Assembly: GCF_002355335.1 (NCBI RefSeq)
Contig: NZ_AP014946.1
Location: forward strand, 2,929,501 to 2,993,500
Direction: 5' to 3'
Source of the DNA: Variibacter gotjawalensis
GTDB lineage: Bacteria > Pseudomonadota > Alphaproteobacteria > Rhizobiales > Xanthobacteraceae
Length of the DNA stretch: 64,000 nucleotides
Part shown: positions 1-64,000 of the stretch, in pieces
How the letters are laid out: the number at the start of each line of letters is the position of its first letter
How positions within the stretch are numbered: the first letter of the stretch is position 1
The notes under the pieces: generated by a model
The model's input: the letters and a program-made list of their open reading frames with translations, nothing else
Told to the model about the DNA's origin: nothing
Databases searched by the model: none
Position numbers and translations under genes: made by a program

Positions 1-678
1 CAGGCATTGAAGGCGCAAGAACCTTCGATGGAGGAAATACTCGCCTCCATTCGACGGATCATCGCGGACGACGAGGCGAAGCCCGCGGCGCCGGCAGTCG
101 CGAAGAGCGAAACGCCGTTGCGACCGGTGGCACCGCTCGCGCAAGAAGCGACTCCATCGCGGGCCGCTCCGACGACACACGACTTGATGGAAGCGTTGGA
201 TCCGCCGCGCGCAGCGCCGGCGCCGATGTTCCGCGACGAGTTTCGCGCTGCGCCCGAGTTGCGTTCCGCTCCGGAAGTGCAGGCCGAGCCGGAAAAGCCG
301 GCGATCGATCCGCTCGACGCTCTCGAAGCCGAGATCGCCGCGACCGCGATGGCGCGTCCGGTCGATGAGCCGGTCGTAATCGAACCGGAAGAAGAGCCCG
401 AATACCACGCGCCCGCCGCCGTTCAGGCGCGCGAGGAGCCGCGTTGGACCGAGCCGGTGACCGAGACTGCACTGGTCTCGCCGCAGACCAGCGATGCCGT
501 GAACAGCGCGTTCAACGCGCTGGCGCACAGCGTTATGGCGCAGAACTCCGAACGGCTCGATGAGATGTCGCGCCAGATGCTGCGCCCGATGCTGAAGGCT
601 TGGCTCGACGACAATCTGCCGAGCATCGTCGAGCGCCTCGTGCGCGCCGAGATCGAGCGCGTGGCTCGCGGCCGCTGA
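1..678 (+). CDS. popZ: PopZ-family polar organizing protein (DUF2497), 5' end missing
   Basis: The reading frame is open from base 1, so the start codon lies before the window. PopZ proteins form a polar matrix that anchors the centromere complex and polarity factors in Alphaproteobacteria. The N-terminal signature EPSMEEILASIRRIIADD is intact, followed by a long Pro/Ala/Glu-rich disordered linker (roughly residues 25-155) and the conserved C-terminal helices (DEMSRQMLRPMLKAWLDDNL) used for oligomerisation. This short-long-short layout is typical of the family. A TTG at base 7 is in frame but lies inside the conserved N-terminus and is unlikely to be the start. In related genomes popZ usually sits directly before valS; here two minus-strand genes and repeats separate them. 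Confidence 0.9.
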   Translation, partial: QALKAQEPSMEEILASIRRIIADDEAKPAAPAVAKSETPLRPVAPLAQEATPSRAAPTTHDLMEALDPPRAAPAPMFRDEFRAAPELRSAPEVQAEPEKPAIDPLDALEAEIAATAMARPVDEPVVIEPEEEPEYHAPAAVQAREEPRWTEPVTETALVSPQTSDAVNSAFNALAHSVMAQNSERLDEMSRQMLRPMLKAWLDDNLPSIVERLVRAEIERVARGR

Positions 679-689
679 AAGACTAGCCC

Positions 690-1046
690 AGAACTTCGCT
701 CATTCCCGTGAAAGCGGGAATCCAGCCCGTAGCCCGGATGAGTGAGGTCGCGCGCATCGGCGCGCGTGCCGAACGACATCCGGGTTGTCTTGCTCGGAGC
801 TCGAAGGCCCCGGATGTCGCTCGGCGCTCCGCGCTTTCGCTCATCCAGGCTACGCGAGTTTCTAAGAAATCGACGCAGAACTCCGCTCATTCCCGCGAAA
901 GCGGGAATTCAGCCCGTAGCCGGATGAGTGAGGCCGCGCGCTTCGGCGCGCGTGCCGAACGACATCCGGGATTGCGTTTGAACGTCGGACGAGCAGGTCC
1001 CGGATGTCGCTCCGCGCTCCGCGCTTTCGCTCATCCGCGCTACATC
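690..1046. repeat. Tandem pair of ~170-bp palindromic repeat units
   Basis: The 386-bp gap between popZ and the next gene holds two similar copies of one composite element, at about 690-860 and 877-1046. Each begins with a short hairpin (cattcccgcgaaagcgggaa type), continues with gtagcccggatgagtgag and gcgcgcgtgccgaacgacat, and ends with the inverted counterpart ctttcgctcatccgcgctac. The outer parts of each copy are mutually complementary, so each could fold into a long stem. Short reading frames across this region are products of the repeat; I see no gene. Confidence 0.85.
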
Positions 1047-1064
1047 AGCGCTTGAGCTAACCTG

Positions 1065-2039
1065 CTACTGCCCGCCCCAGGGGCGGCGCTCCCAAAGCTT
1101 CCGATACTCGGCTTCCTGTTTGGTTAGCCGCGCGTTCCATTCGTCGCCGCGCAGGTAGTAGATCTCCAAAAACTGCTGGCGCAGCTTCTCGGAAAATTGC
1201 GGGTCCATCGCGACCTTGTGGATCGCCTCTTCGAGCTTCTTCGCGACCGCCGGCGGCAAGCCCTTTGGTGCGAGCAGCCCGCGCTCGGAGCCCATCTCGA
1301 CATTGAAACCGGCCTCGACCAGCGTCGGCGTATTCGGCACGAACGGAGACCGCTTCGGGCCCGCCTGCGCGATGATGCGCAGCCCGGTGGAATGCGGCAT
1401 CGCTTCGCCGACGTTGAGTCCCGCGACATCGATCTGCTTGCCGAGCAACGCGATGCCGAGCGGACCGCCGCCGCGGAACGGAATGTGATTGAGCTTCACG
1501 CCGGCGACTTCCTCGAACATGACGAGCGCCATGTGATCGTCTGTTCCGGCGCCGGTCGAGCCGTAGCTGATCGAACCCGGCTTCTCCTTCGCGACTTTTA
1601 CGAGTCCGGCGAGGTCTTTGATCGGGCTATTCGCTTCGACGCTAAAGGCCGACGGATCGTTGACGATATTCGCCAGCAGCTGGAAGTCGGAGAGCTTGAA
1701 CTGCGTCTTGCGTTCGATCGGCAGCGACAACAGCCCCGGAATATTCGACGTGCCGATGACGTGACCATCGGGCTGCGCATTCGCCACGTAGGCGAGGGCG
1801 ATCTCGCCCGACGCGCCCGGCTTGTTGTTGACGACGACCGAGCCGCCGAGCTCCTTCTCGAGGAACAGCGCGATCACGCGCGCCATCACGTCGGTGCCGC
1901 CACCGGCCGCGAAACCGACGACGAGTTCGATCGGACGGTTCGGAAACGTCTGCGCGCGAAGCACCGACGGCATCGCGACGAGCGAAGCGGCGCCCGCGGA
2001 TACTGCGAACAGGTTGCGACGATTGATTTTGTGGGTCAC
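1065..2039 (-). CDS. Bug-family tripartite tricarboxylate transporter substrate-binding protein (Tat-exported)
   Basis: A 324-residue periplasmic solute receptor of the Bug/TctC family, which binds carboxylates or other small organic acids. The N-terminus carries a twin-arginine motif (NRRNLFAVS) and a hydrophobic stretch ending PSVLRAQ, so export by Tat is likely; tatABC lies elsewhere in this window. The mature part has the family hallmarks FPNRPIELVVGFAAGGGTD and a central GSISYGSTGAGTDDH-like loop. A GTG start at 2039 is preferred because GGAGGA sits just upstream; the TTG twelve bases earlier overlaps that site. No membrane subunits (TctA/TctB) are nearby, which is common for Bug proteins. 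The ligand cannot be predicted. Confidence 0.88.
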   Translation of the reverse strand: MTHKINRRNLFAVSAGAASLVAMPSVLRAQTFPNRPIELVVGFAAGGGTDVMARVIALFLEKELGGSVVVNNKPGASGEIALAYVANAQPDGHVIGTSNIPGLLSLPIERKTQFKLSDFQLLANIVNDPSAFSVEANSPIKDLAGLVKVAKEKPGSISYGSTGAGTDDHMALVMFEEVAGVKLNHIPFRGGGPLGIALLGKQIDVAGLNVGEAMPHSTGLRIIAQAGPKRSPFVPNTPTLVEAGFNVEMGSERGLLAPKGLPPAVAKKLEEAIHKVAMDPQFSEKLRQQFLEIYYLRGDEWNARLTKQEAEYRKLWERRPWGGQ

Positions 2040-2071
2040 GGATTCCTCCAAGTTTTTTGTTGTTACGCGGT

Positions 2072-2195
2072 TGTCATCCCGGCCGAGCTAGTTGCGCGAA
2101 GCGCAACCGCGAGAGCCGGGATCCACGTATCCCTGCATACGCTTGGGGTACGTGGGTCCCGGATCGGCTCACTTCGTTCGCCGTCCGGGATGACA
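2072..2195. repeat. Palindromic repeat, tgtcatcccgg family, copy 1
   Basis: The element runs from tgtcatcccggccgag to gtccgggatgaca, so its ends are complementary. An inner arm pair, ccacgtatccctgc and the inverted gtacgtgggtccc, lies in the middle. Two further copies occur at 32095-32231 and 33861-33961. It fills the gap between the Bug receptor and the epimerase. Confidence 0.85.
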
Positions 2196-2218
2196 GCTGA
2201 GTGGCAGTCTATTCTCCA

Positions 2219-3232
2219 TCACGCGCCGGTTTCGTCGCGCCACTCGATCAAGCGGCGAATGCCTTCGCGCATGTCGACTTCAGGCTTCCAACCGATCGCT
2301 TTGCCGGCGGCCGTGTGGTCGATCTTGAACGCACCGCCTGAGGTCAGGCGAACCTTGCCGGCCGGCGGCTCGACATGCTCGGGCTTAAGGTCGCTTCCCG
2401 TCGCCTCGCACACCATCTGCACGAGTTCGAGCGTCGTCGTCGGGGCAGGGCCAGAGACGTTGACTTGCACGTCCGTCGCCTTCGCTTCGAAGGCCGCAGC
2501 GTTGGCGCGCGCGACATCGCCGACATAAACGAAGTGCTTGGACTCCGAGCCGTCGCCGATCACCCGCGGCCGCTCGCCCGCCTTGATGCGATCGTGAGTC
2601 TCGATGATGTAGAGCGCATTGGCGGCGCGATAGTGTTGCCGCTCGCCGTAGACGGTCGAATAGCGCAGCACGACATAGTCGAGCCCGTAGCGCCGATACG
2701 CATCGCGGCAGAGCTGTTCGCCGACGATCTTCGACGCGCCATAGAGAATGGCGGCGGGCGGGGCGCCGACGGAGTTGAACGGCGTCGACTCGACGAGATC
2801 ACCCGCAACTCCTGGTCCGTAGCCGTAGACCGCGTTGGAGGAGGCGAAGACGAGCTTCTTCACGCCGTTCGTGCGTGCCGCCTCGATCACGTTCTGAGCG
2901 CCGCGAATGTTGACGTCGAGGCCGGCCCATGGGTCGCGGTCCATCGAGATCGTCATCATCGCAGCGAGGTGCAGCACGCCGTCGACGCCTTCGAAGGCCT
3001 TCAAGAGTTCGTGCAGCCGCATGACGTCGCCTTGGACGACGCGGACGCGCGGATTACCTTCCAGATGCTTGATCGCGTCTTTCGAGCCGAACGAGAAATT
3101 GTCCAGCAGCACGACTTCTTTGGCGCCGCGGCGCAGAAACTCGTCCGCTGTGGTCGAACCGACCAAACTCGCGCCACCAACGATGAGAAATCGATGATCT
3201 TTGATCGGAAGGGCTGGATTTTTACCTGACAT
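2219..3232 (-). CDS. NAD-dependent epimerase/dehydratase (extended SDR, UDP-sugar type)
   Basis: A 337-residue extended short-chain dehydrogenase. The N-terminal Rossmann fold shows FLIVGGASLVGS (GxxGxxG) near residues 16-27 and an acidic residue after strand 2 (VVLLDNFSFG) that fits NAD binding. The catalytic YGASK motif follows a Ser in FASSNAVYGYG. The C-terminal domain has RYSTVYGERQ and FVYVGDVARA typical of UDP-glucose 4-epimerase-like enzymes. Likely role is nucleotide-sugar interconversion for surface polysaccharide; the exact substrate is unknown. ATG at 3232 is chosen over the in-frame TTG directly before it. It is divergent from valS, with 139 bp between the starts. Confidence 0.85.
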   Translation of the reverse strand: MSGKNPALPIKDHRFLIVGGASLVGSTTADEFLRRGAKEVVLLDNFSFGSKDAIKHLEGNPRVRVVQGDVMRLHELLKAFEGVDGVLHLAAMMTISMDRDPWAGLDVNIRGAQNVIEAARTNGVKKLVFASSNAVYGYGPGVAGDLVESTPFNSVGAPPAAILYGASKIVGEQLCRDAYRRYGLDYVVLRYSTVYGERQHYRAANALYIIETHDRIKAGERPRVIGDGSESKHFVYVGDVARANAAAFEAKATDVQVNVSGPAPTTTLELVQMVCEATGSDLKPEHVEPPAGKVRLTSGGAFKIDHTAAGKAIGWKPEVDMREGIRRLIEWRDETGA

Positions 3233-3371
3233 CAAGTATCTGGCCTATCTCGTCACCTGGATTTGCCCGCATATCGCCTTTCCGAGCGATGATAAAGCAG
3301 TCTATATCGCGGGTTCTGCGGGACGTTACTTCCCTCCGTAATGATCGCCGCAAGCCGTATCGAGACCGAGT

Positions 3372-6137
3372 ATGATCGAGAAAAACTACAAGCCCGCCGA
3401 CGTCGAAGGCCGCATCTACGAGAATTGGGAAAGCTCCGGCGCATTCAAATGCAGCCAGCCGGACCGCAAGGACGCGGACCCGTTCTGCATCGTCATTCCG
3501 CCGCCGAACGTTACCGGCTCGCTGCATATGGGCCACGCGCTCAACAACACGCTGCAGGACATTCTCGTGCGCTTCGAGCGCATGCGCGGCAAGGACGTAC
3601 TTTGGCAAGTCGGCACCGACCATGCAGGCATCGCGACGCAAATGGTCGTCGAGCGCCAGTTGATGGAGCGCCAGCAGCCGAGCCGCCGCGACATGGGTCG
3701 CGAAGCGTTCGTCAAGCGCGTGTGGGAGTGGAAGGAAGAGTCCGGCGGCACCATCATCAATCAGCTCAAGCGCCTCGGCGCTTCGTGCGATTGGTCGCGC
3801 GAACGCTTCACGATGGACGAAGGTCTGTCGAAGGCCGTGCTGAAAGTCTTCGTCGAACTCTATCGCGCCGGGCTCATCTACAAGGACAAGCGCCTCGTCA
3901 ATTGGGACACGCAGTTTCTCTCGGCGATCTCCGATCTCGAAGTCATTCAGACCGAGACGAAGGGCAACCTCTGGCACTTCAAGTATCCGCTCGAGGACGA
4001 TCCCGAGACTTTCATCACGGTCGCGACGACGCGCCCCGAGACGATGCTCGGTGACACCGCGGTCGCGGTGCATCCGGAGGACGAGCGCTACCGCGATCTC
4101 GTCGGCAAGCATGTGATCCTGCCGCTGGTCGGTCGCCGCATTCCGATCGTCGCCGATGAATATTCCGATCCCGAGAAGGGGACCGGCGCCGTGAAGATCA
4201 CGCCGGCGCACGACTTCAACGACTTCGAAGTCGGCCGCCGTCATCATCTGCCGCTGATCAACATTCTCGACGCGAACGGCGCGATGGCGCTGCGCGACAA
4301 CGCCGAGTTCAAGGACGGCGTTGAAGCCTCGCGCGAACTCGCCGAGACGCTGCAGCTGCACGGCGTCGACCGCTTCAAAGCGCGCAAGGCGATCGTCGAG
4401 CGCATGGAAGCGCTTGGCTTGCTCGAGAAGATCGAGCCGCACGTCAACATGGTGCCGCACGGCGATCGGTCGAACACCGTGATCGAGCCGTTCCTCACCG
4501 ACCAGTGGTACGTCAACGCCAAGGAGATGTCGTACGTCCCGATCGCGGCGGTGCAGACCGGTCGCACCGAATTCGTGCCGAAGCAGTGGGAGAACACGTT
4601 CTATCACTGGATGGAAAACATCCAGCCGTGGTGCATCTCGCGTCAGCTCTGGTGGGGCCATCAGATCCCGGCGTGGTACGGTCCGGACGACAAGGTTTTC
4701 GTCGCCGAGAGCGAGGACGAAGCCGTCGCCGAGGCGCTCGCTTACTACGTCGTCAACAGCGTGCTGACGAAGGAAGAAGCCGACGCTATCGCGGAGGACG
4801 AGGACAAGCGCGCGAATTTCCTCACCCGCGATCCCGACGTTCTCGACACCTGGTTTTCCTCGGCGCTGTGGCCGTTCTCGACCCTCGGCTGGCCGGACGA
4901 GACGCGCGAACTCAAGCGCTTCTATCCGACCAACGTGCTCGTCACCGGCTTCGACATCATCTTCTTCTGGGTCGCCCGAATGATGATGATGGGCCACCAG
5001 TTCATGGACGAAGTGCCGTTCAAGACGGTCTACATCCACGCGCTCGTCCGTGACGAGAAGGGCGCCAAGATGTCGAAGTCCAAGGGCAACGTGATGGACC
5101 CCTTGGAGCTCATCGACGAATACGGCGCGGACGCGCTGCGCTTCACGCTGGCCGCGATGGCGGCGCAGGGGCGCGACATCAAGCTCGCGGTCTCGCGCGT
5201 CGAAGGCTATCGCAACTTCGCGACCAAGCTGTGGAACTCTGCGCGTTTCGCCGAGATGAACGGCGCCGCGACGGTCGCGAACTTCGATCCGAAGTCCGCG
5301 AAGGTGACGCTCAACAAGTGGATCGCGCACGAGACCGCCAAGGCTTTCGCGGAGGTTGCCGAAGCCATCGAGGCGCTGCGCTTCAACGATGCGGCGAATG
5401 CGGCCTATCGCTTCGTCTGGAACATCTATTGCGACTGGTACATCGAGCTGACGAAGCCGATCCTCACCGGTCCGGATGGCGCCGCGAAGGACGAAACGCG
5501 CGCGATGACTGCTTGGGTGCGCGACGAAATCTGCAAGCTGTTGCACCCGTTCATGCCGTTCATCACGGAAGAACTCTGGGCCGTGACGGCGACGCAGCCG
5601 CGCGCCGGCGCGCTGATCACCACGGCTTGGCCGAAATACGAAGGCCTCGCCGATGAAGCCGCCGAAGCCGAGATCGGCTGGGTGATCGATCTCATCACCG
5701 AGATCCGCTCCGTTCGCGCCGAGATGAACGTCGCGCCTGCGACGCTCGCTCCGCTGGCCCTCGTCAGCGTCAGCGAAGCGACGCAGGAACGCGTCGGCCG
5801 CTGGGGCGATCTCATCAAGCGCCTCGCGCGTCTGTCGGGGATCGACTTCGTCGACGCCGCGCCGCAAAGCGCCGTGCAGATCGTTATCCGCGGCGAAGTC
5901 GCCGCGCTGCCGCTCGCCGGAATTATCGACATCGCCGCCGAACGCTTGCGCCTCGAAAAGGAGCTCGCGAAAATCGCCGGCGAGGTCGAGCGCGTCGAGA
6001 AGAAACTCGGCAATGCGGACTTCGTGAAGCGCGCGCCCGAGGAAGTCATCGAGGGCGAACGCGAGAAATTGGCGGACGCCGAGGCGAAGCGCGCCAAGTT
6101 CCGCGAGGCGCTGGAGCGCTTGAAGAGCGCCGCGTGA
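3372..6137 (+). CDS. valS: Valine-tRNA ligase
   Basis: Class I aminoacyl-tRNA synthetase of 921 residues that charges tRNA-Val. The HIGH motif appears as HMGHALNN in PPPNVTGSLHMGH near residue 50 and the KMSKS motif as GAKMSKSKGN near residue 562. Between them lies the CP1 editing domain, with TTRPETMLGDTAVAVHPED. The C-terminus ends in the expected coiled-coil arm (ERLRLEKELAKIAGEVERVEKKL). Length and domain order are complete. It is divergent from the epimerase and followed by a palindromic repeat. Confidence 0.98.
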   Translation: MIEKNYKPADVEGRIYENWESSGAFKCSQPDRKDADPFCIVIPPPNVTGSLHMGHALNNTLQDILVRFERMRGKDVLWQVGTDHAGIATQMVVERQLMERQQPSRRDMGREAFVKRVWEWKEESGGTIINQLKRLGASCDWSRERFTMDEGLSKAVLKVFVELYRAGLIYKDKRLVNWDTQFLSAISDLEVIQTETKGNLWHFKYPLEDDPETFITVATTRPETMLGDTAVAVHPEDERYRDLVGKHVILPLVGRRIPIVADEYSDPEKGTGAVKITPAHDFNDFEVGRRHHLPLINILDANGAMALRDNAEFKDGVEASRELAETLQLHGVDRFKARKAIVERMEALGLLEKIEPHVNMVPHGDRSNTVIEPFLTDQWYVNAKEMSYVPIAAVQTGRTEFVPKQWENTFYHWMENIQPWCISRQLWWGHQIPAWYGPDDKVFVAESEDEAVAEALAYYVVNSVLTKEEADAIAEDEDKRANFLTRDPDVLDTWFSSALWPFSTLGWPDETRELKRFYPTNVLVTGFDIIFFWVARMMMMGHQFMDEVPFKTVYIHALVRDEKGAKMSKSKGNVMDPLELIDEYGADALRFTLAAMAAQGRDIKLAVSRVEGYRNFATKLWNSARFAEMNGAATVANFDPKSAKVTLNKWIAHETAKAFAEVAEAIEALRFNDAANAAYRFVWNIYCDWYIELTKPILTGPDGAAKDETRAMTAWVRDEICKLLHPFMPFITEELWAVTATQPRAGALITTAWPKYEGLADEAAEAEIGWVIDLITEIRSVRAEMNVAPATLAPLALVSVSEATQERVGRWGDLIKRLARLSGIDFVDAAPQSAVQIVIRGEVAALPLAGIIDIAAERLRLEKELAKIAGEVERVEKKLGNADFVKRAPEEVIEGEREKLADAEAKRAKFREALERLKSAA

Positions 6138-6156
6138 GGGCTGAGGCAGACGAGCC

Positions 6157-6282
6157 AGAACTCCGCTCACCCCCGCGAAAGCGGGGGTCCAGCCGGCGCG
6201 CGTTAGCGCGCTGCAAGAGTCCTCGTTACGCCCTTACGGGCACTGACTGGATACCCGCTTTCGCGGGTATGAGCGGAGTCTG
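6157..6282. repeat. Composite palindromic repeat after valS
   Basis: The element opens with agaactccgctcacccccg-cgaaagcggggg and closes with the inverted counterpart (acccgctttcgcgggtatgagcggagt). Outer ends and internal arms are complementary. The opening hairpin is of the same type as the ones that begin both units of the tandem repeat at 690-1046. Confidence 0.8.
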
Positions 6283-6306
6283 CGGTTCCTACCGGGTTAG
6301 CTCGCA

Positions 6307-7167
6307 ATGAGCGGTTTTAGCGATTGGGACGACCGCCTCACACTGTGGCTCGTCAAGCCGCCATACCGCGACGAGACAGGCGACAAAGGTTGGGTCGCGC
6401 CGTTCGCGCACGCGCAGCCGCACGCCATTCGCGAACTCGACTTCAGCATACCGGGTTGGCCGCGTTTTACGCGCCCGCTGCGCATCGCGTTCCTATCGGA
6501 TTTCCATACCGGATCGCACACGAACGACATCGCGCGGCTCGATCGCATCGTTGCGGAAGCGGCTGCGTACGAGCCTGATCTCGTGCTCTACGGCGGCGAT
6601 TTCGTCAACATGATCGCGTTCGGAGGAGGGCGCATTCCGCCGCACGTGATCGCGCGCGCGCTTGGCAAGCTCACCGCGCCGCTCGGCACCTTCGGCATCA
6701 TCGGAAATCACGATCGCAGCTACGGACCGGATGAGGTCACCCAAGCGCTAACCGACGCCAATGTGCGCATGCTTTACGACGAAATCGTCACGGTCGACTA
6801 CGAGGGACACTCACTCGCGATTGTCGGAATTCCGGATGCGCGCGTCGACCGCGCGGCGCCCGCGAAACTTCTCGGCACGCTCAAGGGGGATCAGCCCTCG
6901 ATCGTTCTCACGCACGATCCGGTTTGGTTTCGCGATGTGCCACAAGGCCCGCATCTGACGCTCGCCGGACATACGCATGGCGGCCAGATCGTATTCCCGC
7001 TGATCGGCCCCATCCGCAACGCGAGCAAAGCCCCGTGGTCGTGGACCTACGGCCTCGTCGAAGAACCCGGCAAGCGCATGTATGTGACGAGCGGGCTCGG
7101 CTGTAGCGGCATCCCGTTGCGCATCGGCCGCCCGCCCGAATTCGTCATCGCGGAAGCGACTGGATAG
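6307..7167 (+). CDS. Calcineurin-like metallophosphoesterase (YkuE/LpxG-like)
   Basis: A 286-residue dinuclear metal phosphoesterase. Metal-binding motifs are in the usual order: LSDFHTGSH (DxH), YGGDFVN (GDxxN-like), IIGNHDRSY (GNHD), LTHDPV and LAGHTHGGQ (GHxH). The family includes membrane-associated phosphodiesterases such as YkuE and the UDP-diacylglucosamine hydrolase LpxG; the substrate here is not evident. No signal peptide or TM segment is obvious. The gene is isolated between repeat-filled gaps. Confidence 0.85.
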   Translation: MSGFSDWDDRLTLWLVKPPYRDETGDKGWVAPFAHAQPHAIRELDFSIPGWPRFTRPLRIAFLSDFHTGSHTNDIARLDRIVAEAAAYEPDLVLYGGDFVNMIAFGGGRIPPHVIARALGKLTAPLGTFGIIGNHDRSYGPDEVTQALTDANVRMLYDEIVTVDYEGHSLAIVGIPDARVDRAAPAKLLGTLKGDQPSIVLTHDPVWFRDVPQGPHLTLAGHTHGGQIVFPLIGPIRNASKAPWSWTYGLVEEPGKRMYVTSGLGCSGIPLRIGRPPEFVIAEATG

Positions 7168-7190
7168 CTCGAAGCCATCGTCCGGGCACC

Positions 7191-7329
7191 GATCCCTCTC
7201 CCGCTTGCGGGAGAGGGTGGTTTGCGGCGCGCATAAACGCGCTACGCAAACCGGGTGAGGGGAGTTTTCAACCGCCGCGCAGTTGCCGCTTGCCCTCACC
7301 CTGACCCTCTCCCGCAAGCGGGAGAGGGG
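7191..7329. repeat. Inverted repeat pair (ccctctcccgc type)
   Basis: Two hairpins, ccctctcccgcttgcgggaga at the left and cctctcccgcaagcgggagag at the right, flank a centre containing complementary sequence (gtttgcgg/gcaaaccgggtgagg). Because the ends are inverted the whole unit can also fold as one long stem. It lies between convergent genes and could act as a bidirectional terminator, but no T-run follows. Confidence 0.75.
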
Positions 7330-7378
7330 ACGCTAGAGCCGCGACACCTGCGACGATTCGATCGACGGGAGCGTAATT

Positions 7379-7684
7379 CTACAGCTTCACTTCGCTGATT
7401 TGCACGACGGGTGTAGCGTCTGTGTAATTCGGGATGTCGCCCATGATCTCGGCGGCATGCGCGCCCATCGCTTTCTGAAACGCTTCGACGGAATCGAACG
7501 AGAGCGTGCATATCGCGGCGTAAGTTGCCGGAGCGCCGGGCGCGCCGCCCGCAACGCCTTTGCTGACTTCGGCTTTCTTCAACGCCGCACCGAGACGGTC
7601 GGAAACGAGAGGCATGTGTTTGGCGAGGTAATAATCCCAATCAAATTTGTCGCTCGGCGGATAGAGCACGCTCACCTTGATCAT
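7379..7684 (-). CDS. EthD-family small protein
   Basis: A 101-residue ferredoxin-like alpha/beta barrel protein. The N-terminus MIKVSVLYPPSDKFDWDYY followed by HMPLV is the EthD hallmark. EthD proteins were named from ether-degradation clusters, but most homologs are stand-alone and of unknown role. ATG at 7684 is preferred because a GAGAGGT site lies just upstream and the family begins at this Met; the open frame extends 40 codons further upstream into the downstream end of the glycosylase gene. It follows the glycosylase on the same strand with a short gap. Confidence 0.8.
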   Translation of the reverse strand: MIKVSVLYPPSDKFDWDYYLAKHMPLVSDRLGAALKKAEVSKGVAGGAPGAPATYAAICTLSFDSVEAFQKAMGAHAAEIMGDIPNYTDATPVVQISEVKL

Positions 7685-7743
7685 CACGACCTCTCGGTTT
7701 TCTTGTTTGACGAACGATAACAGGGCTTCTGCGCGATACCTAA

Positions 7744-8322
7744 TCAAGCTGCGCCACGAAACGGTTTGCTCAAAAACCGCGAGCCGGCGAGCCCGTAACG
7801 CCATGGCAGATCGGCCGCTTTCGTGATCCCGATGCGTACGCCCGTAACGATATCGACGTCGCGGTTGCGCGGCAGAAGACGATAGGGCGCGCGATCAAGC
7901 CGCAGCCCATTGTGCGCGTTCGTGATGCCGAGAGCTGCGCACACCTTGCCGGGACCCGAACACAAGGCGCGCACGTCGTCGGTGCCGCGCCGGTCGATCA
8001 TCGCGTCGATCCCCTCGCTCGGCGCGATCGCACGCAGCAGCACGGCCGACGCGCTGCCTTCCGCCTCGCAGACGAAATTCACGCACCAGTGGATGCCGTA
8101 GGAGCGATAGACATAGGCGTAGCCGGGCGGCCCGAACATCACGGCGTTGCGCGGCGTGAGGCCGTTGAAGGAATGCGCGGCCGGGTCCGTGTGGTGATAC
8201 GCCTCGACCTCGACGATCACGCCGCCGGCGCCGCCGAATAAAAAGGTCGCGCCGATCAGATCGGGCGCGACCTCGTGAACGCTGCGGGCGAAGAAGTCTC
8301 GCCCGAGAACCTTCTGCGGCAT
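7744..8322 (-). CDS. 3-methyladenine DNA glycosylase (AAG/Mpg family)
   Basis: A 192-residue monofunctional glycosylase that removes alkylated purines such as 3-methyladenine in base-excision repair. Family landmarks visible are [18 protein letters not shown] at the N-terminus, the catalytic-Glu region [18 protein letters not shown], the [19 protein letters not shown] segment, and [14 protein letters not shown] in the product-side loop. The start at 8322 gives a TGATG overlap with the stop of the upstream FHA-protease gene, implying translational coupling. An in-frame start seven codons earlier is less likely. Confidence 0.93.
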
Positions 8323-10118
8323 CAGGAGCGCGGCTCGTCCCACGTATATTCGAGCAGCGTGTAGTTCACGTCGTTGTCCGGGCTGACGATGTAGACCTCG
8401 ACCTTCATGTCCTTGTCCGGCTTTGCGGAGAGGAACGGGAACCAGATGCGCCGGTCGTCCTGTTTGGCGATCTTGCCGTCGACGACAAGATACATTTGGA
8501 TCAGCTGCCGCTCCTGCGCGTAACCGATCAATGTCGTCAGCTGATTGGCCTTGAGATTCACCGTGTGAATCTTCTGCCGGCGCGTCGTGTCCTTGCCGTC
8601 CTTATCCTTCGCGGTGAACTTCTCCGTCGCCGTCAGCGTGTGCTTCGCCGACGCGACTTGCACCGAGGTCGCCTTGTCGCTCGGCTTCTCGCGCGCGAGG
8701 ATTTCCGGGATCAGGTAGTCGAAGCCGCGCTTGAAGGCCTGCGTCTGTTTCGCCCAATAGGCGCGGTCGACTTCCAGGGCTTGCTCGGCACGGCCAGCGA
8801 CGAGATCGGCCAGCATGTCGGCGCGCTGGCCGAAGCGCACCATCGCGGCGTTCGGCACGCGGCCGACATTCGGCACGTCGACGTAGCTGCCGGCGTTATG
8901 CAACGCGATGATCTTGCCGTTCGGCGTGATCATCGGGCTGCCGCTGTTGCCGCCCGTGCCCGGCAGATTGTGCTGGATCAGCTTGCGCTGCGAGACGTCC
9001 GACGGAAGGCTGAAAAGGTCCGTGTTCGCGCTGACCATGCCGAGCGACAGCGTCGGCGTAGCGGCGACCGACTGGACCGTCTGGTTGCTGATCCGCTCGA
9101 GCGGATAGCCCGACATCGCGACCGGCGTGCCCGGGCCGATCGTCGAGAGATCCTTCTCGTTCGCGATTTCGAGCACCGGTGAGAGGTTCGAGCCCTCCGC
9201 GACGCGCAGGATGGCGACGTCGTAGCCCGGCGCGCTGCCTGACAGGATCGGCGACAAGCAGTCTTTGCAGTTTGCCGTCGAGACGACGAACAGCGGATCG
9301 CTTTCGAGATACTTCTCGAACTCGGCGTAGCCGGGATGGATCTTGAAGTCGACGACCTCGTAGGCCTTGCCCTGCGGGCCGGGCGCTTTAACGTACAGCT
9401 TCTGCCCATCCTTCAGGTCGCGCGAGAGCGCCGCAACGTGCGCGTTGGTCGCCAGCATGTTCGGCCCGATCGGCGAGGCGCTGCCGGCCGGCTGCTCCTG
9501 ACCGCCCGGCTGGCGGACATAGACGAGATACGATGCTGCGAGCAGGCGGTCGCGCACCGGCTGAGAGATGGTGTCTGACGCAGCCTTCTGCTGATCCTCG
9601 GAAAGCTTCGCCATAGCCTGATCGAGGCGGGCGCCTTGCCCGGTCGAGAGATAATAAACAGCGCCGGTGCCGGCGAGCGCGATGAGCAGCGCCAGCGCCG
9701 ACGTCACGAGAGCGACCCGTTTCGCGCCTTGAACGGCCGCGCGCGGGTTCGTCACCTTTTGCTGCACTTGCGTTTCCGCCATGCGCTTGGCCGCGCCGGT
9801 CTCGTCGATGCGCTCGACCGAGAAACTCGGGCCGCCGCGTTTGCCGAGTTCGACGACGTCGCCTTTGTGCAGTGCCTGGCCGTTTTCAGCCGGCTGTCCG
9901 TTCACGGCGACGAAGGGGTCGCCGAAGAGATCGAAGGTCCACAGCCCGGAGAGCTTACGTTCGAGGGCAAAGTGCCGGCGCGAGACGAGCGTCTCATCCG
10001 CCGGGAAAATCACGTCGCAGACGTCGCCGTCGCGGCCGAAAACGAGGGTGTCCTTGTTATCGTCGATGCTCTGCTCGACGCCCTTCAGGACGCCGGAGCG
10101 GTGCCGAATGATCAGCAT
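8322..10118 (-). CDS. Membrane-anchored FHA-domain / trypsin-like serine protease
   Basis: A 598-residue protein with three parts. Residues 1-105 form an FHA phosphothreonine-binding domain ([32 protein letters not shown]). One TM helix follows at about 135-157 ([18 protein letters not shown]). The rest is a trypsin-like (S1C/HtrA-type) domain with apparent catalytic residues His227 (ATNAHVAAL), Asp300 (PGYDVAILR) and Ser392 (GTGGNSGSP), and a CxxC pair at 284/287. No PDZ domain is seen; about 150 C-terminal residues are unassigned. The topology suggests an FHA domain in the cytoplasm and a protease outside the inner membrane. It appears co-transcribed with the glycosylase (TGATG overlap). 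Substrate and phosphorylated partner are unknown. Confidence 0.82.
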
Positions 10119-10409
10119 GGAGGCATTCTCTTGTTGTGGACCCGGTACTCATACACTGCCGCGTCGCGAGAGACCCCGCAAGCATTTGCACGCAACCATT
10201 CTGTGTCGGCTCCGCAACACGTGTCACCCATAAGTGATCCAGGGCAGGGCGTATGCGGCCCGCGCCGCTTTTCCGCCACAACATTCCACAAGATCGAACC
10301 TGTCTAAAAAGCCTTTGCGGGCCTTCCGTTTTCGCGCGCTTCGCGGCCTCGGGACTTCGACAGGACTTGAAGACGCGAGCGGTACGAAAAGCCGCGCCAG
10401 TGGGGCGTT
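10119..10409. other. Gene-free divergent intergenic region
   Basis: This 291-bp stretch separates the FHA-protease gene (minus) from ilvD (plus) and must hold both promoters. I see no credible coding sequence, leader peptide, T-box or terminator, and no clear sigma-70 consensus. Confidence 0.5.
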
Positions 10410-12134
10410 ATGGACGCGAAGACGGACCTTAAAAACAGGCTGCCGAGCCGTCATGTGACGGAAGGTCCGGCACGTGCGCCGCATCGCTCGTATTATTACG
10501 CGATGGGCCTGACCAGCGCCCAGATCCACCAGCCTTTCGTCGGTGTGGCGACCTGTTGGAACGAAGCCGCGCCCTGCAACATCTCGCTGATGCGCCAAGC
10601 CCAGGCGGTGAAGAAGGGCGTCGCGGCCGCCGGTGGCACACCGCGCGAGTTCTGCACCATCACGGTGACGGACGGCATCGCCATGGGGCACGCGGGCATG
10701 CGCGCCTCGCTGCCGTCGCGCGAATGCATCGCGGATAGCGTCGAATTGACGATGCGCGGCCACGCCTACGACGCGCTCGTCGGCATGGCGGGCTGCGATA
10801 AATCGTTGCCCGGCATGATGATGGCGATGTGCCGCCTCAACATCCCGTCCATCTTCATCTACGGCGGCTCGATCCTTCCGGGCACCTTCCGCGGCCAGCA
10901 GGTCACCGTTCAGGACGTGTTCGAGGCGGTCGGCAAGCATTCGGTTGGCGACATGTCGGACGCCGATCTCGACGAGTTGGAGCAGGTGGCGTGCCCGTCT
11001 GCCGGCGCCTGCGGCGCTCAGTTCACCGCCAACACGATGGCGACCGTTTCCGAGGCGATCGGCCTCGCGTTGCCATACTCGGCCGGCGCTCCGGCGCCTT
11101 ACGAATTCCGCGACAGGTTCTGCGCCACCGCCGGCGAGATGGTCGTCGAGCTCATCAAGTCGAATATTCGCCCACGCGATATCGTGACCCGTAAAGCTTT
11201 AGAGAATGCAGCCACCGTTGTGGCAGCATCTGGCGGCTCGACCAATGCTGGCCTGCATCTTCCGGCCATTGCGCACGAATGCGGTATCGAATTTACCCTG
11301 TTTGATGTCGCCGAAGTCTTCAAACGGACACCTTATGTCGCAGATTTGAAACCCGGTGGCCGTTATGTCGCCAAGGACTTATTCGAAGCTGGCGGCGTGC
11401 CACTTTTGATGAAGACGCTGCTCGATCATGGCTATCTCCACGGCGACTGCATGACGGTCACCGGCCGGACGATTGCGCAGAATCTCGAGTCCGTGAAGTG
11501 GAATGCGCAGCAGGACGTGGTGCGCTCGGCGGATAAGCCGATCACGCCGACCGGCGGCGTCGTCGGCCTGAAAGGCAATCTCGCTCCCGAAGGCGCCATC
11601 GTGAAGGTCGCCGGGATGTCGAACTTGAAGTTCACCGGCCCGGCCCGCTGCTTCGACGGCGAGGAAGCTTGCTTCGAAGCCGTCACCAAAAAAACCTATC
11701 GCGAAGGCGAAGTTCTGGTCATCCGCTATGAGGGCCCCAAGGGCGGCCCCGGCATGCGCGAAATGCTCTCGACCACGGCCGCGCTGACCGGGCAGGGCAT
11801 GGGCGGCAAAGTCGCGCTCATCACGGACGGTCGCTTCTCCGGCGCGACGCGCGGCTTCTGCATTGGCCATGTCGGTCCGGAAGCTGCGGTCGGCGGCCCG
11901 ATCGGCCTTCTGCGCGACGGCGACATGATCACGATCGATGCCGACAACGGCACGATCGACGTCGCGCTGTCGGACGCCGAACTTGAAGAGCGCCGCAAGG
12001 CTTGGAAGCCGCGCGCCAACGACACCACGTCCGGTTACATCTGGAAATACGCTCAGCAGGTCGGACCCGCCGTCTATGGCGCGGTGACGCATCCGGGCGG
12101 AGCCGCCGAGAAGCAGTGCTATGCGGATATTTAG
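10410..12134 (+). CDS. ilvD: Dihydroxy-acid dehydratase
   Basis: A 574-residue Fe-S dehydratase of the IlvD/Edd family, third common step of branched-chain amino acid synthesis. Cysteines expected to hold the cluster are in [24 protein letters not shown] and [30 protein letters not shown] is present near the C-terminus. Related sugar-acid dehydratases share these motifs, so a sugar-acid substrate is a weaker alternative. Codons for roughly residues 250-335 use markedly more A/T at third positions than the rest of the gene. The 3' end overlaps the next gene by 14 bp. Confidence 0.92.
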
Positions 12135-12924
12135 TCCCATAGCGCTCGCCGCCGTTATCGGCGCGGCGCTCGTCGCGCCCGCGATGGCGCTCGATCCTGC
12201 GCGCCCGCAGTCGCCTGCGCTCGCAATGCCGAGCCCGACGGAAGCCTTTCGCAAGGGTGCCCAAGCACTTCGTGCCGGCGACATGCGCACCGGCGTCACC
12301 GCGCTCGAATACGCGGCGGAGCAGGGCCAGATCGGCGCTCAGTGGAAGCTGGGCCGCATGTATCAGGACGGCGACCAGATCCCGAAGGACGACATTCGCG
12401 CGTTCAATTACTTCAGCCGCATCGCCAATAGCCATGCGGAAGACAGCCCGGACTCGCCGCAGTCGCGCTTCGTCGCCAACGCGTTCGTGGCGCTCGGCAA
12501 CTACTATCTCGAAGGCATCCCGAATTCGCCCGTGAAGGCGGATTCGTCGCGCGCGCGCGAGATGTTCTGGTACGCGGCGTCCTACTTCCGCGACCGCGAC
12601 GCGCAGTACAATCTTGGCCGCATCTATCTTGAAGGCAACGGCGCCCAGCGCGATCCGCGTCAGGCCATCCGTTGGCTCAACGCCGCCGCCGAGAAAGGCC
12701 AGAACCAGGCGCAAGCCACGCTCGGCCATTTGCTGTTCAAGGGCGAGCAGGTGCCGCGCCAGGCCGCCCGCGGCCTGATGTGGCTGATCCTCGCGAAAGA
12801 CGGTGCCAACGCCGACCGCTGGGTCACCGACCTGTACGAGGCCGCCGTGCGTCAGGCGAGCGACGACGAGCGCCAGCTCGCCCGCGTCTACCTCGAGCGT
12901 TACATGAAAGACCGTCGCGAGTAG
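12121..12924 (+). CDS. Sel1/TPR-repeat periplasmic protein
   Basis: A 267-residue exported protein: the signal peptide is [23 protein letters not shown]. The body is built of Sel1-like alpha-hairpin repeats, recognisable from [37 protein letters not shown] and [19 protein letters not shown], spaced about 36 residues apart. Such solenoids are protein-interaction scaffolds, often in cell envelope or signalling roles; no enzymatic motif is present. It overlaps the 3' end of ilvD by 14 bp in another frame, so it is probably co-transcribed with it, although a functional link is not evident. Confidence 0.85.
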
Positions 12925-12971
12925 CGGGTGGCGTTGCGGCCGCCGGTCACCAGATCTCAAACGGACAATCC

Positions 12972-13115
12972 GTCATCCTGAGGAGCGCAGGCCGGCGAAG
13001 CCGGCACGAGCGTCTCGAAGGACGACCGCCCGCTTACATCGCGGCTGCACCTCGGCCATCGTGGTTCGAGACAAGGTTAGGCCGGCTGCGCAGACCTGTC
13101 GCTCCTCGCTATGAC
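12972..13115. repeat. Palindromic repeat, gtcatcctgaggagc family, copy 1
   Basis: Begins gtcatcctgaggagcgcagg, carries cgtctcgaaggacga and its inverted counterpart tggttcgagacaagg, and ends gctcctcgctatgac. Related units lie at 49304-49442 and 50727-50787. The right end contains the stop codon (TAG on the minus strand, 13111-13109) of the small gene next to it. Confidence 0.8.
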
Positions 13116-13267
13116 GGATTTTTCTCAGCGCGCTTTTCCTCGCGCTTTCTGTCAATCAGCCGCTGGACCTCTTCCATCACGATGTGATGCGGAATAGGGG
13201 GCCTATCGTCCGCAAGCGCTTCCGCAACTTTGGCGGCAAACCATATATCGTAGTCGCTCTTCGTCAT
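13109..13267 (-). CDS. PaaA2/stability-determinant-like antitoxin, 52 aa, no toxin partner
   Basis: A short gene beginning ATG at 13267 and encoding MTKSDYDIWFAAKVAEALAD, then RPPIPHHIVMEEVQRLI and a basic tail. The pattern S-Y-D-x-W-F-x-A-K-V-x-x-A-L-A-D-x-R-P-x-I-P-H-x-x-V-M matches small antitoxins of the PaaA2/'stability determinant' type that neutralise ParE/RelE-like toxins; this is recognition by pattern. It starts 4 bp after the xthA stop on the same strand, so it is likely translated from the xthA transcript. No toxin gene follows: the sequence runs directly into a palindromic repeat that supplies the stop codon. It may be an orphan antitoxin or a remnant. Confidence 0.7.
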   Translation of the reverse strand: MTKSDYDIWFAAKVAEALADDRPPIPHHIVMEEVQRLIDRKREEKRAEKNPS

Positions 13268-13271
13268 GTCT

Positions 13272-14063
13272 CTACCTCGCCGCGATCGCCAGTTCCGCCC
13301 ACACCGGCACGTGATCCGACGGCTTCTCGCGGCCGCGCATGTGCTTATCGATGCCAGTCGCGGTTAGACGATCGGCGGCCTGCGGCGAGAGCAGCAGGTG
13401 GTCGATGCGGATGCCCTTGTTCTTCTGCCAGGCGCCGGCCTGATAATCCCAGAAGCTGTAGAGCCCGGCCTCGTCGGTCGTCGCACGCACGGCCTCCGTG
13501 AGCCCGAGGTCGATCAACGCCCGGAAACGCTCGCGCGTGTCCGGTAGGAACAGCGCGTCATCGACCCAAGCCTCGGGATTGGCCGCATCCCGCGCATCAG
13601 GGATCACGTTGTAGTCACCCGCGAGCACGAGCGGCTCCTCGAGCGTCAGCCGCTCCGCCGCGTATGACGCGAGTCGTTCCATCCAGCGCAACTTGTACGG
13701 ATACTTTTCGGTCCCGGCCGGATTGCCATTCGGCAGATAAATCGACGCGACTCGGATGACGCCTTCGCTGGTCGAGACCACCGCTTCGAGGAAGCGCGCG
13801 TGATCGTCCGTGTCGTCGCCCGGTAAACCCATTGTGACCTGGTCGAACGGGTAGCGGGACAGCACCGCCACGCCATTGAACGTCTTCTGTCCGTGGAAGG
13901 CGACATTGTAGCCCGCCGCCTCGATTTCCAGGCGTGGAAAGGCCTCGTCCTGGCACTTCGTCTCCTGCAAGCAGACGATGTCCGGCTGGGTCTCCCGCAA
14001 CCATGTGACGAGATGATCAAGCCGCTGCTTGATCGAGTTAACGTTCCAGGTCGCGATCCGCAT
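13272..14063 (-). CDS. xthA: Exodeoxyribonuclease III
   Basis: A 263-residue AP endonuclease / 3'-5' exonuclease of the EEP family, acting in base-excision repair. Motifs appear in order: MRIATWNVNSIKQRL at the N-terminus (metal-binding Asn), CLQETKCQDEAFP (catalytic Glu), AGDYNVIPDARD (DxN), and the C-terminal SDHVPVWAEL (catalytic Asp-His). The start at 14063 is set by the family N-terminus; the frame remains open 21 codons upstream without support. It is followed after 4 bp by the small antitoxin-like gene. Confidence 0.95.
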   Translation of the reverse strand: MRIATWNVNSIKQRLDHLVTWLRETQPDIVCLQETKCQDEAFPRLEIEAAGYNVAFHGQKTFNGVAVLSRYPFDQVTMGLPGDDTDDHARFLEAVVSTSEGVIRVASIYLPNGNPAGTEKYPYKLRWMERLASYAAERLTLEEPLVLAGDYNVIPDARDAANPEAWVDDALFLPDTRERFRALIDLGLTEAVRATTDEAGLYSFWDYQAGAWQKNKGIRIDHLLLSPQAADRLTATGIDKHMRGREKPSDHVPVWAELAIAAR

Positions 14064-14281
14064 CGAAAGGTCCGGTTTTTGCTTGGGGATTCGGGCTGAC
14101 TTTAAGGGCCGGGGCCGTTGCCGCAAGCCCGCTAAGCATTAACGTCGTTTAACATGCAAACTGCTTTGAATTCTGCTAGGAGTAATTTGACTGTGCTAGG
14201 TCAGACGGCGGATGGGAACCCCGCGCATTACCCCTCAGGAGAACTCCAAGGGGATAAGAAGGAGCCGAGAACCGGCACTCA

Positions 14282-15418
14282 ATGGCTAGACTGAAATGGA
14301 TCATAGGTGGCGTAGCCGTGCTCGCCGCCGTAACGGTCGGCGTGCAGAAGCGAGAGCTCTGGTGGCCGGGCAACGCGGTTGCGCAGGCGCCGCAGGCACC
14401 TCAACAACGAGTCGTCCCCGTCGAAACCGCTGTCGCTCTGAAAGAGCAGGTTCCGGTGCAGTATGACGCGCTCGGCACCGTGATGCCGTTTGCCAGCGTC
14501 GCGATCAAACCGCGTGTCGATACCGAAATCGTCGGCGTCCACTTCACGGACGGCTCCTCGGTGAAAGAGGGCGATCTCCTCTTCACGCTCGATAGCCGCG
14601 CTATCGATGCGCAGATCGCTCAAGCCGAAGGCGTGCTGACGCGCGATAAGGCATCGCTCGAACAAGCCGAGCGCGACATCAAGCGCTACACACAACTTCT
14701 GGCGAGTAACGCGGGCACCAAGGTGAGCCTCGAAAACGCGCAGACGCAAGCCGGCGTGCTGCGCGGGACGATCAAGTCCGACGAGGCAACGATCGAAAAT
14801 CTCCGCGTGCAAAAGAGCTATACGGAGATCCGCGCGACCATCAACGGCCGCATGAGCGCCGCCAACGTGAAGGTCGGCAACTTCGTGCGTCAGGCGGACC
14901 TGACGCCGCTCGCCACCATCAACCAGATCAAGCCGGTCTACGTCGTCTTCGGCGTGCCGCAGCGCGCGCTGCCGGACGTGCGCCAGGCGATGATCGCGAA
15001 GGCCGGCACGATCGAAGCCGCGATCCCGGGCGAGCGTGAGCCGGTGATCGGCCAGCTCGCGATGATCGACAACACGGTCGATCCGACCACCGGCATGATC
15101 AACATCCGCGCCCGCATGAACAACGAGTCCGAGTCGCTATGGCCCGGCACCCTCGTCAACGTGACGCTCTCGGTGCGCGACGAGCCCGGCGTGACCGTGC
15201 CGTCGCAGGCGGTGCAAGTCAGCCAAGCCGGGTCGTTCGTCTTCGTCGTGAAGGATGGCGCGTCGGTGTCTCAGCCCGTCAAGGTTGGGCGCACGGTCGA
15301 CGGCAAGTCGGTCATCTATGAAGGCCTGAATGGTGGCGAGACCGTCGTGATCGACGGGCAGCTCCAGCTCGCCAACGGAACCAAGGTACAGCCGCGTCAA
15401 CGCCGCGCAGGGACTTAG
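14282..15418 (+). CDS. RND efflux periplasmic adaptor (membrane fusion protein)
   Basis: A 378-residue adaptor that joins an inner-membrane RND pump to an outer-membrane channel. The N-terminal anchor is LKWIIGGVAVLAAVTVGV. Lipoyl/barrel-sandwich halves are at FTDGSSVKEGDLLFTLDSRA and YTEIRATINGRMSAANVKVG, separated by an alpha-hairpin (IAQAEGVLTRDKASLEQAER). A beta-barrel and membrane-proximal domain follow. An AAGGAG-type site lies in the leader, and a short hairpin (cccc/ggag-aa-ctcc/gggg, 14231-14253) lies just before it. The pump gene starts 6 bp downstream. No outer-membrane channel gene is in the window, so a channel encoded elsewhere is presumably used. Confidence 0.9.
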   Translation: MARLKWIIGGVAVLAAVTVGVQKRELWWPGNAVAQAPQAPQQRVVPVETAVALKEQVPVQYDALGTVMPFASVAIKPRVDTEIVGVHFTDGSSVKEGDLLFTLDSRAIDAQIAQAEGVLTRDKASLEQAERDIKRYTQLLASNAGTKVSLENAQTQAGVLRGTIKSDEATIENLRVQKSYTEIRATINGRMSAANVKVGNFVRQADLTPLATINQIKPVYVVFGVPQRALPDVRQAMIAKAGTIEAAIPGEREPVIGQLAMIDNTVDPTTGMINIRARMNNESESLWPGTLVNVTLSVRDEPGVTVPSQAVQVSQAGSFVFVVKDGASVSQPVKVGRTVDGKSVIYEGLNGGETVVIDGQLQLANGTKVQPRQRRAGT

Positions 15419-15424
15419 ACCAGC

Positions 15425-18400
15425 ATGAACTTATCGGAGATGTGCATCCGACGTCCCGTGATGACGACGCTCATCACGGCTTCGCTGATTGTCTTCGGTA
15501 TTTTCGGTTACAGACTGCTCGCCGTTGCGGCGCTGCCCCGCGTTGACTTCCCAACCATCGAAATCACCGCGACGCTGCCGGGCGCCAGTCCGGAAACGAT
15601 GGCGGCGTCCGTGGCGTCGCCGATCGAGCGGCAACTGTCGGTCATCGCCGGCATTTCGTCGATGACGTCGTCGTCCTCACTCGGCATCGCGCGCATCACG
15701 ATCCAGTTCGATCTCGGCCGCGACATCGACGGCGCGGCGCTCGACGTACAGAGCGCGCTATCCGTCGCGCAACGGCGACTACCGATCGAAATGACGATCC
15801 CGCCGAGCTTCCGGAAAGTGAATCCGGGTGACGCGCCTGTTTTGTTCATTTCGCTCGCCTCCGACACGCTCCCGTTATCGAAGGTCAACGAATACGCCGA
15901 CATCACGCTTGGCCAGCAGATTTCGCAGATTAGCGGCGTCGCGCAGGTGTTGATTTACGGCGCGCAGAAATTCGCGGTCCGTATTCAGGTCGACTCCGAA
16001 GCCGCGGCTGCCCGCAACCTGACACTCGACGACATTCGAACCGCTGTGTCCCGCGCCAACTCAAGTGCGCCCGTCGGCACCATTCAGGGGCCACGGCAGA
16101 ACACGACGATTACTGCGACAGGCCAGCTCGAAAAGGCCGCGGACTACCGAAATGTCGTTGTCGCCTGGCGCAACGGTGTGCCGATCAAACTCGCCGAAGT
16201 CGCCAACGTCTACGACAGCGTCGAAGAGAACAAGATCGCGACCTGGTTCAATGACAAGCGCGCCATCATGCTGGCGATCCAACGCCAGCCGGACGCCAAT
16301 ACGGTCGAAGTCGTCGATCTGATCAAAAAGCGGCTACCGGCGTTCCGCGCACAGCTTCCGCCGTCCATCCAGATGGACGTCATGATGGATCGCTCTCAGT
16401 CGATCCGCGACGCCGTGTGGGACGTGCAGGAGACGCTCCTCATCGCCATAGCGCTCGTCGTGATGGTCATCTTCCTCTTCCTGCGTAAATTCACCGCGAC
16501 GCTGATACCGACACTGGCAGTGCCGATCTCGCTCGTTGCGACTTGCGCGGCGATGTATGCGTTCGGTTTCTCGATCAACAACATGACGCTGCTTGCGCTG
16601 ACGCTGTCGGTCGGCTTCGTCGTCGACGACGCCATCGTCATGCTCGAAAACATCGTGCGTCACGTCGAAGGCGGCATGCGTCCGTTCGAAGCGGCGCTCA
16701 AGGGCGCCAAGGAAATCGGCTTTACGATCGTCTCCATTACCTTCTCGCTGATCGCCGTGTTCATTCCGGTGCTGCTGATGGGCGGCATCGTCGGCCGCAT
16801 CTTCCGCGAATTCGCCGTCACAATTTCGATGGCGATCATTATCTCGGGCTTCGTCTCGCTGACGTTGACGCCAATGCTCTGCGCGCGTCTTCTCAAGGCG
16901 CACGACGAGGACGATCACAAGAAGCCGAACGTCATCCTGCGCGCTTTCGAGGCCGGCTTCGCCGGCATGCTCAAAGCCTACGAATGGACGCTGGACGTTG
17001 CGTTGCGCTTCAAGATCGTGACGCTGCTGATCACCTTCGTGACGCTCGGTCTCACCGTCTATCTCTACATGGTGATCCCAAAGGGATTCTTCCCGCGCGA
17101 AGACATCGGCTTCATTATCGCTTCAACCGAAGCTGCGACCGATACGTCTTTCGACGCAATGACGGTGCGCCAGAAGCAGGTCGCCGACATCGTCGGAGCC
17201 GATCCTGCTGTCGCTTATTTCAACTCGACGGTCGGCGCCGGCGGACCGAACAACACCGGCAATCTCGGCCGTATGTTCATTGCGCTGAAGCCGAAGAAAG
17301 AACGCGAGGACATCACGACGGTGATCCGGCGGCTCAACCGCAACGTTGCTGCCGTCACGGGTATCGGCACGGTGTTCCGCCCGGTCCAGAACATCAACGT
17401 CGGCGGCCGCATCTCGAAGGGCGAGTATCAATACACGCTGCAGTCCAGCGACTCCGAGGCGCTGTATGCCCTTGCGCCGAAGCTGCGCGAGGAGATCGCG
17501 AAGCTGCCGTCGGTACGCGACGTCGATATCGATCTCTACATCAAGAACCCGCAAATGACGGTCGACGTCGATCGTGAGAAGGCGGGTGTCTACGGCATCA
17601 CCATCGATGCAGTGCGCCAGGCGCTGTTCAACGCCTACGGCACGCGCCAGATCGGTACGATCTACACGCCGACCAACGACTACCGCATCATCATGGAAAC
17701 GGATCCGAAGTATCAGTCGGATCCCTCGTCGCTCTCGCGTCTCTTCCTGAAGACGCAGGATGGTCGTTCGATCCCGCTCGACACCATCGCGACGTTGCGT
17801 CCGTCGGTTGGTCCGCTCTCGGTCAATCATCAAGGCCAGCAGCCGTCGGTGACGATCTCGTACAACCTCGCGCCCGGTTTCTCGCTCGGCGAGGCGAACG
17901 ACGCGATCGAGCAGATCGCGCGCAATGCGAATTTGCCGCTTACCATCGTGGCAGGTTTCCAAGGCACCGCGCAGGTGTTCGACGACGCGAAGAAGGGGCA
18001 GATCGTGCTCGTCCTCGCGGCGATCTTTGCCGCTTACGTGATCCTTGGCATTCTGTACGAGAGCTTCATCCACCCGATCACGATTTTGTCGGGCTTGCCC
18101 TCGGCCGGTATCGGTGCCGTGCTCACGCTGATGCTGTTCAAGATGGATCTCTCGGTCATCGCGATGATCGGCATCGTGATGCTCGTCGGCATCGTGAAGA
18201 AAAACGCGATCATGATGGTCGACTTCGCGATCGAACGAAGAAGTGTCGGCATTGGACCTGAGCCCGCGATCCGCGAAGCGTGTCTGCTGCGCTTCCGCCC
18301 GATCATGATGACGACATTTGCCGCTATCTTCGGCGCGCTGCCTATCGCACTCGGTGCCGGCGCTGGCGCTGAATTGCGTCAACCGCTTGGTATCGCGGTT

Positions 18401-18559
18401 GTCGGCGGCCTGTTGGTGTCGCAATTGCTGACGCTCTACATCACGCCGGTGGTCTATCTGTACCTCGACCGCGTCGATCGGATGCTCAAGCGTCATCTCG
18501 AGCCGCAGCACGAAGAAGCCGAAACCGCGGAAGCGCCGCGCGCCGTCGCAGCCGAGTAG
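15425..18559 (+). CDS. RND multidrug efflux permease (MdtB/MdtC-like)
   Basis: A 1044-residue proton-driven trimeric pump of the AcrB/MdtBC (HAE1) family. The duplicated layout is clear: TM1 (TTLITASLIVFGIFGYRLL), a large periplasmic loop with PGASPETMAASVASPIE, and TM4-6 with the proton-relay motif FVVDDAIVMLENI (paired Asp). The second half repeats this, with GIVMLVGIVKKNAIMMVDFA replacing the acidic pair, as in the MdtB/C group. The C-terminal RFRPIMMTTFAAIFGALP and ELRQPLGIAVVGG motifs are present. Forms an operon with the adaptor. Substrates cannot be deduced. Confidence 0.93.
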   Translation: MNLSEMCIRRPVMTTLITASLIVFGIFGYRLLAVAALPRVDFPTIEITATLPGASPETMAASVASPIERQLSVIAGISSMTSSSSLGIARITIQFDLGRDIDGAALDVQSALSVAQRRLPIEMTIPPSFRKVNPGDAPVLFISLASDTLPLSKVNEYADITLGQQISQISGVAQVLIYGAQKFAVRIQVDSEAAAARNLTLDDIRTAVSRANSSAPVGTIQGPRQNTTITATGQLEKAADYRNVVVAWRNGVPIKLAEVANVYDSVEENKIATWFNDKRAIMLAIQRQPDANTVEVVDLIKKRLPAFRAQLPPSIQMDVMMDRSQSIRDAVWDVQETLLIAIALVVMVIFLFLRKFTATLIPTLAVPISLVATCAAMYAFGFSINNMTLLALTLSVGFVVDDAIVMLENIVRHVEGGMRPFEAALKGAKEIGFTIVSITFSLIAVFIPVLLMGGIVGRIFREFAVTISMAIIISGFVSLTLTPMLCARLLKAHDEDDHKKPNVILRAFEAGFAGMLKAYEWTLDVALRFKIVTLLITFVTLGLTVYLYMVIPKGFFPREDIGFIIASTEAATDTSFDAMTVRQKQVADIVGADPAVAYFNSTVGAGGPNNTGNLGRMFIALKPKKEREDITTVIRRLNRNVAAVTGIGTVFRPVQNINVGGRISKGEYQYTLQSSDSEALYALAPKLREEIAKLPSVRDVDIDLYIKNPQMTVDVDREKAGVYGITIDAVRQALFNAYGTRQIGTIYTPTNDYRIIMETDPKYQSDPSSLSRLFLKTQDGRSIPLDTIATLRPSVGPLSVNHQGQQPSVTISYNLAPGFSLGEANDAIEQIARNANLPLTIVAGFQGTAQVFDDAKKGQIVLVLAAIFAAYVILGILYESFIHPITILSGLPSAGIGAVLTLMLFKMDLSVIAMIGIVMLVGIVKKNAIMMVDFAIERRSVGIGPEPAIREACLLRFRPIMMTTFAAIFGALPIALGAGAGAELRQPLGIAVVGGLLVSQLLTLYITPVVYLYLDRVDRMLKRHLEPQHEEAETAEAPRAVAAE

Positions 18560-18661
18560 AGCTTTCTGCACGGCCGCCGATGTGGCGCGACGCTTGCTTA
18601 TGAGCGATGGATGGGTTTGGCTGCTTGCTGCCGAATCCGAAGCCCCCGCAAGAGGTGTGCG

Positions 18662-19621
18662 ATGCGACGTCAGCTTCTTCTCGGTCTTGCCGCGCTCGCT
18701 TTCGCTGCAACGACGGCAAATGCCCAGAACTATCCGGACAAGCCGATCCGCGTGATCATTCCGTTCGGCGCCGGAAGCGCGACGGATCTCATTCCGCGCA
18801 TCGTGCTCGAACAAGTATCGAAGCAGATCGGCCAGCCTATCGTCGTCGAAAATCGCGGCGGGGCAGGCGGCACCATCGGCGCGACGCAGGTCGCGCGCGC
18901 GGATCCGGACGGCTACACGCTGCTCGCAACGTCATCCGCGCACACGATCGCGCCGGCGCTGCACAGCTTGCTCTACGATGCGGCGGGTGATTTCGCTGGC
19001 GTCGGACTGATGGGTTCGTCGCCGAGCGTGATGATCATTTCACCCGACAAGGGCTTCAAGAAGGTGCAGGACTTCGTCGCCGCGGCGAAAGCGAAGCCTG
19101 AGGCATTCAGCTTCGCGACCGTCGGCGTCGGCTCCGCCGTGCACTTGAGCGCCGAGCGCTTCCGCTACAGTGCGGGTTACAAAGCGCTGCACATCCCGTT
19201 CAAAGGCGGCTCCGAAGCGATCACCGAAGTGATCGCAGGCCGCGTCGATTATTACTTCTGCCCGATCTCGACCGCGCTGCCGTTCATTCGCGAAGGCAAA
19301 CTGCTCGGCCTCGTTGTGTCGAGCCCGAAGCGTTCGTCGGTCTTGCCGGACGTACCGACGACGCTCGAACTCGGCTATGCGGATTCCGACTACACGTCTT
19401 GGATCGGCTTGCTTGCCCCGGCGAAAACGCCGCGTCCGATCATCGACCGTCTTGCCAAGGAAATTGCCGAAGCGGTGAAATCGCCGGCCGTGCAGGAGCG
19501 CTTCAAGCAACTCGGCGTCGAACCGCTCCCGATGTCGCCGCAGGAGATCGACGCGCGGCTCAAGGATGAAGTCGTGCGCTTCACCGAGTTCGCCAAAAAA
19601 ACTGGGATGAAAACGAACTAA
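18662..19621 (+). CDS. Bug-family tripartite tricarboxylate transporter substrate-binding protein (Sec-exported)
   Basis: A 319-residue periplasmic receptor of the TctC/Bug family. A Sec signal peptide (QLLLGLAALAFAATTANAQN) is followed by the family start NYPDKPIRVIIPFGAGSATD, and FKGGSEAITEVIAGRVDYYF marks the ligand-binding second lobe. The ATG at 18662, preceded by AGAGGT, is chosen over an upstream in-frame ATG because it begins the signal peptide. No TctA/TctB genes adjoin it. Compared with the receptor at 1065-2039 it differs in export route (Sec rather than Tat). A 21-bp tandem duplication spans its stop codon. Confidence 0.87.
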   Translation: MRRQLLLGLAALAFAATTANAQNYPDKPIRVIIPFGAGSATDLIPRIVLEQVSKQIGQPIVVENRGGAGGTIGATQVARADPDGYTLLATSSAHTIAPALHSLLYDAAGDFAGVGLMGSSPSVMIISPDKGFKKVQDFVAAAKAKPEAFSFATVGVGSAVHLSAERFRYSAGYKALHIPFKGGSEAITEVIAGRVDYYFCPISTALPFIREGKLLGLVVSSPKRSSVLPDVPTTLELGYADSDYTSWIGLLAPAKTPRPIIDRLAKEIAEAVKSPAVQERFKQLGVEPLPMSPQEIDARLKDEVVRFTEFAKKTGMKTN

Positions 19622-19642
19622 ACCGGGATGAAAACGAACTAA
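19604..19642. repeat. 21-bp-period tandem duplication across two convergent stop codons
   Basis: gggatgaaaacgaactaa occurs at 19604-19621 and again at 19625-19642 (period 21). The first copy carries the TAA of the Bug gene, and the second carries the minus-strand TAG of the OsmC gene (19639-19641). Confidence 0.9.
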
Positions 19643-20055
19643 CCTTCGCGCACTTCGAACGAATGCTCCATCTTCGCGACTTGCGCGAACATGATCGACG
19701 CCGAGCAGTACTTGTCGCGCGAAAGATCGACGGCGCGCTTCACGGCGTCGTCCGACAGCCCGCGTCCCGACACGGTGAAATGCAGCTTGATATGCGTGAA
19801 GACCTTCGGTTCCGTCGGCGCGCGCTCCGCATCGATCGCGACTTCGCAGCCCGTCACGTCGTGACGCCCGCGCTTCAGAATATGCACGACGTCGAATGCC
19901 GTGCAGCCGCCGAGCCCGACGAGCAGCATTTCTATCGGCCGTCCGCCGAGATTGCGGCCGCCCATCTCGGGCGCGCCATCCATGGTGACGCGATGACCTG
20001 AGCCGGTCTCGGCCTCGAAGCTGACGCCGTCGGTCCAGCGAACTGTCGTTTTCAT
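19639..20055 (-). CDS. OsmC-family protein
   Basis: A 138-residue OsmC/Ohr-fold protein. These are thiol peroxidases acting on organic hydroperoxides or close relatives of unknown activity. The redox Cys region is LVGLGGCTAFDVVHIL (Cys near 52), and the second expected Cys is in SRDKYCSASIMFAQVA near 117, so both redox residues are present. Arrangement matches the YhfA/OsmC-like subgroup. It begins 10 bp after erpA ends on the same strand and may share its transcript. The 3' end is convergent with the Bug gene. Confidence 0.87.
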   Translation of the reverse strand: MKTTVRWTDGVSFEAETGSGHRVTMDGAPEMGGRNLGGRPIEMLLVGLGGCTAFDVVHILKRGRHDVTGCEVAIDAERAPTEPKVFTHIKLHFTVSGRGLSDDAVKRAVDLSRDKYCSASIMFAQVAKMEHSFEVREG

Positions 20056-20064
20056 CGGAGAAAC

Positions 20065-20391
20065 TTAAAGCGAGAAGCTCGTTCCGCAGCCGCACGAAGC
20101 GGTCGCGTTCGGATTGATGATCTTGAACGACGAGCCGATCAGATCGTCGACGAAATCGATCTCGGAATTGGCGAGATACTGCGACGACACCGAGTCGATC
20201 AGCACGACCGCGCCGTTGCGCTCGATGACGATGTCGTCCTCGGCTTTCTCGCGCTCCATGTCGAACTTGTACTGGAAGCCCGAGCAGCCGCCGCCTTCGA
20301 CGCTGACGCGCAGCATCGTGCCGTCTGGCTCGCCCTTGAGGATTTGCCCGATCCGGGTGGCAGCGCGTTCAGAGACTTGTATTGAAGTCAT
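20065..20391 (-). CDS. erpA: Iron-sulfur cluster insertion protein (A-type carrier)
   Basis: A 108-residue A-type Fe-S carrier that delivers clusters to apoproteins. The three conserved cysteines are present: GGGCSGFQYKF and the C-terminal SCGCGTSFSL. ErpA is favoured over IscA by the MTSIQVSERAATRI start and the FVDDLIGSSFKI(I)NPNA tail, but A-type carriers are hard to separate. ATG at 20391 is chosen because GGGAG lies at good spacing; an in-frame ATG nine bases upstream is too close to that site. Divergent from the dGTPase gene. Confidence 0.92.
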   Translation of the reverse strand: MTSIQVSERAATRIGQILKGEPDGTMLRVSVEGGGCSGFQYKFDMEREKAEDDIVIERNGAVVLIDSVSSQYLANSEIDFVDDLIGSSFKIINPNATASCGCGTSFSL

Positions 20392-20489
20392 CGTAAACAT
20401 CTCCCGCGCCGCAGATTCGCGAGTTGCGAGGGCGCGTGCCTGATAGTTAGGTGCGGCGCGGCATCGGGTCAACGGAGCGGATAGCAGCT

Positions 20490-21689
20490 ATGGCGGTGGA
20501 TTCGGGGCGGGAGAGGGCGCCGTACGCACTGCACCCCCGCGAAAGCCGCGGTCGACGGTATCCGGAAACCGAAAGCCCGGCGCGCAACGTCTTCCGACGC
20601 GATTGTGACCGCATTATCCATTCGGCTGCTTTCCGCCGCCTGAAGCACAAGACGCAGGTTTTCGTCGTCCACGAGGGCGACCACTACCGGACCCGTCTCA
20701 CGCACACGCTCGAAGTCACCCAGATCGCACGGTCGCTCTCGCGCGCGCTTGGCCTCGACGAAGATCTCGCCGAAGCGCTCGCGCTCGCGCACGATCTCGG
20801 CCATCCGCCGTTCGGCCACGCCGGCGAGCGCGCCCTTGACGAGCAGCTTCGGCCCTTCGGCGGCTTCGATCACAATGCGCAGTCGCTGCGCGTCGTCACC
20901 GAGCTCGAGCGTCGCTATGCGGCCTTCGACGGCCTCAACCTCACTTACGAGACGATCGAGGGGCTGCTCAAGCACAACGGCCCGCTGACGTCGCCGGATG
21001 GCGCGCCGGTCGAGCGCTATGCGCACGGCATCCCGGCGCCGATGGCGACGATTGCGGATCAATACGCAATTCCGCTCGGCACCTATGGCTCCGCCGAAGC
21101 ACAAGCCGCTGCGGTAGCGGACGATATCGCTTACGACGCGCACGACATCGACGACGGCTTGCGCGCCGAACTCTTCACTATCGACGACCTGAAAACAGTG
21201 CCGTTGCTTGGCGACATCCTCGCCGAGATCGCGCAGCGTCACGGCAATCTCGATCCGCCGCGCCAGGCACACGAGCTCGTGCGCCGCCTCATCACGCGCA
21301 TGGTCGAAGACGTTGTCAGCGCATCCAACGCGCGCCTGATCGAGACCGCACCGGCGACACCTCATGCTGTACGCGATGTCGGGAAGCTTCTCGTCGGCTT
21401 CTCGCCCGCGATGCAGGAGGCCGACCGCGAGATCAAAGGTTTTCTGTTTCCACGCATGTATCGCCACGAGCGCGTCATGCAGGTAATGCTCGAAGCCACG
21501 CAGGTCGTCAGCGATCTGTTCGTTTTGCTCTCGCGAGAGCCTAGCCGAATGCCTGAAGAGTGGCGCGAAGGCCTCGAGACCGAGGCTAAAACGGCGCGCC
21601 GCGTCGGCGATTTTATCGCCGGAATGACGGACAATTTCGCATTAACCGAGCACGCGCGCTTTTTTGACTCGACACCTGATTTGCGTTAG
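20490..21689 (+). CDS. dgt: Deoxyguanosinetriphosphate triphosphohydrolase-like protein (HD domain)
   Basis: A 399-residue HD-superfamily protein of the Dgt-like type 2 family. Members hydrolyse dNTPs to the nucleoside and tripolyphosphate. HD metal-binding residues are visible as TRLTHTLEVTQIAR (His), ALALAHDLGHPPFGHAGE (His-Asp) and DDIAYDAHDIDDG (Asp). RDCDRIIHSAAFRRLKHKTQVF is the family N-terminus. ATG at 20490 is used; the open frame extends 13 codons upstream into the erpA leader. This gene precedes argS, a common arrangement in Alphaproteobacteria. Confidence 0.92.
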   Translation: MAVDSGRERAPYALHPRESRGRRYPETESPARNVFRRDCDRIIHSAAFRRLKHKTQVFVVHEGDHYRTRLTHTLEVTQIARSLSRALGLDEDLAEALALAHDLGHPPFGHAGERALDEQLRPFGGFDHNAQSLRVVTELERRYAAFDGLNLTYETIEGLLKHNGPLTSPDGAPVERYAHGIPAPMATIADQYAIPLGTYGSAEAQAAAVADDIAYDAHDIDDGLRAELFTIDDLKTVPLLGDILAEIAQRHGNLDPPRQAHELVRRLITRMVEDVVSASNARLIETAPATPHAVRDVGKLLVGFSPAMQEADREIKGFLFPRMYRHERVMQVMLEATQVVSDLFVLLSREPSRMPEEWREGLETEAKTARRVGDFIAGMTDNFALTEHARFFDSTPDLR

Positions 21690-21719
21690 CGGCCAGCATT
21701 CCAGCACCGAGTTTGATGA

Positions 21720-23510
21720 ATGACAGCGCCTGCCGCCCATCTGTTTGCCCGCGTTCTAGCCTCCGTTCAGACCGTTTTGCGCGGCCTGAGCGATAGCGGG
21801 CGTCTGCCGGCCGGTCTTGATCTGTCGCGCGTTCTTGTCGAACCGCCGCGCGATGCGACCCATGGCGACATGGCGACCAACGCCGCGATGGTGCTTGCGA
21901 AGGAAGCCAAGCAGAAGCCGCGCGATCTCGCCGAAGCAATCGCCGAAGGTCTGCGCGCCGATCCGATGATCGAGAAGGTCGAGATCGCCGGGCCTGGCTT
22001 CATCAACCTCACGCTGCATCGTGCGTTGTGGCTCGACGAATTGAAGGCCGCGCTCGACGCCGGCGAAAGCTACGGCCGCAGCGGTCTCGGAGCAGGGCGC
22101 AAGGTCAACGTCGAATACGTCTCGGCAAACCCGACCGGCCCGATGCATGTCGGTCACTGCCGCGGCGCCGTGTTCGGCGATGCGCTTGCGACCTTGCTCG
22201 ACGTCACCGGTCACGACGTGACACGCGAATACTACATCAACGATGCCGGCGCGCAGGTCGACGTGCTCGCGCGTTCCGCGTTCCTGCGCTACCGCGAAGC
22301 GCTCGGTGAGACCATCGGCGACATTCCGGAAGGGCTTTACCCCGGCGATTATCTCAAGCCGGTCGGCGAAGCGCTGAAGGCCGAATACGGCGACAAGCTC
22401 CGCAACCAGCCGGAAGCCGAATGGCTGCCGATCGTCCGCGCGAAATCCATCGCCATGATGATGGACATGATCCGCGACGATCTCGCGGCGCTGGGCGTGA
22501 AGCACGACGTCTTCTTCTCGGAGCGCACGCTCGCGGAAGGTAACGGCGGCCAGATCGCCGCGACGATCGACGAGCTGCGCCGCGACGACAAAGTCTACAT
22601 GGGCCGCCTGCCGCCGCCGAAGGGGGCGCCGGTCGACGACTACGAGGATCGCGAGCAGCTCCTGTTCCGCTCGACCCAGCATGGCGACGACGTCGACCGT
22701 CCTCTCGCGAAGTCGGACGGCACCCACACTTATTTCGCCGCCGACATCGCCTACCATCGCTCGAAGTTCGAGCGCGGCTTCTCCGAGATTATCGACGTCT
22801 GGGGCGCCGACCACTTCGGTTACATCAAGCGCATGCAGGCCGCCGTCGCCGCCATCACGGGTGGTAAGGCGACACTGGACGTCAAGATCGTCCAACTGGT
22901 CCGGCTGCTACGCAACGGCGAGCTCGTTCGCATGTCGAAGCGCTCCGGCGACATCGTGACGCTGCGCGAAGTGCTCGACGAAGTCGGCCGCGACGCCGTC
23001 CGCTTCATGATGCTGTACCGGAAAAACGATGCGGTTCTCGACTTCGACCTCGCCAAGGTGATCGAGCAGTCGCGCGACAACCCGGTCTTTTACGTTCAGT
23101 ACGGCCACGCGCGTTGTCAGTCGATTTTCCGCAACGCCGCCTCCGAAGGCGCGAAAGACCTGCCGTCCGACGCTGAAGCGCGGCGGAAGTTTCTTGCCGG
23201 CGCCGCCTTCGATCGCCTTGAGGATGAGGGAGAAATCGGCCTCATCAAGCTGCTCGGCCAATACCCGCGCGTGCTCGAATCGGCGGCCTTGGCGCATGAG
23301 CCGCACCGCGTCGCCTTCTACCTTTACGAATTGGCGACGGCGTTCAACGCCCAATATACACGTGGAAATGCTGCGCCTCATTTACGCTTCATTATCCTAG
23401 ATGATCCAATAATAACGATAGCGAGACTTGCACTCGTGCAGGGGGTCGCTACCGTGCTGGCATCTGGGCTTTCATTGCTCGGGGTTGCGGCACCGGTGGA
23501 GATGCGGTGA
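21720..23510 (+). CDS. argS: Arginine-tRNA ligase
   Basis: A 596-residue class I synthetase charging tRNA-Arg. The HIGH motif is HVGHCRGA in [11 protein letters not shown] near residue 135; a KMSKS-like motif is [13 protein letters not shown] near residue 402, a variant accepted in ArgRS. The N-terminal Add-1 domain and the C-terminal DALR anticodon domain ([17 protein letters not shown], ending PVEMR) are complete. The last ~55 codons use rare codons (several ATA, plus AGA, CTA, TTA), unlike the rest of the gene, although the protein sequence remains family-like. Confidence 0.97.
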
Positions 23511-23592
23511 TCGATCGGTTCCGTCCACGCTGCGTATCGCGTGTGTCGGGTAGGCTAGCCGGGAGATCCTTAAACCGAAGGCAGTGTGTGTT

Positions 23593-24831
23593 ATGGCCAC
23601 CCAGGGCAATCAACGTTTGCAGCAGGATTTCGCGGCAGACCAGGCTTCCGGTAACAAGGACCCGCTCGCAGAGCTGGCGCGCTTGATCGGACAAAACAAC
23701 GGTTACACGAACGTGCGGCAGGCATCTCAGCCCGCCGCCCAGCAGGCCGCTCCCGAGCCGGCCGCTTATGCGCCGCCTCCGGCGCAAACCCGTTACCAGC
23801 AACCGACGCATGATTTGCGCGGCAGCTACGACGCCGGAGCTCAATCGTCGGCCGTCCAGAAATCGGTCGCACCGCGCTACGCGACGCCAGTCGCCGCGAC
23901 GCCGGTCGCAGCCGCTCCGGCTACCGCTCAAGCTCAGCCCGTGCAGCCGCAGCAGTATGCGGATCAGCATTACGCCGACGAGCACTATGCCGAACAGCAT
24001 TACGATCCGGCCTACGACACCGGCTACGACCAGGAATACATCCCGGAAGAGCCGAAGAAGAAGCGCGGCCTGCAACTCGTCGCTGCCGCCGTCGGTCTCT
24101 GCGTGATCGGCGCCGCCGGCGCTTACGCTTATCGCTCGATGGGTCCGACGATCTCGGGTCCGCCGCCGGTCATCAAGGCCAGCGATCAGCCGAACAAGGT
24201 CGCCGGCACGCCGCAGCAGCGCGAGCCGGTTTCGACAACGACTTACAATCGCGCGGGCAACGGCAATCAGCCGGAGCGCATGATGACGCGCGAAGAAACC
24301 CCGATGGACATCAAGGCCGGCACGCAAGCCGCGCCGCGCACCGTCGGCAGCATTCCGGCAGCTCCCGCCGCACAGTCGACCGGCATGACGCCGCCGCCGC
24401 CGGCCGCCGAGCCGAAGAAGGTCAAGACCGAGCGTATCCTGCCGAACGGCCCCGTGACGGGTCCGTCGACCGGCCCGCGTTCGGACACGACGAAGCCGGC
24501 TCCGGTCCGAACCGCTTCGATCGCTCCGGTCGTCGCCGCAACGCCGCCGTCCTCGGCAGCGGTTGCTGCTCCGTCGCCGACCGGCGGTCACGTCGTCCAG
24601 ATCTCGTCGCAGAAGTCGGAAGGCGATGCCAAGTCGTCGTATAAATCGCTGCAGGCGAAGTATCCGTCGGTTCTCGCCGGCAAGTCGCCGCTGATTCGCA
24701 AGGCGGACCTTGGCGAGAAGGGCACCGTCTACCGCGTTCAGTTGGGCCCGTTCGCTTCGGCCACTCAGGCCACAGAACTGTGCACAAACCTGAAGGCTGC
24801 CGGTGGGCAGTGCATTGTCCAGAAGAATTAA
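23593..24831 (+). CDS. SPOR-domain inner-membrane protein
   Basis: A 412-residue protein with a Gln/Ala/Tyr-rich N-terminal cytoplasmic region, one TM helix (LVAAAVGLCVIGAAGAYAY, about residues 158-177), a long Pro/Ala-rich periplasmic linker and a C-terminal SPOR domain (GHVVQISSQKSEGDAKSSYK to CTNLKAAGGQCIVQ). SPOR domains bind denuded septal peptidoglycan, so a role in cell division or envelope remodelling is likely. The neighbouring nagZ fits a peptidoglycan theme. Start at 23593 (MATQGN) is preferred over an in-frame ATG three codons upstream. Located between argS and nagZ, a known alphaproteobacterial order. Confidence 0.9.
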   Translation: MATQGNQRLQQDFAADQASGNKDPLAELARLIGQNNGYTNVRQASQPAAQQAAPEPAAYAPPPAQTRYQQPTHDLRGSYDAGAQSSAVQKSVAPRYATPVAATPVAAAPATAQAQPVQPQQYADQHYADEHYAEQHYDPAYDTGYDQEYIPEEPKKKRGLQLVAAAVGLCVIGAAGAYAYRSMGPTISGPPPVIKASDQPNKVAGTPQQREPVSTTTYNRAGNGNQPERMMTREETPMDIKAGTQAAPRTVGSIPAAPAAQSTGMTPPPPAAEPKKVKTERILPNGPVTGPSTGPRSDTTKPAPVRTASIAPVVAATPPSSAAVAAPSPTGGHVVQISSQKSEGDAKSSYKSLQAKYPSVLAGKSPLIRKADLGEKGTVYRVQLGPFASATQATELCTNLKAAGGQCIVQKN

Positions 24832-24846
24832 GTAACAGCGCCTTGA

Positions 24847-24865
24847 CCCGCGCATGATGCGCGGG
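24847..24865 (+). promoter_or_regulatory. Perfect 9-bp inverted repeat before nagZ
   Basis: cccgcgcat-g-atgcgcggg lies 15 bp after the SPOR gene stop and 13 bp before the nagZ start. The single central base means a real hairpin would open a few inner pairs. It precedes the longer hairpin inside nagZ. Confidence 0.55.
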
Positions 24866-24878
24866 CAATCCGGCAGGT

Positions 24879-25883
24879 ATGCCGCGCGCTTTCATCACCG
24901 GTTGCATCAGTCACGCTCTGACCCCGTCAGAGCGTGACTTTTTGCGTGATACGGACCCGTGGGGTCTGATCCTGTTCAAGCGCAACGTCGAGACTCCCGA
25001 CCAAGTCCGTGCGCTGGTTGACTCTTTTCGCCAAATCGTCGGCCGCGACGACGCTCCGGTCCTGATCGACCAGGAAGGCGGCCGCGTGCAGCGCCTGGGC
25101 CCGCCGCATTGGCCGGCCTATCCGGCCGGCGGGCTCTTCGGCAAACTCCATGCCCTCGACGCGAACGCCGGGCTGACTGCCGCACGTCTCGGTGCGCGCC
25201 TCATCGCGGAAGACTTGGCGGCGCTGGGGATCACGGTCGACTGCCTGCCGGTCGCCGACGTTCCGCAGGCCGGGTCCACGCAGGCGATCGGCAATCGCGC
25301 TTACGGCGAGGATGCCGCGACCGTTGCGGCGATCGCGGGCGCCGTCGCCGAGGGCTTGATGGAGGGCGGTGTGTTGCCGGTCGTGAAGCATATGCCGGGT
25401 CACGGTCGCGCCGTCGTCGATAGTCATGAGAAACTTCCGGTCGTCGAAGCGGACCGCGCGACGCTGTCGGCAACCGATTTCGCTGCGTTCAAGCCCCTCA
25501 ACAATCTGCCGCTCGGCATGACGGGCCATATCGTCTTCACGGACATCGATCCGGACGCTCCGGCGACGCAGTCGAAGACTGTCATCGACGATGTCATCCG
25601 GCGCGAGATCGGCTTCACCGGTGCTCTGATGACGGACGATCTCTCGATGAAGGCGCTGGCGGGCGATTTCGCCGAGCGCACGCGCGCATCGCTGGCGGCC
25701 GGCTGCGACCTCGCGCTCCACTGCAATGGCGACATGGCCGAGATGATCGCTGTCGCGAGTGCGGCGCCGATCCTCGCCGGCGAGGCGCTGCGCCGTACCG
25801 AACTAGCGCTAGACGCGCGCAAAGGCCCGGGGACAATCGATGTGGCGGAAGCGCGAGCGCGCTTTTCCGCTATGATCGGTTAG
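24879..25883 (+). CDS. nagZ: Beta-N-acetylhexosaminidase
   Basis: A 334-residue family 3 glycosidase that releases GlcNAc from anhydromuropeptides during peptidoglycan recycling in the cytoplasm. The diagnostic loop VVKHMPGHGRAVVDSH (KH-x-PGHG, with the catalytic His-Asp dyad region) and the nucleophile region LMTDDLSMKAL are present, as is PVLIDQEGGRVQRLG. The N-terminus (RAFITG, then LTPSERDFLRD, then DPWGLILFKRN) matches the family, so the start is secure. Its codons 11-22 contain a perfect 14-bp inverted repeat with a following T-run. scpA begins 20 bp after its stop. Confidence 0.95.
   Translation: MPRAFITGCISHALTPSERDFLRDTDPWGLILFKRNVETPDQVRALVDSFRQIVGRDDAPVLIDQEGGRVQRLGPPHWPAYPAGGLFGKLHALDANAGLTAARLGARLIAEDLAALGITVDCLPVADVPQAGSTQAIGNRAYGEDAATVAAIAGAVAEGLMEGGVLPVVKHMPGHGRAVVDSHEKLPVVEADRATLSATDFAAFKPLNNLPLGMTGHIVFTDIDPDAPATQSKTVIDDVIRREIGFTGALMTDDLSMKALAGDFAERTRASLAAGCDLALHCNGDMAEMIAVASAAPILAGEALRRTELALDARKGPGTIDVAEARARFSAMIG
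24909..24943 (+). terminator. Terminator-like hairpin inside the nagZ coding sequence
   Basis: agtcacgctctgac (24909-24922), loop ccc, then the exact complement gtcagagcgtgact (24926-24939), followed by a T-run (24939-24943). A perfect 14-bp stem plus U-tract is the canonical shape of an intrinsic terminator on the plus strand, yet it lies at codons 11-22 of nagZ. It may act as an attenuator of nagZ-scpA-scpB or as the terminator of the upstream SPOR gene. Confidence 0.7.
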
Positions 25884-25903
25884 GGCGAATCAGTCAGGTG
25901 AAC

Positions 25904-26797
25904 ATGACTGCTGAAAATGCCTTAACGGCAGAAGAATTTGAGCAGGCGCAGCCTGCTGCGGTAGCCGAGCCCTCTTTGATTGTCGATGTCGAAGGGTTCG
26001 AGGGACCGCTCGACGTGTTGCTCGCGCTGGCGCGGCAGCAGAAGGTCGACCTCGCCAAGATTTCCGTTCTGGCGCTTGCCGAGCAGTATCTGAAATTCGT
26101 CGAGGAAGCCCGCAAGGCGCATCTCGAACTCGCCGCCGATTATCTCGTGATGGCCGCCTGGCTGGCCTATCTCAAATCGCGACTGCTGATCCCGCAGATG
26201 GATACGCCCGGCGACGAACCGAGCGCCGCCGAATTGGCCGCTGCGTTGGCGATCCGCCTGCAACGCTTGGAAGCGATCCGTGCCGCCGCCGTCGCGCTCA
26301 TGGGCCGCCCGCAGCTTGGCCGCGACACCTTCGAGCGTGGCGACCCGGAACCCGTCAACGCCATCAAGCGGCCGGAATATTCGGCGACGCTCTACGATCT
26401 GCTGACCGCGTATTCTGTGCAGCGGCGTAAGACCGCGCTCTCGCGGGTGCGTTTTAAGCCGCGCGACGTGTGGTCGCTGACCGACGCGCGTGAGGCGCTG
26501 AAGCGTCTCGCCGGCATGAAGTCTTACGATTGGCAGCGGCTCGACGATTACCTAATCCAATACGTCGTCGAGCCCGGAATGCGCGCGAGCGTGCTCGCAT
26601 CGAGCTTCGCGGCAAGCCTTGAGCTGGTCCGCGAAGGCGTTCTCGAACTGCACCAGTCGGGATCGTTTCAACCGATCTACCTGCGCGCACCGCGCGTCGG
26701 CCCAAGACCTGTGGAAGACGCGCTGCCAGGCGAACAAGAAAGACCGGGAGAGGAGGGGAATGGCGGCCCCGACACGTCCGGCAATCCAGTACAATAG
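25904..26797 (+). CDS. scpA: Segregation and condensation protein A (kleisin)
   Basis: A 297-residue kleisin subunit of the SMC-ScpAB condensin, needed for chromosome compaction and segregation. The N-terminal helix region (FEGPLDVLLALARQQKVDLA, then ISVLALAEQYLKF) and DYLVMAAWLAYLKSRLLIP are typical; the C-terminal winged helix contains LELVREGVLELHQSGSFQPI. ATG at 25904 has AGGTG directly upstream; the GTG two codons earlier is part of that site. scpB follows after 13 bp, forming an operon, with nagZ immediately upstream. Confidence 0.95.
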   Translation: MTAENALTAEEFEQAQPAAVAEPSLIVDVEGFEGPLDVLLALARQQKVDLAKISVLALAEQYLKFVEEARKAHLELAADYLVMAAWLAYLKSRLLIPQMDTPGDEPSAAELAAALAIRLQRLEAIRAAAVALMGRPQLGRDTFERGDPEPVNAIKRPEYSATLYDLLTAYSVQRRKTALSRVRFKPRDVWSLTDAREALKRLAGMKSYDWQRLDDYLIQYVVEPGMRASVLASSFAASLELVREGVLELHQSGSFQPIYLRAPRVGPRPVEDALPGEQERPGEEGNGGPDTSGNPVQ

Positions 26798-26810
26798 TGA
26801 GGAGGCCTTT

Positions 26811-27569
26811 ATGACCCCAGTCGCAGAACGTCGTTTGCGGATCGCGGTAAGCGAAGGCAATCCGGTGGAAGATTTCGAAGACACACGTGAGCCCGAGACG
26901 GTGGAAGAGCCGGTACAGCGCCCCGAAGAACTGCGCTTGATCGAAGCGTTGCTGTTCGCCGCGAGCGAGCCGCTCGACGAGAAGACGCTCGGCGAGCGTC
27001 TCCCCGACGACACCGACGTCAAGGCAACGCTTCGCGCGCTGCAGACCGAATACGCGCCGCGCGGCGTCAACCTCGTCAGCATCGGCGGCAAGTGGACCTT
27101 CCGCACCGCCAACGATCTCGCGTGGCTGCTGTCGAAGAACATCGTCGAGCCGAAGAAACTGTCGCGCGCTGCGCTCGAGACGCTGGCGATCGTCGCCTAT
27201 CACCAGCCGGTGACCCGCGCCGAGATCGAAGAGATCCGCGGCGTCAACACGTCCAAGGGCACGCTCGACGTGCTGCTGGAGACCGGTTGGGTGCGCCTGC
27301 GTGGCCGCCGCAAGGCGCCGGGGCGTCCGGTCACTTACGGCACGACCGAGAATTTCCTCAGCCAATTCGGCCTCGAGGCGCTCAACGACCTGCCGGGCCT
27401 CGAAGAGCTGAAGGGCGCGGGCCTGCTGGAGGGCGGCCTGCCGGCCGGCTTCTCGGTACCGTCGCCGTCCGACGATCCGGCTTTGCGCGACGACGAGGAC
27501 CCGCTAGAAGACACCCCGGAGCTCGACCTCACCCTCGCGGTGCCGTCGGAGCGTACCGACGAAGAGTAG
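26811..27569 (+). CDS. scpB: Segregation and condensation protein B
   Basis: A 252-residue ScpB with two winged-helix domains that associates with ScpA and SMC. Recognisable segments are LRLIEALLFAASEPLDEKTL, WTFRTANDLAWLL, ALETLAIVAYHQPVTRAEIE and EIRGVNTSKGTLDVLLETGW. The C-terminus is an acidic disordered tail. ATG at 26811 has an ideal AGGAGG at 5-bp spacing. An alternative ATG at 26760 also has a purine-rich site and would overlap scpA; it would add 17 residues. Confidence 0.94.
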   Translation: MTPVAERRLRIAVSEGNPVEDFEDTREPETVEEPVQRPEELRLIEALLFAASEPLDEKTLGERLPDDTDVKATLRALQTEYAPRGVNLVSIGGKWTFRTANDLAWLLSKNIVEPKKLSRAALETLAIVAYHQPVTRAEIEEIRGVNTSKGTLDVLLETGWVRLRGRRKAPGRPVTYGTTENFLSQFGLEALNDLPGLEELKGAGLLEGGLPAGFSVPSPSDDPALRDDEDPLEDTPELDLTLAVPSERTDEE

Positions 27570-27585
27570 TTCTGCGGGGAATTCG

Positions 27586-27633
27586 GCGCATGATCAGGAA
27601 AAGTGGTCACCGGTTTTCCGTCCGATCATGCGC
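27586..27633. repeat. Short palindromic repeat (gcgcatgatc ... gatcatgcgc)
   Basis: Outer arms gcgcatgatc (27586-27595) and gatcatgcgc (27624-27633) enclose a second complementary pair, ggaaaa and ttttcc, around gtggtcaccgg. Elements of this form are widespread in Rhizobiales genomes. It sits just after scpB, 8 bp before the next gene start. Confidence 0.8.
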
Positions 27634-27641
27634 GTGAAAAA

Positions 27642-28757
27642 ATGAGTGCTGCGCCTGAGCGGCGGGGGTTCATCGATCGCTTGGTGTCGCGTCCGCGCAC
27701 CCCGGCGTCGATTCCGGCGCGTCTCGTCTACGAGGGGGTCTCGCATCGCTACGGCGACGTCGAGGCCGTGCGAGGCATCGATCTCGACATCGCGCCCGGC
27801 GAAGTGATCTGTCTCCTCGGCCCGTCCGGCTGCGGCAAGACGACGTTGCTGCGCCTCGCCGCCGGCGTCGAGACGCCGCTGTCGGGGCGCATCCTCATCA
27901 ACGGCCAGGACGTCAGCACGGGCCGCAACGCCGTTCCGCCCGAGAAGCGCGGCGTCGGCCTGATGTTCCAGGATTTCGCGCTCTTCCCGCATCTCACCAA
28001 TCTCGCCAACGTGATGTTTGGTTTGCGCGATATGTCGCGCGCCGATGCGGAACGCGAAGCGCGCCTCGCGCTCGAGCGTGTCGGCGTCGCCCGTTATGCG
28101 GACGGCTATCCGCACATGTTGTCGGGCGGCGAGCAGCAGCGCGTTGCGCTTGCCCGCGCCGTCGCGCCACGACCGAATGTGCTGCTGATGGACGAGCCAT
28201 TCTCCGGCCTCGACAAGCGCCTGCGCGACGAAGTCCGCGAGGAAACGCTCAACGTCATGCGCGAGAGCCGCGTGACCTGCATCGTCGTCACGCACGATCC
28301 CGAGGAGGCGCTCCGCATCGGCGACCGCATCGTGCTGATGCGGGCAGGGCGCATCGTCCAGGCCGACACGCCGGAGAGGATCTACAGCAAGCCACGCGAT
28401 CTCGCCGCCGCGCGCTACTTCACGGATCTCAACGAATTTTACGGCGAAGTTCAGGGCGGTAAAGTCGAAACGCCCGTCGGCAGCTTCAAAGCACCCGGCT
28501 TATCCGAAGGGACGCAAGCGGTCGTCGCCGTGCGGCCGGACGCCATCTCGGTCGGCTTCCCGAGCAGCGGAATCGGCGGCCGGTTGCGCAGCATCCGTTT
28601 CCTCGGCGAGGTCGATCTCCTGGAGATCGTCGTCCAGGGTAGCGAGCGGCCGATCAAGGCCCGGCTGCGGGGTGCGCGCGGCATGGCCGTCAACACTCCC
28701 GTAGCTGTGACGATCGATCCGGCTGAAGTCCTTGTCTTTCCGGCCGACGAGGCCTAG
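27642..28757 (+). CDS. ABC transporter ATP-binding protein (Fe3+/polyamine-type), no permease nearby
   Basis: A 371-residue ATPase of the CUT1/FbpC/PotA type. Walker A is [12 protein letters not shown], the signature is [14 protein letters not shown], Walker B ends [12 protein letters not shown], and the switch His is in [14 protein letters not shown]-terminal TOBE-like domain (about residues 280-365, including [14 protein letters not shown]) follows. Such ATPases energise import of ferric ions, polyamines or similar. The usual permease and binding-protein genes are absent; neighbours are scpB and tatA. The start at 27642 (MSAAPERRG) avoids reading through the palindromic repeat. Confidence 0.88.
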
Positions 28758-28822
28758 GTTCAGTTGGGAACAAGGGGCCGATACGGCAAAAGCCGGTTGC
28801 GCCCGCGCGGAGGATTATCCCT

Positions 28823-29074
28823 ATGGGATCGTTAAGCATTTGGCATTGGCTCGTGGTTGTCGTCGTGGTCCTGCTGCTGTTCGGCCGCGGCAAGATTTCC
28901 GAGCTCATGGGCGACATGGCGCAGGGCATCAAGGCGTTCAAGAAGGGCATGTCCGACGAGGACGTGGCCAAGAATGAGCCCGCCAAGAGCGACCAGCTGA
29001 AGACCATCAACCAAGAGCCTGGTCTCGCAAATCGCGCCCAGACAGAGCGCAAGGCTGAGGGTTCGACCCTCTAA
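28823..29074 (+). CDS. tatA: Sec-independent protein translocase subunit TatA
   Basis: An 83-residue pore-forming subunit of the twin-arginine translocase. One N-terminal TM helix ([19 protein letters not shown]) is followed by the FGRGK hinge, an amphipathic helix ([16 protein letters not shown]) and an acidic tail. A GGAGGAT site precedes the start. First gene of a tatABC operon, with a 53-bp gap to tatB. Confidence 0.96.
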
Positions 29075-29127
29075 GCCCATCTGGGAATAGGCGGCGCAGC
29101 GTATAGCGCCGCCGCGCGGAGAAACTC

Positions 29128-29679
29128 ATGTTCGACATCAGTTGGGGCGAGCTGATCCTGATCGGCATGGTCGCGCTGATTGTCATTGGCCCGAAGGAAC
29201 TGCCGACAGTCCTGCGCACGATGGGTCAGTACATGACCAAGATCAGGCGCATGGCGTCCGAATTCCAAGGTCAGTTCAACGAAGCCATGCGTGAAGCTGA
29301 GATGTCGGACCTCAAAGACAAGGTCGACGGTCTCCGCGACACCGCCAAGGGCTTCAACCCGATGCAGACCATTCGGGACGAATTCCAAAACGCCAAATCC
29401 CAGTTCGACGCTGCGACGAAAGACGTCGGCGTATCGAGCGCGGACCTGACGCCGTCGACGGGCGGAACACCGTCGGCACCGGCCGCCGACATCAGCACGC
29501 CGATGCCCGAGATGCCGCCGCCCGTGAACCCGCACGAATTCGCCGCACCGCCGGCCGAGACGGCGGCTCCCGCGACCGCAGCGCCTGACGCGCATCCGGA
29601 GCGCGCCGCACTCGATGGCGCGCCTGCGCCCGCAGAGCCTCCGAAAGCTGATGCTCCTAAGTCCGGGAGCGCGGCATGA
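29128..29679 (+). CDS. tatB: Sec-independent protein translocase subunit TatB
   Basis: A 183-residue TatB, part of the TatBC signal-peptide receptor. The TM helix with [20 protein letters not shown], the GPKELP hinge and the long amphipathic helix ([20 protein letters not shown]) are typical. The C-terminal half is a Pro/Ala/Glu-rich disordered tail, common in Alphaproteobacteria. Its stop overlaps the tatC start by 4 bp (ATGA), indicating coupled translation. Confidence 0.96.
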
Positions 29680-30470
29680 GCCAAGACGACATCGACGCCT
29701 CCAAGGCGCCGTTGATGGACCACCTGATCGAGCTGCGCTCGCGCCTCATCAAGGCGCTGCTCGCCATCTTCCTGATGTTCATCATCTGCTTCTATTTCTC
29801 CGAGCAGATCTTCAACATCCTGGTCTGGCCGTATTCGCTCGTCGTCGGCTCCAGCGCGAAATTCATCTACACGCAGCTGCTCGAATACTTCCTCACGCGC
29901 TTGAAGCTCGCGCTGTTCGGCGCGTGTTTCCTGGCGTTTCCCGTGATAGCGGGACAGCTCTACATGTTCGTCGCGCCCGGCCTCTACAAACACGAGCGCC
30001 AAGCCTTCCTGCCGTATCTCATCGCGACGCCGATCTTCTTCGCGCTCGGCTCGATGATGGTTTACTTCGTCGCCATGCCGATGCTGGTGAAGTTCTCGGT
30101 GTCGATGCAGCAGGCGCCGGGCGACGGCAACGCCGCGATCGAACTGTTGCCGAAGGTCGCTGAATATCTCTCGCTGATCATGTCGCTGATCTTCGCGTTC
30201 GGCATCGCGTTCCAGCTTCCCGTGATCCTCACGCTGCTCGCGCGCGTCGGCATTCTGACCTCCGAGAGCCTGCGCGCGAAACGCCGCTACTTCATCGTCG
30301 GCGCCTTCGTCATCGCGGCGGTGCTCACCCCACCGGACGTGATCAGCCAGCTCGCGCTCGCGCTGCCGCTGATGATCCTTTACGAGGGGTCGATCTGGGC
30401 CGCCAAGTGGGTCGAGCCGAAGCAGAAACCGGCGACCGATCCGTCCACGGACGTCACCCCGGCCGAGTAG
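29676..30470 (+). CDS. tatC: Sec-independent protein translocase subunit TatC
   Basis: A 264-residue polytopic membrane protein that recognises the twin-arginine motif. [18 protein letters not shown] at the N-terminus is the TatC hallmark, and six TM helices can be traced, including AYxxxLxxF-type [30 protein letters not shown], and the last pair near [20 protein letters not shown] likely Tat client in this window is the receptor at 1065-2039. serS follows after a repeat-filled gap. Confidence 0.97.
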
Positions 30471-30474
30471 TTGA

Positions 30475-32073
<1,599 letters not shown>

Positions 32074-32094
32074 GCATCGGCCAAACAGTAAAGC

Positions 32095-32231
32095 TGTCAT
32101 CCCGGACGTGAGCGGCTGCGCGCAGCGCAGCGGCGAGCAGATCCGGGAACCATGTACCCCAAGCGGTAGCAGGGATACGTGGATCCCGGCTCTCACTGCT
32201 TGCTGCGCAAGCAGGCTCGGCCGGGATGACA
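32095..32231. repeat. Palindromic repeat, tgtcatcccgg family, copy 2
   Basis: Starts tgtcatcccggacgtgagcg, contains gggatacgtggatcccgg in the centre and ends ccgggatgaca. It occupies nearly the whole gap between serS and surE. Confidence 0.85.
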
Positions 32232-32261
32232 GCAGAATTCAATCGATAGGCGGACAATCGA

Positions 32262-33035
32262 ATGCGCATTCTTGTGACCAACGACGACGGCATCAACGCG
32301 CCGGGCCTGAAAATCTGCGCCGACATCGCGCGCGCGATTTCCGACGACGTGTGGATCGTCGCGCCGGAATTCGATCAATCCGGCGTGTCGCACTCGCTGT
32401 CGCTCAACGACCCGCTGCGTCTGCGCGAACTCGGCGACAAGCATTTTGCCGTCAAAGGCACGCCGACCGACTGCGTGATCATGGGCGTTCGGCACGTGCT
32501 GGACAAACGTCCAGACCTCGTCCTCTCGGGTGTCAATCGCGGCCAGAACGTCGCCGAAGACGTGCTCTATTCGGGCACCGTGGCGGCCGCGAAAGAGGGC
32601 ACCGTGCTCGGTATTCCGTCGATCGCGCTCAGCCAGGCCTACGGCCTCGAAACGCGCCACAACCCGTTGTGGGAGACCGGCGCGAAGCATGGTCCGGATA
32701 TCGTGCGGCGCATTCTCGACCTTGGAATACCGGCTGACACGCTGGTCAACGTCAACTTCCCGGATTGCGCGCCCGACGCCATCGAGGGCATCTCGGTGAC
32801 GCAGCAGGGCAAGCGCGATCAGGACATCCTGCGCATCGACGCGCGGCACGACGGCCGCGGCAATCCGTATTACTGGATTGCCTTCGCGCGAAAGGAACGT
32901 CCGGCCCCGCGCGTCGGCACCGATCTATCGGCGCTCGCGCATCGTCATATTTCTGTGACTCCGCTGCGGCTCGATTTGACCGACGAGCCTTTGATGACCA
33001 AGCTCGCCGAGAAGTTTCCGCGACCGAAAAAGTAA
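32262..33035 (+). CDS. surE: 5'/3'-nucleotidase SurE
   Basis: A 257-residue metal-dependent nucleoside monophosphate phosphatase acting in stationary-phase and stress survival. The N-terminus [17 protein letters not shown] contains the metal-binding Asp pair; the family signatures [14 protein letters not shown] and [19 protein letters not shown] are complete. It is followed by pcm after a palindromic repeat, the classical surE-pcm order. Confidence 0.97.
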
Positions 33036-33038
33036 CTT

Positions 33039-33133
33039 GTAGCCCGGATGAGCGAAGCGACATCCGGGGTCTTATTCGAAGCCTTTTGCTATCCCGGATT
33101 GCGCACGGCTGTGCCGCGCTCCATCCGGGCTAC
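33039..33133. repeat. Palindromic repeat, gtagcccggatgag family, copy in the surE-pcm gap
   Basis: gtagcccggatgagcgaagc at the left and catccgggctac at the right are complementary ends. The element begins 3 bp after the surE stop and ends 43 bp before the chosen pcm start. Related units are in the tandem array at 690-1046 and at 41831-41933. Confidence 0.85.
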
Positions 33134-33176
33134 ACGAGAGAGTGGATTGCAGCAGGGCGACGGCAGCATCAACCGC

Positions 33177-33800
33177 ATGGAATTCCTTCTCGCGCTGCGT
33201 AAGCGCGGGATCGGGGATCCCAACGTGCTGCGCGCGATGGACGAAGTACCGCGCGAGCATTTCGTCACCGCGGAATTTGCCGACAACGCGTACGCGAACC
33301 AGGCGTTGCCGATCGCCTGCGGTCAGACCATCAGCCAGCCGTATCTCGTCGCCTATATGACGGCCGCGCTCGACGTGCGTCCGCACCACCGCGTGCTCGA
33401 AGTCGGCACCGGCTCCGGCTACCAGGCCGCGATCCTCTCGCGCATGTCCGGCGACGTCGTCACGATCGAGCGCTTCCACACGTTGGCACTCGCCGCCAGC
33501 GTCCGCTTCGAAACGCTCCGGCTCAACAATCTCCACGTTGTCGTCGGCGACGGCATGGTGCCGCTGCCGGGCGAGCGCCGCTTCGATCGCATCATGGTGA
33601 CGGCCGCCGCCGAGGAGATGCCGCAGGCGCTGGTCACGCAGCTCGCCCTCGATGGCGTGATGATCATCCCGGTCGGCGAACACGACGGCATCCAAAAGCT
33701 CAAGCGCATGCGCAAGGATAAGGACGGCAACGTCACCACCGAGGATTTGATGCAGGTGCGTTTCGTGCCGCTGCTGCCGGGCAAGGCGCGGGAGCTCTGA
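33177..33800 (+). CDS. pcm: Protein-L-isoaspartate O-methyltransferase
   Basis: A 207-residue SAM-dependent enzyme that repairs isoaspartyl damage in proteins. The SAM motif is RVLEVGTGSGYQAAIL, with FDRIMVTAAAEEMP and the C-terminal VRFVPLLPGKA also typical; ACGQTISQPYLVAYM is the substrate-binding signature. ATG at 33177 (MEFLLALRKRG) is chosen; in-frame GTG/TTG codons about 30 bp upstream could add 10-12 residues, which some relatives have. Confidence 0.93.
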   Translation: MEFLLALRKRGIGDPNVLRAMDEVPREHFVTAEFADNAYANQALPIACGQTISQPYLVAYMTAALDVRPHHRVLEVGTGSGYQAAILSRMSGDVVTIERFHTLALAASVRFETLRLNNLHVVVGDGMVPLPGERRFDRIMVTAAAEEMPQALVTQLALDGVMIIPVGEHDGIQKLKRMRKDKDGNVTTEDLMQVRFVPLLPGKAREL

Positions 33801-33819
33801 TCTCCGGTCCGTCATCCTA

Positions 33820-34016
33820 GAGAGCCTGACCGGAAACGATCGCGCGAGACATCATTGGGCTGTCATCCCGGACGGCGAAGCCGATCCGGGAACCACGTAT
33901 CCCTGCGCACGATTGGGCTACGTGGTTCCCGGATAGCCGCTTCGCGGCTTCCGGGATGACAGCCGAGAGGGAGGATTGGCCGAAGATATGTTCTCTGCTT
34001 TTTCGGTCAGGCTCTC
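33820..34016. repeat. Composite palindromic element: 17-bp terminal inverted repeats around a tgtcatcccgg unit
   Basis: gagagcctgaccggaaa (33820-33836) matches the reverse complement of ttttcggtcaggctctc (34000-34016) with one mismatch. Between them lies copy 3 of the tgtcatcccgg repeat (33861-33961). The right terminal repeat overlaps the stop codon (TGA, 34017-34015) of the minus-strand YcaQ-like gene. No coding sequence is inside. Confidence 0.8.
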
Positions 34017-35169
34017 AGGGCGACGGTTCAGCAAACTGAAATTGCGCGAAACGGTGCAGCTCTTCTTCAACAAGCTTCTTGTGCGCCTTCGCCTTGCCGT
34101 CGCCGACCCACGTCCATTTCTGCATCAGTAATTTCTTGTTGGCGCGGTCTGCTTTGATATCGAGCGCGGCGACAATCTTGTCGCCGATCAAAACCGGTAG
34201 CGCGAAGTAACCCAACACGCGCTTTTCCTTCGGCACATACGCCTCGAACAGATGATCGTAGCCGAAGAAAAACTTCAGCCGTTTGCGCTGAATGATCAGC
34301 GGGTCGAACGGCGAGAGAACATGCGTCAGCGTCGGCTCAACATGCTCCTGCTCGAGCAGCGCAGGCCGCACCCAATGTTCGACTTTTCCTGCGTCTTCAA
34401 TCGCCAGCGGAACGAGTTCGCCCTTGCGCACGCGGCGTTCGATGAGTTGCCGGATCGCGGGCTTACGCGGCGCGTCGAGATGGCAGATCGAATCCAAACT
34501 GACGATGCCTTGCGCCGTCAGCGCACGGTCGAGCAGATACGTTACGGTCTCGCTTTCCGATGCGGGTTTCGGACGTTTGTCCCAGCCGAAATGCCGCTCG
34601 GTGAGATCGTAAGTCTTCAGCATGCCGGTCCGCGCGCTCACCGTCAGCGCGCCGGTGAAGAACGCGAGCTGTAACGCACGCCGCGAGGGCTTGCGTGACG
34701 CCCACGCATGATCCTTCTCGCGTAATTCGTCGTCCGTGATGTCGCGGATCGACAAAGCGCCGTCTTTGCGGACCAGGCGCATCACCTTGCGCAGGTCCTC
34801 CGGCTGCACGCCCTTGAACCAGGCGCGTTCCTTCTCCGGATACGTCCGCATCGCGCGAGCGAAGAAGCGATAGTCGCTGCTCGGCACGTAAGCGAGCGCG
34901 TGCGTCCAATATTCGAAGACGGATTTCTCGACGCTCTGCGCCTGGCGCAGATGCTCCCGCCGGTACTCGGGGATGCGGGACCACAGAATGTGGTGATGGC
35001 AGCGTTCGATCACGTTGATCGTGTCGATCTGCACGTAGCCGAGATGCGCCACCGCCTTCGCGGTCGCTTCCGGACCGCCGCCGAAAGGCTCGCGCGTGTC
35101 CAAGCGCTGTGCCGTCAACCACAAATGGCGGGCGGTCGCTTTAGTGAGGGGAAGGGGCTTCTTCGGCAT
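34015..35169 (-). CDS. YcaQ-like winged-helix DNA glycosylase (crosslink repair family)
   Basis: A 384-residue protein of the HTH_42/YcaQ-AlkX family; characterised members (E. coli YcaQ, Streptomyces AlkZ) unhook interstrand crosslinks or excise bulky alkyl lesions. The QxD/QxQ catalytic motif of the family appears as GYVQIDTINVIERCHHHILW. Other conserved stretches are FEYWTHALAYVP, PSRRALQLAFFTGALTVS, LSPFDPLIIQRKRLKFFFGY and VLGYFALPVLIGDKIVA. It interrupts the usual pcm-nlpD order, on the opposite strand. Its 3' end lies in a composite repeat. Confidence 0.85.
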   Translation of the reverse strand: MPKKPLPLTKATARHLWLTAQRLDTREPFGGGPEATAKAVAHLGYVQIDTINVIERCHHHILWSRIPEYRREHLRQAQSVEKSVFEYWTHALAYVPSSDYRFFARAMRTYPEKERAWFKGVQPEDLRKVMRLVRKDGALSIRDITDDELREKDHAWASRKPSRRALQLAFFTGALTVSARTGMLKTYDLTERHFGWDKRPKPASESETVTYLLDRALTAQGIVSLDSICHLDAPRKPAIRQLIERRVRKGELVPLAIEDAGKVEHWVRPALLEQEHVEPTLTHVLSPFDPLIIQRKRLKFFFGYDHLFEAYVPKEKRVLGYFALPVLIGDKIVAALDIKADRANKKLLMQKWTWVGDGKAKAHKKLVEEELHRFAQFQFAEPSP

Positions 35170-35295
35170 GCGCGTTTCGGCGAATTCTTCAAATCGACAT
35201 TAAGGTTGAGACGGATTCACTTTGCTTAAACCTCTATTTACCGCGGCGGTGTTTACTCCGAATTCGAGTTGTTCTGTAGCGTATGAGTAACCAAA

Positions 35296-36492
35296 ATGCC
35301 GTTTCGCGTAGTCACCCCGCGTCAGCGGGTTGTCGTCAGAGTAGCTGCCCTCTGCTTGTTTTCTGTCAGCGTCGCGGCCTGTAGTTCGGATGTCGCCAGA
35401 TTTGAGGGCGGCCCACAACAGCGCACCGCTCAGCGCTACCCGTCAGCTCTGGAAACGACCGGCTCGGTGCAGGACCAGCGTGGCCACGCGCCGCGCTACG
35501 AGAGCCAAGCCCCGATCGAGCGTCAACAGCTCCCGGAAGCTCCGCAGCAATCATATAATCCGCCGCCGGCTCAGCCGCGTCAGGCTTCGGCCGCTCCGGC
35601 CCAGATGAAGCACGCGGCTCAGCCGCGCCAGCTCGCCGCGATGCGTAATTCGCAGCCGTCGGCTCCGGCACCGGCGCGCTCGTCCGGCGTTCACGTCGCG
35701 ACCGCCAAGGACAGCCTCGGCAGCATCGCTCAGCAATACGGCCGCACGCGCGCCGAAGTCGCCGCCGCCAACAGCCTCAAGGCGACCGATAAGATCAAGG
35801 CCGGTCAGCGCCTCATCATCCCGGGCGTCCCGCAGTCTCAGATCAAGACCGCTGCAGCGGAGCCCGCGAAGCCGGCCGCTCCGGCCCAGAAGATCGCGGC
35901 CGCTCAGCCGAACGCAAAGACCACGACGCCCGCTCAGAAGACCGCCGCCGCTCCGGGCAAGCCCGAGAAGCCGATGCAGGTCGCATCGGTTCAGCGCGGC
36001 GCCGCGCCGGCTAACCTGAAAGAACCGGAACGCGTCGAGAAGGCGAACCTCGCTTCGCCGAACCAGACGGCGGCTCCCGAGAAGGAAGCTCCGGCAGCGA
36101 CCGGCGCAACCTCCGCCTCGTTCCGCTGGCCGGTGCGCGGCCGCGTCGTCGCCGGCTTCGGCCCGAAGGGCAACGGCGAGAAGAACGAAGGCATCAATCT
36201 GGCGGTGCCGGAAGGCACGTCGGTCAAGGCCGCCGAAGACGGCGTCGTCGCTTACTCGGGCAACGAGCTCAAGGGCTACGGCAACCTCGTCCTCGTCCGT
36301 CACGCCAACGGCTATGTCACGGCTTACGCTCATGCGAGCGAGCTGAAGGTGAAGCGCGGCGAGACCGTAAAGCGCGGTCAGATCATCGCGAATGCCGGCC
36401 AGACCGGCAACGTTTCATCGCCGCAACTGCATTTCGAAGTGCGCAAGGGTTCGACCCCGGTCGACCCGATGCCGTACCTCAACGGAAACTGA
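35296..36492 (+). CDS. nlpD: NlpD-like LysM/M23-fold lipoprotein, probably catalytically inactive
   Basis: A 398-residue envelope protein. A signal peptide ends at the lipobox VAAC (Cys29). Residues about 131-177 form a LysM domain (ATAKDSLGSIAQQYGRTRAE). The C-terminal ~110 residues have the M23/LytM fold (WPVRGRVVAGFGPKGN, GYGNLVLVRHANGYVTAYAH, QLHFEVRKG). The metal-binding HxxxD of active M23 enzymes is replaced by NEGIN, as in NlpD, so it likely activates amidases rather than cutting peptidoglycan. Gene order surE-pcm-nlpD matches the classical cluster, but no rpoS follows. Confidence 0.87.
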   Translation: MPFRVVTPRQRVVVRVAALCLFSVSVAACSSDVARFEGGPQQRTAQRYPSALETTGSVQDQRGHAPRYESQAPIERQQLPEAPQQSYNPPPAQPRQASAAPAQMKHAAQPRQLAAMRNSQPSAPAPARSSGVHVATAKDSLGSIAQQYGRTRAEVAAANSLKATDKIKAGQRLIIPGVPQSQIKTAAAEPAKPAAPAQKIAAAQPNAKTTTPAQKTAAAPGKPEKPMQVASVQRGAAPANLKEPERVEKANLASPNQTAAPEKEAPAATGATSASFRWPVRGRVVAGFGPKGNGEKNEGINLAVPEGTSVKAAEDGVVAYSGNELKGYGNLVLVRHANGYVTAYAHASELKVKRGETVKRGQIIANAGQTGNVSSPQLHFEVRKGSTPVDPMPYLNGN

Positions 36493-36525
36493 GCCCGCAG
36501 CCCTCCAGAGGCTTGGTTCGACCGA

Positions 36526-36565
36526 CAACGGCCGTCTCCTCACGGAGGCGGTCGTTGACGTTTTT
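36526..36565 (+). terminator. Intrinsic terminator after nlpD
   Basis: caacggccgtctcc (36526-36539), loop tcac, ggaggcggtcgttg (36544-36557): a 14-bp stem with two G-U pairs, followed by a run of five T (36561-36565). It ends nlpD transcription. The T-run touches the 3' end of the convergent DUF815 gene. Confidence 0.75.
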
Positions 36566-37469
36566 ACTTCTTCTTTTTCGCTTTCGGCGCTTCGAGCTGC
36601 ACGCGCAGCCGGCCGGCGAGATCCTGCACGTATTGCCACGCGACGCGGCCGGAGCGTGAACCGCGCGTCGTCGCCCATTCGAGCGCCTCGCGTTCGAGCT
36701 GCTCGTCCTTCACCGGGATCTTGTGGTGCTTCACGTAGCCGCGAACCATCTCGAGATATTCGTCCTGGCTGCATTTGTGGAAGCCGAGCCAAAGCCCGAA
36801 GCGATCCGACAGCGAAACCTTCTCTTCGATCGCTTCGCCCGGATTGATCGACGTCGAGCGCTCGTTGTCCATCATGTCGCGCGGCAGAAGATGCCGCCGG
36901 TTCGACGTCGCGTAGAACAACACGTTGTCGGGCCGGCCTTCGATGCCGCCGTCGAGCACGGCTTTGAGCGATTTATACGACGTGTCGTCGTGATCGAACG
37001 AAAGGTCGTCGCAGAACACGATGAAGCGATGCTGCGAGGCGCGCATGATCGCCATCAGCTCCGGCAACGTCTCGATGTCCTCGCGGTGGATTTCGACAAG
37101 CTTCAAGCCCGACGGACCGTCCATCGTCGCCGCCACCGACGCATGCGCGGCCTTGACCAGTGACGACTTGCCCATGCCGCGCGAACCCCAGAGCAGGGCG
37201 TTGTTCGCCGGCAGTCCCTGCGCGAAGCGCTCGGTGTTTTCCATCAGCGTGTCGCGCACGCGATCGATGCCCTTGAGAAGACCCATATCGACCCGGTTGA
37301 CCCGCTTGACGGCGGTCAGCGTGTCGGTCGTCGGCGCCCAGACGAAGGCGTCGGCGGCCTCGAGATCGACAGCCGGCCGGGCCGGCGGGGCGAGGCGTTC
37401 GAGCGAATCCGCGATTCGCTTCAGGACCGTCATTACGGCGGTGCCATCCAATTCTGACGTTGATTTCAT
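36564..37469 (-). CDS. DUF815-family AAA-type ATPase
   Basis: A 301-residue P-loop ATPase. Walker A is LLWGSRGMGKSSLVKA, Walker B is FIVFCDDLSFDHDD, and the arginine-containing region YATSNRRHLLPRDMMDN resembles AAA sensor elements. DUF815 proteins are conserved in Rhizobiales and other Proteobacteria, but their function is not established. A Lys-rich C-terminus (KAKKKK) is present. Start at ATG 37469 (MKSTSELDG); the long upstream extension of the frame runs antisense to yajC and is not coding. Divergent from yajC with 192 bp between starts. Confidence 0.85.
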   Translation of the reverse strand: MKSTSELDGTAVMTVLKRIADSLERLAPPARPAVDLEAADAFVWAPTTDTLTAVKRVNRVDMGLLKGIDRVRDTLMENTERFAQGLPANNALLWGSRGMGKSSLVKAAHASVAATMDGPSGLKLVEIHREDIETLPELMAIMRASQHRFIVFCDDLSFDHDDTSYKSLKAVLDGGIEGRPDNVLFYATSNRRHLLPRDMMDNERSTSINPGEAIEEKVSLSDRFGLWLGFHKCSQDEYLEMVRGYVKHHKIPVKDEQLEREALEWATTRGSRSGRVAWQYVQDLAGRLRVQLEAPKAKKKK

Positions 37470-37661
37470 GCTCACTCCGGTGCGGCGACTGCTTAACCGG
37501 TGCGTTTCCCCCCGGCAAGCGGTCTCCCGCGACCATTCGGCACCCCTAAAAGCCCGGCCAAGCGTTGCTTTTGGGTCTCCGGCCAGTATAGTCCCGGCCG
37601 ATTTCGCGGCCATTGCGCTGCGGCCAAGAGGGGCCCCCGAGCCCCGTTCAAAGGACCTTCG

Positions 37662-38000
37662 ATGTTTATTACGCCCGCTTACGCGCAGGCCGCCGGTGGC
37701 GGCACCGAGATGTTGACGTCTCTGCTGCCTTTCATCCTCATTTTCGTCATCATGTACTTCCTGATACTGCGTCCGCAGCAGCGCCGCGTGAAGCAGCATC
37801 AGGAATTGGTGAAGAACGTGCGTCGCGGCGATACGGTGATTACCTCGGGTGGCATCATCGGCAAGGTGACCAAGGTGATCGACGACGACCAGATCGAGAT
37901 CGAGATCGCGGACGGTGTGCGCATTCGCCAGGCGCGTGGCATGATTTCGGACGTGCGGGCCAAGGGCGAGCCCGTGAAGGAAGACAGCGCGAAGGCTTGA
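37662..38000 (+). CDS. yajC: Preprotein translocase subunit YajC
   Basis: A 112-residue accessory subunit of the Sec holotranslocon. One TM helix (LLPFILIFVIMYFLILRPQ) followed by QQRRVKQHQELVKNVRRGD and the small YajC domain (VITSGGIIGKVTKVIDDD). The start at 37662 has AAAGGACC upstream. Directly precedes secD in the standard yajC-secD-secF operon. Confidence 0.96.
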   Translation: MFITPAYAQAAGGGTEMLTSLLPFILIFVIMYFLILRPQQRRVKQHQELVKNVRRGDTVITSGGIIGKVTKVIDDDQIEIEIADGVRIRQARGMISDVRAKGEPVKEDSAKA

Positions 38001-38028
38001 GCTTAAGCCGAACGCGCGGAGAACCAGC

Positions 38029-39630
38029 ATGTTGCATTTCACGCGCACCCGCGCGCTTACGATCATTTTGTCGGCGTTGCTCATCTGCATCTTTGCGATC
38101 CCGAATTTCTTCGCGCCCGAAACCGTCAAGACGTGGCCGAAATGGGCGCAGCGCCACATGGTGCTCGGGCTCGATCTTCAGGGCGGCGTCTCTCTGCTGC
38201 TGCAGGTCGACGAGAACGCCGTGCGCAAGGAGCGTGTCGAGGCGCTGCGTGACGATGTGCGCCGCGTTCTCCGCGACGACCGCATTCGCTACACAGGCCT
38301 TGCGATCCGCGGCATGACAGTCGAAGTTCGTATCAGCGAAGCCGCCGACGTGCCGAAGGCGTTGCCGAAGCTGCGCGCGCTATCGCAGCCGATCGGCGGC
38401 CTGCTCAGCGGCTCCGGCCAGAACACGCTCGAGATCAACGAACAGAACGGCCTGATCCGCGTCTCGCTCACCGAGCCCGGCATCAACGATCGTATGCGCC
38501 AGGCCGTCGATCAGTCGATCCAAGTTCTTGAAAAGCGCCTCAACGCACTCGGCACTGTCGAGCCGTCGATTCAGCGTCAAGGCGCATCGCGCGTCCTCGT
38601 GCAGGTGCCCGGCCTCGACAATCCGGATCGCTTGAAAGAGCTGATCGGCCGCACCGCGAAGCTGACGTTCCACCTCGTCGACACCACGCTCGGCGCTGAC
38701 CAGATCGAGCAGGGCCGCATCCCGGCCGGCTACATCGTTGCGCGTGGCACGCGTGAAGAGGGCGGCGGCCGTTACGTGCTCGAAGAGCGCCCGATCGTCT
38801 CGGGCGGCGATCTGACCGACGCTCAGCCCGGCTTCGACCAGCGCACCAGCGAGCCCATCGTCTCGTTCCGCTTCAACACCAACGGCGCGCGCGCCTTCGG
38901 CCGTGCGACGCAGGAAAACGTCGGAAAACCCTTCGCCATCGTTCTCGACGGCGAAGTGATTTCGGCACCCGTCATTCGTGAGCCGATCATCGGCGGCTCC
39001 GGCCAGATCTCCGGCAACTTCACGGTCGAGCAGGCCAACAACCTCGCGATCGTGCTCAAGTCCGGCGCACTCGCGGCGCCGATGTCGATCGTCGAAGAGC
39101 GTAACGTCGGTCCGGGTCTCGGTCAGGACTCGATCACGGCTGGCATCCACGCCTCCGTCATCGGCGCGGCTCTCGTTGTCGTCTTTATGATCTGGGTCTA
39201 TGGCATCCTCGGCGTGATCGCCAACATCGCGGTTGCCGTCAACGTTGCGATGATCTTCGGCATCCTATCGCTGCTGAACGCCACGCTGACGCTCCCGGGC
39301 ATCGCCGGCATCGTGCTCACCGTCGGCATCGCGGTGGACTCGAACGTGCTGATCTACGAGCGCATCCGCGAAGAATGGCGGGCAGGGCGCACCGCCATGA
39401 TGGCGATCGGCGCCGGGTTCGACCGCGCGCTCGCGACCATTCTCGACACCAACATCACGACATTCATCGCGGCCGTGATCTTGTTCCTGATCGGTACCGG
39501 CGCGGTGCGCGGCTTTGCCGTCACCTTCGGCATCGGCATCATCACGACGGTGTTCACCGCCTTCACGCTGACGAAGCTTATCGTCGCCGGCTGGGTGCGT
39601 TGGCGCCGGCCGAAAACCGTTCCGATTTAA
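38029..39630 (+). CDS. secD: Protein translocase subunit SecD
   Basis: A 533-residue RND-superfamily membrane protein that uses the proton gradient to assist protein export with SecYEG. The hallmark GLDLQGGVSLLLQV follows TM1; the large periplasmic P1 domain and the C-terminal TM bundle (GIVLTVGIAVDSNVLIYERI, with the functional Asp) are present. A GGAGAACC site precedes the start. secF begins 12 bp after the stop. Confidence 0.97.
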   Translation: MLHFTRTRALTIILSALLICIFAIPNFFAPETVKTWPKWAQRHMVLGLDLQGGVSLLLQVDENAVRKERVEALRDDVRRVLRDDRIRYTGLAIRGMTVEVRISEAADVPKALPKLRALSQPIGGLLSGSGQNTLEINEQNGLIRVSLTEPGINDRMRQAVDQSIQVLEKRLNALGTVEPSIQRQGASRVLVQVPGLDNPDRLKELIGRTAKLTFHLVDTTLGADQIEQGRIPAGYIVARGTREEGGGRYVLEERPIVSGGDLTDAQPGFDQRTSEPIVSFRFNTNGARAFGRATQENVGKPFAIVLDGEVISAPVIREPIIGGSGQISGNFTVEQANNLAIVLKSGALAAPMSIVEERNVGPGLGQDSITAGIHASVIGAALVVVFMIWVYGILGVIANIAVAVNVAMIFGILSLLNATLTLPGIAGIVLTVGIAVDSNVLIYERIREEWRAGRTAMMAIGAGFDRALATILDTNITTFIAAVILFLIGTGAVRGFAVTFGIGIITTVFTAFTLTKLIVAGWVRWRRPKTVPI

Positions 39631-39642
39631 GGGGATTGAGAC

Positions 39643-40605
39643 GTGAAACTTTATCCTCTGCGCATCGTCCCGGACGATACCAAGTTCGATTTCATTCGGT
39701 TCCGCCGCATCAGCTTTCCGATCTCGGCACTGCTGTCGATCATCGCGATCGTCTTGTACTTCACGCACGGCTTGAACTTCGGCATCGACTTCAAGGGCGG
39801 CACGCTGCTCGAAGTCCAGCAGAAGGGCGGCCCGGCCGACATCGCCAAGATGCGCGCGACACTCAACGGTCTCGGCCTCGGCGAAATCAATCTGCAACAG
39901 TTCGGTGGGCCGTCTGACGTGCTCATCCGCATCGCGCAGCAGCCGGGCGGCGACGAAGCTCAGCAAGCCGCGATGAACAAGGTGCGCGGCTCGCTCGGCG
40001 ACACTGTCGAATACCGCCGCGTCGAAGTCGTCGGCCCGCGCGTGTCCGGCGAGCTTCTGTCTTACGGCGTGTTCGGCGTCTTCATGGCCGTCATCTGTAT
40101 TCTTGTGTATCTCTGGTTCAGATTCGAGTGGCAATTCGCGCTCGGCGCATCGATAGCGAACGCGCACGATATCGTGCTGACGATCGGCTTCATGTCGATC
40201 ATGCAGATCGACTTTGACCTCACGAGTATCGCGGCCTTGCTGACGATCTTGGGCTATTCGCTCAACGATACGGTCGTCATCTATGACCGAATTCGCGAGA
40301 TGCTGCGGCGTTACAAGAAAATGCCGATGGAGCAGCTTCTCAACGAGTCGATCAACGCAACGCTGTCGCGCTCGATCATCACTCACGTCACGGTCACGCT
40401 CGCTCTGCTCGCGTTGCTGCTGAAAGGCGGCACCGCCATCCACTCGTTCACCGCGACGATGATGTTCGGCGTCGTGCTGGTCGGCACCTATACGTCGATC
40501 TTCATCGCCTCGCCGCTGTTGATTTATCTCGGTGTCGGCACGGCACGTCTCGAAGTTGAAGCGCAAGCGAAGGCCGACACCTCGCAGGTTCCGGCACGGC
40601 CGTAG
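39643..40605 (+). CDS. secF: Protein translocase subunit SecF
   Basis: A 320-residue partner of SecD. The family signature NFGIDFKGGTLLEVQ follows TM1, and the D5-like motif AALLTILGYSLNDTVVIYDR is in the TM core. A GTG start at 39643 preceded by AAGGGGATTGAG gives the expected N-terminus MKLYPLRIVPDDTKFDFI. The Mth938-like gene begins 10 bp downstream, so the operon continues. Confidence 0.97.
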   Translation: MKLYPLRIVPDDTKFDFIRFRRISFPISALLSIIAIVLYFTHGLNFGIDFKGGTLLEVQQKGGPADIAKMRATLNGLGLGEINLQQFGGPSDVLIRIAQQPGGDEAQQAAMNKVRGSLGDTVEYRRVEVVGPRVSGELLSYGVFGVFMAVICILVYLWFRFEWQFALGASIANAHDIVLTIGFMSIMQIDFDLTSIAALLTILGYSLNDTVVIYDRIREMLRRYKKMPMEQLLNESINATLSRSIITHVTVTLALLALLLKGGTAIHSFTATMMFGVVLVGTYTSIFIASPLLIYLGVGTARLEVEAQAKADTSQVPARP

Positions 40606-40615
40606 GGGAACGCGG

Positions 40616-40990
40616 ATGACCTCGCGGCCGCATCTGCCGCAGCTCGTTCCGATCGACACTTACGGCAACGGCGGTTTCCGCTTCGGCGGCATGTCGCATC
40701 GCGGCTCGCTATTGTGCCTGCCGAGCGGGATGTATGCGTGGGACGTCGCGACGCCCGACCAGATCACCGAGGCCAGTCTCGAACTCGCTTTCGCTGAGCG
40801 CGACGAGATCGACTCGTTCTTCGTCGGCACCGGCCGAACGTCCGCGCTCTTGTCGACAAGTCTCCGCAAAGCCTTGCGCGAAGCGCCGCTCAACACCGAG
40901 ACGATGCAGACCGGCGCGGCGATCCGCATCTTCAACATTCTGGTCGGCGAGCAGCGCCGCGTCGCCGCCGCTCTCCTTGCGGTGACGTGA
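40616..40990 (+). CDS. Mth938-like domain protein (NDUFAF3-type)
   Basis: A 124-residue protein of the MTH938/DUF498 fold. Recognisable segments are LVPIDTYGNGGFRFGGMSHR, MYAWDVATPDQIT, DSFFVGTGRT and NTMQTG-like ETMQTGAAIRIFNILVGEQR. The mitochondrial homolog NDUFAF3 assists complex I assembly, and association with secF in Alphaproteobacteria has been noted for that family. ATG at 40616 with GGGGAA upstream; it overlaps the next gene by one base (TGATG), so both are probably translated together. Confidence 0.85.
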   Translation: MTSRPHLPQLVPIDTYGNGGFRFGGMSHRGSLLCLPSGMYAWDVATPDQITEASLELAFAERDEIDSFFVGTGRTSALLSTSLRKALREAPLNTETMQTGAAIRIFNILVGEQRRVAAALLAVT

Positions 40991-41820
40991 TGGCATACTC
41001 GGCCAGCGAAGCGTTGCTGCATGAGGCGGACAAAGACCGCTACATCGCCGCACTGTTCGCGCCGGCGGATCGCCGCGACTATCTCCACGCGCTCTATGCC
41101 TTCGACATAGAGATCGCGCGCGTCGCCGGACGTGTGCGCGAGCCGATGGCCGGCGAGATCCGCTTCCAATGGTGGCGCGAGGTCATCTTGGGCGAACGCG
41201 ACGGCGAAGCGCAGGCCAATCCCATTTCGGCCGCGCTGCTCGACACGCTGGCGAAAACCGGCGTCGCGCATGCAACGCTCGACATGCTGATCGATGCGCG
41301 CGCGCGCGAACTTTATCACGATCCGATTCTCGATCGCGCCGAACTCGACACCTACGCCTTCGAGACCACCGGCGCGATGCTGCGGCTTTCTGCGGCGGCG
41401 CTGAGCGGCCGCCAGGAAGCGACATTCGCCGAAGCCGCGGAACCTGCCGCGCAGGCGGCCGCGATCGTGTGGGCTCTGCAGACGCTGCCGACGCATGCGT
41501 CGCGGCGCCAGACTTTCATGCCGGAGGATTTGCTGCAGAAACACGGCGTCTCGCGCGAAGACATGTTCGCCGGCATCGCGACGCCATCGCTCCATGCTGC
41601 GATGGCTGAGATGCGCGGCTGGGCACGCGAGCGTCTAGCGGCGTTTCGCCCGCACTACGTCGCGCTCGATCAGGCGGCGCGACCGGCCTTCCTGCACATC
41701 TGGCTGCTGCCCGGCATTCTCGATGCGATGGAGCAGCGCGGCTACGATCCGTTCCGCACGCCGCTCGATGTGTCGCAGTGGCGACGGCAGTGGCGGCTCT
41801 GGCGCGCCGCGCGGATGTAA
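40990..41820 (+). CDS. Squalene/phytoene synthase-like protein lacking catalytic aspartates (NDUFAF6-type)
   Basis: A 276-residue protein of the trans-isoprenyl synthase head-to-head fold. YIAALFAPADRRDYLHALYA and FQWWREVI are family features, and the FMPEDLL segment aligns with the yLPxEdL stretch of true synthases. However, neither Asp-rich DxxxD motif of active squalene/phytoene synthases is visible, matching the non-catalytic NDUFAF6 branch linked to complex I assembly. ATG at 40990 overlaps the upstream stop; a GTG one codon earlier is possible. It ends the yajC-secDF operon before a palindromic repeat. Confidence 0.8.
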   Translation: MAYSASEALLHEADKDRYIAALFAPADRRDYLHALYAFDIEIARVAGRVREPMAGEIRFQWWREVILGERDGEAQANPISAALLDTLAKTGVAHATLDMLIDARARELYHDPILDRAELDTYAFETTGAMLRLSAAALSGRQEATFAEAAEPAAQAAAIVWALQTLPTHASRRQTFMPEDLLQKHGVSREDMFAGIATPSLHAAMAEMRGWARERLAAFRPHYVALDQAARPAFLHIWLLPGILDAMEQRGYDPFRTPLDVSQWRRQWRLWRAARM

Positions 41821-41830
41821 GTGGGTTTTC

Positions 41831-41933
41831 GTAGCCCGGATGAGGTCGGCGAAGCCGGCCGACATCCGGGTCGGTGTCTGCGGCTTCCACTGACCCCGGA
41901 TATCGCGCGCTGCGCGCGCTTCATCCGGGCTAC
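41831..41933. repeat. Palindromic repeat, gtagcccggatgag family, between convergent genes
   Basis: gtagcccggatgaggtcggc and the closing catccgggctac are complementary; an inner pair gacatccggg/ccccggata also pairs in part. It lies between convergent genes, 11 bp after one stop and 8 bp from the stop of trmFO. Confidence 0.85.
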
Positions 41934-41940
41934 GGACAGG

Positions 41941-43350
41941 CTACTCCGCCGCCGTATCGAACCGCTCGCCCGCGATCCAGCGATCGAGATCAGCCAAAGC
42001 CCGCGCACACATCGCGTTCTTCTTCGCGAGCGTCTTTGCCGTGCCCTTGAGGCGTTTGCCCTCGGCATCGCGCGTCGGCGTCTGCGCCAGCGGTGGAAAC
42101 AGCCCGAAGTTCACGTTCATCGGCTGAAACGACCGCGAGCCCCCATCGTCCGCCGAGATGTGACCGCCTGTGATGTGCCCGATCAGCGCGCCGAGCGCCG
42201 TCGTCTCCGGCGGCAAGCTCACAGGCATGCCCCGCCGTTCGGCCGCCGCGATGCGTCCCGTGATCAATCCGATCGCGGCGGACTCGACATAACCTTCGCA
42301 TCCCGTGATCTGCCCAGCGAACCGCAAACGCGGCTCCGCTTTGAGCCGCAGCGTCTCGTCGAGCAACTTGGGCGAGTTCAGGAAGGTGTTGCGGTGTAGG
42401 CCGCCGAGCCGCGCGAACTCGGCATTCTGCAAGCCCGGGATCATCCGGAACACGCGCGTCTGTTCGCCGTGCTTCAGCTTGGTCTGGAAGCCGACCATGT
42501 TGAACAGCGTGCCGAGCTTGTTGTCCTGACGCAGCTGAACGATCGCATACGGCTTCACGTCCGGCTGGCGCGGGTTGGTGAGGCCGACCGGCTTCATCGG
42601 GCCATGCCGCAGCGTTTCGCGTCCGCGTTCGGCCATCACCTCGATCGGAAGGCAGCCGTCGAAGTAGGGCGTGCCCTCGAAATCCTTGAACTCGGCCTTC
42701 GCGCCCGTGAGCAGCGCATCGACGAAGGCTTCGTATTCGTCGCGCGTCATCGGGCAGTTGATGTAGTCGGCGCCCGTGCCGCCCGGACCGACCTTGTCGT
42801 AACGCGACTGGAACCACGCCGTGTCCATGTCGATCGAGTCGCGATGCACGATCGGAGCGATCGCGTCGAAGAAAGCGAGTTCGGCCTCGCCGGTGAGCTG
42901 GCCGACGGCCGTGGCGAGTGCCGGGGAGGTGAGGGGCCCGGTCGCGACGATAACCGAGTCCCAGTCCGCCGGCGGTAGCCCGGCGATCTCGCCACGTTCG
43001 ATGGTGATCAACGGGTGAGCTTCGAGCGCCGCCGTGACTTGAGCGGAGAATGCATCGCGGTCGACCGCGAGCGCGCCGCCGGCCGGAACCTGATGCGCAT
43101 CGCCCGACTGCATGATGATCGAACCGAGGCGCCGCATCTCGGCATGCAGGAGGCCGACCGCGTTGGCGGTCGCATCGTCGGAGCGGAAGGAGTTGGAGCA
43201 GACGAGTTCCGCAAGGCCGCCGGTCTTGTGAACGGGCGTCTCACGGACCGGCCGCATCTCGTGCAGCACGACCGGCACGCCGGCCTCGGCGCATTGCCAA
43301 GCCGACTCCGACCCCGCCAGGCCGCCCCCGATGACATGAATTGGTTTCAT
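41941..43350 (-). CDS. trmFO: tRNA m5U54 methyltransferase, folate/FAD-dependent
   Basis: A 469-residue flavoprotein (formerly small GidA) that methylates U54 in the tRNA T-loop using methylenetetrahydrofolate. The FAD-binding motif is [19 protein letters not shown] at the N-terminus; [19 protein letters not shown] carries the conserved Cys. [14 protein letters not shown] and the C-terminal [12 protein letters not shown] are also family features. Start at 43350 follows the family N-terminus; the frame stays open 12 codons more. An isolated gene, convergent with the isoprenoid-synthase-like gene. Confidence 0.95.
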
Positions 43351-43421
43351 GCGGTCGGGTGTGTCGCGCCTCTCATCTGGCGTCAAGACAAAGCGCGGAT
43401 GACGCTAACGGCAACTCAAAC

Positions 43422-43447
43422 AAAAAACGCCCGCTTGCGCGGGCGTT
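43422..43447 (-). terminator. Intrinsic terminator of the DUF1127 gene
   Basis: aacgcccgc-ttgc-gcgggcgtt (43426-43447) forms a 9-bp perfect stem. On the minus strand it is followed by a run of six T (43427-43422). It sits 32 bp after the stop of the minus-strand DUF1127 gene and 72 bp upstream of trmFO, and so separates the two. Confidence 0.8.
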
Positions 43448-43478
43448 GATTTGCAGACTGGAGGTCCGGGAAGAGGGC

Positions 43479-43640
43479 TTAAGCAGCCTTCTGAGCCGAA
43501 TCCCAAGCGCGGGTGTAGAGATCGCCGCGGGTCATGCCGATGTCGGCGAGTTCGCGGTCGCTCAGGCGAGCGAGTTCATTGAGGGTCTTGTTGTAACGGC
43601 GCCAGACCCGGAGGTAGCGCGCGATGGTCGAGATGGTCAT
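43479..43640 (-). CDS. DUF1127 (YjiS-like) small protein, 53 aa
   Basis: A 53-residue basic protein, MTISTIARYLRVWRRYNKTL followed by NELARLSDRELADIGMTRGD. The Arg-rich start and L-S-D-R-E-L-x-D-I-G-M/L-x-R pattern define DUF1127. Short DUF1127 proteins in Alphaproteobacteria have been tied to phosphate/carbon metabolism and RNA turnover, and longer ones may bind RNA. An AAGGTG site precedes the ATG. It stands alone with its own terminator. A perfect 11-bp inverted repeat lies about 90 bp upstream. Confidence 0.9.
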   Translation of the reverse strand: MTISTIARYLRVWRRYNKTLNELARLSDRELADIGMTRGDLYTRAWDSAQKAA

Positions 43641-43728
43641 ATCACACCTTGTATACTAGTGAATCACGAGATCAGCTTCGATCTTGTTTCCAGTCTAGTA
43701 GTGTTTGGTGCGGTGCAAAAGGTTCAAT

Positions 43729-43770
43729 GTTGCAGTGCCAGGAATGCGCATTTCGCATAGGCACTGCAAC
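43729..43770. promoter_or_regulatory. Inverted repeat between the histidine-phosphatase and DUF1127 genes
   Basis: gttgcagtgcc (43729-43739) and ggcactgcaac (43760-43770) are exact complements around a 20-nt spacer that itself holds aatgcgcatt. The surrounding gap is visibly A/T-richer than the genes. It could be an operator upstream of the DUF1127 gene or a weak terminator of the phosphatase gene; no T-run follows. Confidence 0.55.
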
Positions 43771-43856
43771 AATCTATTCATCTTTGATTGGTTGTATTCA
43801 ACGCGTGAATACGAGTTCAATAATTGCGGCGCAATATGGACCGTCGCGCGGCCGCT

Positions 43857-44531
43857 TTAGGCCTGAACCTGGCCTTGTGGCACACCGGTGACATGTGTTG
43901 CCCCGGCAGCGCGCAGCCATGGGCGGTGATTTGTCGTCACGATTCGCCAGCGCTCGCGATCGCCCGCGATATGATCGACGCGCGTGATCGAGCAGTTGTC
44001 CGTCACGAAAGCCAGCGACGCCTCCGCATCGATCCCCAGCGCAAGCCCGAGAACGGCGCGAATGGTACCGCCGTGCGCCACGACGATCACGTCGCGGCCC
44101 GCGACGTTCGCCGAAAGCTGCCGGATCGCGCCATGAACGCGTTCGGTAAGCTCCAAGAACGTCTCGCCATTCGGCGGCCGCGCATCGGCTGCGCAGAGCC
44201 AAAAGGGGGAGACCGCCAAATCGCGCTTGGCGAAAAACTCTTTGCGATCGAGCCCCTGCCAGTCGCCGAGATGCTGTTCGGCAAGCTCCGGAATAGCCCG
44301 CAGCTCGATCTCGCCGGCCTTCCGGCCCATCGCGGCGATAATCGCCTCGGCGGTCTGCCTGGTCCGGCCGAGATTGCTCGTCACCCACATGGCATCGCGC
44401 GGGAGTTCGTGCGCCAGCGCCTTGAAGGCGACCGGATCGGTACAATCCGCATCCAGATCCCGCTGCCCATAGATCTTTCCGCCATCCGGCACAGGCGCGT
44501 GCCGAATCCACCACCACCGCGTCTCAGTCAT
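43857..44531 (-). CDS. Histidine phosphatase family protein
   Basis: A 224-residue phosphoglycerate-mutase-like phosphatase. The catalytic RHG motif is present as WIRHAPVPDG (Ala in place of Gly). The second His is in VVAHGGTIRAVLGLAL, with SNLGRTRQTAEAI and the acid residue region GETFLELTERV. Relatives include CobC and broad phosphomonoesterases; a substrate cannot be assigned from sequence. Divergent from the pim-like operon. Confidence 0.88.
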   Translation of the reverse strand: MTETRWWWIRHAPVPDGGKIYGQRDLDADCTDPVAFKALAHELPRDAMWVTSNLGRTRQTAEAIIAAMGRKAGEIELRAIPELAEQHLGDWQGLDRKEFFAKRDLAVSPFWLCAADARPPNGETFLELTERVHGAIRQLSANVAGRDVIVVAHGGTIRAVLGLALGIDAEASLAFVTDNCSITRVDHIAGDRERWRIVTTNHRPWLRAAGATHVTGVPQGQVQA

Positions 44532-44563
44532 CGATTTCCCTCACAAATTCTCGCACCGCGATA

Positions 44564-44635
44564 ACACGCGCAGGCTCCCAACCGAAGCGCGTGTGCATTC
44601 AACCTGTCGCGATGCAGATAATGTCGCATCGCGAC
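44564..44635. promoter_or_regulatory. Two inverted repeats upstream of the pim-like operon
   Basis: acacgcgc/gcgcgtgt (44564-44571, 44587-44594) and gtcgcgatgc/gcatcgcgac (44606-44615, 44626-44635) are both perfect. The second has a 10-nt spacer, the shape of a dimeric-regulator site. It lies about 88 bp before the first gene of the cluster in the divergent gap. Confidence 0.55.
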
Positions 44636-44722
44636 TGTTGATCCCGCTCTGCGAAATAACAATACTTGACCCCAACGATGGCTCGCAGCAACGTGCCGCC
44701 ACATTTTCCGGGAGGTCATTTG

Positions 44723-46825
44723 ATGAGTGTTGTATCCCTTCGCAACGAAGGCGACGTTGCCGTTATCACGGTTGATAATCCTCCAGTGAACGCGCTCAAG
44801 CACGAAGTGCGCGCTGGCTTGCTCGATGCATTCAAAAAAGCCGGCGCCGACGCGAACGTCAAAGCGATCGTTCTGAACTGCGCGGGCCGTACTTTCATCG
44901 CTGGCGCCGACATCACCGAATTCGGCAAGCCGCCGAAGGAGCCGGGTCTCTCCGAAGTCATCGCGACGATCGAGAACGTACAGAAGCCGACAGTCGCGGC
45001 GATCCACGGCACTGCGCTCGGCGGCGGCCTCGAGACCGCGCTCGGCTGCCACTTCCGCGTCGCCGTCGCGACCGCAAAGGTCGGTCTGCCGGAAATCAAG
45101 CTCGGCATTCTTCCCGGCGCAGGCGGCACCCAGCGTCTGCCGCGCCTCGCCGGCATGGAGAAGGCGTTCCCGATGATCATCTCGGGCGATCCGATCTCCG
45201 CCAAGGATGCGCTCGCGCACGGCATCGTCGATGAGATCATCGACGGCGATCTGCTCGCCGGCGCAATCGCATTCGCGAAGAAGAAAGTCGCCGAGGGCGC
45301 CAAGCTCGTCCGCGTCCGTGATCGCGAAGAGAAGATCGCTGACCTCAAAGCAAACCCCGACAAGTTCAACGACATCATCGCGGCGAACTCGAAGAAGAAC
45401 CGCGGCGAGGAAGCTCCGGTCGTCACCACAGAAGTGCTGCGCGGCGCCATCACGAAGTCGTTCGACGAAGGCCTCAAGGGCGAGCGCGAAGGTTTCATGA
45501 AACTCGTCGTCGGCGATCAGTCGAAGGCGAAGCGGCATTATTTCTTTGCCGAGCGCGAAGCCGCCAAAGTCCCCGACATGTCGAAGGACGTAAAGCCGAA
45601 GACCGTCAAAAAGGCGGGCGTCATCGGCGCCGGCACGATGGGCGGCGGCATCACCATGAACTTCGCCAACGCCGGCATTCCGGTGACCATCGTCGAGATG
45701 ACCGAAGAAGCGCTCAATCGCGGCCTCGGCATCATCCGCAAGAATTACGAAAACACGATGCGCCGCGGCGGCATCAGCCAGGCCGATCTCGACAAGCGCA
45801 TGAGCCTTATCAAGGGCTCGACCGACTTCAACGATCTTTCCGACGCCGACCTCGTGATCGAGGCCGTGTTCGAGGAAATGCCGATCAAGAAGGAAGTCTT
45901 CGCCAAGCTCGAGAAGGTGACGCGCCCCGACACGATCCTCGCCACCAACACGTCGTATCTCAACGTCGACGAGATCGCGGCGACCACAGGCCGCGTGCCG
46001 AACGTGCTCGGCATGCACTTCTTCTCGCCCGCCAACGTGATGAAGCTGCTCGAAATCGTGCGCGGCAAGAACACGTCGGACGAAGCACTCGCGACCGCGA
46101 TCGACGTTGCGCGCAAGATCAATAAGGTGCCGACCATCGTCGGCGTCTGCCACGGCTTCGTCGGCAACCGCATGCTCAAAGCCCGCGGTATCGAGGCGGA
46201 GTCGCTGCTGCTTGAAGGCGCGTTGCCGCAGGAAGTCGACGCGGCCACGACCGGCTTCGGCTTCCCGATGGGTCCGTTCGCGATGAGCGATCTTGCCGGT
46301 CTCGATATCGGCTGGCGTATCCGCAAGGCAATGGGCCAGAAGTCGGAAATCTTCGACTCGCTCTGCGAGCTTGGCCGCTACGGCCAGAAGACCGGCTCCG
46401 GCGTCTATCGTTACGAAGGCGGTTCGCGCACGCCGATCCCGGACGAAGTCACCGAGCAGATCATCGTCAACGCGTCGAAGAACGCCGGCATCAAGCGCCG
46501 TCCGATTTCTCAGCAGGAGATCGGCGAGCGTCTCATCTTCTCGATGATCAACGAGGGCGCGCGCATCCTCGAAGAGGGCATCGCGATGCGTCCGAGCGAT
46601 ATCGATGTCGTCTACGTGAACGGCTACGGCTGGCCGGTCTGGCAGGGCGGCCCGATGTTCTACGCCGACCTCGTCGGTCTGCCGTACATCGTCGAGAAGC
46701 TGGAAGGCTACGCCAAGGAATCCGGCAACGAACACCTTCAGCCGGCCGCGCTGCTCAAGCGCCTCGCGGCTGAGGGCAGAGGCTTCTCGTCGCTCGGCGT
46801 CAGCCCGATCAAGAAAGCGGCTTAA
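44723..46825 (+). CDS. pimF: Bifunctional enoyl-CoA hydratase / 3-hydroxyacyl-CoA dehydrogenase (PimF/FadJ-like)
   Basis: A 700-residue two-domain enzyme for hydration and NAD-dependent oxidation in beta-oxidation. The N-terminal crotonase domain (about 1-190) shows [11 protein letters not shown] and [20 protein letters not shown] with [17 protein letters not shown]. The dehydrogenase begins near 300 with [20 protein letters not shown], and [18 protein letters not shown] holds the catalytic His. Its place before thiolase and paired acyl-CoA dehydrogenases matches the Rhodopseudomonas pim cluster, so pimF is favoured, though a general fadJ role is possible. A GGGAGG site precedes the start. 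Confidence 0.82.
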
Positions 46826-46832
46826 CGCATCC

Positions 46833-46863
46833 ATCGCGCGCCGCGCTCGGCGTGGCGCGCGAT
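46833..46863 (+). other. GC-rich hairpin between the first two genes of the pim-like operon
   Basis: atcgcgcgcc (46833-46842) and ggcgcgcgat (46854-46863) are perfect complements around an 11-nt loop. There is no T-run after it. It may stabilise the upstream mRNA or adjust downstream expression. Confidence 0.55.
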
Positions 46864-46907
46864 CTTACATCGTTCAAGAATTCAAAATTCAACGCAAAGG
46901 ATACACC

Positions 46908-48080
46908 GTGGATAGGGCCGTCATCGTTTCGACCGCACGCACGCCGATCGGCCGTGCTTATCGTGGCGCTTTCAACAACACGCACGGCGTGGACCTCGGC
47001 GGCCATGTCGTCAAACACGCGGTGCTGCGCGCCGGCCTCGATCCGGCCGACATCGAAGATGTGATCCTCGGCACCGCCATGCCGGAGCGTGCCACCGGTC
47101 AGAACGTCGCCCGCCTTGCCTCCATCCGCGCCGGCCTTCCGGTGACCACCAGTGGCGTCACCGTCAACCGCTTCTGCTCGTCGGGCCTGCAGACCATCGC
47201 GATGGCCGCGCAGCGCGTCATGGCAGGCGAGGGCACCATCGTCGCCGGCGGCCTCGATAGCTGCAGCCTCGTGCAGGATGGCAAGACGGTCGTCGTCAAG
47301 GACGAGTGGATCGTCGAGCACAAGCCCGACCTTTACATGTCGATGATCGAAACGGCCGACAACGTCGCGCAGCGCTACAACGTGACGCGCGAGCAGCAGG
47401 ACGAATACGCGCTCGAAAGCCAGCGCCGCACCGCTGCTGGGCAGCAGGCGCGCCGTTTCGACGCCGAGATCGTGCCGCTTCCGTCGGTGCAGAAGTTCGT
47501 CGACAAGGAGACTAAGGCCGAGAGCTTCCAGCCCGTCACGCTGACGAAGGACGAAGGCAATCGTCCGGAGACGACCGCCGAAGGTCTTGCCGGCTTGAAG
47601 CCCGTTCGCGAAGGCGGCTTCATTACGGCCGGCAATGCGAGCCAGCTGTCGGACGGCGCCTCCGCCTCGGTCATCATGAGCGAGAAGGAAGCCATCCGCC
47701 GCAACATCACGCCGCTTGGCACCTTCGTCGGCTTCGCGATCGCAGGCTGCGAGCCGGACGAGATGGGCATCGGCCCGGTCTTCGCTGTGCCGAAGCTGCT
47801 TAAGCGTTATGGCCTGACGGTCGACGACATCGACATCTGGGAACTCAACGAAGCTTTCGCGAGCCAGTGCCTCTATTCGCGCGACAAGCTCGGCATCGAT
47901 CCGGAAAAGTACAACGTCGACGGCGGCGCGATCTCGATCGGGCATCCGTATGGCATGAGCGGCGCGCGCCTCACCGGCCACGCGCTCATCGAAGGCAAGC
48001 GTCGCGGCGCCAAGCGCGCCGTGGTGACGATGTGCATTGGCGGCGGCATGGGCGCTGCCGGACTGTTCGAAATCAATTGA
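46908..48080 (+). CDS. pimB: Acetyl-CoA acyltransferase (thiolase, PimB-like)
   Basis: A 390-residue thiolase for the last cleavage step of beta-oxidation. The acylated Cys is in [18 protein letters not shown] near 90, the catalytic His is in [16 protein letters not shown], and the second Cys is in [20 protein letters not shown] start at 46908 with AAGGAT upstream gives [17 protein letters not shown], the usual N-terminus. Its position between the PimF-like and dehydrogenase genes supports pimB; fadA-type activity is the broader call. Confidence 0.83.
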
Positions 48081-48095
48081 TCGAAGGAGATCCAG

Positions 48096-49295
48096 ATGGA
48101 TCTGCGATTCACACCTGAGGAACTCAAGTTCCGCGACGAGGTGCGTGCTTTCTTCAAGGAGAACCTCCCGGAAGAAACGCGCAAGAAGCTCGAAGCCGGC
48201 GAGCACAACGGCAAGCAGGCCATCGTCGATTGGCAACGCGCGCTGAACAAGAAGGGCTGGGCGGTTTTCCAGTGGCCCGTCGAATACGGCGGCACCGGTT
48301 GGACACCGACGCAGCAGTACATCTTCCTCGAAGAGATGCAGACCGCACCGGCACCGCCGCCGCTGCCGTTCGGCGTCAACATGGTTGGCCCGGTCATCTA
48401 CACATTCGGCAGCGAAGAGCAGAAGAAGAAGTTTCTGCCGCGCATCGCCAACATCGACGACTGGTGGTGCCAGGGCTTCTCGGAGCCGGGCGCAGGCTCC
48501 GATCTTGCCGGTCTCAAGACCACCGCGAAGCGCGACGGCGACCACTACATCGTCAACGGTCAGAAGACCTGGACGACGCTCGCGCAGCACGCCGACTGGA
48601 TCTTCATGCTCGTCCGCACCGACTCGGCGGCGAAGAAGCAGGAAGGCATTTCGTTCCTGCTCATCGACATGAAGACGCCGGGCATCACGGTGCGCCCGAT
48701 CCAGACGATCGACGGCGGCCACGAGGTCAACGAAGTGTTCTTCGACGACGTCCGCGTACCGGTCGAAAATCTTGTCGGCCAGGAGAACAAGGGCTGGGAC
48801 TACGCGAAGTTCTTGCTCTCCAACGAGCGCGTCAACATTGCGCGCGTCGGCGCGACGAAGCAGCGTATCCGCCGTATCAAGGAGCTCGCCTCGCTTGAGT
48901 TCGACGGTGAGGATCGCGTCATCGACAATCCGCGCTTCCGCGAGAAACTCGCGGCAGTCGAGATCGAACTCAAAGCGCTCGAGATGACGCAGCTCCGCGT
49001 CGTTGCGGGTGAAGCTAAACGCGGTAAGGGCAAGCCCGATCCGGCGTCCTCGATCCTGAAGATCAAGGGCTCGGAACTGCAGCAGGCAACGACCGAGCTT
49101 CTCGTCGAAGTTATCGGCCCGTACGCGCTGCCGTTCGAACCCGAACACGAGGACGGTTGGAACGAGCCGCCGGTCGGTCCGGAATACGCAGCGCCGCTCG
49201 CGCCGCAGTATTTCAATTATCGCAAGACGTCGATCTACGGCGGCTCCAACGAGATTCAGAAGAACATCATCGCGAAGGCGGTGTTGGGACTTTGA
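48096..49295 (+). CDS. pimC: Acyl-CoA dehydrogenase, pimeloyl-CoA dehydrogenase large-subunit type
   Basis: A 399-residue FAD-dependent acyl-CoA dehydrogenase. WWCQGFSEPGAGSDLAGLKT and QKTWTTLAQHADWIF are the substrate/FAD-binding regions, and the end IYGGSNEIQKNIIAKAVLGL is typical. The N-terminus MDLRFTPEELKFRDEVRAF and EYGGTGWTPTQQYIFLEEMQ match proteins annotated as pimeloyl-CoA dehydrogenase large subunit in Bradyrhizobiaceae. GAAGGAG lies upstream at ideal spacing. The partner gene follows after a repeat-filled gap. Confidence 0.82.
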   Translation: MDLRFTPEELKFRDEVRAFFKENLPEETRKKLEAGEHNGKQAIVDWQRALNKKGWAVFQWPVEYGGTGWTPTQQYIFLEEMQTAPAPPPLPFGVNMVGPVIYTFGSEEQKKKFLPRIANIDDWWCQGFSEPGAGSDLAGLKTTAKRDGDHYIVNGQKTWTTLAQHADWIFMLVRTDSAAKKQEGISFLLIDMKTPGITVRPIQTIDGGHEVNEVFFDDVRVPVENLVGQENKGWDYAKFLLSNERVNIARVGATKQRIRRIKELASLEFDGEDRVIDNPRFREKLAAVEIELKALEMTQLRVVAGEAKRGKGKPDPASSILKIKGSELQQATTELLVEVIGPYALPFEPEHEDGWNEPPVGPEYAAPLAPQYFNYRKTSIYGGSNEIQKNIIAKAVLGL

Positions 49296-49303
49296 CGCCT
49301 CGG

Positions 49304-49442
49304 CCCTCCTTCGAGACGGCGCCGCCGGCTTTGCCGGCGGGCGCCTCCTCAGGATGAGGGGAAACGTACAGCTTTTCTTCCGCCCTCATCCTGAGGAGCC
49401 CGAGTCGGCGCAGCCGACCGGGCGTCTCGAAGGACGAGGGAC
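49304..49442. repeat. Palindromic repeat, gtcatcctgaggagc family, inside the pim-like operon
   Basis: ccctccttcgagacggcgcc at the left and ggcgtctcgaaggacgaggg at the right are largely complementary; cctcaggatgagg and ctcatcctgagg form the inner arms. It fills most of the 185-bp gap between the two dehydrogenase genes. Confidence 0.82.
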
Positions 49443-49480
49443 GGCCCGCTTCAAATTTGTATCGCTAGGTAACCGCCTCA

Positions 49481-50638
49481 ATGGATTTCGATCTCAACGA
49501 AGAGCAGAGCATGCTCAAGGACAGCGTCGATAAACTGCTGTCCAACCGCTACGACTTCGACGCGCGCAAGAAGCACGCGAAACACGCCGAAGGCTTCAGC
49601 CCGGAAATCTGGACGCAGCTCGCCGAACTCGGCGTGCTCGCAATCCCGTTCGCCGAAGAACACGGCGGCCTCGGCGGCGGCGCTGTCGAGACGATGATCG
49701 TTATGGAGTCGATCGGTCGCTCGCTCGTCCTCGAGCCCTATTTCGCGACCGTCATCCTCGGCGGCGGCATCGTGAACACGGCCGGCAGCGATGCGCAGAA
49801 GGGCGAAATCCTTCCGGCCGTCGCCGACGGTTCGTTGCGCCTTGCCTTCGCGCATGCGGAGCGTCAGTCGCGCTACAACATCTTCGACGTCAAGACGACC
49901 GCGAAGAAGTCCGGCGACGGCTGGGTGATTGATGGAGAAAAAGCCCTCGTGCTGCACGGCGACAGCGCGCAGAAGTTGATCGTCAGCGCCCGCACGGCCG
50001 GCGGCCAGCGCGACGAGGATGGCCTGAGCCTCTTCATCGTCGATGCGGGTGCCAAGGGCGTTTCGCGCCGTGGCTTCCCGACGCAGGACATGCAGCGCGG
50101 TGCCGAGATCACGCTCGCGGGCGTGCAGGTTGGTGCGGACGCACTGATCGGCGAGGCCGGCAAGGCCGGCCCGGTCATCGCGCAGGTTATCGACGCAGCC
50201 ATCGCGGCGCTTTGCTCCGAAGCCGTCGGCGCAATGGAAGCGATGCACAAGGAAACGATCGAGTATCTCAAGACGCGCAAGCAGTTCGGCGTCGCGATCG
50301 GCCAGTTCCAAGTGCTGCAGCATCGTGGAGCCGAGATGTTCGTCGCGCTCGAACAGGCGCGCAGCATGGCTTACTACGCGACCATGATGGCATCCGAGAA
50401 AGACGCAGCCGAGCGCCACAAGGCGATCGCGGCCGCGAAGGTGCAGATCGGCCGCTCCGGCAAATTCATCGGCCAGAATGCCGTGCAGCTGCATGGCGGC
50501 GTCGGCATGACGATGGAGCTCAAGGTCGGCCACTACTTCAAGCGCATGACGATGATCGACCTCGCGTTCGGCGATGCCGACCATCACCTCGCTTACGTCG
50601 CGGCTCAGCCCGGCGGCTTGCTGCCCGCATCGCTTTAG
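49481..50638 (+). CDS. pimD: Acyl-CoA dehydrogenase, pimeloyl-CoA dehydrogenase small-subunit type
   Basis: A 385-residue acyl-CoA dehydrogenase homolog paired with the preceding one. The N-terminus MDFDLNEEQSMLKDSVDKLL and ETMIVMESIGRSLVLEPYFA match proteins called pimeloyl-CoA dehydrogenase small subunit. EYLKTRKQFGVAIGQFQVLQ and QLHGGVGMTMELKVGHYFKR form the FAD/tetramer region. In such heteromeric pairs one subunit may lack a catalytic Glu; I cannot decide that from sequence alone. The gap to the previous gene contains a repeat, so it may have its own promoter. Confidence 0.8.
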   Translation: MDFDLNEEQSMLKDSVDKLLSNRYDFDARKKHAKHAEGFSPEIWTQLAELGVLAIPFAEEHGGLGGGAVETMIVMESIGRSLVLEPYFATVILGGGIVNTAGSDAQKGEILPAVADGSLRLAFAHAERQSRYNIFDVKTTAKKSGDGWVIDGEKALVLHGDSAQKLIVSARTAGGQRDEDGLSLFIVDAGAKGVSRRGFPTQDMQRGAEITLAGVQVGADALIGEAGKAGPVIAQVIDAAIAALCSEAVGAMEAMHKETIEYLKTRKQFGVAIGQFQVLQHRGAEMFVALEQARSMAYYATMMASEKDAAERHKAIAAAKVQIGRSGKFIGQNAVQLHGGVGMTMELKVGHYFKRMTMIDLAFGDADHHLAYVAAQPGGLLPASL

Positions 50639-50726
50639 GCTTTCCGGGCCTCGATCCTGCGACACGCCGCCGGGTCGCTCCGTGACCCGTCGGCTTTTCC
50701 GGTCGCGGATAACTGCCGAAGTGGTC

Positions 50727-50787
50727 CGCCCTCATCCTGAGGAGGCCTTCGGCGCAGCCGATGGGCCGTCTCGAAGGACGAGGGCGG
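50727..50787. repeat. Palindromic repeat, gtcatcctgaggagc family, short copy
   Basis: ccgccctcatcctgaggagg and the closing gtctcgaaggacgagggcgg: ends complementary, centre ggcgcagccgatgggcc. Located between the second dehydrogenase gene and the SDR gene. Confidence 0.8.
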
Positions 50788-50817
50788 CCTCCAAAACACG
50801 ACAGAGGAACGCTCGAG

Positions 50818-51582
50818 ATGAAAAACCCCTTCGACCTCACCGGCAAAGTCGCCATCGTCACCGGATCGAGCCGCGGCATCGGCCGCGCGATTGCCGAAAC
50901 CCTCGCGGCACACGGCGCGAAGGTCGTGGTGTCCAGCCGCAAGGCCGAGGCTTGTCGGGAGGTTGCGGACGGCATCAATAAATCCGGCGGCGAAGCCATC
51001 GTCATCCCGTGCAACATCTCGCGCCGCAATGAAGTCGAAGCGCTTGTCGCCGAAACCGAGAAGAAGTGGGGCAAGATCGACGTCCTTGTCTGCAACGCAG
51101 CCGTGAACCCTTATTACGGCCCGATGTCCGGCCTCTCGGACGAAGCCTTCGACAAGATCATGGGCTCGAACGTGAAGAGCAACCTCTGGCTCTGCAACCT
51201 CGTGATGCCCGGCATGGCTTCGCGCGGCGGCGGCTCGGTCGTGATCGTCTCGTCGATCGGCGGCCTGCGCGGCAGCGAAGTGATCGGCATGTATTGCGTG
51301 TCGAAGGCGGCCGACTTCGCGCTCGCGCGTTCGCTCGCTTTGGAATGGGGCCCGAAAAACGTCCGCATCAACTGCATCGCGCCCGGTTTGGTTCAGACCG
51401 ACTTTGCAAAGGCGCTATGGGAAGACAAAGAGATGCGCTCGGCCCGCGAAGCCGAAACGCCGCTCCGCCGCATCGGCCAGCCGAACGAAATCGCACCGGC
51501 CGCAGCCTACCTCGCTTCCGACGCCTCGACCTTCATGACCGGTCAGGTGATGGTCATCGACGGCGGTGTGACGATTAACTGA
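50818..51582 (+). CDS. Short-chain dehydrogenase/reductase
   Basis: A 254-residue classical SDR. The cofactor motif is VAIVTGSSRGIGRAIAETLA and NAG appears as VCNAAVNPYYG. SSIGG is followed by the catalytic YCVSK (Tyr-x-x-x-Lys), and the C-terminal ASDASTFMTGQVMVIDGG is the standard tail. Basic residues after the second strand (VVSSRKAEAC) favour NADP(H). Its position at the end of the acyl-CoA cluster suggests a role in the same degradation pathway, but the substrate is not evident. A palindromic repeat precedes it, with AGAGGAA just upstream of the ATG. Confidence 0.88.
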   Translation: MKNPFDLTGKVAIVTGSSRGIGRAIAETLAAHGAKVVVSSRKAEACREVADGINKSGGEAIVIPCNISRRNEVEALVAETEKKWGKIDVLVCNAAVNPYYGPMSGLSDEAFDKIMGSNVKSNLWLCNLVMPGMASRGGGSVVIVSSIGGLRGSEVIGMYCVSKAADFALARSLALEWGPKNVRINCIAPGLVQTDFAKALWEDKEMRSAREAETPLRRIGQPNEIAPAAAYLASDASTFMTGQVMVIDGGVTIN

Positions 51583-51650
51583 GTGGCCGGTCACTGCTGA
51601 CCACTACACGGCCAATGGCTGCGTCATTGACTGGTCAATGCGACCCTATT

Positions 51651-53045
51651 TCACCCCAAGTGAAAATACAGCGTCGCGATTCCGAGGAACGAGAAGAAGC
51701 CGACGACGTCCGTAATCGTCGTCACGAACGGCCCTGACGACACCGCCGGATCGACGCCGAGTTTCTCCAGCCCGAGCGGGATCAAGATCCCCCCGAGCCC
51801 TGCGGCCGTCAGCACCGTGATGACGGCGAGCGCCATCACGACGAAGAGGCCGGGGTTCGAGAAGACGAAGGCCGCGCAGCTTCCCATGATCAGCGCGAAG
51901 GCGAGGCCGTTGAGCGCGCCGACGGAAACTTCACGTCGGATGATGCGCCACGCGTTGCTGCGTCCAAGTTCCTGTGTCGCGAGCGCGCGCACCGCGACCG
52001 TCATCGTCTGCGTGCCCGCATTGCCGCCCATCGACGCAACGATCGGCATCAGCACGGCCAGCGCCACCATCTTCTCCAGCGAACCTTCGAAGCGCGAGAT
52101 GACGAAGGCCGAAAGAAACGCCGTGAGCATGTTCGCAAATAGCCACGGAAAGCGGCTGCGCGCTGTGTAAAGCACGCTGTCGGAAAGTTCTTCGGCAGAG
52201 CGCACGCCGCCGAGTGCTTTCAAGTCTTCGTCGGCTTCGTCCTCGATCACGTCGACGACGTCGTCGACCGTCATCACACCGACAAGACGCCCGTCATCGT
52301 CGACCACTGGCGCGGCGATCAAGTCGTAGCGTTCGAAGAAGCGCGCGACTTCTTCCTGATCGTCCGTCGCGTGCACGGAGCGGTGATTTTTGTCGACCAG
52401 CTCCGAAATCGATATCGGGCGTTTCGTCCGCAGCAGACGGTCGAGCGATACGGTACCAATGAGTTTATGCGCCGGATCGACGACGTAGATTTCGTAAAAG
52501 CGCTCCGGCAGATCGTCGGTCTCGCGCATGTGATCGATCGTCTGTCCGACGGTCCAGAACGGTGCGACCGAGATGAACTCGGTCTGCATGCGGCGGCCAG
52601 CCGACTCTTCCGGATAGAGCAGACTGCGCTCGAGCGCGACGCGCTCCGGCGCCGGCAGTTTGTCGAGAATCTCGGTCTGCTCGTCGCGCGTCAGATCTTC
52701 GAGGAGGTAGACGGCATCGTCCGAGTCGAGCTCGGCAACGCCCGCCGCGACCGTTTCGGGCTCTAGCTCATCGAGGATTTCTTCGCGGATCGCGTCGTCG
52801 ACCTGCGTCAGCGCAGTGAAATCGAAGGCCGAGCCCATGAGCTCGACGAGGCGAGGGCGCAGGTCCGGATCGAGCGCTTCGATGAGGTCGCCGGAATCGG
52901 ATTCGTGCAGATCGCCGACCGCGCGGAGAACGAGGTCCTTTTCGCCGCTCTCGATGGCCGTTGTGACGCGCTCGACGAATGCGCTGAGCAGGGCGCCTTC
53001 CGCGTCGCGGATGGGCAGCGCTTTGGTTTCTGCCTCTGCGGCCAT
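51651..53045 (-). CDS. mgtE: MgtE-type magnesium transporter
   Basis: A 464-residue Mg2+ channel/transporter. The MgtE N domain (about 30-150, with VAELDSDDAVYLLEDLTRDE), two CBS domains (LIGTVSLDRLL, then LVGVMTVDDVVDVIEDEADE) that gate in response to Mg2+, and a five-helix membrane domain (FVISRFEGSLEKMVALAVLM, VASMGGNAGTQTMTVAVRAL) are in the normal order. The P-A/GGNAGTQ motif forms the pore region. No riboswitch-like leader is evident upstream. Confidence 0.95.
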   Translation of the reverse strand: MAAEAETKALPIRDAEGALLSAFVERVTTAIESGEKDLVLRAVGDLHESDSGDLIEALDPDLRPRLVELMGSAFDFTALTQVDDAIREEILDELEPETVAAGVAELDSDDAVYLLEDLTRDEQTEILDKLPAPERVALERSLLYPEESAGRRMQTEFISVAPFWTVGQTIDHMRETDDLPERFYEIYVVDPAHKLIGTVSLDRLLRTKRPISISELVDKNHRSVHATDDQEEVARFFERYDLIAAPVVDDDGRLVGVMTVDDVVDVIEDEADEDLKALGGVRSAEELSDSVLYTARSRFPWLFANMLTAFLSAFVISRFEGSLEKMVALAVLMPIVASMGGNAGTQTMTVAVRALATQELGRSNAWRIIRREVSVGALNGLAFALIMGSCAAFVFSNPGLFVVMALAVITVLTAAGLGGILIPLGLEKLGVDPAVSSGPFVTTITDVVGFFSFLGIATLYFHLG

Positions 53046-53229
53046 CGGCGCCTCGTCATCTGAGGGGTAAATCGAAGATACAATAGGGCGTTACGGTGAG
53101 TTTATGACCCACGCGTGACGTTTGGGAAATCGGCCGATCTGGCTCGATTCGCAACCGGATTTATCGTTTTGTCGCGAGGATTTCATCGCCCCATCGGGGC
53201 AAGCCTACCGGGGTGTCCCAGGAAGGCTT

Positions 53230-53314
53230 GGTGCGGCCGAGAGGACTCGAACCTCCACGGTGTTACCCACTGCCACCTCAAGGCAGCGCGTCTACCAATT
53301 CCGCCACGGCCGCA
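53230..53314 (-). tRNA. tRNA-Leu (GAG)
   Basis: Read on the minus strand the gene begins GCGGCCGTGGCGGAATTGGT, has anticodon stem CTGCC/GGCAG with loop TTGAGGT (anticodon GAG), a long variable arm (TGGGTAACACCG), the T-loop GGTTCGAGTCC, and acceptor end CGGCCGCA with CCA encoded. The 7-bp acceptor stem pairs perfectly. The class II variable arm and G18-G19 D-loop confirm Leu. Confidence 0.97.
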
Positions 53315-53441
53315 AGCCAGTCCAGCAGGCGAACCCGCTAAGGCCGCGTGCATGTAACAAATCGATGCCGGGGGTACAAGGCTGAAAGCCGAAAAACTTG
53401 CGCCCATTGACGGAAGCGGAAACGCACGCGACATCAGAGCG

Positions 53442-54152
53442 ATGAACGTCCGCGCCGACCTCACCGTTGGGATGCGGGCCACGCCCGATGCGCCGCCCGT
53501 GGAGTGGCTTATCAGCGAGGCCGCGCAGGACTATGCGGAGGCCGTGCGCTTCATGGAGGCCCGTGCCGAGGCCATTGCGGCTGGGGAGGCCTCGGAACTC
53601 GTCTGGCTGCTTGAACACCCGCCGCTCTACACGGCCGGCACCAGCGCGCATGACGAGGACCTCAGCCTGGCGCCGTTCCCGGTCCATCGCAGCGGACGGG
53701 GCGGGCAGGCGACCTATCACGGGCCCGGCCAGCGCGTCGCTTATTTGATGCTCGACCTTAAGCGCCGTGGCCCCGACGTTCGCCGCTACGTCGCGACGTT
53801 GGAAGCATGGCTGATCGCGACGCTGGGCGCGTTCAACGTGCGTGGCGAACGCCGTGAGGATCGCGTCGGCGTCTGGGTGCGACGGCCTGAGAAAGGCGAG
53901 GGGCGCGAGGACAAAATCGCCGCTATTGGCGTGCGTGTGCGGCGCTGGGTAACGATGCACGGCATCAGCCTCAACGTCGATCCGGACCTGGCGCACTTCG
54001 ACGGCATCGTGCCGTGCGGCGTCACCGATCCGCGCCACGGCGTCACCAGCCTCACTGATTTGGGATTGCCGGTGACGCTGGCCGACGCTGACCTCGCGCT
54101 ACGTGCGTCGTTTGAGCCGCTGTTTGGACCGGCTGTCGACGCTAAGCCGTAG
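53442..54152 (+). CDS. lipB: Octanoyltransferase LipB
   Basis: A 236-residue enzyme that moves octanoyl groups from acyl carrier protein to lipoyl domains. [20 protein letters not shown] is the family signature; the catalytic pair is the Lys in [18 protein letters not shown] and the Cys in [27 protein letters not shown] is also conserved. Its 3' end overlaps that of the convergent acylphosphatase gene by 11 bp. Confidence 0.95.
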
Positions 54153-54432
54153 GCAGCATCTCGAATCTGCCATCGCCGGCGAGCCGCAAGACTTCTGAAG
54201 CCGGTGTGTCTTCCTCGATCGCATCGACCCGCGCCATCGGCGGCCCGCTGCGCATCGCGCCGATCATCGCCCGAACGCTCGTCTCGTCACCAACGAGCAA
54301 TGCCTCGACGCTTCCGTCACGCCGGTTGCGAACGAAGCCAGTCAGACCACGCGCCGCTGCTTCGTCTGCCGTCCACGCCCGATAACCGACGCCCTGGACG
54401 CGGCCACGCACGAACACATGCACACGCGTCAT
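54142..54432 (-). CDS. Acylphosphatase
   Basis: A 96-residue acylphosphatase hydrolysing acyl phosphates. The signature [20 protein letters not shown] holds the catalytic Arg, and the catalytic Asn is in [20 protein letters not shown]. It overlaps the DUF805 gene by 4 bp (ATGA), indicating co-translation, and overlaps lipB at the other end. Confidence 0.93.
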
Positions 54433-54974
54433 TGCGGCACGCTCGTCGCGATCTGCGGAACGAGACTGCGCCGCGTGCCGACCCAGATCGTGAATGCAAT
54501 CGCCATCAGGCTCGGCCCGAACATCACGAACAGCAAACCGAGCACGATCGGTGTCATCCCGGAAGGATCGATGATGCCGAACAAGATACTGCCCACCGCA
54601 ATGAGAATATAGAACGCAAACGTGCTGCCGGCGACGCCGCCTTCAACGCCGGTCCTGCCGTTTTGCAAAAGCAGGAACACGGTCATCCCGACGATGAGAA
54701 CCATCATGAAGATCGCGAACAGAATGGTGAGCACTGTCACGGGCCATTGCGCCAAACCGGCGTCGCGCAGTCGTTTGGTGTGGATTGCGTTCCACGCCCA
54801 GAGCAGAGGAATTTGCGAGAGCGCGAACGGAATGGTCGAGGCTTTCGATGCAACAGCGCCCGACAACAGAGTCTGCGATGCGAGTCCCGCGACATAGACG
54901 CCAAGCACCGCATACCAAAACGGCGCCTGGGCGAGCGTGCCGTCACGCTTGAAGAGGATATTGAGCCAGTCCAT
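54429..54974 (-). CDS. DUF805 membrane protein
   Basis: A 181-residue integral membrane protein with about four TM helices (PFWYAVLGVYVAGLASQTLL, VTVLTILFAIFMMVLIVGMT, AFYILIAVGSILFGIIDPSG, MFGPSLMAIAFTIWVG). RDAGLAQWPV matches the conserved R-x-x-D/N-x-G-x-x-x-W pattern of DUF805. Function unknown. Translationally coupled to acylphosphatase. Confidence 0.8.
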   Translation of the reverse strand: MDWLNILFKRDGTLAQAPFWYAVLGVYVAGLASQTLLSGAVASKASTIPFALSQIPLLWAWNAIHTKRLRDAGLAQWPVTVLTILFAIFMMVLIVGMTVFLLLQNGRTGVEGGVAGSTFAFYILIAVGSILFGIIDPSGMTPIVLGLLFVMFGPSLMAIAFTIWVGTRRSLVPQIATSVPQ

Positions 54975-55025
54975 TCGCGCTGCCTTGTTTCGGCAGCACT
55001 CTACCAGAGCGGGCGCGAGTTACTA

Positions 55026-55886
55026 TCAATGCGCGGAAACGGTCAGCGCTTTCACCACGCGCGGAGCCCATCGGCCGGCAACGACCGATGCCGTTACGAC
55101 GCCGACCAAAATACTCGTTGTCAGAAGAACAGCAGCCGCGCCGAATCGTCGCGCGGGGCGGTCGATCGTTTCCCACTTACGGATAATCCACTCCGCTACG
55201 ATCAGATTGGGAACGTAAAAGAAGAAGTTCATGATCTGGTCGAACCACCCCGTGAACGTGCTCGTGTGTCCGACGTGGCGCAAACCGGCGAGATACCAAA
55301 GGCCGTATTCCATCCGGTAAACCCATGAGCCTATCGCCAGGGCGAAGAGCCGAATGGCCCAGGTGCGGTGAAGCTCGGTCCGGCGTGCCCGCGCGTAGGT
55401 GAAGGTGCGCTCTGCGGCGACTAGGATCAGCACCCCCGAGATGCCGAATGCAAACGTCATGGGAGGGCCGCCGACAGTCCCTTTGACGAGTGTAAAAGTG
55501 AGGCCGACCACACCAACGATCACCGCGAGCAGAACGTAGAGACGCCCAGCGCAGCGATGCAGCAGCGAAACCGTGCCTCGCGGCCGCGTTAGCAGCTGAA
55601 TCGGTCCAAGCAGAAGAATCCCTGCGCCCGATAGCAAATGCGTTGCCATGAAAAGTGTCGTCAACGGCGTCGCCGCGTCGAAAAGACCAGGATGCCCGGC
55701 GTTCCAGAGTGTAGCGTGGCCGCGAAAAAAACTGCCGCCGAAGTAGAGTAGGATGTAGGTTGCGAAGAACGCTCCGCTCATCCATGTCGTCGCGACAAGG
55801 AGCGTGAGGCTCCATCGCAATGCGGATCTAGAAAACCAACCTGCAAGGCCTGCGTCGCTTGCTTGTCGTTCTTTTTCGACGGTCAT
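55026..55886 (-). CDS. DUF2306-like predicted membrane protein
   Basis: A 286-residue protein with about seven TM helices, e.g. WSLTLLVATTWMSGAFFATY, HLLSGAGILLLGPIQLL, YVLLAVIVGVVGLTFTLVKG and FAFGISGVLILVAAERTF. The histidines in ATHLLSG, LLHRCAGRLYVLLA and ELHRTWAIRLFAL, spaced among the helices, recall haem-binding membrane families and the DUF2306 pattern (HRxxGrlY). No function is established. It follows the repeat-free gap after DUF805 on the same strand. Confidence 0.7.
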   Translation of the reverse strand: MTVEKERQASDAGLAGWFSRSALRWSLTLLVATTWMSGAFFATYILLYFGGSFFRGHATLWNAGHPGLFDAATPLTTLFMATHLLSGAGILLLGPIQLLTRPRGTVSLLHRCAGRLYVLLAVIVGVVGLTFTLVKGTVGGPPMTFAFGISGVLILVAAERTFTYARARRTELHRTWAIRLFALAIGSWVYRMEYGLWYLAGLRHVGHTSTFTGWFDQIMNFFFYVPNLIVAEWIIRKWETIDRPARRFGAAAVLLTTSILVGVVTASVVAGRWAPRVVKALTVSAH

Positions 55887-56001
55887 AGAGCAGCCAGCGT
55901 CGCGTCATGCGACATGGCCTTCTATGAGGTCGAAGCCGCGACGAAAACGCAGCTAGAGTAGCGAGAGCGTGGCGGGCGACTACGCCTGGTTGCGATTGCG
56001 C

Positions 56002-56199
56002 TTAAATCTGCTCCTCGCGGGCCGGCTGATCTTTCACCAATAGCTTGGCGTCGTCGCTACCGCGATCTGCCGCGTCTTCGAAGCTTTCGAGCGGCTTGGC
56101 ATCGCCTTGCTTCTGCAGCACCTGCTGCTGTGTAGCGGGCCGCTCGCCGGTCGGCGAAACGCTGCTGGTCTTTTCCTTGCGCGGACGCTTCGGCGCCAT
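56002..56199 (-). CDS. Small hydrophilic protein downstream of phaC
   Basis: A 65-residue charged protein (MAPKRPRKEKTSSVSPTGER, then a Gln/Lys/Asp-rich body ending PAREEQI). No domain is recognised; composition predicts disorder. A strong GGGAGG site precedes ATG 56199. It lies 53 bp after phaC on the same strand and is probably co-transcribed. A role at the polyhydroxybutyrate granule is possible but only inferred from position. Confidence 0.65.
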   Translation of the reverse strand: MAPKRPRKEKTSSVSPTGERPATQQQVLQKQGDAKPLESFEDAADRGSDDAKLLVKDQPAREEQI

Positions 56200-56252
56200 A
56201 AGTCCCTCCCGGTTGCTCGGGAAGCAACGTCCGGGCGCCGGTGCCGGTTCCG

Positions 56253-58058
56253 TTAGGCCTTCGCCTTGACGTAGCTGCCCGGCGCATCCTCGATCGGCTT
56301 GAATTTCCCGGCGCCCGGCACGCGCGCCGGCACTTCGCTGGCGTCGTGATCGACCAGCCAGTCGCGCCAGTCGTGCCACCACGACCCTGGGATCTCAGTC
56401 GCCTTCGCCTGCCAAGCCTCGAATTCGCCATCGGGCTTGCCGCCGGTCCAGTATTGATACTTCTTCAGCGACGGCGGGTTGACGACGCCCGCGATGTGCC
56501 CGGAGCCCGACATCACGTAACGCACCGGGCCGCCGAACAACTGCGCGCCGACAAAGACTGATTTCGCCGGTGCGATGTGGTCTTCCTTGGTCGCGAGATT
56601 ATAGACCGGCACCTTGACCTTACCGAGGTCGAGCTTGACGCCGTTGATTTCCATCTCGCCCTTGGCGAGTTTGTTGTCGAGGTAGCAGTTGCGCAGATAG
56701 TAAGCGTGGTTCGCCGCCGGCATTCGCGTTGCGTCGGAATTCCAATAGAGCAAGTCGAACGCCATCGGCTGCTTGCCCTTGAGGTAGTTGTTCACGACAT
56801 ACGGCCAGATGAGTTCCTGCGAGCGCAGCATGTTGAACGCGTTCGCCATGCGGCTGCCTTCGAGGTAGCCCTTCTCGGACATCATCTTCTCGGTGTTGCC
56901 GACTTGGTCTTCGTCAATGAAGACTTTCAGATCGCCCGCATACGTAAAGTCGACCTGCGTCGCGAAGAATGTCGCAGATGCGATGCGGTTGTCCTTCTTC
57001 GCCGCCATATAGGCGAGCGTCGAGGCGAGCATCGTTCCGCCGACACAATAGCCAGCGGTGTTGATCTCTTTCTCACCGGTGATTTTTTCGATCACGTCGA
57101 TCGCCGCGATCGGGCCTTCCGTCATGTAGTCGGCGAAAGTTTTCGCCGCGAGCGTTTCGTCCGGATTGACCCAGGAGATCGTGAAGACCGTGATGCCTTG
57201 CTCGACCGCCCAGCGGATGAAGGACTTCTCCGGATTGAGATCGAGAATGTAGTATTTGTTGATCCACGGCGGCACGATCAGCAGCGGCCGCAGCTGCACG
57301 GTCTTCGTCGTCGGCTCGTATTGGATGAGCTGGATCAGATCGTTTTGAAAAACCACCTTGCCGGGCGTCAGCGCCATATTGCGGCCGACTTCAAATTTGT
57401 CGGCGTCGACTTGGCGAATGCGCAGTTCGCCGCGCCCCGCAACGATATCCTCGGCGAGCATCTTCATGCCGCGCACGAGATTCTCGCCGTTGCTGGAGAA
57501 TGTTTCGCGTAGGACTTCGGGGTTGCTCCAGAGGAAGTTTGAAGGCGCCACCGCGTTGGTGAACTGCTTCAGATAGAAATCGGCTTTCGCGCGCGTGTGC
57601 GGGTCGAGCGTGTCCGCGTCGCTGACGACATGCTGGGCGACTTGCGTGTTGAGCAGGTACGCCTGCTTGAGGAAATCGAAGAACGGATTGGTCGACCACT
57701 CCTCGTCCTTGAAGCGCTTGTCGCGCGCATCCGGCGAAACGATCGGCGCCTGCGTGTCGCCGGTCATCCGTTTGAAGGTCGCGGTCCACAGGTCGAGATA
57801 CTGTTTGCCGTAAGCGGTCTGTAATTCGCTGGCGCGGTTCGGATCGGTCGTCCAGAATTCATAGACTTTGCCGAAGGTCTTCGCGACGTCGCCCCATTCG
57901 GCGCTCTTGTCGTCCGAGACCTCGCCTTTCTGACGCGGCTCCATATAGGCAGCGACGGCTTTGCTGCCTTCTTCCATCATCTTCGCCCAGTTTTTCCCGA
58001 ACGCCTCGTAATCGACAGCCGGCGTTTCCGGCGTTTTTCCCGGTTTATCGTCGCTCAT
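56253..58058 (-). CDS. phaC: Class I poly(3-hydroxyalkanoate) synthase
   Basis: A 601-residue synthase that polymerises (R)-3-hydroxyacyl-CoA into storage polyester. The lipase-box-like motif with catalytic Cys is [17 protein letters not shown]; the Asp and His of the triad are in [18 protein letters not shown] and [34 protein letters not shown] and [19 protein letters not shown] are class I signatures. Start at 58058 (MSDDKPGK) is supported by GGGAGGAAT. No phaA, phaB or phasin gene is adjacent. Confidence 0.95.
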
Positions 58059-58294
58059 GAAATTCCTCCCGGACCAATGCGGAGTCCGCAAATCAATCTT
58101 TTAACCAATGCATCACCGCAAGATCGGAAAATCAATCACGCAGCGCACCACGGTAATGCGCTAGTCGACGCTTCAGAGCCCGTCCACCACGCGAGGATTG
58201 CAAGGCGAGAGGCAAGACAGCCGTTTCCATATTTTAAGCTTATTGGGGCCATAAACGGCCACTCGTCCGTATTGCGTTCCGACTGGCGATTTCG

Positions 58295-58594
58295 ATGCCC
58301 CGACACCATTCACCCCTTAAACCGTTCGCGCTTCTAGCCGCGTTGGCGCTCCTCGCGGGCTGCGGCAGCACCTTGAGCCGAGCCCCGGTCATCGGCGCAC
58401 CGGCCGAGACCCCGGCGCCGACAGAGCGCTCCAGCCAATTTCCAGCTGTCGGCGAGTCGACTGTCCGGCGGGAAGGACCCGCAATGACCCCGGAGCAGAA
58501 GGCTAAGGCCGAAGCCGAGATGGTCAAACGCCGCTCCGACGCCGCGGCGCAACGGCGCAAGCAGATCGAACAGGCCTCGCCGCTTCAACAATAG
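58295..58594 (+). CDS. Small Rhizobiales-type lipoprotein
   Basis: A 99-residue predicted lipoprotein. The signal peptide PFALLAALALLAGCGSTL ends at a lipobox (LAGC, Cys near 23). The rest is Pro/Ala-rich followed by a charged helix (MTPEQKAKAEAEMVKRRSDA). Similar short lipoproteins, often with weak sequence conservation, are found before the aminotransferase-hom block in this order. No function assigned. Confidence 0.75.
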   Translation: MPRHHSPLKPFALLAALALLAGCGSTLSRAPVIGAPAETPAPTERSSQFPAVGESTVRREGPAMTPEQKAKAEAEMVKRRSDAAAQRRKQIEQASPLQQ

Positions 58595-58696
58595 AGGTAA
58601 ATCGCTGTTGCATCGGGGTCCGGTGCGATCAATAAGGTTCTCGCGCAACCGCAAATGAGGATTCTTCTCCCGTCCGGGAGGCAAGGATTACGAGCC

Positions 58697-59914
58697 ATGG
58701 AAGAGTTTCACCGCATACGGCGTCTGCCGCCTTACGTCTTCGAGCAGGTCAACAAGGTGAAGGCCATCGCGCGCAACGGCGGCGCGGACATTATCGACCT
58801 CGGCATGGGCAACCCGGACCTTCCGGCGCCGGCGCATGTCATCGAGAAGATGAAGGAGACGATCGGCAAGCCGCGGACCGACCGTTATTCGTCGTCCAAA
58901 GGCATTGCGGGTCTGCGTCGCGGGCAGGCGGCTTACTATGCGCGCCGTTTCGGCGTGAAACTCGATCCCGACACGCAGGTTGTCGCGACCCTCGGCTCGA
59001 AAGAAGGCTTCGCCAACGTCGCGCAAGCCATCACGGCGCCGGGCGATGTCATTCTGGTTCCGAACCCGAGTTACCCGATCCACGCCTTCGGCTTCCTGAT
59101 GGCAGGCGGCGTCATGCGCTCGGTTCCGGCTGAGCCGGGCCCCGAATTCTTCGCGTCGCTCGAACGCGCCGTGATCCACTCGATCCCGCGCCCGATCGGT
59201 GTCGTCGTTTGCTATCCGTCGAACCCGACGGCCTATGTCGCCGACCTCGATTTCTACAAAGACCTCGTCGCCTTCGCGAAGCGTCATAACATCTTGATCC
59301 TGTCGGACCTCGCTTACGCGGAGGTCTATTTCGACAACAACCCGCCGCCATCGGTGCTGCAGGTTCCGGGCGCGATCGACGTCACCGTTGAATTCACCTC
59401 GATGTCGAAGACGTATTCGATGGCGGGCTGGCGCATGGGCTTTGCGGTCGGCAACGAGCGTGTCATCTCCGCGCTCACGCGCGTAAAATCATACCTCGAT
59501 TATGGCGCCTTCACGCCGGTCCAGGTTGCAGCGAGCGCAGCTCTCAACGGTCCGGACGACTGCATTCAAGAGATGCGCGATATCTACCGCAAGCGCCGCG
59601 ATGTCCTGGTCGACAGCTTCACGCGCGCGGGCTGGCCGGTTCCGCCGCCGTCCGCTTCGATGTTCGCCTGGGTGCCGATTCCAGAGCAGTTCCGGGAGCT
59701 TGGCAGCCTCGAATTCTCGAAACTGCTGGTCGAGAAGGCCGATGTGGCAGTCGCCCCCGGCGTCGGCTTCGGCGAGCAGGGCGAAGGCTTCGTCCGTATC
59801 GCTCTCGTCGAGAATGAGCAGCGCATTCGTCAGGCGGCACGAAACATCCGGCGTTTCCTTGAAACCGCGCCCGCAACGATGCACAACGTCGTCTCCCTCG
59901 CCACGCGGCGTTGA
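58697..59914 (+). CDS. Class I/II PLP aminotransferase (alanine/LL-DAP type)
   Basis: A 405-residue fold type I aminotransferase. The substrate region IDLGMGNPDLPAPAHVI, the cofactor-binding LGSKEGFANVAQAI and NPSNPT-equivalent CYPSNPTAYVADL, and the PLP-lysine motif FTSMSKTYSMAGWRMGFAVG are present. It matches the AlaC/YfdZ group of glutamate-pyruvate transaminases. Lying directly before hom, it may serve amino acid synthesis. ATG at 58697 is chosen because it begins the family N-terminus MEEFHRIRRLPPYVF. Confidence 0.9.
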   Translation: MEEFHRIRRLPPYVFEQVNKVKAIARNGGADIIDLGMGNPDLPAPAHVIEKMKETIGKPRTDRYSSSKGIAGLRRGQAAYYARRFGVKLDPDTQVVATLGSKEGFANVAQAITAPGDVILVPNPSYPIHAFGFLMAGGVMRSVPAEPGPEFFASLERAVIHSIPRPIGVVVCYPSNPTAYVADLDFYKDLVAFAKRHNILILSDLAYAEVYFDNNPPPSVLQVPGAIDVTVEFTSMSKTYSMAGWRMGFAVGNERVISALTRVKSYLDYGAFTPVQVAASAALNGPDDCIQEMRDIYRKRRDVLVDSFTRAGWPVPPPSASMFAWVPIPEQFRELGSLEFSKLLVEKADVAVAPGVGFGEQGEGFVRIALVENEQRIRQAARNIRRFLETAPATMHNVVSLATRR

Positions 59915-59941
59915 AGCCGCGCGTATTTCAGTGAATTGACG

Positions 59942-61258
59942 ATGTCCAAACCTTTGAAAATAGGCCTCGCTGGCCTGGGAACGGTCGGCGCGTCCGTCGT
60001 TCGCCTTCTCGATACTCACGCGACTTCGCTTAGCGCCCGTTGCGGGCGCCCGCTGCAGCTCGTCGCCGTTACGGCACGTTCACGCAAAGACCGCGGCATT
60101 AAACTCGACGGCGTCCGCTGGGTCGACGATCCGGTGAAACTCGCGACCGATCCAGAGATAGACGTGTTCGTCGAACTCATGGGCGGCGAGGGCGATCCCG
60201 CCAAGGCGGCCGTCGAAGCCGCACTCAAGGCCGGCAAAGCCGTTGTGACCGCCAACAAGGCCATGCTGGCGCGCCACGGCGTCGCCCAAGCCAAGGCCGC
60301 CGAGGCCTCCAATGTTCAGCTGGCCTTCGAAGCCGCTGTCGCGGGTGGCATCCCGATTGTGAAGACTCTCCGCGAAAGTCTTGTCGGCAATGAGTTTTCG
60401 CGCGTCTACGGCATTCTAAACGGCACCTGCAATTACATCCTGACGCGGATGGAGCTCGAGGGGCTCTCGTTCGGCGATTGCCTCAAGGACGCACAGCGTC
60501 TCGGCTATGCGGAAGCCGACCCGACCTTCGACATCGAGGGCCATGACACCGCGCAGAAGCTGGCGATCCTCGCCAGCCTCGCTTTCGGCGTCGCGGTCGA
60601 TCCCGAAGCCGTCTACGTCGAGGGTATCTCGTCGATCGCGCCGGAAGACCTCCGTGCCGCCGACGAACTCGGCTATCGCGTGAAGCTTCTCGGCGTCGCC
60701 GTGAAGACGGAGCAGGGCATCGAGCAGCGCGTCCATCCGACCATGGTGCCGAAAACGTCAGCCATCGCGCAGGTCATGGGCGTGACCAATGCGGTCGCGA
60801 TTGATGTCGATGCCGCGAAGGAAATCATCCTGGTCGGACCTGGCGCCGGAGGCATGGCCACCGCGTCGTCGGTGATCTCGGACCTCGCCGATATCGCCCG
60901 CGGCACCCACGTGCCGCCGTTCGGTTTGCCGTCGTCGCAGCTCAAGCCCAGCGCGAAGTTGCCGATGCAGCACCACGAGGGCGGCTACTACATCCGCCTG
61001 CTCGCGGTCGACAAACCCGGCACTGCGGCCGCCATCGCGCATCACCTTGCCGAAGAGGACATCTCGCTGGAATCGATCGTCCAGCGCCGTCCGGGTTCAC
61101 ATGGTGGTGACGACCCGAAAAGTGCATCGGCCTCTGTGCCGGTTATTCTTGTGACTTACGCAACAAACGAAGATGCTGTGCGGAGGGCGTTGGCCGCCGT
61201 GGTTGCGGCCGGCGTCGTGGCCGGAACACCGCAACTCATCCGCATCGAAAAAGCCTGA
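59942..61258 (+). CDS. hom: Homoserine dehydrogenase
   Basis: A 438-residue monofunctional enzyme reducing aspartate semialdehyde to homoserine for threonine, methionine and isoleucine synthesis. NAD(P) binding is GLAGLGTVGASVVRLL; VVTANKAMLARHG and FEAAVAGGIPIVKTLRES are active-site segments, and GILNGTCNYILTRME is the family signature. A C-terminal ACT domain (about 350-435, YYIRLLAVDKPGTAAAIAHH) suggests feedback control by an amino acid. An in-frame TTG two codons upstream is not needed as a start. glpX begins 6 bp after the stop. Confidence 0.96.
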   Translation: MSKPLKIGLAGLGTVGASVVRLLDTHATSLSARCGRPLQLVAVTARSRKDRGIKLDGVRWVDDPVKLATDPEIDVFVELMGGEGDPAKAAVEAALKAGKAVVTANKAMLARHGVAQAKAAEASNVQLAFEAAVAGGIPIVKTLRESLVGNEFSRVYGILNGTCNYILTRMELEGLSFGDCLKDAQRLGYAEADPTFDIEGHDTAQKLAILASLAFGVAVDPEAVYVEGISSIAPEDLRAADELGYRVKLLGVAVKTEQGIEQRVHPTMVPKTSAIAQVMGVTNAVAIDVDAAKEIILVGPGAGGMATASSVISDLADIARGTHVPPFGLPSSQLKPSAKLPMQHHEGGYYIRLLAVDKPGTAAAIAHHLAEEDISLESIVQRRPGSHGGDDPKSASASVPVILVTYATNEDAVRRALAAVVAAGVVAGTPQLIRIEKA

Positions 61259-61264
61259 GGAAAC

Positions 61265-62263
61265 ATGACGCAAGACATTACGGTACAACCGGGCCTGGCC
61301 ATCGAACGTGTTCTCACGCTTGAACTCGTGCGCGTGACGGAACGTGCGGCAGTGTCGGCGGCGCGTCTGCGCGGCCGCGGCAACGAGAAAGCTGCCGACC
61401 AGGCGGCCGTCGATGCGATGCGTCGCGAACTCAATAAGCTTCCGATCCAAGGCACGATCGTGATCGGCGAAGGCGAACGCGACGAAGCGCCGATGCTGTT
61501 CATCGGCGAAGAGGTTGGCCTCAAGCGCGGCCCGAAAGTCGACATCGCAGTCGATCCGCTCGAAGGCACGACGCTGTGCGCGAAGAACATGGCGGGATCG
61601 ATCGCCACGATGGCGATGGCTGAGGGCGGCACGTTGCTCAATGCGCCTGACGTCTACATGGACAAGATCGCGGTCGGGCCGGGCTACCCGAAAGGCGTCA
61701 TCAACCTAGACGCTTCGCCGGCTGAGAACGTTGCGGCTGTCGCAAAGGCGAAGGGCGTGAAGCCTGAACATCTGACCGTGCTCGTCATGGATCGTCCGCG
61801 CCACGCCGATCTCATCGCGGCTCTGCGCAAGACCGGCTGCTCGATCGCCCAGATCACGGACGGCGACGTCGCCGGCGTCATCCACACGACGAACCCGGAA
61901 GAGACCGGCATCGACATGTATATTGGCATCGGCGGCGCACCCGAAGGCGTCCTCGCCGCGGCTGCGCTTCGTTGCATCGGTGGCCAGATGCAGTGTCGCC
62001 TCATCCTCGACACCGAGGAAAAGCGCACGCGCTCCGCCAAGATGGGCATCAAAGACCCGCAGAAGCTCTATCAGATCGAAGACATGGTGCGCGGTGACTG
62101 CTTATTTGCAGCGACCGGTGTCACCAGCGGGTCGTTCCTGCGCGGTGTCCGCTTCGGCAAAGAGACCATCGAGACCGAGACGGTCGTGATGCGGTCGGCC
62201 ACCGGCACGGTGCGCTGGATCCGCGCCGAGCACCGCCAGCTCGACAAATTCCACCTCGATTGA
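61265..62263 (+). CDS. glpX: Fructose-1,6-bisphosphatase class II
   Basis: A 332-residue gluconeogenic phosphatase. Metal and phosphate motifs are GEGERDEAPMLFIGEEVG, VDIAVDPLEGTTLCAKNM and VGIGG-like YIGIGGAPEGVLAAAALRC. Class II enzymes may also act on sedoheptulose bisphosphate. A TGAGGA site overlaps the hom stop region, indicating tight coupling with hom. recJ starts 33 bp downstream. Confidence 0.95.
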   Translation: MTQDITVQPGLAIERVLTLELVRVTERAAVSAARLRGRGNEKAADQAAVDAMRRELNKLPIQGTIVIGEGERDEAPMLFIGEEVGLKRGPKVDIAVDPLEGTTLCAKNMAGSIATMAMAEGGTLLNAPDVYMDKIAVGPGYPKGVINLDASPAENVAAVAKAKGVKPEHLTVLVMDRPRHADLIAALRKTGCSIAQITDGDVAGVIHTTNPEETGIDMYIGIGGAPEGVLAAAALRCIGGQMQCRLILDTEEKRTRSAKMGIKDPQKLYQIEDMVRGDCLFAATGVTSGSFLRGVRFGKETIETETVVMRSATGTVRWIRAEHRQLDKFHLD

Positions 62264-62296
62264 GATAGCGCCGCCGAGCACATACGTTAGCGGCGG

Positions 62297-64000
62297 ATGA
62301 CTTCCGAACGAATTCCAGCCTTCCTCGGCGTGACGCAATCGCTCACCGGCCGCCTCTGGCGCGACCGGTTGGATGCGCGCGGGCAGGCGGCTGCGATCGC
62401 GATCGGCCAGCGCCTCGGCTCAGGCGATCTTCTCGCACGCGTGCTCGCCGGGCGCGGCGTCGGCGCAGACGAAGCGGGCCTCTACCTCAATCCCTCGTTA
62501 CGCGATTTGCTGCCGGACCCGGACTGCATCACCGACATGGGCGCTGCGACGGCGCGCTTGGCGGACGCCATCCTCGCCCACGAGCAGATTGCTATCTTTG
62601 GGGATTATGATGTCGACGGAGCCACTTCCGCCGCATTGTTGACTCGCTTTCTGAGCCACTGCGGCCTCGATCCTTTTATCCACATTCCGGATCGCATCTT
62701 CGAAGGCTACGGTCCGAACATCGAAGCCATACGCGCGCTGCGCGACCGCGGCGCAAAACTGCTCGTCACCGTCGACTGCGGCACGACGAGCATCGAGGTG
62801 CTCGCGGAAGCCGCGAAGCTGGGCCTGCAGACCGTCGTCATCGACCATCACCAGGTCGGCGAGCAACTTCCGGCCGTCGCCGCGATCGTCAATCCAAACC
62901 GGCAGGATTGTCTGTCCGGCCTCGGCCACCTCGCGGCGGTTGGTCTCGTCTTCGTCACGCTCGTCGCGCTCAACCGCGAATTGCGTCAGCGCGGTTTTTG
63001 GACCACAACGCGACCTGAGCCCAACCTTCTCGATTGGCTCGATCTCGTCGCGCTCGGCACCGTCGCGGACGTTGCACCGCTGACAGGACTGAACCGCGCT
63101 TTCGTTCAGAAAGGGCTGATCGCGATGCGGCGCCGCGACAGCATCGGCCTCACCGCGCTGATGGACGCGTCGCGGCTTACCGGTCCTCCGGAACCGTGGC
63201 ACCTCGGCTTTATGCTCGGCCCGCGCATCAACGCGGGCGGCCGCATTGGCCGCGCCGAGCGCGGCGTCGAACTCCTGCTCGAGAAGGACCCGACGCGCGC
63301 CGCGGCACGCGCCGCCGAGCTTGACCGCCTCAACACGGAGCGCCGCGCGATCGAGCTAGAGACGCTCGCCGAAGCGGAAGCCGAAGCGCTTGCCGCGCTC
63401 GGCCTCGAAGAACGCGGCGCCGTCGTCGTTGCGGCCGGCAACGGCTGGCATCCCGGTGTTGTCGGCCTAGTCGCGGCGCGGTTGAAGGAACGCTACGGGC
63501 GTCCAGCCTTCGCGATCACCTTCGACGAGAACGGCATCGGCACCGGCTCCGGCCGCTCGATCCTCGGCGTCGATCTCGGAACCTCGGTGCGTGCCGCGAT
63601 GACGTCAGGCATTCTCATGAAGGGCGGTGGTCACGCGATGGCGGCCGGCATCACGTTGCGCCGTGAAGCGCTCGGCGATTTCCGTGCGCACCTCGAAGGC
63701 GCACTGGCGAACGCTGTCGATGCGGCGCGTCAGAACGATGCGCTGCTGGTGGACGGCGCGCTGTCGGCTGCGGCTGCGAACAGCGAGCTGATCGCGTCGA
63801 TTGCGAGTGCGGGACCCTTCGGTTCCGGCAATCCTGAGCCGATGTTGGTTTTCCCGCGCCACACACTCGCGTTCGCCGAGGAAGTTGGCGGCGCGCATGT
63901 TCGTGCGCGTTTCCGCTCACCGGACGGCGCATTTTTGCAAGCCGTAGCTTTCCGCGCTGTTGGGCAAGACCTCGGCCGCGCGCTGCTTGAGCGGCGCGGC
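62297..64000 (+). CDS. recJ: Single-stranded-DNA-specific exonuclease RecJ, 3' end missing
   Basis: The frame runs open from ATG 62297 to the last base (568 codons), so the C-terminus is outside the window. RecJ is a 5'-3' single-strand exonuclease of recombination and mismatch repair. DHH-family motifs are IAIFGDYDVDGATSAALL (near 103), LVTVDCGTTSIEVL, the DHH itself in TVVIDHHQVGE (near 183), and LGHLAAVGLVFV. The DHHA1 part shows LGPRINAGGRIGRAE and MKGGGHAMAAGITL. The order hom-glpX-recJ is usual in this group. Confidence 0.96.
   Translation, partial: MTSERIPAFLGVTQSLTGRLWRDRLDARGQAAAIAIGQRLGSGDLLARVLAGRGVGADEAGLYLNPSLRDLLPDPDCITDMGAATARLADAILAHEQIAIFGDYDVDGATSAALLTRFLSHCGLDPFIHIPDRIFEGYGPNIEAIRALRDRGAKLLVTVDCGTTSIEVLAEAAKLGLQTVVIDHHQVGEQLPAVAAIVNPNRQDCLSGLGHLAAVGLVFVTLVALNRELRQRGFWTTTRPEPNLLDWLDLVALGTVADVAPLTGLNRAFVQKGLIAMRRRDSIGLTALMDASRLTGPPEPWHLGFMLGPRINAGGRIGRAERGVELLLEKDPTRAAARAAELDRLNTERRAIELETLAEAEAEALAALGLEERGAVVVAAGNGWHPGVVGLVAARLKERYGRPAFAITFDENGIGTGSGRSILGVDLGTSVRAAMTSGILMKGGGHAMAAGITLRREALGDFRAHLEGALANAVDAARQNDALLVDGALSAAAANSELIASIASAGPFGSGNPEPMLVFPRHTLAFAEEVGGAHVRARFRSPDGAFLQAVAFRAVGQDLGRALLERRG

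Follow-up and report, generated by a model that had tools for sequence, protein, structure and literature searches.

Does a perfect hairpin inside the 5' coding region of nagZ, followed at once by a run of T, work as a transcription terminator, or is it an accident of coding and mutation? NagZ takes part in peptidoglycan recycling and is tied to beta-lactamase induction in other bacteria. The hairpin lies in a 64,000-nucleotide stretch of the Variibacter gotjawalensis genome (the window), and its features suggest an intrinsic terminator that is functional yet confined to this lineage. Judging from sequence, we give a probability of slightly over one half to the reading that it partially terminates transcription of the argS-SPOR unit and lowers expression of nagZ and of the two chromosome-segregation genes that follow, scpA and scpB.

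The initial annotation described an exact 14-bp inverted repeat with a 3-nt loop and an immediate T-run, and a direct read of the sequence gives just these parts (Table 1). All 14 pairs of the hairpin (24909-24939) are Watson-Crick and 8 of the 14 are G-C, while the T-run counts four T, or five when the closing A-T pair is open. Hairpin and T-run are contained in nagZ codons 11-22, the stem starting 31 nt into the gene. As an isolated stem it folds with -24.2 kcal/mol (shuffle z = -8.2), and on a d'Aubenton-Carafa-type terminator score it reaches 28.1, within the range of the genome's intergenic terminators, of which 48 score higher and about 80 lie above zero. Intrinsic terminators have 5 or more stem pairs and a loop of 3-8 nt, here 14 pairs and a loop of 3, and a U-tract directly 3' of the stem, which is present here and is short, yet inside the scored range. 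Score, folding energy and T-run thus bear out the terminator shape that had been claimed.

Table 1 Features of the nagZ locus and other genes with coding terminator matches; coordinates are window positions unless a locus is named.
Feature	Coordinates	Strand	Basis
argS, first gene of presumed upstream unit	21720..23510	+	gene call, Pfam
SPOR-domain protein gene, stop 77 nt 5' of stem (24909)	23584..24831	+	gene call, Pfam
8-bp GC-rich hairpin CCCGCGCA-TGA-TGCGCGGG without T-run, SPOR-nagZ gap	24847..24865	+	fold
nagZ, Pfam GH3 N-terminal domain, hairpin-bearing gene	24879..25883	+	gene call, Pfam
5' arm AGTCACGCTCTGAC, nagZ codons 11-15	24909..24922	+	sequence, fold
Loop CCC, 3 nt	24923..24925	+	sequence, fold
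3' arm GTCAGAGCGTGACT	24926..24939	+	sequence, fold
U-tract TTTT (five T including 24939 with open closing pair), then GCG	24940..24943	+	sequence, terminator score
scpA, 14 nt past nagZ, presumed co-transcribed	25898..26797	+	gene call, Pfam
scpB open frame, presumed co-transcribed; actual start probably downstream of the frame's first codon, near 26.8-26.9 kb	26619..27569	+	gene call, Pfam
Methylpurine-DNA glycosylase (MPG) gene	7744..8322		coding match >=20
Holin-like gene, small; F and V codon-rich	L297:2684-3091		coding match >=20

The gene calls are simple codon-usage calls, and their starts are uncertain. For nagZ the start had been taken as fixed by family N-terminal motifs on both sides of the hairpin, and an alignment of 106 relatives agrees: RAFITG, 5' of the hairpin, and LTxxERxFLR..PWG, across and 3' of it, are conserved. 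No alternative in-frame start codon was found upstream of the ATG at 24879. Together with the conservation of RAFITG this rules out a wrong start codon, and because RAFITG secures the start in relatives, the hairpin lies inside the gene, as had been stated.

A perfect stem of this length had also been considered unlikely from codon constraint alone, which proves correct for this gene: a 14-pair stem, given the NagZ protein and this reading of its codons against the stem, has an exact probability of 1e-6, falling to 2e-7 when the TTT codon is included. The source genome is one contig of 4,586,237 bases, of which samples of 0.86 to 2.06 Mb supplied the background rates. When the codons of 649 genes were resampled according to codon usage, 0.067 14-bp hairpins arose per 0.66 Mb of coding DNA (4 in 60 replicates), which extrapolates to about 0.4 coding 14-bp hairpins per whole genome with no T-run demanded. 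In 0.86 Mb scanned for perfect stems, the nagZ stem is the sole perfect 14-bp hairpin in any coding sequence; the other stems of at least 12 bp are intergenic and mostly of the form A5-GC stem-T5, with the exception of one at the 5' end of trmB. The nagZ hairpin is written in codons of below-average frequency (AGT, GCT, TCA, CGT, TTT, TTG; z = -2.9, in the lowest 2% of 12-codon windows). A 14-bp stem alone somewhere in the genome is not impossible; one with an immediate T-run at a gene start is clearly unusual.

The position would suit a terminator of the preceding unit. The stem lies 77-78 nt past the SPOR stop codon, where same-strand intergenic terminators have a median distance of 28 nt from the stop and nine tenths of them fall within 160 nt, and it is the sole plus-strand terminator candidate that the scan found in the window before 36523, within a long co-directional gene run. 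Sense-strand coding matches scoring at least 20 number four in 1.66 Mb (in trmB, nagZ, the holin-like gene and the MPG gene), all starting 20-52 nt into the coding sequence and 46-78 nt past a co-directional stop, against a mean of 0.67 such matches at any position, none of them within 60 nt of a coding start, in 12 codon shuffles of 1.32 Mb. An additional 400 kb (total 2.06 Mb) held no sense-strand coding match of at least 20 anywhere, which neither supports nor refutes a 5'-coding class and leaves the clustering resting on four cases. Among these, nagZ and trmB alone are strong, since a conserved protein motif accounts for the MPG stem and hydrophobic residues make the holin-like gene rich in T. 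The MPG hairpin (8245-8272, minus strand, with TTTTTATT) lies in the early coding region 49 nt past the upstream stop; it was judged to be mostly a product of coding, with a stem that largely derives from the conserved motif VAPDLIGAT and with relatives that carry no T-run. In trmB, GCCCCGCGAGATTTACCGCGGGGC followed by TTTTTTT occupies codons 7-17, 46 nt past the metK stop, and scores 38.8 (L134:2897-2920, with the same site in L237). The same trmB codons in one relative, G023 (L255), hold a different stem followed by TTTTTT with a score of 47.5, the start codon assignment being less certain there.

If the nagZ hairpin is a terminator, RNA polymerase that has transcribed argS-SPOR, or that initiated shortly upstream of nagZ, would transcribe the 14-bp hairpin and pause on UUUUU, and part of the transcripts would be released at about 24943. 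The 3' end of the resulting argS-SPOR mRNA would be stable, and transcription of nagZ-scpA-scpB would be reduced, not abolished; the terminator must be partial or read through, because a strong one would starve ScpAB. Read-through would be mostly a fixed fraction, as the stem is only 31 nt into the gene and a new ribosome would rarely catch the polymerase in time. In E. coli, Li et al. 2015 set the tR2 terminator 30 bp downstream of an AUG, found that translation cut its efficiency by only about 10%, and argued that the first ribosome seldom catches the polymerase within the first 100 bp (PMC4824070). The attenuation of nagZ-scpA-scpB that the initial annotation proposed is supported as likely by the score, position and uniqueness of the hairpin, from which we infer the termination itself, its efficiency and its effect on nagZ-scpAB. 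Against the terminator reading stand a short U-tract (4-5 T, then GCG), a stem of lower GC content than the genome's usual A5-GC stem-T5, and the absence of this stem from the more distant relatives compared, 184 in number.

That absence has to be read with the distance of the relatives in mind. Even the nearest of the 184 are only 60-69% identical in NagZ, the genus is represented by a single genome in the comparison, and the source-genome NagZ stands on its own long, deep branch in the protein tree. Loss of the stem in relatives, which the initial annotation had set as part of its refutation, is seen throughout, but with the 60-69% identity and the single genome it says little on conservation. 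In 106 relatives a mean of 4.15 of the 14 stem pairs is kept (maximum 8), and a kept or covarying stem, as expected of a conserved cis-regulatory RNA, was not seen among them at these identities. Family-wide, the synonymous-structure signal is weak and unspecific (mean z of -0.60 in the hairpin window, -0.78 further in). An intergenic terminator scoring above 25 precedes nagZ in 7 of 184 relatives, so predicted termination at the SPOR-nagZ junction recurs. These seven terminators (L089, L092, L177, L178, L179, L181, L182) are of the ordinary type and lie about 70-130 nt before the nagZ start.

The main rival to the terminator reading, and a serious one, is that the stem is a functionless accident, in which a template switch at a quasi-palindrome copied one arm into the other and the T-run came from F-L codons. 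Template switching can create perfect stems in one event (PMC8794818), and the family motif ALTxxER..FL already codes for a few inner pairs (GCTC/GAGC). The unusual residues are encoded by the left arm: position 11 is Ser here but Gly in 176 of 184 relatives, and His12 is present in 5 of 184. This fits a single event in which the left arm was copied from the right. The stem is also unique to the source genome, where the codon-usage null itself expects a fraction of one such stem when the T-run is ignored. However, a stem that comes with a T-run and sits just inside a gene following an upstream unit is far less frequent, and rare codons occur in the right arm and T-run too (TCA, CGT, TTT, TTG). 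We regard a pure accident as doubtful while giving it real weight; even an accidental hairpin of such form would be expected to terminate somewhat, so that this reading and the terminator reading differ on selection more than on chemistry.

Translation of nagZ had further been suggested to control read-through: strong ribosome loading would open the stem and let the polymerase pass, whereas poor loading would terminate nagZ-scpA-scpB. The geometry permits this, as the stem begins at codon 11 and would be within reach once a ribosome had advanced to about codon 6. The nagZ start codon lies within a small hairpin in the minimum-energy fold, and its Shine-Dalgarno-like sequence is a poor one. Yet the E. 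coli terminator at a similar position lost little to translation (PMC4824070), and the minimum-energy and centroid folds of 24812-24960 contain the terminator form alone, with no antiterminator. No leader peptide, pause signal or antiterminator pairing was identified, and nothing near the Rfam threshold was found at the hairpin, which speaks against a known RNA family. Since neither an antiterminator fold nor a leader peptide nor a known RNA family was found, this part of the earlier proposal is possible but weaker, and we hold ribosome-controlled read-through to be decidedly improbable. A hairpin serving mRNA stability or translation at the nagZ start, with no termination, would find company in relatives: start-straddling hairpins of at least 8 bp occur in 12 of 184 nagZ relatives and in 3 of 1394 source-genome genes, a lead rather than a test as the species are related, and the Ancylobacter group has stems of 9-10 bp in nagZ codons 17-24. 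But these stems are placed elsewhere, mostly lack a T-run and are common by descent, with few independent cases, and such a function has no need of the T-run in nagZ; we think it very unlikely. The perfect symmetry could also suggest a DNA operator or a dispersed palindromic element inserted in nagZ, an idea we find scarcely credible: with up to 3 mismatches allowed, no second copy exists in the source genome and none in 390 other family genomes, which also rules out a REP-like dispersed repeat, and the protein alignment contains no insertion.

Compared with known systems, the nagZ hairpin resembles a canonical intrinsic (Rho-independent) terminator: the stem is stable and contains G+C, the loop has 3 nt, a U-run follows at once, the terminator score is positive, and the site is just past an upstream unit. 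It differs in lying wholly inside the coding sequence of the next gene and in lacking the flanking A-run and high-GC core that are usual in the source genome. The closest match in position is the lambda tR2 construct W48 of Li et al. 2015 (PMC4824070), likewise a hairpin that follows an AUG by about 30 bp and stands past an upstream gene, although that construct is synthetic and measured in E. coli, whereas the nagZ hairpin is natural and predicted. Attenuators of the pyrBI and amino-acid leader type, and the 5' terminators of Naville and Gautheret 2010 (PMC2965389), have in common with the predicted nagZ element that transcription stops early, at the 5' end of one part of an operon, but the nagZ hairpin sits in the structural gene itself, and neither a separate leader peptide nor an antiterminator was found for it. 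Among the 3' ends that Adams et al. 2021 mapped in E. coli are ORF-internal ones, early or internal and some of them intrinsic, with only about a fifth of the listed ends scored as consistent with intrinsic termination (PMC7815308); in contrast to those ends, the nagZ site is predicted from sequence.

If the hairpin is functional, a hairpin in coding sequence would keep nagZ and both condensin subunits, ScpA and ScpB, below the argS-SPOR level, one that annotation pipelines searching intergenic DNA only would miss and that would be a natural counterpart of the terminator position tried in the synthetic construct. A wider proposal, which we think rather unlikely, is that this lineage repeatedly places terminators in the first ~20 codons of the downstream gene, as in nagZ after SPOR and trmB after metK; selection on the upstream 3' end would then reshape the N-terminal codons of the next gene, even turning the near-invariant Gly11 into Ser, and would set the expression ratio at the junction.

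Several other hairpins were observed along the way. In Microvirga, L058, L032/L038 and L194 a hairpin straddles the nagZ start and is followed by TTTATT or TTTCATT. The Microvirga version (L045, L049, L052, L054, L055, L059, L062, L066, L070) has the start codon in or beside the loop and a 3' arm that codes for RA, with TTTATT or TTCATT next in most species; it is possibly a start-codon-sequestering or terminator element. The Ancylobacter group stems (L034, L192, L208, L213, L223) are perfect and show an apparent paired change from CAG/CTG to GAG/CTC between species. In another genus (G014, L007), nagZ codons 13-22 contain an 11-bp hairpin, GAAAATCGCGC-CCGCAGA-GCGCGATTTTC, at the same place in a different register. 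Finally, a near-identical intergenic palindrome, CGTCATGGCCCGG..CCGGGCCATGACG, occurs at two distant sites (L113:12948-12982 and L148:4550-4580) and is probably a dispersed repeat.
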